Origin: Clostridiales bacterium
Lineage (GTDB): Bacteria; Bacillota; Desulfotomaculia; Desulfotomaculales; VENG01
DNA length: 32,358 bases
Assembly (NCBI GenBank): GCA_016278505.1
Contig: JADQBQ010000046.1
Coordinates: forward strand, 1 to 32,358
Direction of reading: 5' to 3'
Each line of letters starts with the position of its first letter. The first letter of the stretch is position 1. Shown here piece by piece: positions 1 to 32,358 of this stretch. The notes under the pieces are model-generated. The model was not told the origin of the DNA. It made no database searches and saw only the letters and a list, made by a program, of their open reading frames with translations. The position numbers and the translations under genes were made by a program.

Positions 1-117
1 GCTTTTTACTAACTCCTGTTGGTCGTATACGTCTACCTGCGTCTTGTTTGATGCTACGGCTGTTGTTGTGAATGTAATCAGCAGTATTAAGACTAGATAC
101 GGGATCATTTTTCTCAT
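1..117 (-). CDS. N-terminal fragment of a secreted protein (possibly copper amine oxidase-like/stalk domain)
   Basis: Thirty-nine codons run off the left edge of the window. The start is ATG at 117-115, with an AGGAGATGT ribosome site just upstream (about 120-129). The N-terminus is a clear signal peptide: charged MRKM, then a hydrophobic stretch of about 15 residues ending at an Ala-Val-Ala-Ser type cleavage site. The mature part begins NKTQVDVYDQQELVKS. Similar short mature starts are known from Firmicutes proteins with a copper amine oxidase N-terminal domain. That family call is from memory and weak. Export is well supported; the function is not known because the rest is outside the window. 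Confidence 0.65.
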   Translation of the reverse strand, partial: MRKMIPYLVLILLITFTTTAVASNKTQVDVYDQQELVKS

Positions 118-151
118 ACTAACATCTCCTTTCAAATTAAATACATGTTTC

Positions 152-165
152 TGTGACCAGTCACA
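152..165. promoter_or_regulatory. TGTGAC-CA-GTCACA palindrome
   Basis: A 14-bp inverted repeat has perfect 6-bp arms around a central CA. It lies about 35 bp upstream of the start of the leftward secreted-protein gene, where a repressor or activator site would be. The half-sites resemble Crp/Fnr-family TGTGA half-sites, but the spacing is four bases rather than the six of a CRP site. The bound factor is unknown. Confidence 0.3.
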
Positions 166-218
166 CTTTTATGCCATATAATACCACCGCCTTTCTGAAA
201 AATTCAATTATAAACATA

Positions 219-291
219 AAAAAACCGGGCTATTCCCGGCCCTTAATAAAAAAAACTGTAGAACTCAACTTTGAGTTCTACAGTTTTTTTA
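219..291. terminator. Two hairpins including a 20-bp perfect inverted repeat
   Basis: A first hairpin has CCGGG/CCCGG arms (225-239). It is followed by a perfect inverted repeat with 20-bp arms at 249-268 and 271-290 around a 2-base loop. The outer ends are A-runs and T-runs, so it can act as an intrinsic terminator in both directions. It would end the leftward transcript of the two small genes at 446-1100 before the next gene. Confidence 0.75.
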
Positions 292-445
292 CTTAAGGAT
301 AGTCTCGCCTGTGGAGGCAGAGATTGTAGGTTCTCATAGAATCTCCGTACAACTAGGTAGAATTTTAGTTGGGTTTCCTTATCTTTATAACCCACATTAG
401 AACCGTAAGTATAAGTTCATATGACCAGCGCCACTATGTTGTAAA
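292..445. other. Non-coding stretch; possible decayed end of an IS200/IS605-type tnpB
   Basis: No convincing gene is present. On the plus strand an open frame of about 33 codons without a start runs from near 299 to the TAG at 398-400. Its ACG/PVEAE/QLGR-like tail faintly recalls the variable C-terminus of TnpB (OrfB) proteins. The resemblance is weak and may be chance. Confidence 0.2.
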
Positions 446-766
446 TCAGTTACCGCTAAATTTTTGTTCCTGAAAAAACCCCTGGTTAATATATTGCTCC
501 TCCGGTTGCCGTAGGGTTACCTCAATGTGTTTGGGTTCTTCCATTTCCATTACTTGCTCTTGGTAGGGTTCCTTCATTAGTAATTCAACTAAGACCCATA
601 CTGCAGGAATGCCAACCAGGAGAAAGAGAATCACCCAAAAGAACTTAATGAAAAGACCCGCGAGAAATAGTAGGATGAAAGGCGTGAGGAAGCAACAAAG
701 ATCCTCGCCATAATCGCTCTCACCTGCAGCATAACCTAAGAAAAAAGCTCCACCCTTATCGTACAT
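446..766 (-). CDS. Small membrane protein of unknown function (106 aa)
   Basis: The start is the ATG at 766, because AAAGGAGATGT lies 5-10 bases upstream; longer in-frame starts lack a ribosome site. The product begins MYDKGGAFFLGYAAG. It has two closely spaced hydrophobic segments in the middle (about residues 25-65, rich in F, L, I and V) and ends in an acidic and Gln-rich soluble tail. It is therefore likely a two-span membrane protein with its tail on one face. It starts only 13 bp after the stop of the gene at 780-1100, so the two are probably co-transcribed leftward and end at the strong hairpin near 249-290. I recognise no family. Confidence 0.6.
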   Translation of the reverse strand: MYDKGGAFFLGYAAGESDYGEDLCCFLTPFILLFLAGLFIKFFWVILFLLVGIPAVWVLVELLMKEPYQEQVMEMEEPKHIEVTLRQPEEQYINQGFFQEQKFSGN

Positions 767-779
767 ACCAACATCTCCT

Positions 780-1100
780 TTAACTAATTTTTTTTCTGAA
801 ATCTCCAACCATGTAAGTTAAATACTCCTGTACCACATCAGGGACGCTTTGTTCCTGCATAATTAATTGCTCTAATTCAAGTAACTCGTCCAAACATTCC
901 TGAAAAATCTTAGTTATTCTTTCCGGGAAATCCTCACTATTGTTCATCATATAAAACTTTTCTTCATAAAAGGTTCTTATCCCAACTAGATTTTCTCGAA
1001 TTTTATCGGGTTCCAACCAATCTTCCACAACGTGTATAGATAAGCTCTCAACCTCAACCAGTAAATCTAAAAATAGATTTTTGGGACCAATATTTGCCAT
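780..1100 (-). CDS. Hypothetical helical protein (106 aa)
   Basis: The start is ATG at 1100, preceded by GAAGGAGAGG about ten bases upstream; an upstream ATG at 1184 would read through the repeat region and has no such site. The product begins MANIGPKNLFLDLLVEVES and is acidic and mostly helical by composition, with runs such as ECLDELLELEQLIMQEQ. It has no membrane segment, no Cys cluster and no recognised domain. It is the first gene of a two-gene leftward unit with the membrane protein at 446-766. Its promoter would lie in the repeat- and AT-rich block to the right. Confidence 0.6.
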   Translation of the reverse strand: MANIGPKNLFLDLLVEVESLSIHVVEDWLEPDKIRENLVGIRTFYEEKFYMMNNSEDFPERITKIFQECLDELLELEQLIMQEQSVPDVVQEYLTYMVGDFRKKIS

Positions 1101-1129
1101 GGTAAAATTACCTCTCCTTCCAAATCCTG

Positions 1130-1640
1130 TTTTTGTCAGTAGTTTTGACAATGCTTCAATTGACAAAAAAGAATTTGCTCTCAAGCCCTGAATTTAAAGG
1201 GTTTTCAGGAATTGGTTTTTATATTTTTGTCAATAAGGGAAAACCGGTCCCAGACCAATGATACCAAGGGTTTGAAGGCTTTTTGGCAGTTTTGGCAATG
1301 CATCTTTATCCCCCCACACCAATATCCCTACATAGATACCAATATATACCACCATGTATCAATACAAACTAAACATATATACTACAAATATAAATTCAAA
1401 TATTATACATATATAACAATATATTACAGATGATCTATATGTAATGTTTATTGTATGGGGGGGGTGATATGAGAATACGCTGCCTGAACTGCCAAAAACA
1501 CCTCCAAGCCTTGTGCGCCAAGGGCTCAGGTGCATTTTCCTTCACTGCCAAAAATAATCCTTAAAATAGGCCGGAAGCCTTGCTATTACTGGATTTGTTT
1601 TTGTCAGTAAATTTTACTGCCAAAACTACTGACAAAAACA
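1130..1640. repeat. Cluster of TTTTTGNCAGT-type repeats flanking an AT-rich tract
   Basis: Related short repeats occur in both orientations. Forward copies are at 1130-1140, 1280-1290 and 1598-1609. Inverse copies (ACTGCCAAAA or ACTGACAAAA) are at 1488-1498, 1544-1554, 1616-1626 and 1627-1638. Partial copies (TTGTCAA type) lie near 1160-1170 and 1224-1235. The copies at 1130-1154 and 1280-1302 share a longer unit ending in CAATGC. The copies at 1598 and 1627 form a 12-bp inverted repeat. Between them, about 1310-1445 is almost pure A and T with runs of ATATAT. This resembles an iteron array with an unwinding region, or a multi-operator control region. Confidence 0.55.
1469..1564 (+). CDS. Possible 31-aa Cys-containing peptide
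   Basis: A short open frame follows a G-rich GGGGGGGTGAT ribosome-like stretch and begins MRIRCLNCQKHLQALC, giving a C-x2-C pair and a later Cys. It ends at TAA 1562-1564. Two of the repeats of the surrounding cluster fall inside it, so the frame may simply reflect repeat sequence. No homolog is recognised. It is listed because the ribosome-site spacing and the CxxC are both present, but it could be chance. Confidence 0.25.
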   Translation: MRIRCLNCQKHLQALCAKGSGAFSFTAKNNP

Positions 1641-1644
1641 GTTA

Positions 1645-2844
1645 TTACCATTCTGGGAAGAACTTCACAGTGGGTCTTCCTTTACCTGATTTTTTAAATG
1701 CAGTTACTTTTCCCGAATCAGTTAGGTAAGTAATAGCATCATTGAATACGTTTTTTGGGATACATACATTACGCAGTATGTTGCGCTGGGTTACCCCAGG
1801 TTCATTTTCAATGATCTGTAAGATTCGCTGACAGGTCTTTTCAAACTGTGAGAATCCTAGCTGCTCTAAAACAATTTGCGCGTTTTTAAAAAAGTGATCG
1901 GCTAGTCTACAGCCGGATTCTATTGATTCATTTGATATAGCTTTTAATGTTTTTCCTGGATTTCTATCAGCTTCAAAAAGTACAGCAAATTTTAAAGCTG
2001 CTATCTCAATCCGGTTACCGTAGGGTATTAAGTTTGGTGAACAAGACTCCAGTTGTTTTCTAAACCCATTAAACCATTCAGTATATGTATTATAAGCTTT
2101 ATCCCCTGGTTCCAATTGTATGTTACCCTTAGTGTGAGAAATACTGCGTAGGTATTCAATTAAGTCCTCCGGTAGTTCCAAGTTTGGTGGTATAGCATAA
2201 GGTTTCCTTTGTGTGCCAAGCACGAATTGAAATCTTGGTAGGAACCCTCCATTGGAGTCATCATCCTTTACGTGGTTTTCAAACCAGTTTAAAGTGCTTG
2301 CTCCGAAGATACAAATATAGGGGTGAGTTATTTTGAATTCCACTACTTTACTTCTATGATTCTTCCTGTTTCGTCTAAATTCCACGGGACAGTCATAAAG
2401 TTCGGTCATGTCTTGTTTAAAGCCAATGGCATAGCTTCGGTTTAGTGACCCGAGCCATCCACCCAATTCGCTCAATGCAAACAGGCCCTGGGGATGTTCA
2501 CACATGGACTCATAAAAACTTTCGGGAGTGAGCCTATCGGGAAATATCTGTATGCCAGCTTTCTCACAGATTTCCCTTGTAATAGAGATTGTGGTTGATT
2601 TCCGCATTAAAGTGGATTCCCCGAGGATTGCCAGCCATATATTTGGGTGAAGCCTGTTATTGAACACTAACTGCCTTCCCACGGCTGCGCTCATGGCCAT
2701 CAATGCACCTGCGGCTAGAAACTGTAATGGTGCGTCAGTGGTTTTCGCAGCCCATTCTACGAAACGCGGCATGAATTTACCCTCCATGGGGAATTCAGGA
2801 ATTGCTTTCCCAGGAGTTTTTGAAGTTCCCGATAATGCAGTCAA
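1645..2844 (-). CDS. DUF3987/YfjI-like ATPase, mobile-element type (399 aa)
   Basis: The protein has the features of the DUF3987 (YfjI) group found in plasmids, prophages and integrative elements, often near replication or primase genes. A predicted nucleotide-binding loop lies near residues 75-85 (GESTLMRKSTT), a P-loop variant with Arg instead of Gly before the Lys. The C-terminal 60 residues look like a winged-helix DNA-binding region (VTQRNILRNVCIPKNVFNDA). The start is TTG at 2844, placed by AAGGAAGTGA about six bases upstream. The gene lies 16 bp after the stop of the start-less Cys-rich frame at 2861-3115, and its 3' end abuts the repeat cluster. I infer a remnant or small replication module of a mobile element; the family call is by recall of motifs. 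Confidence 0.6.
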   Translation of the reverse strand: MTALSGTSKTPGKAIPEFPMEGKFMPRFVEWAAKTTDAPLQFLAAGALMAMSAAVGRQLVFNNRLHPNIWLAILGESTLMRKSTTISITREICEKAGIQIFPDRLTPESFYESMCEHPQGLFALSELGGWLGSLNRSYAIGFKQDMTELYDCPVEFRRNRKNHRSKVVEFKITHPYICIFGASTLNWFENHVKDDDSNGGFLPRFQFVLGTQRKPYAIPPNLELPEDLIEYLRSISHTKGNIQLEPGDKAYNTYTEWFNGFRKQLESCSPNLIPYGNRIEIAALKFAVLFEADRNPGKTLKAISNESIESGCRLADHFFKNAQIVLEQLGFSQFEKTCQRILQIIENEPGVTQRNILRNVCIPKNVFNDAITYLTDSGKVTAFKKSGKGRPTVKFFPEW

Positions 2845-2860
2845 TTAGGATCACTTCCTT

Positions 2861-3115
2861 TTAATGATTTTTTGTTTTGGTTTCGGTCTGGTTGGAATTG
2901 GTACATTGGTCTAATGACCATGCATCGATTCCTAGACATTGTTCCTCGAAATACCAGATACATGATCTGCATTTCGTACTAACCTTAGTAATTTTCCAAA
3001 CACCTCTATACCAAAAATAACCGGCCTTATGGCCGGTTATAGTTAATCCTTCTTTGCATTCTGTAAGTAAGAACGGGGAACAACTACCCGTGATAAATAT
3101 TAAAGGAGTTGATTT
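2861..3115 (-). pseudogene. Start-less Cys-rich reading frame, possible gene remnant
   Basis: An 84-codon frame is open on the minus strand from just after TAA (3116-3118) to the TAA at 2861-2863. It has no ATG, GTG or TTG anywhere. The C-terminal half looks protein-like, with KCRSCIWYFEEQCLG followed by a Trp and another Cys, a C-x2-C-x7-C pattern that could bind a metal. The upstream half crosses a GC-rich hairpin (3018-3041) and may be non-coding. The stop is 16 bp before the TTG of the ATPase gene, as in an operon. It could be a 5'-truncated gene or chance. Confidence 0.3.
3018..3041. terminator. ATAACCGGCC/GGCCGGTTAT hairpin
   Basis: A perfect 10-bp stem with a TTAT loop lies between the start-less frame and the thioredoxin-domain gene. 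On the minus strand it is followed by TTTTT, so it could terminate leftward transcription. It also lies upstream of the rightward gene that starts at 3120. Confidence 0.5.
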
Positions 3116-3119
3116 TTAA

Positions 3120-5255
3120 TTGAACTTTCCCGGAAAAGAAGAACGCAAAAAGAACCGTCTAATTAAAGAAAAATCGCCTTACCTTCTGCAACATGCTTAT
3201 AACCCGGTAGATTGGTGGGCGTGGACACCGGAAGCATTTCAAAAGGCACGGCGTGAGGATAAGCCCGTGTTTTTATCCGTGGGCTATTCTTAGCTGGGCT
3301 TTGCCCAGCTATAACTGAATTAGACGAGGTATAAAAAGTTTACATGCCACTGGTGCCACGTGATGGAACGCGAATCTTTTGAGGATGAAGAAGTTGCCCG
3401 TTTATTAAATAAAAGCTTTATTTCCATTAAAGTTGATCGCGAGGAGCGCCCGGATATCGACCAAGTGTACATGACGGTCTGTCAGGCACTAACCGGGCAT
3501 GGGGGTTGGCCATTAACCATTATTATGACACCGGAAAAGCATCCTTTTTTTGCCGGCACTTATTTCCCTAAACACTCAAAATGGGGACAGCCCGGCTTAA
3601 TGGACATTTTAGAACAGGTGAGCCACAAATGGAACCAAGAGAGAGACGAGTTAGTAGAAGTTAGCCAAAACATTGTGCAAAAAATATCACAGCATTTAAA
3701 TATTACTTCCCAAGGTGAACTTTCGGAAGAGATACTGCATGAGGCCTTCAACCAGCTGCATCAAGCTTTTGACTCTAAATATGGTGGTTTTGGGGCAGCA
3801 CCCAAATTTCCCACGCCGCAAAATCTATTGTTCCTTTTACGCTACTGGGTACAAACCGGTAATGAGAAGGCCCTCAAAATGGTAGAAAAAACTCTTCGAT
3901 CAATGCACCGTGGCGGTATTTATGATCATATTGGATTTGGTTTCGCTAGATATTCCACTGATAAAAAGTGGCTTGTACCGCATTTCGAGAAGATGCTGTA
4001 TGACAACGCTTTACTAGCAATTGTCTACTTGGAAGCATACCAGGTCACGCGCAAAGAAGTCTATGCCAGGGTGGCCAGGGAAATTTTCACTTATATTCTC
4101 AGGGACATGACTTCACCCGGAGGCGCCTTCTACTCAGCTGAAGACGCAGATACCGAAGGAGAGGAAGGGAAATTCTATGTCTGGACTACTGCTGAAATCA
4201 ATGAAATCCTTGGCCCCCAACAGAGTAAGATTTTCTGTCAGCTGTATGATATAACCACTGGCGGAAACTTCGAGGGTAAAAATATTCCCAATTTAATTAA
4301 CGGTAGCCTGAAACAAATAGCCAAGGAATGGAATATGCCAGAAGATGAACTTCGGGGCATTGCCGAAGAATGTAGAATTAAGCTGTATCACCAAAGAGAC
4401 CGGAGAGTCCACCCTCACAAAGATGACAAGGTGCTAACAGCTTGGAATTCCCTGCTGATTGCCGCTCTGGCTAAAGGGGCATCCGTACTATCCGAGAAAC
4501 AGTATGCAGATATGGCTGCCAGGGCATTCGATTTCATTTGGAACAATATGCGCAGTAAAGAAGGGCGCCTTCTGGCTCGCTTTCGTGAGGGTGAAGCCGC
4601 TCTAAACGCTTATTTGGACGATTACGCCTTCCTGGTTTGGGCTTTACTAGAGTTGTATGAAGCTTCCTTATCGCCAATATACCTTAAAAGGGCTGTGGAA
4701 ATAACGCAAGCAATGTTAGAACTCTTTCATGACCAAGAAAACGGAGGATTTTTCTTTTATGGAAAGGATTCAGAACAACTTTTTGCACGACCAAAAGATG
4801 CTTATGACGGGGCTATACCGTCAGGCAATTCTGTGGCCGCACTTAATTTGTTGCGCCTGGCTAGAATGACCGGAGATTCAAACCTTGATGATGTGGCATA
4901 CTGTCAACTTAATACATTTGCCGGAGATATTAAAGATAACCCCAGGGCTTATACTTATTTTTTGACGGCATTACAATTTGCATCCTCCCCGTCACGGGAA
5001 ATTGTTATAGCAGGAGACTTAAGGGATAATGCGGTGGAACAAATGGTGAATACCGTCAGAAGCAGTTTTATGCCCAACACTTTACTGGTACACAACCCTG
5101 GAGGCGATGAAGGTAAGGTAATTAAAGAACTCATTCCTTTCGTAAACAACCAAAGGGCAATTGAAGGCAAGGCAACAGCCTATGTTTGCCAAGAATTCGC
5201 CTGTCAATCCCCTGTTACCGATCCGGATTTACTAAAAGAACATTTAAATCAGTAA
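3120..5255 (+). pseudogene. Thioredoxin-domain protein of the DUF255/YyaL family, interrupted by a 51-nt insert
   Basis: The start is TTG at 3120 behind AAAGGAGTT. The first 57 codons encode the conserved N-terminus ([22 protein letters not shown] ... FLSVGYS). Reading then hits TAG at 3291. The expected continuation TCHWCHVMERESFED resumes in the same frame at 3342 and runs to 5255. Without 3291-3341 the protein would be about 694 residues, normal for the family: a thioredoxin-like domain with a CxxC (CHWC) followed by an alpha/alpha-barrel. The role of the family is poorly defined; a redox or glycosidase-like role has been proposed. As written, the gene is broken just before its redox motif. 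Internal starts at 3360/3363 have no clear ribosome site and would lose CHWC. It is either a pseudogene, or the insert is removed or bypassed. Confidence 0.8.
3291..3341 (+). other. 51-nt in-frame, stop-containing hairpin insert
   Basis: The insert sits exactly between the Ser codon TCT (3288-3290) and the Thr codon ACA (3342-3344) of the conserved GYS-TCHWC junction. Its length is 17 codons, and in frame it holds TAG, TAA and TAG. It opens with a perfect 9-bp hairpin, TAGCTGGGC-TTT-GCCCAGCTA (3291-3311), and the remaining 30 bases are AT-rich. No target duplication is evident and no second copy is seen in this window. Candidates are a tiny palindromic mobile element, an excision scar, or a translational bypass element. 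Confidence 0.75.
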
Positions 5256-5256
5256 T

Positions 5257-5281
5257 ACCCCCTTTCCGGGGGTTCTTTTTT
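5257..5281 (+). terminator. Intrinsic terminator after the thioredoxin-domain gene
   Basis: An ACCCCC/GGGGGT stem is followed by TTCTTTTTT, directly after the stop codon at 5253-5255. Confidence 0.85.
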
Positions 5282-5305
5282 GCTTTCAAACTTATCAATA
5301 TTACA

Positions 5306-5334
5306 TTGACAAAATTATTACATTGTATTAATAT
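5306..5334 (+). promoter_or_regulatory. SigmaA-type promoter for the Na/Pi cotransporter gene
   Basis: TTGACA (5306-5311) and TAATAT (5329-5334) are separated by 17 bp. Transcription would start near 5341, leaving a leader of about 185 nt before the gene. Confidence 0.6.
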
Positions 5335-5348
5335 TCCCGAAAATAGTT

Positions 5349-5366
5349 TGTGATTGCCGTCACAAC
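5349..5366. promoter_or_regulatory. CRP-like operator TTGTGA-N6-TCACAA
   Basis: A perfect palindrome, TTGTGA-TTGCCG-TCACAA, matches the TGTGA-N6-TCACA pattern of CRP-type sites. It lies about 15 bp downstream of the predicted -10 box, a position that fits repression. The Crp/Fnr protein encoded at 21715-22398 carries the R-E-x3-R contact residues expected to read TGTGA. A Rex-type site (TTGTGAA-N4-TTCACAA) is a weaker alternative because the inner bases differ. Confidence 0.55.
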
Positions 5367-5385
5367 CCTCTGCAATGTTAAGTCA

Positions 5386-5443
5386 ACATAAAAATACCGC
5401 ATCCTGCCAGCCCCAAATGGGCAAACAAGTCCTTTTTATGTTA
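5386..5443 (+). promoter_or_regulatory. Structured leader element of unknown class
   Basis: The 10-bp arms AACATAAAAA (5386-5395) and TTTTTATGTT (5434-5443) enclose a GC-richer core with a GCCC/GGGC hairpin near 5411-5422. This may be a regulatory RNA fold in the leader of the transporter gene. I cannot match it to a known riboswitch class, and no T-run follows. Confidence 0.3.
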
Positions 5444-5527
5444 AAATAAAGGGTGCATTATTTCAGTTACACGTTTACTAATGAGCTACATAATTATTTA
5501 AATGTAATTGGTAAGTAAGGAGGTGAG

Positions 5528-7204
5528 TTGAATTTGACCCGTGAAATAATACTAAGCGTCATTGGAGGAATGGGCCTTTTATTATATGGAATGTATATAA
5601 TGAGTGAAGGCTTACAAAAAATAGCCGGTCATAGATTACGCAACGCTTTAAGTTCATTGACTCAAAATAAAATCGTAAGCCTTATTGTCGGTGCCGTTGT
5701 AACCATGTTGTTTCAAAGCAGTACCGCTACCACAGTCATTTTAGTTGGACTTACCAGCGCGTCTATTATTACACTAAAGCAAACGCTGGGAATAATTCTC
5801 GGAGCAGATATAGGCACTACGGTTACCGCCCAACTTATCGCCCTAAAAGTGACCGAGATCTCCCTTCCTATTGTGGGTGTCGGAGCCACCATAATTTTTT
5901 TCACTAAACGTGATAAATATAAAAAAATTGGTCAGGCTCTACTGGGATTCGGCCTACTATTCCTGGGCTTGAAAATAATGGCGGAGGGAATGCACCCGCT
6001 TAGGGATTCACAATATTTCAAGGATATTTTACTGCAAATGAGTGATAACCCCCTGCTGGCCATCGTTGTGGCGGCCATTTTCACTTTTCTGGTACACAGC
6101 AGCGCTGCTTCCATAGGTATAATGATGCTTCTGGCTATCCAGGGTATACTACCGTTGATGTCAGCAATTTTTCTCATCTACGGGGCCAACATAGGAACAT
6201 CCTTTACTGCAGTGCTTTCCAGCCTTGGTTCATCCAGGGAGGCACAGCGTGTGGCCACTGCACACCTTATCTTTAAAGTGGCCGGGGTTTTAGTGTTTTT
6301 ACCCTTGACGGGGCTAGTGGCCGACCTAATGAGGTCACTTACAACAGACCCTGGTTTTCAGGTAGCAAATGCGCATACTGTTTTTAATATAATCATTGCG
6401 CTGGCCTTCTTACCGTTCACATCTTTCTTCGCAAATTTTTTGGAAAAAATTGTTCCCGAGAAAAAGGTACACAAATCAGAACCTCAATATCTGGATAATT
6501 CATTGATTGAAACCCCGTCCATAGCATTAGGCTTGGCCCTTAAAGAAGTTGGTTTTATATCTGATAATACCGTTCGGATGATAAAAGACTCTAAAACCAC
6601 CTTCGATACCTATGACTCCAATTTAATAGAATCCATCCTTAAGATGGAGAACAAAATCGATCACCATACTGTGGAGACAAGACAGTATTTAATTCAGGTA
6701 TTAAGACGTCCTCTATCCAGAAAAGAATTCAATAAATGTTTACGGTTAATAAATACAGTTAACGAGCTAGAAACAATTGGGGATATTATTGAAAAGAATG
6801 TATTATATCTGGCAGAAAGCAAGATGATAAATAACAGTGAGTTTTCCGATGCGGGCAAACACGAGTTAGAATACCTGCACAAGAAACTTTATGAGTTGGC
6901 CAACGCGGTCAATAACGTCATACTCACCAACGATACAGCAATGATACACACTGCACTGTCGCTTTACGAGGAGATTACTGATTTAGAATTCAGATCACGA
7001 ATATCTCATATTCAACGACTTAGCAGAGGGGTTAGCGAATCGGAAAACACTAGTACTATACATCTTGATTTGATTAACGTTTACCTTAGAATAAGCCAAC
7101 ATTTAGCCCAAATCATTGAAATAACCAATGAACCTGAGGTGCTTGACATAAAGAGTGTTGACGAATTCCACAACGGTAATAATTTATACGGGATAGAACA
7201 GTAA
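5528..7204 (+). CDS. Na+/phosphate cotransporter family protein with PhoU-like C-terminus (558 aa)
   Basis: This is an NptA/YjbB-type sodium-dependent phosphate transporter. The N-terminal 310 residues hold about eight to nine membrane spans and the two inverted repeats typical of the family. Each has a QSSTATT- or HSSAAS-type signature (near 63 and 189) followed by GADIGTTVTAQ or GANIGTSFTAV (near 92 and 219). Residues from about 330 to the end are helical and PhoU-like and are probably cytoplasmic. TTG codons at 5528 and 5534 both follow AAGGAGGTGA; 5534 has the better spacing, so the true N-terminus may be two residues shorter. A promoter, a CRP-like palindrome and a possible folded leader lie upstream. 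It could import phosphate or, as shown for YjbB-like proteins, export it. Confidence 0.9.
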   Translation: MNLTREIILSVIGGMGLLLYGMYIMSEGLQKIAGHRLRNALSSLTQNKIVSLIVGAVVTMLFQSSTATTVILVGLTSASIITLKQTLGIILGADIGTTVTAQLIALKVTEISLPIVGVGATIIFFTKRDKYKKIGQALLGFGLLFLGLKIMAEGMHPLRDSQYFKDILLQMSDNPLLAIVVAAIFTFLVHSSAASIGIMMLLAIQGILPLMSAIFLIYGANIGTSFTAVLSSLGSSREAQRVATAHLIFKVAGVLVFLPLTGLVADLMRSLTTDPGFQVANAHTVFNIIIALAFLPFTSFFANFLEKIVPEKKVHKSEPQYLDNSLIETPSIALGLALKEVGFISDNTVRMIKDSKTTFDTYDSNLIESILKMENKIDHHTVETRQYLIQVLRRPLSRKEFNKCLRLINTVNELETIGDIIEKNVLYLAESKMINNSEFSDAGKHELEYLHKKLYELANAVNNVILTNDTAMIHTALSLYEEITDLEFRSRISHIQRLSRGVSESENTSTIHLDLINVYLRISQHLAQIIEITNEPEVLDIKSVDEFHNGNNLYGIEQ

Positions 7205-7211
7205 TCTGATA

Positions 7212-7237
7212 GACCCGGATTTGCGGGTCCTTTTTTT
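7212..7237 (+). terminator. Intrinsic terminator after the Na/Pi transporter
   Basis: A GACCCG/CGGGTC stem (7212-7217, 7224-7229) is followed by seven T residues. Confidence 0.85.
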
Positions 7238-7285
7238 CGAGTCTAAAAAAGGCTAAGGCATCAAAGTAGTAAAATAATAAGTACG

Positions 7286-8872
7286 GTGGTTATAATTATG
7301 CAAAGGTCACATAAGTATATTATTCTGATAATTGCCTGCGTAACCATTGTGGCTTTTTACTCTTTGTCAATTAATTTAGTCACAGCGGGTGAAATGGCAG
7401 GTTCAGGTAATCAACAAGCACCTGAGTTTTGGAAAAATGCTGCGGAAGTCCTCACCTTATTTTTCGGACTGTCCACTATTCTGATTGCAGTTTTAATTGT
7501 TTTGGAAAACCGTAATCCCTCCAGAACAGTCGCCTGGCTTCTGATCTTGGTAATAGTGCCTGTACTGGGTTTTATACTTTACATCCTAGTGGGCCGCAAC
7601 ATGCGCAAAAAAAGAAAGGTTAAGCGCCACCTGCAGGATACTGACATGTTGGAATTAAATGCAATCATTGAAAACCAGCTAAAAATGCTTCAAGAGCCCG
7701 AATACAAGATACATCAAAACATATATTCACATAAAAGACTGGTCAACCTGGTGCTGAACAATTCCAGTGCGCCGTTTACGATAAACAACCGTGCTCAGGT
7801 CCTAACCAATGGGGATGAAACTTTTGCCGCAATTGAAGATGCCATATTGAGCGCGCGTAAGCACTTACACCTGGAATATTACATAGTTAAACCTGATCAA
7901 ATCGGCCGCCGAATTCAAAAGCTATTGATTGAAAAGGCACGCCAGGGAGTGGAAGTAAGGCTCCTCTATGATGCTGTTGGAGGACGAAAGCTCAAGAATG
8001 ATTACATACGCCCCTTAACAAACGCCGGAGTAAAGGTGGCGGCATATCTACCTGTAAAATTCCCCTTTTTAAGAAGCAGAATAAATTACCGCAATCACCG
8101 TAAAATAATAATTGCAGACGGTATCGTAGGCTTTTTAGGGGGCCTGAATATCGGTGATGAATACTTAGGTCACGGCAAATTAGGTTTTTGGCGTGATACT
8201 CACATGAAGTTTGAGGGGGAGTCAGCATATTTTCTACAGAGAATTTTCTTACATGATTGGCATTTTGCCACCAGGGAGAAAATAGTGCAACCCAAATACT
8301 TCCCCCCCATAGAACATTACGGTTCACAACCCATACAGATAACTGCAAGCGGACCTGATTCTGAATGGGCCAGTATACTGCAGTCACATTTTGGGGCCAT
8401 TGTTTCAGCCCGGGAAAAGGTATACATATCCTCACCTTACTTCGTTCCGGACGAGAGCATACTAATGGCCCTGAAAATTGCCGCCCTGAGTGGAGTCGAC
8501 GTAAGATTGATCCTACCCAGCAAACCGGATCACAAAGTCGTTTTTTTGGCTTCCATGTCTTATATTGAGGAGATTATTGAAGCAGGAGTAAAGGTTTATC
8601 AATACCAAAAAGGATTTATACATGCCAAAGTACTACTGGTTGATGGGGTTGTTGCTTCCGTTGGCACCACCAACATGGATCTGCGCAGTTTTAATCTAAA
8701 TTTTGAAGTGAATGCACTGATTTATGATAGAGATGTGGTAAAAAGATTGGAAAATGATTTTGCCGCGGACATTAAGGACAGTATATTAATAGATTACGAA
8801 GATTGGATAAATAGGGGATATTGGACTCGTTTTAAAGAATCGTTCGCCCGGCTGCTTTCACCGGTACTTTAG
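7286..8872 (+). CDS. cls: Cardiolipin synthase, phospholipase D superfamily (528 aa)
   Basis: The enzyme makes cardiolipin at the membrane by joining two phosphatidylglycerols. The N-terminus has three hydrophobic segments (about 8-32, 50-70 and 78-100), one more than many bacterial Cls proteins and including a possible signal anchor. Two HKD motifs are intact: HRKIIIADG near residue 272 and HAKVLLVDG near 446, each followed by the Gly-rich GGLNIGDEY or GTTNMDLRSF context. GTG at 7286 and ATG at 7298 are both possible starts and neither has a strong ribosome site. The C-terminal ...FKESFARLLSPVL matches the usual family end. The gene lies 36 bp before pepF with no terminator, so the two may share a transcript. 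Confidence 0.92.
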   Translation: MVIIMQRSHKYIILIIACVTIVAFYSLSINLVTAGEMAGSGNQQAPEFWKNAAEVLTLFFGLSTILIAVLIVLENRNPSRTVAWLLILVIVPVLGFILYILVGRNMRKKRKVKRHLQDTDMLELNAIIENQLKMLQEPEYKIHQNIYSHKRLVNLVLNNSSAPFTINNRAQVLTNGDETFAAIEDAILSARKHLHLEYYIVKPDQIGRRIQKLLIEKARQGVEVRLLYDAVGGRKLKNDYIRPLTNAGVKVAAYLPVKFPFLRSRINYRNHRKIIIADGIVGFLGGLNIGDEYLGHGKLGFWRDTHMKFEGESAYFLQRIFLHDWHFATREKIVQPKYFPPIEHYGSQPIQITASGPDSEWASILQSHFGAIVSAREKVYISSPYFVPDESILMALKIAALSGVDVRLILPSKPDHKVVFLASMSYIEEIIEAGVKVYQYQKGFIHAKVLLVDGVVASVGTTNMDLRSFNLNFEVNALIYDRDVVKRLENDFAADIKDSILIDYEDWINRGYWTRFKESFARLLSPVL

Positions 8873-8908
8873 GTTATTTTAACGCACATTACTTTTTAGG
8901 AGGGTACT

Positions 8909-10693
8909 ATGAGCCAGAAAGAAAATAAATGGGAACTGTCGCATATATATGAATCCCATGCTAAATGGGAAAATGACATTGATGAAGTAAAAAAGCTAAC
9001 CCAACAGGTTGTGGAAATGAACGGAAGCATTACTACTTCCGCCCAGGACTTATTAAAAGCTCTGAAGACCAATGACAAATTATATTTGACACTGGCCAAA
9101 GCATACAGTTATGCGCGCTTGCAATTTGACACGGACATGGGCAATGATGCGGCCAAAGCCCGGTTTGAAAAGACCGATGCCCTGGCATCAAGTGTCAGTG
9201 ACCGGCTGGCCTTTTTTGAACCCCAACTCCTGCAGATAAACCAAGAAACATTCGAACAATACAAAAAGGATATCTCCGAGCTTGAAACCTATGCACATAG
9301 TATGGAAAAACTATTTCAGAAAAAGAAACATGTCCTCACTCCAGAGATGGAAGAGGTATTGGCCAAAATGGCTTCTCTTGGCAATTCGTTTAAAAAGGTG
9401 TTTGATGACATCACCGTAAATGACCTTGTATTTCCAGAAATAGAAGATGAAGAAGGCAACACTATAGTTGCCAATGAAGCAAATTATAGAAAATGTCTTA
9501 ACTCCTACAATCGTGACTTCCGTGAAAAGTATTTTAAGGCGCTTTTATCTACTTACGGTTCACATCAAAATTCAATTTCATCAACCTATTACGGTTCTGT
9601 TAAATATGATGTCTTCATGGCCAGGTCCCGAAAATACAAATCTTCCCGTGATATGGCCTTATCCGGAAATTTTATTCCACTGGAAGTCTATGATAACCTG
9701 ATAAAGACCGTTCGGGAAAATATAAGAGTATTGCAGGACTATATTGCGCTGAGGAAAAGAGTACTGGGATTAGATAACATTCACTTCTATGATTTATTTG
9801 TTCCACTGGTTGAAGATGCTAATATCTCTTATACCTTTGAGGATGCCAAAGCCCTGGTACTGGAGGCACTGTCCATATTGGGAGAGGATTATGTCCAGAC
9901 CCTCAAGAGGGCCTTTGACGATCATTGGATAGACATATATCCCCAAAAAGGTAAACGTTCCGGCGCCTACGCCATGGGGATATACGACTCGCACCCGTAT
10001 TGCCTGCTAAACTTTTCGGGGACTCTCGATGACGTTTTTACCCTTGCCCACGAGCTGGGACATGTAATGCACAGTTATTACAGCAACTCGAACCAGCCCT
10101 TTACAAACGCGCAGTACACTATTTTTACAGCAGAAGTAGCATCAACGGTTAATGAAACCATTCTTTATCATCATTTACTACAGCAAAACAAGTCCAAACG
10201 GGAAAAAACTCACCTGGTGAGCATGCACTTGGACAGTTTGCGCTCAACCTTATTTCGTCAAACATTTTTTGCAGATTTTGAAATGCAGGTACATGATATG
10301 GTAGAGAATGAGCAACCAATAACTCCTCAAACACTAAAGTCAAAGTATGAGGACCTGTATAACGTTTATCACGGAGAAGACTTTGTTGTGGACGAAGAGC
10401 TAAACTATGAATGGCTGAGGATTCCTCATTTTTACCGGGCATTTTATGTATACCAGTATGCTACAGGTGTATCTGCCGCAATCAGTATTGCCGGTAAAAT
10501 TCTTAGCGGTAAGCAATTGAGCGGAAACAATTCGGCCATTGACGGGTATAAAGAATTTTTAAAATCAGGTGGTTCTGATTACTCTATTAATTTACTCAAG
10601 AAAGCCGGCGTGGATATGTCCTCCCCGCAACCTATTTTAGATGCTATTAATGATTTCGATAAAGCTCGCCGGGAATTAGAAAAAATTATCTAG
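8909..10693 (+). CDS. pepF: Oligoendopeptidase F, M3B zinc peptidase (594 aa)
   Basis: PepF cleaves short peptides in the cytoplasm. The length matches the family (about 600). The zinc site is seen as FTLAHELGHVMHSYYS, with HELGH at residues 381-385 and the downstream Glu ligand in the FTAEVASTVNE segment. The N-terminal region is helical, as in the family. There is no signal peptide. The start ATG has TAGGAGGGTAC just upstream. The gene follows cls closely and ends at a clear intrinsic terminator. Confidence 0.95.
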   Translation: MSQKENKWELSHIYESHAKWENDIDEVKKLTQQVVEMNGSITTSAQDLLKALKTNDKLYLTLAKAYSYARLQFDTDMGNDAAKARFEKTDALASSVSDRLAFFEPQLLQINQETFEQYKKDISELETYAHSMEKLFQKKKHVLTPEMEEVLAKMASLGNSFKKVFDDITVNDLVFPEIEDEEGNTIVANEANYRKCLNSYNRDFREKYFKALLSTYGSHQNSISSTYYGSVKYDVFMARSRKYKSSRDMALSGNFIPLEVYDNLIKTVRENIRVLQDYIALRKRVLGLDNIHFYDLFVPLVEDANISYTFEDAKALVLEALSILGEDYVQTLKRAFDDHWIDIYPQKGKRSGAYAMGIYDSHPYCLLNFSGTLDDVFTLAHELGHVMHSYYSNSNQPFTNAQYTIFTAEVASTVNETILYHHLLQQNKSKREKTHLVSMHLDSLRSTLFRQTFFADFEMQVHDMVENEQPITPQTLKSKYEDLYNVYHGEDFVVDEELNYEWLRIPHFYRAFYVYQYATGVSAAISIAGKILSGKQLSGNNSAIDGYKEFLKSGGSDYSINLLKKAGVDMSSPQPILDAINDFDKARRELEKII

Positions 10694-10707
10694 ATCTTGA
10701 AAGTGAA

Positions 10708-10737
10708 AAGAGAACCTTAGCGGTTCTCTTTTTTTTT
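10708..10737 (+). terminator. Intrinsic terminator after pepF
   Basis: AAGAGAACC/GGTTCTCTT arms (10708-10716, 10722-10730) are followed by a T-run to 10737. Confidence 0.9.
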
Positions 10738-10856
10738 ACGAAAATGCCCGGGATATATGGGATCTTGGCATGCTTCTTTTAGTTTTAGTTTTTTGATATG
10801 AAAACACCTTAAGGTATTCCTTTTTGGAAAACATTTGGGGTATTTCTTTAGGGGCG

Positions 10857-11060
10857 TTTTCTGACAGGATTTACAGGATTCGCAGGATTTTTTTTGAGCA
10901 GGATCATAACTTTGATAGCATAGATAATTCTATTCGTCATTGCAAATCTATCTCTAATAATGTTTTTTTACAAACACACTAAAGCTTATTCTTAAAGAAA
11001 AATTCCATTGCCAGATAAACTTAATTGCGTATCCTATTAATCCTGTAATCCTGTCAAAAA
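10857..11060. mobile_element. MITE-like element with GACAGGATT-ACAGGATT inverted ends
   Basis: The left end at 10861-10890 reads CTGACAGGATTTACAGGATT and continues into another AGGATT. The right end at 11031-11060 is its inverse (AATCCTGTAATCCTGTCAAAAA). About 140 bp between them is AT-rich with no gene. Such iterated ACAGGATT ends are found at many dispersed sites in bacterial genomes, in my recollection often next to small GxxExxY-type genes. The rest of the gap from 10738 to 11178 shows nothing else I can support. Confidence 0.5.
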
Positions 11061-11178
11061 TTGGTTGGCCGCAAAGTACGACCCAAATGTTTTTTTGCGG
11101 ATATAAATTTTCATACTAGTTTGTGTATATGGTTCATGGGAGTTTTGATAAGTTTGATCGCTATTCGGTTGAAGATGG

Positions 11179-11979
11179 TTAGACTCCTTGAAAATACTTA
11201 TTTAACTTTTCTATACCAGCGATTAATCTTACCCCGGGACGGCAGAGCACATCACAAGATAAGGGGTAGACTTTATCATCCCTTACGGCATTAACACCTG
11301 ACCATTGATTGGTAATGATTTCATCAACTTCCCTTTGACACATTGGATTTTTTGATAAGCAGCCTTTGCAGCGAGGACGTTTTGGATCCGATTTTCGCCT
11401 ACCACAGAAAAGTAGAATTTCCGGGTTAAACCTGATCAATTCTTCCCTTGTGACTTGTACGTAAGCAGTATCCTCCATGGGCATTAAAGTGCCACCGGCC
11501 AGCTTAATCGCATCGTATTGTACCGCGTATGGCCCCGGCGTAATCGTAGGAACATCGTTCATGACACGAAAGACCCTAGGGCGATATTTACCCGATGCTC
11601 CCTCTATCACTCTGCCAACCCTCTCCCGTAAAGGCTTAACCACATCCAGTACAGCTTGCTGTTGACAGCTTAATGTTGCAAGATCCTCCATACTCTGCAG
11701 AACATCATTTACGCTGTGCAGCCAAGGGGAAAACACTTCTACGTTTTTATCCCGCAATTGCTTGATAGCTTTTTTGTGTAAGGCAGGATCAGCACACACC
11801 AATTCAGGAGTCATGTCTATAATTTTATCCGGGTCCGGATTAGCAAAAGTTCCTATTTTTTCGATGTTTTTAGCTTCCAGCGGAAAGTCACAATGCTCAG
11901 TGACTCCAATTAACTCACGGTCCAGGCCCAGGGAAAAAAGGATCTCGGTGTATGAAGGCACCAGGGAAACAATCTTCAT
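11179..11979 (-). CDS. BtuF-like cobalamin-binding / ABC substrate-binding fold protein without signal peptide (266 aa)
   Basis: The fold is that of vitamin B12 or siderophore binding proteins. It starts directly with MKIVSLVPSYTEILFSLGL and has VTEHCDFP, then a typical second lobe ending RPGVRLIAGIEKLNKYF. The ATG at 11979 follows AAAGGGTGAAATAAC and leaves no room for a signal peptide or lipobox, so the protein is predicted to stay in the cytoplasm. A four-Cys patch, C192-x11-C204-x2-C207-x6-C214, sits in the second lobe within a basic stretch, where classical BtuF has none; it looks able to bind a metal or Fe-S cluster. No permease or ATPase gene is nearby. A corrinoid-handling role is possible but not shown. 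Confidence 0.7.
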   Translation of the reverse strand: MKIVSLVPSYTEILFSLGLDRELIGVTEHCDFPLEAKNIEKIGTFANPDPDKIIDMTPELVCADPALHKKAIKQLRDKNVEVFSPWLHSVNDVLQSMEDLATLSCQQQAVLDVVKPLRERVGRVIEGASGKYRPRVFRVMNDVPTITPGPYAVQYDAIKLAGGTLMPMEDTAYVQVTREELIRFNPEILLFCGRRKSDPKRPRCKGCLSKNPMCQREVDEIITNQWSGVNAVRDDKVYPLSCDVLCRPGVRLIAGIEKLNKYFQGV

Positions 11980-12064
11980 GTTATTTCACCCTTTTTAAAG
12001 GAATTCCTTAATAAGATATTGTATTATTCAAGGTGTATATTTAGAAAAGAGGTTATCAATAGTA

Positions 12065-12649
12065 ATGATTATTAAATTAAATAAATTATATGAAGAAGAA
12101 TTGACCGACTGCCAATGCACATGTCCGTTACAAGGAACATCCACCCCTGTAAAAGGCTATCACCCTCAACAAAACGTAAATATTGCCTTTGTCGGTGAAG
12201 CACCGGGGGCAAAGGAAGCGGATTATGGCATCCCTTTTGTTGGCATTGCGGGTGGTAATTTCGATGATTTTTTACACGAATTAAACCTATCGCGCAACGA
12301 AGTATTTATCACCAATACCGTAAAGTGTCGTCCCACAGTGGGCAACCGGGGGAAAAAAAACCGCGCCCCATATGCCTCGGAAATTAAAGCATGTTCCGGT
12401 TACCTTGAAAAAGAGCTCACCATCGTTAATCCCAAGCTAATCATAACCCTTGGTAACATCCCCCTGCGCAGATTACTTGCTAACAATAAAGCAACCATTA
12501 CCGATTGGCACGGCACATTATTTTTCTACGATGACGCTAAAGTATTCCCTCTTCATCATCCCGGGGCAATTACTTATAATCGAAAACTTACCAACGTTAT
12601 AGGAGAAGATCTAAAAGTGTTAAAAAGGCTTGTAACTCTGCAAAAATAA
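12065..12649 (+). CDS. Uracil-DNA glycosylase, Fe-S family 4/5 type (194 aa)
   Basis: The enzyme removes uracil from DNA in base-excision repair. Motif A is GEAPGAKEADYGIPFVG (from residue 44) and the C-terminal motif is HHPGAITY (from about 163). Cysteines that would hold the 4Fe-4S cluster are seen as C16/C18/C20 before PL, one in TVKCRP and one in IKACSGYLEKEL. The N-terminal spacing (C-x-C-x-C) differs from the usual C-x2-C. Length is normal for the family. The start ATG at 12065 has AGAGGTT upstream. It is convergent with the TtcA-like gene, with a gap of only 6 bp between the stops. Assignment to family 4 rather than 5 is uncertain. Confidence 0.88.
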   Translation: MIIKLNKLYEEELTDCQCTCPLQGTSTPVKGYHPQQNVNIAFVGEAPGAKEADYGIPFVGIAGGNFDDFLHELNLSRNEVFITNTVKCRPTVGNRGKKNRAPYASEIKACSGYLEKELTIVNPKLIITLGNIPLRRLLANNKATITDWHGTLFFYDDAKVFPLHHPGAITYNRKLTNVIGEDLKVLKRLVTLQK

Positions 12650-12655
12650 TAACTT

Positions 12656-13426
12656 TTATTGGGGAGGTTCCTCCTGGGGCAACCTCCGGTTGTTCAATGG
12701 CGGTGGCCAAAGCTTTTGAGGTTCAAGGGACTGAAGCGCTGTCAAGAAACTACGGCGTAGGTTAGGATAACGGCTACCCAAATAATCGATGATTTCCGCC
12801 ATTTCTTCACGTTTTGTGTCTCCGGCAGCAGGACAGGGATTCTTCACCACCGGGAGATCATGCCGCTTCCTAAAATTTTCGACTGTTTTACCGCTATGGT
12901 AGATTAAGGGACGCACCAGCGTAACACCGCTGCGATCCATGTAAGTCAGTGGTGAAAAAGTCTTAAACTGACTAGTATAAAATAAGCTCATAAAAAACGT
13001 TTCAATAACATCATCAATGTGATGACCCAAGGCCAGCTTGTTAAATCCAAGGTCTTGTACAGTGTTATTTAAGGCACCCCGTCGCATATTAGCACAAATA
13101 GCACATGGGCTTTTGTCCTGCCGGTGTTCAAAAACCACCTCTCCAATATTGGTATATTTACATGTAAAGGGAACCTCTCTTTCCGTGCAAAACCGCTCTA
13201 AAACATCGATATCCATCGGCCACCCCATATGTATTAAAACTGCGTGCAAATCATAATTGACGGGGACCTCGCGTCGGACTTTGACCAGTACATCCAAAAG
13301 TACCGCACTGTCTTTTCCGCCGGAGAGACCCACCACAACCCGGTCCCCATTATTTATCATGCTATAATCTGTAATTGCCCTTTTCACCCGGGTTTTAAAC
13401 CATTTTACATAAGAATGCTTTCCCAC
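12656..13426 (-). CDS. TtcA-like tRNA-thiolation / PP-loop ATPase (256 aa)
   Basis: This is a PP-loop ATP pyrophosphatase of the TtcA/TtuA group, which adenylates a tRNA base before sulfur transfer. SGGKDS is at residues 35-40. The central CAICANMRRG pair and the following GFNKLALGHHIDDVIETF are family hallmarks. A third Cys lies in KNPCPAAGDTKRE, so a 4Fe-4S cluster is likely. The GTG start at 13426 is supported by GAGGTGG about eleven bases upstream. It is divergent from a small TusA-like gene (13564), which may hint at a sulfur-relay link. The exact tRNA target is not determined by the sequence. Confidence 0.85.
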   Translation of the reverse strand: MGKHSYVKWFKTRVKRAITDYSMINNGDRVVVGLSGGKDSAVLLDVLVKVRREVPVNYDLHAVLIHMGWPMDIDVLERFCTEREVPFTCKYTNIGEVVFEHRQDKSPCAICANMRRGALNNTVQDLGFNKLALGHHIDDVIETFFMSLFYTSQFKTFSPLTYMDRSGVTLVRPLIYHSGKTVENFRKRHDLPVVKNPCPAAGDTKREEMAEIIDYLGSRYPNLRRSFLTALQSLEPQKLWPPPLNNRRLPQEEPPQ

Positions 13427-13563
13427 GATGCCTAAACCACCTCATTTAATAATGATTACGAAATCAACGACATTCTGTGCTACATATAAATTTATTATCT
13501 GTGGAGCATAAAAACACGGCAAGTCGAAAAAAATTAATTCATAATAAATTAAATCCATAAGGG

Positions 13564-13806
13564 GTGATAATTATCGGTAACATCAATCTGGACTTAGGCC
13601 CTACCGTTGACCGGGAAGCATTTGACAGAGTAAAATCTACACTTCCCCGGATCAGTAAAGACGAACAGTTGACTATCACAATGGAATCTACAGATGCTCA
13701 TCAAGCCGACAATATCCTTGGATTACTGGATACAAGTGGATTCACCTACCAATCCAGAGGTAGTCATGACGGAAACACCTATCATATTATCGCCACCCGG
13801 AACTAA
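13564..13806 (+). CDS. Small TusA/SirA-like fold protein without the catalytic Cys (about 80 aa)
   Basis: The layout suggests a beta-alpha-beta-alpha-beta-beta fold. A strand and helix come first (VDREAFDRVKSTL), then LTITMESTDAHQADNILGLL, then a GFTYQSRG...TYHIIATR hairpin, much like the second half of TusA-type proteins. There is no Cys at all, so it cannot act as a sulfur carrier in the standard way. The GTG at 13564 overlaps the AAGGGGTGAT ribosome-site-like stretch. If that stretch is the true site, the start would be a rare ATT or ATC at 13570-13575. The gene is divergent from the TtcA-like gene and ends at a hairpin terminator. The function is unknown. Confidence 0.65.
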   Translation: MIIIGNINLDLGPTVDREAFDRVKSTLPRISKDEQLTITMESTDAHQADNILGLLDTSGFTYQSRGSHDGNTYHIIATRN

Positions 13807-13813
13807 TAAACCG

Positions 13814-13840
13814 CCTCCGGCACACACGCCGGAGGTTATT
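13814..13840. terminator. Terminator between convergent genes
   Basis: CCTCCGGC/GCCGGAGG arms enclose ACACAC and are followed by TTATT. It lies between the stops of the TusA-like and carbonic anhydrase-like genes. Confidence 0.75.
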
Positions 13841-13845
13841 AATGC

Positions 13846-14349
13846 CTAACCTTTATACTCCTTAGCCCTTTTCATATACCGGGCAGCCATCTGTTTAAAG
13901 CTCTCTTTTTCTTCCTCCGACAATTCTCTGATTACTTTTGCCGGACTTCCGAGGGCAAGCATACCCGGTGGAATTTCCTGACCTTGTAAGACCAGCGAAC
14001 CCGCACCCACCATTGCACCGGAACCAATTTTTGCACCACTGAGTATAACCGCACCCATGCCTATAAATGCTTGGTCTTCAATGGTACAGCCATGTAAAAG
14101 AGCCATATGGCCAACGGTAACATCAGCTCCAATAATCAAGGGAGCACCTTCATCCTGGTGAAGAACACATCCATCCTGGATATTTGTGCGGGGTCCTATT
14201 ATAACCACATCAACATCACCACGAACCACTGTGTTGTACCATATTCCTACGTCATCCGACAGCTCCACCCTTCCTACGACCTGTGCCCCGGGGGCAATGA
14301 AAACGGAGTCTTTAATCTTCGGTTGGTATTCCAGAAAAGAATGAATCAA
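13846..14349 (-). CDS. Gamma-class carbonic anhydrase-like hexapeptide-repeat protein (167 aa)
   Basis: The protein is a left-handed beta-helix of the YrdA/PaaY type, working as a trimer. Hexapeptide repeats run from about residue 17 to 140 (VVGRVELSDDVGIWYNTVVRGD and later IGSGAMVGAGSLV). The zinc ligands of the family are all present at H64, H81 and H86. The start is the TTG at 14349, because GGGAGGTT lies six bases upstream and the conserved N-terminus begins there; an ATG 36 nt further out has no such site. A C-terminal helix (EEEKESFKQMAARYMKRAKEY) is normal. It may hydrate CO2 or act only as a scaffold; many members lack measured activity. Confidence 0.88.
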   Translation of the reverse strand: MIHSFLEYQPKIKDSVFIAPGAQVVGRVELSDDVGIWYNTVVRGDVDVVIIGPRTNIQDGCVLHQDEGAPLIIGADVTVGHMALLHGCTIEDQAFIGMGAVILSGAKIGSGAMVGAGSLVLQGQEIPPGMLALGSPAKVIRELSEEEKESFKQMAARYMKRAKEYKG

Positions 14350-14464
14350 AATAATAACCTCCCGATATGAAAAATTTGCTCGCAATCAACCTATTTTCTA
14401 TGTTTTACCCCCTGTTCCCTTTAATTATAGCCAATAAGGATATTTGGTGGTGCACATAAAACAA

Positions 14465-14488
14465 GCGCGCTAAATCAGTTCCCTTAGC
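14465..14488. terminator. Hairpin with T-run in the gap 14350-14607
   Basis: GCGCTAA/TTAGCGC arms are followed by ACACTTTTT. A second hairpin, CCTTGCCAT/ATGGCAAGG, lies at about 14519-14540. Confidence 0.45.
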
Positions 14489-14558
14489 GCACACTTTTTA
14501 GTACTTTATTTCCTTTGTCCTTGCCATTTATATGGCAAGGTATACTTTCCTAAAGTGC

Positions 14559-14592
14559 AAAAAATCCCGGCACCAATGTACCGGGATTTTTT
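14559..14592. terminator. Terminator of the CBM25 gene
   Basis: AAAAAATCCCGG/CCGGGATTTTTT arms surround a 10-base loop. It lies just beyond the stop of the leftward gene at 14608 and works in either direction. Confidence 0.85.
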
Positions 14593-14607
14593 GCCTTTTC
14601 ACCTAAA

Positions 14608-14907
14608 CTATTCACGAATAAGCCAATTATAGCCGCTGTTGTTATCCCAGTTATGCGCGTTGTCTTTAAAACAAAATGCTGCGGTATGATTACGCATGGG
14701 AATTGTTTTTTCAAAACCACTAGCGGTACGTTCCATCCGTAAAGTTTGAGTATCACGCCAACTATTAGGGTCACCATAACCACAGTGAACGTACACCTCT
14801 TCTGCCCCGGACCTGGGCAACAAACCATTATAGGTGATATTTACTTGGTTCCCGAAAGAAGGCTTTACCTCAACCCCTTTTTCGAAATCAGACCATCCTT
14901 GAAGCAT
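14608..14907 (-). CDS. Stand-alone CBM25-type carbohydrate-binding protein (99 aa)
   Basis: Nearly the whole protein is one starch/glycogen-binding-like domain of the CBM25/CBM53 type. NITYNGLLPRSGAEEVYVHC gives the first strands, then GYGDPNSWRDTQTLRMER, and finally AFCFKDNAHNWDNNSGYNW with the aromatic residues that usually stack on sugars. No enzyme domain and no signal peptide are present. The ATG at 14907 follows TTTGGAGGTG at good spacing, and the gene ends at its own terminator, so it is a complete single gene. In related clostridia such domains sit on starch synthases or occur alone. A role in glycogen handling in the cytoplasm is an inference. Confidence 0.8.
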   Translation of the reverse strand: MLQGWSDFEKGVEVKPSFGNQVNITYNGLLPRSGAEEVYVHCGYGDPNSWRDTQTLRMERTASGFEKTIPMRNHTAAFCFKDNAHNWDNNSGYNWLIRE

Positions 14908-15126
14908 CGAAACACCTCCAAATTTAAAATAAGTTTTTTAAAACCCTGTATTATGGTGTATTAATAGCACTAAATATATTCCAACAATCAATGGAAAAAA
15001 ATTAACAAATTCTATACGATTATATAACATTTGGAATAAGTGGCAGGAATGCCAACGTGATCATAGAATAATAACATCTTAGAATAACTCATAAGAAAAA
15101 CTAACTTTTTACGAGGTGCGATAAAA

Positions 15127-15468
15127 ATGAATTGGATTACAATGATACTTTTAAACGCTTTGGCCCTGGTGTTGGCTGATTACCTTGTAACAGGCATTCA
15201 TATCTACGGGTTTATCCCGGCATTGTTTGCCGGACTCTCCTTAGGCATTGTAAACACGATTATACGACCGGTTTTAATGTTTTTTACTTTACCCTTCACA
15301 ATCCTCACCCTCGGTCTCTTCATCCTAGTTTTAAACGCCATAACTTTCGGATTTGCAGCTATGTTGGTGCCTGGATTTCATGTTTACAGTTTCGGAGGAG
15401 CCTTTCTGGGAGCGCTGTTCACTTCGGTCATCGGCTGGTTCTTGAATCTCATTTTTAAGCGGGATTAA
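15127..15468 (+). CDS. YvlD/phage holin-4_2-like membrane protein (113 aa)
   Basis: Four hydrophobic segments cover nearly the whole chain (about 5-25, 27-48, 53-78 and 86-110). The central NTIIRPVLMFFTLPFTILTLG is the signature of the PF04020 family. Despite the family's holin name, these are common chromosomal membrane proteins, linked in Bacillus to envelope stress. The ATG has GAGGTGCG upstream. The flavoprotein gene begins 28 bp downstream with its own ribosome site, and the two may be co-transcribed. The specific function is unknown. Confidence 0.85.
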   Translation: MNWITMILLNALALVLADYLVTGIHIYGFIPALFAGLSLGIVNTIIRPVLMFFTLPFTILTLGLFILVLNAITFGFAAMLVPGFHVYSFGGAFLGALFTSVIGWFLNLIFKRD

Positions 15469-15495
15469 AAAAAATATGCTAAGAGGAGTAACCGC

Positions 15496-16080
15496 ATGAG
15501 TCTTAATTGTCTCGCACTAGCCTGCAGCCCACGCAAAGACGGAAATACCGCTTTACTAGCTGATAAGGTTTTAGAAGAATGTCGCAGGGCAGGGCGTAAA
15601 ACGGAATATTTAAACATCAACGACTTTAATATTGCACCTTGCAGTGCTTGTGAAGCCTGCAGCAAAACTGGGAAATGCATCATCAATGACGACGCACAAG
15701 TTTTATATAAAAAAATACTTGCGGCCGACCGTTTGATCCTGGCTGCACCTATTTTTTCCATGGGCATTAACGCCCAAGCTAAAATGTTTATAGACCGGGC
15801 ACAGCAGTTCTGGGCCACCAAGTACGTATTGGGACGGCAGGTTGTCGAAGCCGCAAACAGGCCAAGGCGGTACGGCATTTTTATCAGCTGCGCCGGGACA
15901 GACCTGTCCGGTGTTTTTGATGGCCCCGTGCGCGTGGCAAAATATTTTTTCCTGATGTTAGAGATAGAGATGCTTTCAACCCTTTGCTATAGCAGCACTG
16001 ACAATAAAGGAGACATATTAAATAATGAAAGAGCGATGGAAGAAGCAGTAAAGTACGGTCAGCAGCTCTGCAAGGTGTAA
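15496..16080 (+). CDS. Iron-sulfur flavoprotein / NADPH-dependent FMN reductase family (194 aa)
   Basis: The fold is flavodoxin-like. ACSPRKDGNTALL is the FMN phosphate loop near residues 9-21. A compact Fe-S motif follows, C49-x2-C52-x2-C55-x5-C61 (CSACEACSKTGKC), as in iron-sulfur flavoproteins of anaerobes. AAPIFSMGINAQAKMFIDRAQQFW is the conserved flavin-side helix. Such proteins carry electrons from ferredoxin or NAD(P)H to oxygen or other acceptors, and the class is typical of strict anaerobes. The ATG at 15496 follows AAGAGGAGTAACC. Confidence 0.88.
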   Translation: MSLNCLALACSPRKDGNTALLADKVLEECRRAGRKTEYLNINDFNIAPCSACEACSKTGKCIINDDAQVLYKKILAADRLILAAPIFSMGINAQAKMFIDRAQQFWATKYVLGRQVVEAANRPRRYGIFISCAGTDLSGVFDGPVRVAKYFFLMLEIEMLSTLCYSSTDNKGDILNNERAMEEAVKYGQQLCKV

Positions 16081-16107
16081 AAAAGGTCTAATATCTGAAT
16101 ATGGACC

Positions 16108-16150
16108 AAAACAAAGCACTGGTTTTTGTTCAGAAACCAGTGCTTTGTTT
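16108..16150. terminator. 17-bp perfect hairpin after the flavoprotein gene
   Basis: The 17-base arms at 16108-16124 and 16134-16150 are fully complementary, beginning AAACAAAGCACTGG. It lies 28 bp after the stop of the flavoprotein gene. It lacks a long T-run and is called as a probable terminator. Confidence 0.65.
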
Positions 16151-16188
16151 AAAAATATAGGTCTAAACACAGGCGCAAATATGCTTAT

Positions 16189-16216
16189 TTGACAATAATA
16201 TGAAACCTGATAGAAT
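16189..16216 (+). promoter_or_regulatory. Promoter for the bifunctional nuclease gene
   Basis: TTGACA (16189-16194) and TAGAAT (16211-16216) are 16 bp apart. The leader is about 110 nt, with no structure I can name. Confidence 0.55.
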
Positions 16217-16332
16217 ATCATTAACTAGTGAAGATTCCATTCCCTTTTGCATAATACCTGTGAGCCGAACACCCGCATATAATTTACCAGTACGCTCCGA
16301 AGGGATGGCTTATAAGACAGGAGGTGTACGGC

Positions 16333-16809
16333 ATGTTAAATGTTGTATTAAAAGGCTTGGCTTATGATGAAACGGGCAGCCCTATCATACTCCTTTCCGA
16401 CGACAACGGAGAAAAAATACTACCCATATGGGTAGGAATGCTTGAAGCACATTCTATCACATCCGCACTGGGAACATATGATACTTCCCGTCCTTTAACT
16501 CACGATTTAATGTTAAACCTTTGCAACAGTATGGGAGTTTCTATTTCCAAAGTTGTAATATCAGATTTGAGGGACGATACATTCTTTGCAGAACTACATT
16601 TGTTGAAAGAGAACGAAAATCTTTTACTCGATGCAAGGCCAAGCGATGCCATCGCACTGGCTGTTCGAACAGGAGTTCCAATATTTGTAGATGCTGAAGT
16701 AGCTGACCAGATGCTAAAAATCCAAGAATTAATTGACGAAGAAGCAGTGCAGAAATTAGAAGAAGTAACTAATGACATTGTAAAGGAATATAAAAAATCA
16801 TTGCATTAA
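16333..16809 (+). CDS. Bifunctional nuclease (BFN/DUF151) family protein (158 aa)
   Basis: The whole protein is one DUF151 domain. It begins with the strands of LNVVLKGLAYDETGSPIILL and has the conserved LPIWVGMLEAHSI and the signature LDARPSDAIALAVRTGVPIF. The family was first described from plant BFN nucleases acting on RNA and DNA; the bacterial role is not settled. The ATG at 16333 is preferred over an upstream GTG at 16324 because AGGAGG ends eight bases before it. The gene has its own promoter and ends at a bidirectional terminator. Confidence 0.88.
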   Translation: MLNVVLKGLAYDETGSPIILLSDDNGEKILPIWVGMLEAHSITSALGTYDTSRPLTHDLMLNLCNSMGVSISKVVISDLRDDTFFAELHLLKENENLLLDARPSDAIALAVRTGVPIFVDAEVADQMLKIQELIDEEAVQKLEEVTNDIVKEYKKSLH

Positions 16810-16818
16810 GTCAGAATC

Positions 16819-16861
16819 AAAAAAAACAAACCCCCTTAATATTAAGGAGGTTTGTTTTTTT
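16819..16861. terminator. Bidirectional terminator between convergent genes
   Basis: A long A-start, T-end hairpin has an AACAAACC/GGTTTGTT outer stem and a CCTTAAT/ATTAAGG inner stem. It sits between the bifunctional nuclease gene and the histidine-kinase-like gene. Confidence 0.85.
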
Positions 16862-16868
16862 ATGTACT

Positions 16869-18158
16869 TTATCCTTCAATTATGGGAATATCTATACAAA
16901 CTGCCGTTCCCTTTCCTATATTACTTCTCACCTTAATATTCCCACCGTGCGATTCAACAATTCGCTTGCAGATAGTTAATCCTAAGCCGGTTCCCTGCGG
17001 TTTAGAACTTACAAAGGGAGAAAAAAGCCGAGAACGCATATTTTGATCCACTCCCAAACCATTATCTTCGACAATAATTCCCACTTTACCATTACTACTT
17101 ATGGTTATAATACGCAGTGTCCCCCCCCCAGGCATAGCGTCAATGGCATTTTCGATAATGTTATTTAACACAGCTATCATTTTTTCTCGGTCTAGTATAA
17201 TGGGAGGTAGTGGGGCATAGTCCCTTACTATAAACACTTCCGGATCCAAAGTAGAGCTAATCATTTGCAATATCTCATCCAAAAACCGGTTAATATCCAC
17301 TTGCACAAAGTTTAATTCTAAATCACGGGAAAGACTTAACATAAAATCCAAACTTTTATTCATGCGGTACAAAGAGTGTTCCATTTGTTCCAAGTCTGGC
17401 TGCAGCGCGGGCTCATTAGGTACACTCCTGGCCAGAGAATAAAACGCCATTTTCATCGCCACTAGCGGATTTCGAATTTCTCGTGCTACCACGGTAGTCA
17501 TGTTGCCCAATATATTCATCCAACCTTGCCGGTCATCGGTTTCACCACCTCCTGGTTCTTCCAGGGGGGCTGGTTCACACTTCTCCAATGGACAATCAAA
17601 CTCATTATGATAAAAAGCCCGCGAAAATCCGTGTACCAGCGTAGACAACATATTGGCCACCATTTCCAACCGATTCAATTCTACCTTTGTAAAATCTCCT
17701 TTTTGCATATTACGTCCAATATTGATACTGCCCACTAGTCTCCCGTTCACAAGAATTGGTGCTCCCTGGGTATAAAAAATCCCATTAGGAGCCAGCACGT
17801 CACGGTAAAATAAATGTCTTTTCAATTGCTTGGATGCAATAAAGCGACTGCATATCCAAGGCCTGCAGGTAGTTTGAATCTTGTTGAGCAGCAAGTTTTG
17901 CGAATTTTTTTGGCCTAAAGGTGACACATATTCTTCTTCCAGGGCTAGGCTCTGCTTAAGTCTGAAATTATTAGTATCACTTAGGTAATATCCGCCCAGG
18001 TCAAAATCTATTAGGTGTGGTAGATAAGCATGTACTACTCGGAAAATCTCACTAATGCCTAAATTTGAGTTTATCACCCGGCTAATATCTAAAAGAATAT
18101 CTGCCGGGCTGGGAAAGTGTGTTTCCACTGTTTCCAGACATTTCTCATTAATGATCAC
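16869..18158 (-). CDS. GAF-domain sensor histidine-kinase-like protein with Arg in place of the phospho-acceptor His (429 aa)
   Basis: There are no membrane spans, so the protein is cytoplasmic. A GAF-like sensor region covers about residues 20-180 (including a GSINIGR motif). A dimerisation helix follows at about 215-280 and a HATPase domain at about 310-429. The ATPase boxes look intact: NIIENAIDAMPGG (N box), VEDNGLGVD (G1) and PQGTGLGL (G2). The H-box reads VAREIRNPL, where active kinases have HEIRNPL; the codon at 17481-17483 is CGA, Arg226. It cannot autophosphorylate at the usual site. No response regulator lies beside it. Candidate roles are a pseudokinase that binds ATP or a partner kinase. 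The start is GTG at 18158. Confidence 0.85.
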   Translation of the reverse strand: MIINEKCLETVETHFPSPADILLDISRVINSNLGISEIFRVVHAYLPHLIDFDLGGYYLSDTNNFRLKQSLALEEEYVSPLGQKNSQNLLLNKIQTTCRPWICSRFIASKQLKRHLFYRDVLAPNGIFYTQGAPILVNGRLVGSINIGRNMQKGDFTKVELNRLEMVANMLSTLVHGFSRAFYHNEFDCPLEKCEPAPLEEPGGGETDDRQGWMNILGNMTTVVAREIRNPLVAMKMAFYSLARSVPNEPALQPDLEQMEHSLYRMNKSLDFMLSLSRDLELNFVQVDINRFLDEILQMISSTLDPEVFIVRDYAPLPPIILDREKMIAVLNNIIENAIDAMPGGGTLRIITISSNGKVGIIVEDNGLGVDQNMRSRLFSPFVSSKPQGTGLGLTICKRIVESHGGNIKVRSNIGKGTAVCIDIPIIEG

Positions 18159-18254
18159 CTGCTACCACCTAGTTTCCCTGGTTAATATATAAAACGAGAC
18201 ATATGACAGCTATTAATACGCATCCTGTCACCTTTATACACACTTTAACAGGAA

Positions 18255-18281
18255 ACCGTCAACGGTATTTCCGTTAACGGT
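18255..18281 (-). terminator. Hairpin after the DAHP synthase-pheA unit
   Basis: The arms ACCGTCAACGG and CCGTTAACGGT have one mismatch and a TATTT loop, just past the pheA stop. No T-run follows on the minus strand, so it may be an RNA-stabilising hairpin rather than a terminator. Confidence 0.45.
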
Positions 18282-18288
18282 CATATAC

Positions 18289-19455
18289 TCATTCCCTGCG
18301 GCATAATGCCCCCCCGAGTTGTTTAGAAAAAATATTTATTTGCCGCCACACAGAATAATCCAAAATCACCTTAAATAAATTGGTAACAATCAACGGGCTA
18401 ATCCCTTTTTTTGCAGCTTCTCCCGCGAGCCTGTTCAGAATTTCCTTTTCCCTTCCCTCATCTCTGATTTCATCCTTTTCTTTGTATTGCACCGCCTCAT
18501 CTGACAAGGTCATCCTACGCGACAATAGGCTTAATATATGGTTATCTATTTCGTTTATTTTCCGCCGCAAATCATTCAGTGACTTTGGTACGTCTTTTTT
18601 ATAGCTTACTGTCACCGACGTAGACGGATACGAACCGACAACCCTGCATGCGGTACATTTTTCCCTTATATTGGCAATTATTTCTGAAATTACAGGGTTA
18701 CCCGCATGACCGGCGAAATCAATAAAGAAAATGTACTCTCCTAACCTTCTTTTGCTCGGGCGTGATTCAATACGCGTTAAATTTATCCCCCGGGCGGCAA
18801 ATTCACCCAGTATTGAATGAAGAGCCCCGGGACAGTCACTGATATTAACAATTATGGTTGTTTTACTGCAGTTGTTGGGCCTCGCATCTTCCCTGCCCAA
18901 AACAAGAAAACGAGTAATGTTTTCTTGGTAATCATTAATATCCCGGGCTAAAATTTTTAGGCCGTAAGATGCGGCCACGGGAGAGGCGATGGCCGCCCAG
19001 GGGAGGTTCTTTCTGGCTACCTCCCGTGCGGCATGTGCAGTACTGGCCATATCCATGGTATCCACGCCGGGGAATGTTCTTTGTATATAATTACCACACT
19101 GTCCCAAAGCCTGAGGGTGAGATATCACAAGCTCAATATCATCTAAGGTCACTCCCGGCGGAGCTAAAAGGCTGTGTTTTATAGGTAGTAATACTTCTCC
19201 GCTTATTTTTAATTTGTGGTCAGCCGTGGCCAAAATGTCCATTGACTGCCCCACTGTACCCTCGGTGGAGTTTTCCACTGGTAACAACCCTTGCTCCCAC
19301 CGGCCATCTAGAATCCCTGTACATATTTCTTCCAAACTAGTGGCGCCAACCAAACGAAAATTTTTTCCTTGCATATATTTGCATGCTGCTTCTTGAGAAT
19401 AAGTTCCTTCCGGTCCGAGAAATGCTATTCGCAACATCTGTCCGTCATTTATCAT
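18289..19455 (-). CDS. pheA: Prephenate dehydratase with ACT domain and C-terminal chorismate mutase (388 aa)
   Basis: This bifunctional enzyme leads from chorismate to phenylpyruvate. The dehydratase domain (about residues 8-190) starts LRIAFLGPEGTYSQEAA and has the catalytic ITRFLVLG motif. The ACT domain (about 205-280) has the Phe-binding-type ESRPSKRRLGEYIFFIDF. An AroQ-type chorismate mutase follows at about 300-388, with LRRKINEID, SRRM, YKEK and RDEGREKE, which hold the expected Arg, Lys, Asp and Glu residues. In the well-known P-protein the mutase comes first; here it is last. The ATG at 19455 follows GGAGG at 7 bp; an ATG 21 nt upstream has no such site. The gene starts 24 bp after the DAHP synthase stop, in one operon under the T-box leader. 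Confidence 0.93.
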   Translation of the reverse strand: MINDGQMLRIAFLGPEGTYSQEAACKYMQGKNFRLVGATSLEEICTGILDGRWEQGLLPVENSTEGTVGQSMDILATADHKLKISGEVLLPIKHSLLAPPGVTLDDIELVISHPQALGQCGNYIQRTFPGVDTMDMASTAHAAREVARKNLPWAAIASPVAASYGLKILARDINDYQENITRFLVLGREDARPNNCSKTTIIVNISDCPGALHSILGEFAARGINLTRIESRPSKRRLGEYIFFIDFAGHAGNPVISEIIANIREKCTACRVVGSYPSTSVTVSYKKDVPKSLNDLRRKINEIDNHILSLLSRRMTLSDEAVQYKEKDEIRDEGREKEILNRLAGEAAKKGISPLIVTNLFKVILDYSVWRQINIFSKQLGGALCRRE

Positions 19456-19479
19456 AACTTTTCCTCCGTAAATCAAAAG

Positions 19480-20496
19480 CTAGGCCCCTACTCCTGATAC
19501 AGCAGCCTTTAGATTTGCAATCCGAAGCATCAACGTATCCAATTCATCGGGTGATAACGACTGGTGACCGTCACAAAGGGCGCGTTGAGGATCCGGGTGC
19601 ATTTCTACAAGCAGCCCATCTGCTCCGGCTGCTATCGCTGCCATAGACATAGGTGCAACTAGTTCGCGCTTTCCTGTGGCATGACTGGGATCAACGATTA
19701 CCGGCAAATGGGTTAATCCTTTTACCAACGGAACTGCACTTAAATCCAATGTATTGCGGGTATATTTCTCAAAGGTACGTATACCTCGCTCGCACAATAC
19801 CACTGAGGGATTACCTTCCGATACAACATATTCCGCTGCCATAAGCCATTCCTCTATTGTTGCCGACAGTCCCCGCTTTAACAGAACCGGCTTTTGGCAC
19901 CGCCCCACAGCCTGTAACAGTTTAAAATTTTGCATATTCCTGGCACCTACCTGCACCATATCAACATATCCAAGGGCAAGTTCCAGGCTCCATTCATCAA
20001 TTACTTCTGTAACTGTTGCCAATCCGCTCTCTTTTGCAGCAGCTGACATTAACATTAACCCCTCTTCCTGTAATCCCTGAAAACTATAGGGAGAAGTCCT
20101 GGGTTTGAACGTTCCGCCCCTTAATATTGTGGCACCCGCAGCAGCCGCCCGGCGTGCCGCTGTTAGAAGTTGGTCACGACTTTCCACAGCGCAAGGACCG
20201 GCTATTACCACCGGCTGCTCCCCACCTATGACTGCATTTTTTACTTTTATCAAGGTCGAATCATTACGTATTTCTCTGCTCACCAGTTTGAAAGGCTGCA
20301 TAATAGGTACCACTTTTTCCACTCCCGGCAGGACTTCCAGATTTAAAGAATTTATTGCTGTCCGGTCCCCCACTGCTCCAATGACTATACGGTTAACTCC
20401 CCTAATTAAATGACCTTGAAAACCAATTTTCTCTAATTTATTCATTACTACCACTATATCTTGTTCCCGTGCACCAACATCCATAACGATAACCAT
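19480..20496 (-). CDS. aroF: DAHP synthase with N-terminal ferredoxin-like regulatory domain (338 aa)
   Basis: The enzyme catalyses the first step of the shikimate pathway, joining phosphoenolpyruvate and erythrose-4-phosphate. It is of the AroA-I-beta (KDO8PS-like) type. An N-terminal domain of about 70 residues (MVIVMDVGAREQD ... IGAVGDR) is the ferredoxin-like domain that gives feedback control in some homologs. The barrel follows, with AGPCAVES (metal Cys), RGGTFKPRTSPYSFQG, VGARNMQNF and DPSHATGKREL (metal His). The ATG at 20496 has GGAGGGG just upstream. It is first in the operon with pheA and sits directly behind the T-box leader. A shorter paralog lies at 27772-28632. Confidence 0.95.
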   Translation of the reverse strand: MVIVMDVGAREQDIVVVMNKLEKIGFQGHLIRGVNRIVIGAVGDRTAINSLNLEVLPGVEKVVPIMQPFKLVSREIRNDSTLIKVKNAVIGGEQPVVIAGPCAVESRDQLLTAARRAAAAGATILRGGTFKPRTSPYSFQGLQEEGLMLMSAAAKESGLATVTEVIDEWSLELALGYVDMVQVGARNMQNFKLLQAVGRCQKPVLLKRGLSATIEEWLMAAEYVVSEGNPSVVLCERGIRTFEKYTRNTLDLSAVPLVKGLTHLPVIVDPSHATGKRELVAPMSMAAIAAGADGLLVEMHPDPQRALCDGHQSLSPDELDTLMLRIANLKAAVSGVGA

Positions 20497-20524
20497 GGAT
20501 ACCCCTCCGTTTTTAGTTTTAATA

Positions 20525-20990
20525 AAATAAAAAAACCCGCCGCATTCTTCCTCTAAAAGAGGACGAAAGCGACAGGTCTTCCGCGGTACCACCTCAGTTG
20601 GCCCTAATGGTTATAGGACCCACTTATTTTCAAGTACGGGAATAGAAATATACCTTTTGTACTTACATCTTTTGTAACAGCAGGAAAAATAAAAAAAGCC
20701 CCCGCCCAGTAGGGACGAGAAGCCTTACGCTTTCCGTGTTACCACCCTAATTGCCCGCGTTATAAATAACACACAGGCCCTCGGTGCAAGTACGGGAAAT
20801 ATATTTACATCCGATACTCGCTCCCCTTTAACGTGGGAAGGTTACGTCCTGACCTACTTACCGCGGGTGGCGGTTTCAGCCGGCATCTCCGGAGAGAACT
20901 TCAACGGGTCATGTTTTAGAAGCGCTCTCAGCCGGTGACGCTCCTTCTCTGAAAAACTGGAACCAGTCTACTTTTCTCCTTCATTGACTT
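20525..20990 (-). promoter_or_regulatory. Phe-type T-box leader with duplicated antiterminator/terminator module
   Basis: Reading leftward, Stem I lies at about 20990-20890. An AGTA S-turn strand (20972-20969) faces a GAAG strand, and a GGAGA/TCTCC helix closes the loop. In that loop the codon in the specifier position is TTC (20898-20896), for Phe. A stem III-like hairpin follows, then a first T-box (GGGTGGTAACACGG, in 20751-20734) and a GC-rich terminator ending in a T-run (about 20725-20691). A second stem III-like hairpin, a second T-box (GAGGTGGTACCGCGG, in 20595-20581) and a second terminator (about 20577-20530) come next, with no room for a second full Stem I. Uncharged tRNA-Phe should raise expression of the DAHP synthase and pheA. 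Confidence 0.88.
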
Positions 20991-21066
20991 TAAATATATT
21001 ATTAAATTATTGTTATGAGATTATAGCACCTTTGTGCATAAAAATCAAATTGTTTTTAAAAAAATT

Positions 21067-21096
21067 TTAACCACCTTTTTTGATAAAGGTGGTTAA
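21067..21096 (-). terminator. Terminator of the Usp-like gene
   Basis: The 12-bp arms TTAACCACCTTT and AAAGGTGGTTAA surround TTTGAT. On the minus strand a T-run follows. Confidence 0.85.
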
Positions 21097-21097
21097 T

Positions 21098-21529
21098 TTA
21101 AACTAAACAAACCAGACATTCTGATACTTCTCTTAATTTGCACCTAACACGTCCCCTCTTTTTCCCGCATTGTTTAGATGGGCTGGCAACGAAGATATGA
21201 TTGTAGTTTCCATATTTCCCTAATTCGTTAATCTCACGGTCAATGTTGCCATTCCTGCATATTACTTCCGGCATAATATTCGTTTCTTTAAAAATAGGAG
21301 CCATTTCATGCATTACAGTTTCCCTTAAATTGTCTGCGAGCTTTTTATACTCAGACTCGGGTAGCCAAAAAGAATAGCCGGGTAAATACGGATATACTTC
21401 ATTACAGGAAGGGTTGATATACAACATATCCAAGCGGCTGTCGGTATGATTTTTAGCCAACCAAAGTGCTTTTCGCACAGCTTCTTTTGAATAATTGGCC
21501 CCGTTTAAAACTAGCAGCATGCGTGACAT
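21098..21529 (-). CDS. Degenerate universal-stress-protein-like protein (143 aa)
   Basis: The start MSRMLLVLNGANYSKEAVRKALWLA and the pattern of strands and helices fit the UspA fold. The region NGNIDREINELGKYGNYNHIFVAS matches the usual segment before the nucleotide loop. The G-x2-G-x9-G(S/T) ATP motif is absent; in its place is a basic, Cys-containing stretch (QCGKKRGRVRCKLREVSEC). It is thus a non-ATP-type or diverged Usp. The ATG follows AAGGGGTGATCC. It is a single gene between the T-box leader and the crp-type gene. Confidence 0.65.
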   Translation of the reverse strand: MSRMLLVLNGANYSKEAVRKALWLAKNHTDSRLDMLYINPSCNEVYPYLPGYSFWLPESEYKKLADNLRETVMHEMAPIFKETNIMPEVICRNGNIDREINELGKYGNYNHIFVASPSKQCGKKRGRVRCKLREVSECLVCLV

Positions 21530-21673
21530 CGGATCACCCCTTGATTAAATTTTTGTTACTTGTGTAATGAGTATATTACTTCTTTTAACCCCATAACTCC
21601 AGTCATAAAGCGCCTGTGGTTGATAAACCAGGTCGATTGAACATTATTTAATGTCTAAAATTTCACGCAACAA

Positions 21674-21702
21674 AAAAGCCGGGGTTATTCCCCCGACCCG
21701 TC
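21674..21702 (-). terminator. Terminator of the Crp-family operon
   Basis: A CGGGG/CCCCG stem with an AATA-containing loop is followed by GCTTTTTTG on the minus strand, just past the stop at 21715. Confidence 0.75.
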
Positions 21703-21714
21703 TGATTGATGATC

Positions 21715-22398
21715 CTATATCCAGGATTTGAGTTTCTCTTTGTCCACCAAGATTATTTCCTGCCTATCTACTTCAATTGCCTTTTGTTTTTTAAAATCAC
21801 TTAGAATACGGTTGGCTGTCTCCCTGGACGTGCCGATCAAGCTGGCCAGGTCCTGCTTAGTAAGAGAAATGTCAATTTTTATTCCTTTCTCCGTTTTTTT
21901 ACCCTGATCTGCTGCTAAATACAGCAGCATGCTTGCCATCCGTCGGGTTGTACTCATTAATGCCAACTCATTAACTTGACGCTGGGCAAAGCGCAGGCGC
22001 TGGGCCATTATCCGTAAAAACCCAAGAGCCATGTCGGGATGTTCCAGAATAAGCCTGTCCATATCTTGGTTGCGAATTAACTGTACTTCCGCATCCTCTA
22101 TTACCTCGGCTGTAGCGGGATATGAGCTGTCGCCGAAAAGAACCACTTCTGCAAACATTTCTCCCGGGTGCACAAAGTGCAATATTTGTTCCCTACCGTC
22201 ATCATCCGCTTTTGAAACCTTGATACGACCTGACTTTAGAAAAAACACCGCTTCCCCAGGCTCATTTTCAAAGAATATGATGCGACCGGCCTTATAAAAG
22301 CGGTCAATAACCAGTTGGGCTACGTATTTAAGTTGCTCATCTCCTAAAAAGTTAAATAAGTGAATTTTTCTCAGGCTTTCCAGGGTGTCCTTAGCCAT
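21715..22398 (-). CDS. Crp/Fnr-family transcription regulator (227 aa)
   Basis: A cyclic-nucleotide-binding fold (about 15-130) is followed by a dimer helix and a winged helix. The recognition helix reads TSRETANRIL, so R192, E193 and R197 match the CRP residues that contact TGTGA. The ligand pocket segment (EMFAEVVLFGDSSYPATAEV) lacks the Arg that holds the cAMP phosphate, so cAMP is unlikely to be the signal. There are no N-terminal Fnr cysteines. The gene overlaps the end of the preceding 170-aa gene by 8 nt and is probably translated with it. One candidate target site is the palindrome at 5349-5366. Confidence 0.92.
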   Translation of the reverse strand: MAKDTLESLRKIHLFNFLGDEQLKYVAQLVIDRFYKAGRIIFFENEPGEAVFFLKSGRIKVSKADDDGREQILHFVHPGEMFAEVVLFGDSSYPATAEVIEDAEVQLIRNQDMDRLILEHPDMALGFLRIMAQRLRFAQRQVNELALMSTTRRMASMLLYLAADQGKKTEKGIKIDISLTKQDLASLIGTSRETANRILSDFKKQKAIEVDRQEIILVDKEKLKSWI

Positions 22399-22903
22399 TT
22401 TTCCCCTCCCGACCCAGCTGAATTGCTTTTAAGTATAACTCTACCAAACGAAACTTGGCCTCAATCGACCGTATTACTTCCTCCATAAACATATTTCCGT
22501 CTTCGGCTAAGTCCAAAGCAGTAAAAATATCTACTTTCATGCCGTGCAGGGGGTTATTTCGTAGCTGACCTACCGCCAATCCCTCCCGCTCTTTCTCCGT
22601 TCTGCCTTTATCGGTCATGCGGCTGTGCACACTCTTTAAAGCAAAGGTTTGAGTTCTTTTAACGATCTCATATACACGCCGGGTTTGGTAAAAATCAAGG
22701 CGGGCTTGACTGTGCAAGCGGTCCAGTTCCGACATAAAAGCGGTTACTTCCTGAGGTGTCATATCTCCGGGAACCTGCAGGTTATCTATTTCACCGGCGT
22801 AATGTTCTTTTAATTCGTTGTTGTATTTTTCCCATTCTTCTCCGCTTAAATTTGGACGGTTAATGCTAACACCCCCGATCTGCTGCCTTATTTCTTTCTT
22901 CAT
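22391..22903 (-). CDS. Hypothetical helical protein coupled to the Crp-family regulator (170 aa)
   Basis: The start is ATG at 22903, with AAAGGAAATC eight bases upstream; an earlier in-frame ATG at 22972 would cross the promoter palindrome. The product is soluble, charged and helix-rich (SELDRLHSQARLDFYQTRRVYEIVKRT; SIEAKFRLVELYLKAIQLGREGK). I recognise no domain. Its stop overlaps the start of the Crp-family gene by 8 nt, so the two are made together, which suggests a partner or modulator of the regulator. This is inference from position only. Confidence 0.7.
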   Translation of the reverse strand: MKKEIRQQIGGVSINRPNLSGEEWEKYNNELKEHYAGEIDNLQVPGDMTPQEVTAFMSELDRLHSQARLDFYQTRRVYEIVKRTQTFALKSVHSRMTDKGRTEKEREGLAVGQLRNNPLHGMKVDIFTALDLAEDGNMFMEEVIRSIEAKFRLVELYLKAIQLGREGKNG

Positions 22904-22934
22904 ACTTATCTGATTTCCTTTAAGGAAAAAAACA

Positions 22935-22963
22935 TTGACAATGTCAACAAAATAAACTAATAT
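22935..22963 (+). promoter_or_regulatory. trp operon promoter with palindromic -35 region
   Basis: TTGACA (22935-22940) and TAATAT (22958-22963) are 17 bp apart, the same boxes as the promoter at 5306. The -35 box is half of a palindrome, TTGACA-A-TGTCAA (22935-22947), so a dimeric protein could bind here. Transcription would start near 22970, just before the (G/U)AG array. Confidence 0.65.
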
Positions 22964-22988
22964 ATAGTTCAAATTACATATCCAATGT

Positions 22989-23048
22989 TAGTTTTTTAGA
23001 AGAGATGAGATGAGTAAGAATTATTTTTTGGAGCTGAGCTGAGAAGAG
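22989..23048 (+). promoter_or_regulatory. TRAP-type binding array in the trpE leader
   Basis: Triplets of the form TAG or GAG begin at 22989, 22997, 23002, 23007, 23012, 23031, 23036, 23041 and 23046. Within each block the spacing is exactly two bases. This is the pattern bound by the Trp-activated protein TRAP (MtrB) in Bacillus trp leaders. It begins about 20 nt after the predicted transcription start and ends about 20 nt before the terminator, as in that system. Confidence 0.75.
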
Positions 23049-23068
23049 GCGGATAAATCGTACTGATA

Positions 23069-23107
23069 AACAACCGTCATTCATCAGGAATGCGGTTGTT
23101 TTTTTAT
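23069..23107 (+). terminator. trp attenuator terminator
   Basis: AACAACCG/CGGTTGTT arms with an inner CATTC/GAATG helix are followed by TTTTTTTA. It lies between the (G/U)AG array and the trpE ribosome site, so it would switch off the operon when the array is bound. I could not define a clear antiterminator by eye. Confidence 0.85.
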
Positions 23108-23153
23108 TTTTTATACCACCCCCTTCGGCTGCTCCCGAGGAGGAATTATCCTT

Positions 23154-24665
23154 ATGGCAAACCCACCTTTTCGGGAATTTCTTTCCCTGTGCAGTCATTA
23201 TAACTTAATTCCCGTTGCGACAGAAGACCTTGGAGATATTGAAACTCCTATCTCCACATATCTTAAAATCAAATCATCAAGCCGTGGTCCTACTTTCCTT
23301 TTAGAGAGCTTAGAAGACGGTATCAATAAAGGAAGGTATTCTTTTATCGGCATGGATCCCTTATTGGTGTACAAAAGCAGAGACGGTAGCGGGCAGGTTA
23401 CATTTAAAAACGGTAGCAGCTGCGAGCAAAACGGTACCCCCACCAAAGTTTTAGATTTATTACTAAAACGCTTCCACGTACCGGAAGAGATGCCGGAAGA
23501 ACTTGGGTTAAGTCATTTTTTCGGTGGTGCCGTTGGTTATTTCGGATACGACACAGTTCGCTCGCTGGAAAGATTACCCTCTCCGCCGCCTGATCCGGTT
23601 GGTCTGCCCGACTGCGCTGTCATGGTACCGGAAACAGTTATTGTGATGGATCACGTGCGCAACGTAACCAAAATTATAACAATGGCCGAACCTGACGGCA
23701 ATCCGATTGAAGCCTACAATAAGGCAACAACCCATCTAAATAATATTAAGGAACTTATTAATACTGTTCGACCTTTCAAGGCAATAGAGAAACCGCTGGT
23801 GCTGCACATTGATTCCTTGGTATCGAGTTTGCCAAGGGAAAAATACTTTAAACGGGTAGAAAAGGCACTTGATTACATTAAGTCCGGAGAAATATTGCAG
23901 GTTGTACTTTCAAGACGGTATTCGATTCCCTATGCGGGAAGTCCCATGGATATCTTTCGGCGTTTACGTTCATTAAATCCGTCACCTTATATGTTTTACC
24001 TTGATTTCGGTGACCCAGTAATTTTAGGAGCATCACCGGAAATGCTTGTTCAGGTAAAAGGAAAAACCGTAAAGACCAAGCCTATAGCGGGAACCAGGCC
24101 AAGAAGCAAAGACCCCAAAAGAGACAATGAACTGGCTAAAGAACTGCTGCTTGACGAAAAAGAAAGAGCGGAACACCTTATGTTGGTTGATTTGGGTCGA
24201 AACGACTTGGGACGTGTATGTACACCGGGCAGTGTAAAAGTTCCAAATTTTATGCAGGTAGAGAAATTCTCTCACGTAATGCATCTGGTTTCCGACGTAA
24301 AAGGGCAGCTTAACCCGGATATTCATCCCCTTCAAGCTCTTGAAGCCTGTTTCCCAGCCGGCACCGTCAGCGGGGCACCCAAGGTAAGGGCGATGGAAAT
24401 AATTAACGAGCTTGAGCCCTGCCGCCGGGGAATATATGCCGGAGCTGTAGGTTATGTGGGCTTCAATAATCTGTTGGACACTGCAATAGCAATTCGTACC
24501 CTGGTATTCTCCCGCGGTACTGCACATATTCAGGCCGGAGGCGGAATTGTCGCTGATTCTGTGCCCGAGCAGGAATACCAAGAAACAGTAAATAAGGCAG
24601 GAGCCCTGCTGCAGGCCTTAGGGATGGAAGAAGACAGGAGGGCTGCTCGTGGTCTTAATGATTGA
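23154..24665 (+). CDS. trpE: Anthranilate synthase component I (503 aa)
   Basis: TrpE makes anthranilate from chorismate with ammonia supplied by TrpG. The Trp feedback site motif LLES is present at 49-52. The catalytic half has [12 protein letters not shown], then SPEMLVQV, the signature [20 protein letters not shown] and the [17 protein letters not shown] active-site stretch. Length is normal. The ATG at 23154 follows CGAGGAGGAAT. It overlaps trpG by 17 nt, giving tight coupling of the two subunits. It is the first gene of the trp operon, behind a TRAP-type attenuator. Confidence 0.97.
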
Positions 24666-25221
24666 TAATTATGATTCATTTACTTATAACCTATACCAGC
24701 TGATTAGTGAATTAGGGGCAGATGTTACGGTGCACAGAAACGATTGTATTACAGCACACCAGGTCCTGGAAAATAGCTACGGTTCAATTATCATTTCCCC
24801 CGGGCCCGGAGGGCCTAAAGACGCGGGCATCTCAATTGAACTGGTACAGCAAAACCAGGGACATACGCCCATTCTAGGAGTGTGTTTGGGGCACCAGGTG
24901 ATTGCAGAAGCCTTTGGAGGAAGTATTATCCTTAGCCCGCGTTTAATGCATGGAAAGACTTCACAAGTTTACCACGACGGCAAGTCCATTTTCGCCGGCC
25001 TACCAAATCCCTTTAGGGTGGTTCGCTATCACTCACTGGCAGTGGATAAGTACAGCCTCCCACCCTGCATTGATGTTAGCGCATGGACCGCCGGCGGGGA
25101 AATCATGGCCATAAGGCATAAAGACTTGCCTGTGGAAGGCGTTCAATTTCACCCGGAATCTCTGCTTACAGAACACGGCGGTGATCTGCTGCAAAACTGG
25201 CTGAGGATGGTAAAAAATTGA
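24649..25221 (+). CDS. trpG: Anthranilate synthase component II, glutamine amidotransferase (190 aa)
   Basis: This class I amidotransferase subunit feeds ammonia to TrpE. The catalytic triad is visible: Cys79 in GVCLGHQ, and His168 and Glu170 in [19 protein letters not shown] and ISPGPGGPKDAG are standard. The GTG start at 24649 follows CAGGAGGGC and lies inside the end of trpE. In many Firmicutes the same protein also serves p-aminobenzoate synthesis; the sequence does not exclude that. Confidence 0.96.
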   Translation: MVLMIDNYDSFTYNLYQLISELGADVTVHRNDCITAHQVLENSYGSIIISPGPGGPKDAGISIELVQQNQGHTPILGVCLGHQVIAEAFGGSIILSPRLMHGKTSQVYHDGKSIFAGLPNPFRVVRYHSLAVDKYSLPPCIDVSAWTAGGEIMAIRHKDLPVEGVQFHPESLLTEHGGDLLQNWLRMVKN

Positions 25222-25238
25222 TCGGGTAAATAACCTTG

Positions 25239-25276
25239 GAGATGAGTTGAGTTGAGAATGACGAGAAGGAGGAGAG
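25239..25276 (+). promoter_or_regulatory. GAG-repeat array over the trpD ribosome site (TRAP-like)
   Basis: GAG triplets begin at 25239, 25244, 25249, 25254, 25263, 25269 and 25274. The first four are spaced by exactly two bases, and the last ones run through AAGGAGGAGAG, which must be the ribosome site of the GTG at 25281. A TRAP ring bound here would block trpD translation, as known for Bacillus trpG and trpP. Confidence 0.6.
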
Positions 25277-25280
25277 ACAA

Positions 25281-26318
25281 GTGTTGAAAGGATTATTGCA
25301 CAAAGTTATCAGCGGGGAAAATTTGGTCGAAAAAGAGGCGGCAGAAGCAATGGAACAGATCATGTCCGGCATGGCCACACCTGCTCAGATTGCTTCATTA
25401 CTTACTGCACTGCACTTAAAGGGTGAAACTGAGGATGAAATAACAGGGTTTGCACGGGTAATGCGCAGCAAAGCAACACCGGTAACCTACAGCCACCCAA
25501 TGCTGATAGACACATGTGGCACCGGTGGAGACGGCTTACACACCTTTAATATTTCCACCACCGTGGCTTTCATCTTGGCCGGTGCCGGCATGAAGGTCGC
25601 TAAACACGGGAACCGTTCTGTATCCAGCAGTTGCGGCAGCGCCGATGTACTGGAGGCGCTGGGTGTCAACCTTGATTTAAGCCCTAAAAGTCTGGCTGCC
25701 TGCCTTGAAGAGACCGGTTTTGCGTTCCTTTTCGCCCCGGCACTGCATACAGCCATGAAGCACGCGGCAGAACCGCGACGCGAATTGGGATTTCGGACTA
25801 TTTTCAATGTGCTTGGCCCCTTAACAAACCCCGCGGGAGCACAATATCAAGTTTTAGGAGTGTACCATCCCCGGCTTACACGCCTCCTGGCCGGAGTGTT
25901 GTGCAGGCTGGGAACGGAAAGAGCTTTTGTCATTCACGGTGACGGCGGGCTGGATGAAATTTCACCTTCGGGCCCTACTTTAATTTGCGAAGTCAAAGAT
26001 GGAAAAGTAAATGAATACTACCTTGACCCCTGCGAACTTGGCATTCCTAAAACGTCCATTGCTTCGCTTACAGGAGGATCGCCACAGGAAAATGCAGTTA
26101 TTACTAAGGAGATCTTAACCGGCAAACATGGGCCACAAAGGGATACGGTTCTTTTGAACACAGCTCCGGGATTGGTTGCCTGCGGCAAGGCCAAGAACTT
26201 CACTGAAGGCATGCAAATTGCCGCCCAAATAATTGATTCCGGCCTGGCCATGAGAAAGGTGGAGGAACTGATAAGCTTCTCGCGGAAGCATGCGCAAAAG
26301 CAGGTGTCAGGTTTATGA
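25281..26318 (+). CDS. trpD: Anthranilate phosphoribosyltransferase (345 aa)
   Basis: TrpD transfers phosphoribose from PRPP to anthranilate. The PRPP loop DTCGTGGDGLHTFNIST is near residues 74-90. KHGNRSVSSSCGSADVLEALG and RRELGFRTIFNVLGPLTNP are standard active-site stretches. The start is GTG at 25281, with the ribosome site embedded in a GAG array. There is a 59-bp gap after trpG, the only gap of size in the operon, which fits a separate control point. The 3' end overlaps trpC by 4 nt (ATGA). Confidence 0.97.
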   Translation: MLKGLLHKVISGENLVEKEAAEAMEQIMSGMATPAQIASLLTALHLKGETEDEITGFARVMRSKATPVTYSHPMLIDTCGTGGDGLHTFNISTTVAFILAGAGMKVAKHGNRSVSSSCGSADVLEALGVNLDLSPKSLAACLEETGFAFLFAPALHTAMKHAAEPRRELGFRTIFNVLGPLTNPAGAQYQVLGVYHPRLTRLLAGVLCRLGTERAFVIHGDGGLDEISPSGPTLICEVKDGKVNEYYLDPCELGIPKTSIASLTGGSPQENAVITKEILTGKHGPQRDTVLLNTAPGLVACGKAKNFTEGMQIAAQIIDSGLAMRKVEELISFSRKHAQKQVSGL

Positions 26319-27136
26319 TAGCACCCACAAACAACTCTATCTTGGCAGACATTATACTGGCCAAAAAATTAGAAGTAGGGGCTGCGAAAAAGGTAACTCC
26401 TCTGGCAGATATTAAGCAAGAAGTAGATAAACTACCCCCTGTGCGGCCTTTTGCATCAAAATTAAGGCGGCAGGACAGAGTGGCACTAATTGCTGAGGTT
26501 AAAAGAAGATCCCCCTCAAAAGGGCTTTTACGGCACCATTTTGACGTACCTGCCATTGCCCGGGACTACACCCAAGCAGGGGCGGCGGCATTATCGGTAC
26601 TGATTGACCAAAGCTTTTTCGGCGGAGACCCGGGTTTTATTGCCCAAGCGCGAGAAAATAGTGACCTGCCAATATTGTGTAAAGAGTTTATTGTTGACCC
26701 TTATCAGATATATCAGGCCCGCCTCCTAGGAGCCGATGCCATTTTACTTATTGTCAAAGTTTTAACCGGCGCTGATTTAGAACATTTTACGAGCCTAGCT
26801 AAAAGACTGGGATTAGAGGTACTGGTGGAAACCAACACCTCTGAAGAAATAAAGCAGGCCTTAGGGGCAGGAGCCAAAATAATAGGAATAAACAACCGCA
26901 ATTTAGATACTTTTCAAACTGATATTAATACAACTTTATCATTACGTAATGCAATTACCGACCCGGAAATTACTGTTGTCAGTGAGAGCGGGATCCGTTC
27001 CCACAGTGACATGAAGCTACTGGAAGAGCACGGAATTCACGCTGCCCTGGTGGGCGAAACACTAATGCGCAGAACTGATTTAAAGCAAGCTGTGCGAGAG
27101 TTAACCAGGTTTGAAGGCAACAGGGAGGTAAATTAG
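26315..27136 (+). CDS. trpC: Indole-3-glycerol phosphate synthase (273 aa)
   Basis: TrpC closes the indole ring in a TIM barrel. Conserved active-site parts are IAEVKRRSPSKG, LCKEFIVDPYQIYQAR, LVETNTSEE, IIGINNRNLDTF and VSESGIRSHSD. Length is normal, with the usual N-terminal helical extension. The ATG overlaps the trpD stop (ATGA), so translation is coupled. TAG is followed directly by the GTG of trpF. Confidence 0.97.
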   Translation: MIAPTNNSILADIILAKKLEVGAAKKVTPLADIKQEVDKLPPVRPFASKLRRQDRVALIAEVKRRSPSKGLLRHHFDVPAIARDYTQAGAAALSVLIDQSFFGGDPGFIAQARENSDLPILCKEFIVDPYQIYQARLLGADAILLIVKVLTGADLEHFTSLAKRLGLEVLVETNTSEEIKQALGAGAKIIGINNRNLDTFQTDINTTLSLRNAITDPEITVVSESGIRSHSDMKLLEEHGIHAALVGETLMRRTDLKQAVRELTRFEGNREVN

Positions 27137-27775
27137 GTGTTTTTTCAAAGGGGTGACCGGGTTAAGGTTAAGATATGCGGCATTAAAGACCAAGAAACGG
27201 CAAAAGCGGCTATTGATGCAGGTGCGGATGCATTGGGTTTTATTTTTGCACCCGAAAGTAAACGCTACATCTCCCCCCGCGAAGCCAAAGAAATTATTGC
27301 GGCTATGCCCCCTGGTGTTGATGCCGTGGGCGTTTTCTCCAATGCTCCCCGGGAATCGGTTAATAAAATCGCTGCCCAGTGCAATTTGTCTGCTGTCCAG
27401 CTGCACGGTGAAGAACCGTCTCATTACCTAAACACGAATAGTTTACCGGTTATAAAATGTGTAAAAGTTCAAGATAAATTTGACTTGAAACAAGCCCGTG
27501 CAATTAAAGCCGATGCCATACTACTAGACACATACCACCCTTATTTATCCGGCGGGACCGGGGAAACGTTTGACTGGTCGCTGGTGAAAAATGCTGGTGA
27601 CAGCCTGCCCCTTATTTTGGCCGGAGGGCTTACTGACGATAACGTTAGTACTGCTGTTAAGACCGTCAGGCCATGTGCAGTGGATGTCTCCAGTGGAGTG
27701 GAAAGCTCTGGGGTAAAAGATAAAGTAAAAATAAAAGCATTTGTAACAAAAGCCAAGGAGGTTGTTTACCTATGA
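27137..27775 (+). CDS. trpF: Phosphoribosylanthranilate isomerase (212 aa)
   Basis: TrpF catalyses the Amadori rearrangement before TrpC. VKICGIKDQETAKAA holds the catalytic Cys, and LDTYHPYLSGGTGETFDW the catalytic Asp and phosphate loop. AGGLTDDNVSTAV and AVDVSSGVESSGVKD complete the barrel. The GTG at 27137 follows GGGAGGT and touches the trpC stop. Its end overlaps the second DAHP synthase by 4 nt (ATGA). Confidence 0.96.
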   Translation: MFFQRGDRVKVKICGIKDQETAKAAIDAGADALGFIFAPESKRYISPREAKEIIAAMPPGVDAVGVFSNAPRESVNKIAAQCNLSAVQLHGEEPSHYLNTNSLPVIKCVKVQDKFDLKQARAIKADAILLDTYHPYLSGGTGETFDWSLVKNAGDSLPLILAGGLTDDNVSTAVKTVRPCAVDVSSGVESSGVKDKVKIKAFVTKAKEVVYL

Positions 27776-28632
27776 CTACCCTACCCGATACTTTGCCATC
27801 AACAATACAGGGGATGAAAACTTTGCCGCCCTATAAACTAGTAAGCCGGGATAACCACCCTCAGAATACCGTAATAAAGCTGGGGACAGCTCAAATAGGA
27901 AAGGGCACGACCATTATAGCCGGGCCTTGTGCGGTGGAAAACAGGGAAACCATGCTTAAGCTGGCCTCTTCCTTAAGCTCCCTGGGAGTCCATATCTTAC
28001 GCGGAGGTGCCTATAAACCGAGAACTTCCCCTTATTCCTTTGACGGTCTCGGCAAAGAAGGTCTTGAAATATTAGCTGAGGCCAAAAAGTATTCGGGATT
28101 GCCCATCATTACAGAATTAACTGACATCAGGCATATTGACCTTTTATGTGCCTATGCGGACATAATCCAGGTAGGCAGCAGAAACATGCAAAACTTCAGT
28201 CTACTAAAAGAATTAGGCAGAGTTAATCACCCGGTAATGCTTAAGCGGGGCCTTTCGGCTACTTTGGAAGAGTGGCTTTTAGCCGCGGAATATATCATGG
28301 CAGAGGGTAACCCTAACGTTATACTCTGTGAAAGAGGTATCCGCAGCTTTGATTCCTACACTAGAAATACTTTTGATATTAACGCGGTACCTGCCATAAA
28401 AAATCTTTCCCACCTTCCGCTAATTGCTGATCCCAGCCATGGAACGGGACGACGTGAATTGGTGGCACCGGTGGCAAAGGCGGCCCTGGCCGCCGGCGCA
28501 GATGGAATAATGGTAGAGGTGCATCCCCAGCCGGCACAGGCATTATCAGACGGGCAACAATCACTTACCCTTGATGAAATGGGCCAAATGATGGCACAGA
28601 TGAAATCTGTTGCCCCTCAACTAGCAGGATAA
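27772..28632 (+). CDS. aroF: Second DAHP synthase, without the N-terminal regulatory domain (286 aa)
   Basis: The barrel matches the enzyme at 19480-20496: AGPCAVENRE, RGGAYKPRTSPYSFDG, VGSRNMQNF, LKRGLSATLEEWL and DPSHGTGRREL are nearly the same. It lacks the ferredoxin-like N-terminal domain; only about 35 residues precede KLVSRD-NTVIKLG. It is therefore expected to escape the feedback that such a domain gives. The ATG overlaps the trpF stop and has AAGGAGG upstream. It is last in the trp operon, so its supply of DAHP should follow Trp demand. trpB and trpA would normally stand here but are absent. Confidence 0.95.
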   Translation: MTTLPDTLPSTIQGMKTLPPYKLVSRDNHPQNTVIKLGTAQIGKGTTIIAGPCAVENRETMLKLASSLSSLGVHILRGGAYKPRTSPYSFDGLGKEGLEILAEAKKYSGLPIITELTDIRHIDLLCAYADIIQVGSRNMQNFSLLKELGRVNHPVMLKRGLSATLEEWLLAAEYIMAEGNPNVILCERGIRSFDSYTRNTFDINAVPAIKNLSHLPLIADPSHGTGRRELVAPVAKAALAAGADGIMVEVHPQPAQALSDGQQSLTLDEMGQMMAQMKSVAPQLAG

Positions 28633-28650
28633 ATTCATTCGCTTCTTCCG

Positions 28651-28686
28651 AAAAACCCCGGTTTTGTTTTTACCGGGGTTTTTCTT
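28651..28686 (+). terminator. Terminator of the trp operon
   Basis: AAAAACCCCGG/CCGGGGTTTTT arms lie at 28651-28661 and 28673-28683, just after the last stop. Confidence 0.9.
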
Positions 28687-28788
28687 TTACCCCTCAAATT
28701 CAACCACTAGGCGCAGTACTAGTTACTTTATCCGCAAAGTACATTATAATTGCAAGTAAATTCTGAATCCTAAAAGGGGTGCATTTTT

Positions 28789-30411
28789 ATGATGGAATAT
28801 CCGCTAACCCTAAAAAATCTTTTAATGCGAAACAGGCAGTTGTTTGGGAAAAAAGAGGTAGTTTCCAGGAATTTGACCGGTGATTTTCGCTACACCTACC
28901 GGGATTTTTATCAACGGGTTTGCAAATTGGCGAATGTCCTTACAAGTTTAGATATAAAGAAAGGAGACAAGGTTGCTACCCTGGCGTGGAATACACACCG
29001 GCACCTGGAACTTTACTTTGCGGTTCCGTGTTGTGGTGCTGTCTTACACACCTTAAATCTACGACTTTCCAGGGAACACCTGGCGTATATAATTAACCAT
29101 GCCGAGGATAAGGTGATCGTTGTCGATGAAGACTTAGTACCCCTTTTAGAATCCATAAGGGATCAGATAAGCACGGTCAAACACTTCATCGTCCTTGATG
29201 ATACCGGGAATATGCCGTATACAGGTTTAGAGCCTGTATACTCTTATGAACAATCCCTTGCCAAAGCCCCTGACCACTATGATTTTCCCGACATTGATGA
29301 ATGGTCCCCCGCAGCAATGTGTTATACCTCAGCCACCACAGGTAATCCCAAGGGAGTGGTATACACTCACCGTGGGCTCTTTCTGCATGCTATGGCACTC
29401 ACCAATGCTGATAGTATGGGGCTTTCGGAAAAGGATATACTCATGCCTGTAGTACCTATGTTTCACGTTAACGCCTGGGGAACCCCTTTTGCTGCAGTTT
29501 GGGTGGGAAGCACACTCATAATGCCCGGAAAAAAATTAGATCCCCCAAGCTTATGCCAACTAATTGAGCAGGAAAAGGTCACCGCATCCCCCGGGGTACC
29601 GACAATTTGGATGGGTATAGCCCAATTGCTTGAAAGCGGTGCCCAATACCAATTAAGTAGTTTAAGGGCGCTGGTTAGTGGTGGAGCGCCCCTGCCGGAG
29701 GCACTGATAAGAAAGCTGGACAAATTCAACATTCCGGTTATGCATGCGTATGGAATGACGGAAACGACACCCCTAGTACTGGTATCTAACCCTAAAAGTT
29801 ACATGAATTCACTATCCGTAGAAGAGAAATACCGCCTGGGTTCCCGCCAGGGGCTCTTGGTACCGGGACTGGAAATGAAAGTGATCGGGGAAAACGGACA
29901 AGAAATACCGTGGGACGGTAAACAGATAGGAGAGCTTTGGCTGCGCGGCCCCTGGATTGCTAAGGAATATTATAAAGAACCTGAAACAAGTAGAGAAACA
30001 TTTGTAGACGGTTGGATGCGTACCGGAGACATCGTAAACGTGGACGAAGAGGGTTATGTGCTAATTGTCGACCGCGCCAAGGATTTAATCAAAAGCGGGG
30101 GGGAATGGATTTCCTCCGTAGATTTAGAGAACACTATTATGGGTCATGATGCTGTAGTGGAAACGGCGGTGATAGCCATTCCACACGAAAAATGGCAGGA
30201 AAGGCCCCTGGCCTGCGTAGTTTTAAAGGAATCTGAAATAGAGAAAGTGTCAAAGCAGGATATTCTGGACTTTCTACGTGAAAGAGTTGCCAAGTGGTGG
30301 ATACCGGACGAAATAATCTTTGTCAACCAAATTCCCAAAACAAGTACAGGAAAATTTTCCAAGAGGATAATACGAGAAATGTACAGAAACCGAGAGCTTC
30401 AACAGCAGTGA
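28789..30411 (+). CDS. Fatty acyl-CoA ligase / AMP-dependent synthetase (540 aa)
   Basis: This ANL-superfamily enzyme activates a carboxylic acid through an acyl-adenylate to the CoA thioester. Motifs seen: YTSATTGNPKG (P-loop, near 179-189, with Ala where Gly is usual), MHAYGMTET (near 320), GWMRTGDI, and the C-terminal hinge and Lys region KSGGEWISSVDLEN ... KTSTGKFSKR. It is closest in feel to medium- or long-chain fatty acyl-CoA ligases. The ATG at 28789 follows AAAAGGGGTGC. The exact substrate cannot be read from the sequence. Confidence 0.9.
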   Translation: MMEYPLTLKNLLMRNRQLFGKKEVVSRNLTGDFRYTYRDFYQRVCKLANVLTSLDIKKGDKVATLAWNTHRHLELYFAVPCCGAVLHTLNLRLSREHLAYIINHAEDKVIVVDEDLVPLLESIRDQISTVKHFIVLDDTGNMPYTGLEPVYSYEQSLAKAPDHYDFPDIDEWSPAAMCYTSATTGNPKGVVYTHRGLFLHAMALTNADSMGLSEKDILMPVVPMFHVNAWGTPFAAVWVGSTLIMPGKKLDPPSLCQLIEQEKVTASPGVPTIWMGIAQLLESGAQYQLSSLRALVSGGAPLPEALIRKLDKFNIPVMHAYGMTETTPLVLVSNPKSYMNSLSVEEKYRLGSRQGLLVPGLEMKVIGENGQEIPWDGKQIGELWLRGPWIAKEYYKEPETSRETFVDGWMRTGDIVNVDEEGYVLIVDRAKDLIKSGGEWISSVDLENTIMGHDAVVETAVIAIPHEKWQERPLACVVLKESEIEKVSKQDILDFLRERVAKWWIPDEIIFVNQIPKTSTGKFSKRIIREMYRNRELQQQ

Positions 30412-30420
30412 ACTCGTTTC

Positions 30421-30548
30421 AGCTAAAGCTGAACATCGGGGCTTAAGGGGAAAGGGGACACACCTCCTACGGAGGAATGTCCCCAACTGGTGGGATTCTA
30501 CCCCACCTGAAGTAAAAGAGGGACTCCCGCTTATAGAAGTGGGAGTCT
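30421..30548. repeat. Cluster of REP-like and IS200/IS605-end-like hairpins
   Basis: Three hairpins follow each other. GGGGACA-CA-CCTCC/GGAGG-AA-TGTCCCC spans 30454-30484. GGTGGG/CCCACC spans 30489-30507. An 11-bp stem starting GACTCCCGCTT with loop ATAG spans 30522-30547. The first is the kind of GGGGACA...TGTCCCC palindrome I associate with Y1-transposase (RAYT/TnpA) REP sequences. The third resembles the right-end hairpin of IS200/IS605 elements. No transposase gene is present here. Confidence 0.5.
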
Positions 30549-30572
30549 TAGGAATCAGATAACATTGTAATA

Positions 30573-30605
30573 CCCAAGAGGCAGGGAAATTACCGGCCTC
30601 TTGGG
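30573..30605. terminator. Terminator-like hairpin between convergent genes
   Basis: CCCAAGAGGC/GCCTCTTGGG arms surround a 13-base loop, just past the stop of the leftward hydrolase gene at 30622. Confidence 0.6.
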
Positions 30606-30621
30606 GTAAATGAAAAACGCC

Positions 30622-31464
30622 TTATATTTCAATGCTGACACCGGCATTATTAAAAAAGAATTTGTCTTCAAATTCCCGTGCCAACACTGTAGCAGGTAAT
30701 AAACCGGTGCAATGAGACACTCCCAGTTTTTCCACGCCAAATTCATTAATCTTTTCAACTGTCTTCGCGAGTTGTTCCGTGCCTGCCCGGATGAGGTGGG
30801 TACCGCCGACAACAGCATAAATTCGTTCTTCACCTGTTATTTCTCGGGCATGAATCATGGTATTAACCATTCCCCTGTGGGCACAACCCAGAATGATCAC
30901 CAACCCTTTAGCGGTTTTTATAACTAAGGCTTGGTCATCAACGAGGGGGTCAGGCACAAAACCGTTTTCAGTCTTTAAATACATATTCTGATCCACCTTC
31001 TCAAAGGCAGTAAGCATAGGCACTTCTCCCGTGGTAACCATATGCTCGTTTAACCAAAATGGCTCCTTACTTAAAATAAACGAGGCACCCAAACTTTCCA
31101 GCTCCTCACGGCGAAAGGGAACTCCAATGTACTGGTACCGGTCACCGTTTTCCTTTTCAAGGCGCGAATACTTACTGCCCCAAATTTCTGGATGCGCAAT
31201 TATGTTCACCTTTTTGTGGGTTTCTTGTAGGAGAGAACGAAGGCCCCCGGTATGATCCCCATGTCCATGACTTAGCACCACATGAGTAACCCTCTTTAAA
31301 TCAATCTCCTTAAACCGGGCATTACGAACTAAAGAATCGCTAAATCCTGTATCCAAAAGAACGACTGCCTCACCCGTGTCAACCATTATACTCAAACCCC
31401 ACTCACCACTGATACCAAAACCACTTGACGTATTTTCACACAAGGTTGTTAAGTTAACGCCCAT
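30622..31464 (-). CDS. MBL-fold metallo-hydrolase, dihydropterin/MptE-like group (280 aa)
   Basis: This is a metallo-beta-lactamase-fold protein with the di-metal motif SHGHGDHTGGL (HxHxDH at 66-71). An Asp ligand lies in LLDTGFSD, and further conserved residues lie in LGCAHRGMVNTM and VGGTHL. The family includes enzymes named 7,8-dihydropterin-6-methyl-4-(ribofuranosyl)-aminobenzene-phosphate synthases in methanogens; in bacteria the substrate is unknown. There is no signal peptide. The ATG at 31464 follows TTTGGAGGTGG. It is convergent with the acyl-CoA ligase and downstream of the SCP2 gene on the same strand, but a hairpin at 31524-31556 separates them. Confidence 0.88.
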   Translation of the reverse strand: MGVNLTTLCENTSSGFGISGEWGLSIMVDTGEAVVLLDTGFSDSLVRNARFKEIDLKRVTHVVLSHGHGDHTGGLRSLLQETHKKVNIIAHPEIWGSKYSRLEKENGDRYQYIGVPFRREELESLGASFILSKEPFWLNEHMVTTGEVPMLTAFEKVDQNMYLKTENGFVPDPLVDDQALVIKTAKGLVIILGCAHRGMVNTMIHAREITGEERIYAVVGGTHLIRAGTEQLAKTVEKINEFGVEKLGVSHCTGLLPATVLAREFEDKFFFNNAGVSIEI

Positions 31465-31523
31465 AATTTACCACCTCCAAAGACATGTTTTCTGCGCCCA
31501 GGCGTAAATTCCTGCATACAATA

Positions 31524-31556
31524 ATCATGCCGAAGGCATCAATCCTCCGGCATGAT
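31524..31556. terminator. Hairpin between the SCP2 and hydrolase genes
   Basis: ATCATGCCG/CGGCATGAT arms have a 15-base spacer. It lies 8 bp past the stop of the SCP2 gene. There is no clear T-run. Confidence 0.55.
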
Positions 31557-31563
31557 CCAGCAG

Positions 31564-31884
31564 CTAATTGAACAAAGATTGCATTTTCATCATCAACGAC
31601 ATATCACCCTGCACTCTTATTTTCCCACTCATAAAAGCACCCATTGGCTCCAATTTTTTATTTACCAGGTCTTTAAAATTCTCAACATCCATAAAAATAG
31701 TTACATCCGGGTTATCGCTCTTGCCTTCATTTATCCTTCCTGCTCCATCCTTTATTACAGCGTAATATTCTCCACCACCATCACCTGTAAGACTAAATTG
31801 TATAGTTGCCGAAAGCCCTTCTATCTTTGATGGGTTTGAGTCAATTTTTTGCTGTAATTTTTCAAACAGTTCCTTGCTCTCCAT
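31564..31884 (-). CDS. SCP2 sterol-carrier-domain protein (106 aa)
   Basis: One SCP2-like lipid-binding domain fills the chain. Seen are helix SKELFEKLQQKID, the strand region IQFSLTGDGGGEYYAVI, then DVTIFMDVENFKDLVNKKLEPMGAFMSGKIRVQGDMSLMMKMQSLF, which is typical of the family. The start is ATG at 31884 with GAGGAGGGGTGACC upstream; longer frames lack this. Such proteins bind fatty acyl chains or acyl-CoA. The acyl-CoA ligase two genes away suggests, but does not prove, a shared lipid role. Confidence 0.85.
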   Translation of the reverse strand: MESKELFEKLQQKIDSNPSKIEGLSATIQFSLTGDGGGEYYAVIKDGAGRINEGKSDNPDVTIFMDVENFKDLVNKKLEPMGAFMSGKIRVQGDMSLMMKMQSLFN

Positions 31885-32019
31885 ATATTGGTCACCCCTC
31901 CTCATTTTAACTAATATATTCTTTACTATAATATTAAGTGCACAGTAATAAATACAAGCGGCAAATACAGTGTAAGCAACAAATAACGTGCTGTCAATGA
32001 AAACAGCGGAGTACATACA

Positions 32020-32061
32020 AATAACTCAACGCTCGGTGCCAGGCACTTTTGTTGAGTTATT
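32020..32061. repeat. REP-like cruciform near the rRNA operon end
   Basis: The 11-bp arms AATAACTCAAC (32020-32030) and GTTGAGTTATT (32051-32061) enclose an inner GTGCC-A-GGCAC palindrome. The inner GGTGCCAGGCAC is a motif often seen in bacterial REP elements. It lies between the SCP2 gene promoter region and the rRNA terminator. Confidence 0.5.
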
Positions 32062-32080
32062 GTGATTTTTGCACATAGAT

Positions 32081-32111
32081 AAAGCCCTCCGGATGTGATC
32101 CGAAGGGCTTT
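32081..32111 (-). terminator. rRNA operon terminator
   Basis: AAAGCCCT/AGGGCTTT arms with an inner CGGAT/ATCCG helix lie just beyond the 3' end of the 5S gene. The T content is modest on the minus strand. Confidence 0.75.
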
Positions 32112-32121
32112 TAATAAATAG

Positions 32122-32239
32122 CTCTGGCGACGACCTACTCTCCCGGGGGCGAAGCCCCAAGTACCATCGGCACTGGTAAGCTTAACTACCGTGTTCGGCA
32201 TGGGAACGGGTGTATCCTTACCGTTATGGTCACCAGAAA
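32122..32239 (-). rRNA. rrf: 5S ribosomal RNA
   Basis: Read leftward the gene begins TTTCTGGTGACCATAACGG and ends GTCGTCGCCAGA, so the ends pair. The highly conserved CCCATGCCGAACACGG loop is present. The length is about 117 nt. Ends are placed to within a few bases. Confidence 0.95.
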
Positions 32240-32299
32240 TTTTAAGCTCTCTCAAAACTACACAGCAAGAAGAATTTGGCATTGGCATGATGCTTTTTG

Positions 32300-32358
32300 G
32301 GTCAAGCCCTCGACCTATTAGTACCGGTCCGCTGAACGCATTGCTGCGCTTACACTCC
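32300..32358 (-). rRNA. rrl: 23S ribosomal RNA, 3' end only
   Basis: The last bases of the window, read leftward, are the conserved 23S terminus (GCGTTCAGCGGACCGGTACT, then AATAGGTCGAGGGCTTGACC). The rest lies beyond the right edge. The rRNA operon runs leftward, with about 60 bp between 23S and 5S. Confidence 0.95.

Follow-up and report, generated by a model that had tools for sequence, protein, structure and literature searches.

How is a trp operon regulated when its transcript carries, in addition to a TRAP-type array in the leader, a second array at the ribosome binding site of an internal gene? Most of what is known of TRAP, a textbook regulator, comes from Bacillus, and the question arises here in a member of the class Desulfotomaculia (GTDB) with a genome of 3.92 Mb, from which a stretch of 32,358 nt (the window) was analysed. 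A sequence-only reading of the window had proposed that a TRAP-type operator lies at trpD. That proposal is supported, as the genome encodes TRAP and the phased triplets at trpD are conserved and track the presence of TRAP among relatives.

Organization of the trp operon

The operon and its control elements are arranged as follows, all on the + strand of the window.

22935..22963, +, probable trp operon promoter, TTGACA-17-TAATAT
22997..23050, +, leader TRAP-type array, two groups of four KAG, TAGAAGAGATGAGATGAG and GAGCTGAGCTGAGAAGAG
23068..23103, +, leader intrinsic terminator, a hairpin (-16.7 kcal/mol) and then a T run
23119..23145, +, possible hairpin pairing the trpE Shine-Dalgarno (fold of 23112-23160, -10.9 kcal/mol)
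23154..24665, +, trpE, anthranilate synthase component I (TIGR00564, above cut-off)
24649..25221, +, trpG, anthranilate synthase component II (TIGR00566, above cut-off), overlapping trpE
25222..25280, +, trpG-trpD gap, 59 nt
25239..25281, +, putative TRAP-type operator, seven in-register GAG and one AAG, reaching the trpD start codon; based on conservation
25266..25272, +, trpD Shine-Dalgarno AAGGAGG, within the GAG array, read from the sequence
25281..26318, +, trpD, anthranilate phosphoribosyltransferase, GTG start (TIGR01245, above cut-off)
26315..27136, +, trpC (NF001377, above cut-off), overlapping trpD
27137..27775, +, trpF (NF002298, above cut-off), abutting trpC
27772..28632, +, aroF-type DAHP synthase (TIGR01361, above cut-off), overlapping trpF
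28651..28688, +, terminator-like hairpin 3' of aroF, probable operon end, read from the sequence

The trpE and trpG genes overlap by 17 nt, trpD and trpC by 4 nt, and trpF and aroF by 4 nt, while trpC and trpF abut, leaving the gap between trpG and trpD as the only sizeable one in the operon, just as had been claimed. Because trpE overlaps trpG, and trpD, trpC, trpF and aroF each overlap or abut their neighbour, a site at trpD would control entry to a second translational unit. An Rfam scan matched no family at the trp leader or in the trpG-trpD gap. Elsewhere in the window, a T-box leader (RF00230, 103 bits; 20708-20993, - strand) precedes a further DAHP synthase gene (19480-20592, - strand); of the genome's DAHP synthases, one is of T-box type and one is in the trp operon.

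The regulator was located by a profile search of the genome, which found TRAP (PF02081) at C36:116517-116714 with an E value of 1.7e-39. Residues 11-76 of the encoded protein align with solved TRAP chains, for example 1c9s, and TRAP was found in 105 of the 113 genomes of the class.

A phased array across the trpD ribosome binding site

The letters at 25239-25281 are GAGATGAGTTGAGTTGAGAATGACGAGAAGGAGGAGAGACAAG, continuing into the GTG start of trpD. GAG begins at 25239, 25244, 25249, 25254, 25263, 25269, 25272 and 25274, which makes eight triplets with overlaps and seven without, the latter (25239-25276) bearing out the count originally given. In register the site reads GAG-AT-GAG-TT-GAG-TT-GAG-(AATGAC)-GAG-AAG-GAG-GA-GAG-AC-AAG, followed by GTG at 25281, with a spacing of GAG-2-GAG-2-GAG-2-GAG-6-GAG-3-GAG-2-GAG-2-AAG. 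The code recognized by TRAP is GAG with 2-3 nt spacers (PMC3913778), and from 25239 to 25276 the site consists of (G/U)AG triplets at that spacing apart from a single 6-nt interruption; wider spacers are said to occur now and then in natural TRAP sites (PMC5378976). The array also runs through the ribosome site, as the sequence-only reading had stated, with AAGGAGG (25266-25272) inside it and the GTG at its end. The complement of seven GAG plus AAG compares with three to seven uninterrupted triplets at the trpD start in most relatives and up to nine in one of them (L309).

Folding over the gap in the window gave only weak structure (-4.6 kcal/mol), and no hairpin-plus-T-run terminator is present there, leaving an array that overlaps the ribosome binding site with no terminator downstream in the gap. 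Two other readings of the gap were rejected. A terminator or attenuator was dismissed on a survey of trpG-trpD gaps of at least 80 nt, among which T runs of five occurred in only two cases; neither genome has three or more phased triplets, and the gaps of all that do are free of such runs. A leader peptide, for which the window offers short ATG frames, was dismissed because it is the phase of the triplets that is conserved and not a reading frame.

These observations bear on the best surviving alternative to ribosome blocking, namely that TRAP binds the site and acts chiefly by transcription termination or polarity within the operon. In the trp leader, TRAP can bring about termination independently of the attenuator hairpin (PMC3913778), and a block to trpD translation would be expected to expose untranslated RNA to Rho. 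Set against this are the lack of any such terminator in the trpG-trpD gap of the window, the lack of T runs of five in the long gaps of array-bearing relatives, and the position of the array, which in most families that have one spans the Shine-Dalgarno and extends to the start codon. We consider this alternative improbable.

Conservation within the class

A simpler possibility is that the triplets are merely a strong purine-rich ribosome site, or a standby site, for trpD, with no regulator involved. The motif AAGGAGG does belong to the array, and when the 64-nt purine-rich trpD stretch was subjected to dinucleotide shuffling, a chain of at least four triplets appeared in 100 of 5000 shuffles (2%). 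Taken singly the stretch is therefore less striking, and it is the comparative data that convince.

For the class, 80 trpD start regions (-60 to +4) were scored for the longest chain of GAG or TAG with 2-3 nt spacers. A chain of at least four was present in 32 of the 80, as against none of 166 matched control starts in the same genomes (trpE 0/78, trpC 0/29, trpF 0/28, mtrB 0/31) and 1 of 79 trpG starts, and the mean chain at trpD was 2.89, compared with 1.41 +/- 0.065 in dinucleotide shuffles. These controls, together with genomes that lack TRAP, were used in place of a reversed pattern, which is useless for GAGNN repeats because they are identical when read backwards. TRAP-negative genomes inside the class were excluded as controls, since at least one (G029) retains a 10-triplet trpE leader array, suggesting a missed TRAP gene.

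The form of the array points the same way. In family f4 it reads TAG/GAG-CT-GAG-AG-GAG-GA-GAG-CT-GAG-TG, and in family f9, GAG-NN-GAG-NN-GAG-AAG-GAG-GA-GAG-NN-GAG-TG. Among six f9 genomes the 17 triplet columns compared are 100% identical and the spacer columns average 73%, a pattern of fixed triplets and variable spacers that is expected of a TRAP site but not of a ribosome site that is simply purine-rich. Beyond the Shine-Dalgarno core the spacers are rich in pyrimidines (CT, TT, TC) while the GAGs are fixed. With the clean control starts, and with the result from TRAP-lacking genomes given below, a purine-rich site devoid of regulation appears less probable still than termination. More remote than either, and readily set aside, is another RNA-binding regulator such as CsrA, which recognizes GGA: a GGA does occur inside the trpD Shine-Dalgarno, as at many ribosome sites, but the conserved unit is GAG at TRAP spacing, the spacers within the array are free, and presence of the site tracks TRAP.

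The array is clustered in the class, yet has been repeatedly gained or lost. It is missing from the TRAP-carrying families f16 (0/11) and f2 (0/6) and nearly missing from f5 and f8, and its presence and absence require about 12 changes on the TrpE tree of the class, whose genomes do not count as phylogenetically independent cases. A trpG-trpD gap of at least 2 nt was found in 39 of 40 class genomes with the array and 23 of 39 without it (p 2e-5), an association expected if ribosome blocking works only where trpD is uncoupled from trpG.

Two families show further elements near trpG. In most f4 genomes (loci L142, L143, L145-L149, L151, L153 and L154) the trpE-trpG gap contains a split KAG array together with promoter-like sequence, and a terminator-like hairpin of GCCGGCGCTCATTTGAGTGCCGGC and a T run, making it a candidate for an additional TRAP attenuator. 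In family f6, phased KAG triplets occur at trpG starts, TAGTTTAGGGGAGCTGAGGTGAG in L150 and three triplets in L163, where trpG may be a second translational target.

Comparison outside the class

In a sample of the phylum outside the class, a trpD chain of at least three occurred in 46 of 64 genomes with TRAP and in none of 20 without (p 3e-9); where trpG lies directly 5' of trpD, the counts were 37 of 43 and 0 of 17 (p 3e-10). The out-of-class genomes were chosen by similarity of their trpD to that of the window and are not phylogenetically independent, so these p-values exaggerate how much independent evidence there is; the direction of the association is nonetheless clear. Among 79 trpD relatives of other lineages (genome contigs), no chain of four or more was found and two had a chain of three. 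The earlier reading would have failed had spaced GAG triplets not been conserved beyond the purine-rich ribosome site; such conservation is seen across much of the class and in the majority of TRAP-carrying relatives, and phased triplets are absent from the TRAP-lacking genomes of the same gene order. With the same arrangement at trpD in dozens of other TRAP-carrying Firmicutes, a second switch on a single mRNA appears to be widespread.

Other TRAP-type arrays in the genome

The four-GAG core GAGNNGAGNNGAGNNGAG occurs exactly in the window only at 25239-25256 and 23031-23048, with none expected from 100 shuffles. The whole genome has 6 matches at 5 places, as compared with about 0.23 expected from base composition:

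25239-25256, trpD start, without a terminator
C44:23031, trpE leader, terminator downstream
C15:8549, leader of a second operon, trpB-trpA-trpD2-trpC2-trpF2, terminator downstream
C32:28285, leader of a trpX-like ABC transporter (NF041285, 285 bits, below the cut-off of 390), terminator downstream
C48:9866, leader before a Uma2-like gene, terminator downstream

Four of the five are at trp genes or the trpX-like gene. As read from the sequences, a terminator-like hairpin and T run lie 3' of every core site except that at trpD, which is the exception in the genome in having TRAP-type triplets on a ribosome site and no terminator.

Several of the other sites merit description in their own right. 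Upstream of trpB in the trpBADCF operon (L237, G000:C15:7000-17000, locus 1330-1630) there are seemingly two tandem array-plus-terminator units, which would be two consecutive TRAP attenuators. The array and terminator 5' of the trpX-like operon (L239, G000:C32:28285-28327, - strand) likely mark a TRAP-controlled tryptophan importer. At L238 (G000:C48:9845-9903, - strand) a strong KAG array and terminator precede the Uma2-like gene by about 180 nt, with no obvious Trp gene. A core site with one mismatch precedes a pabA/trpG-like start (L240, G000:C27:169814-169864, - strand); there a KAG array and terminator are followed by a reading frame starting MIILLDNY, probably pabA/trpG-like and possibly a TRAP-attenuated folate gene.

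Relation to known TRAP systems

The site at trpD resembles those of B. subtilis trpG and trpP in having spaced GAG/UAG triplets over the Shine-Dalgarno and start region, no terminator and, by prediction for trpD, TRAP as the regulator. It differs in being internal to a trpEGDCF-aroF transcript that already bears a leader array, which places two control points on a single mRNA, and in its number of triplets, seven GAG plus AAG here and three to seven in most relatives as against 9-11 reported for B. subtilis TRAP sites (PMC4347634, PMC5378976). The B. subtilis trp leader, with 11 KAG repeats and TRAP-dependent attenuation, is matched instead by the trpE leader, where a KAG array is likewise followed by a terminator and there is a possible hairpin over the trpE Shine-Dalgarno; the trpD site, unlike that leader, is intergenic and has no terminator. 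The proposed mechanism is thus that already known from B. subtilis trpG and trpP, and the target, trpD, would be new. A keyword search of openly licensed papers, mostly of titles and abstracts, found neither a TRAP site at trpD nor its place in a leader-array transcript nor its spread among families, although specialist comparative papers could contain an earlier mention.

A model for dual control by TRAP

The trpG-trpD gap very probably holds a TRAP operator through which TRAP, activated by Trp, keeps ribosomes from binding at trpD. At high tryptophan, the loaded protein would wrap the GAG array across the trpD Shine-Dalgarno to the GTG, and ribosomes could not initiate there. Direct blocking of ribosome access by TRAP has been reported for B. 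subtilis, a single repeat overlapping the ribosome site being sufficient (PMC4347634). Expression of trpC, trpF and aroF should fall with that of trpD, by translational coupling or polarity, because each overlaps or abuts the preceding gene; trpE and trpG would form a separate unit governed by the leader attenuator. Transcripts that have passed attenuation, or that are older than the rise in tryptophan, would then be shut off again at trpD. The anatomy of the operon implies, as a putative consequence, that trpEG could stay on with trpDCF off, a second shut-off of escaped transcripts being the simpler reading. With seven GAG and a 6-nt break here, and fewer triplets in many relatives than the 9-11 of B. 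subtilis, the affinity of TRAP for the trpD site may be modest.

It is possible, though rather doubtful, that TRAP-bearing Firmicutes have long and generally had a TRAP operator at trpD in their trpE-G-D operons, splitting one mRNA into two Trp-responsive translational units. On that view anthranilate synthase could be made with the step from anthranilate towards tryptophan turned off, and the translational site at the relocated trpG of B. subtilis would exemplify a wider design of internal operators. The relatives allow one to ask, by comparison, what minimum of triplets is enough in natural sites, and the locus yields a model, open to direct test, in which a single protein controls a single mRNA at two points. 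The data suggest that in many other Firmicutes, too, TRAP acts twice on one trp transcript, once in the leader and again at trpD.
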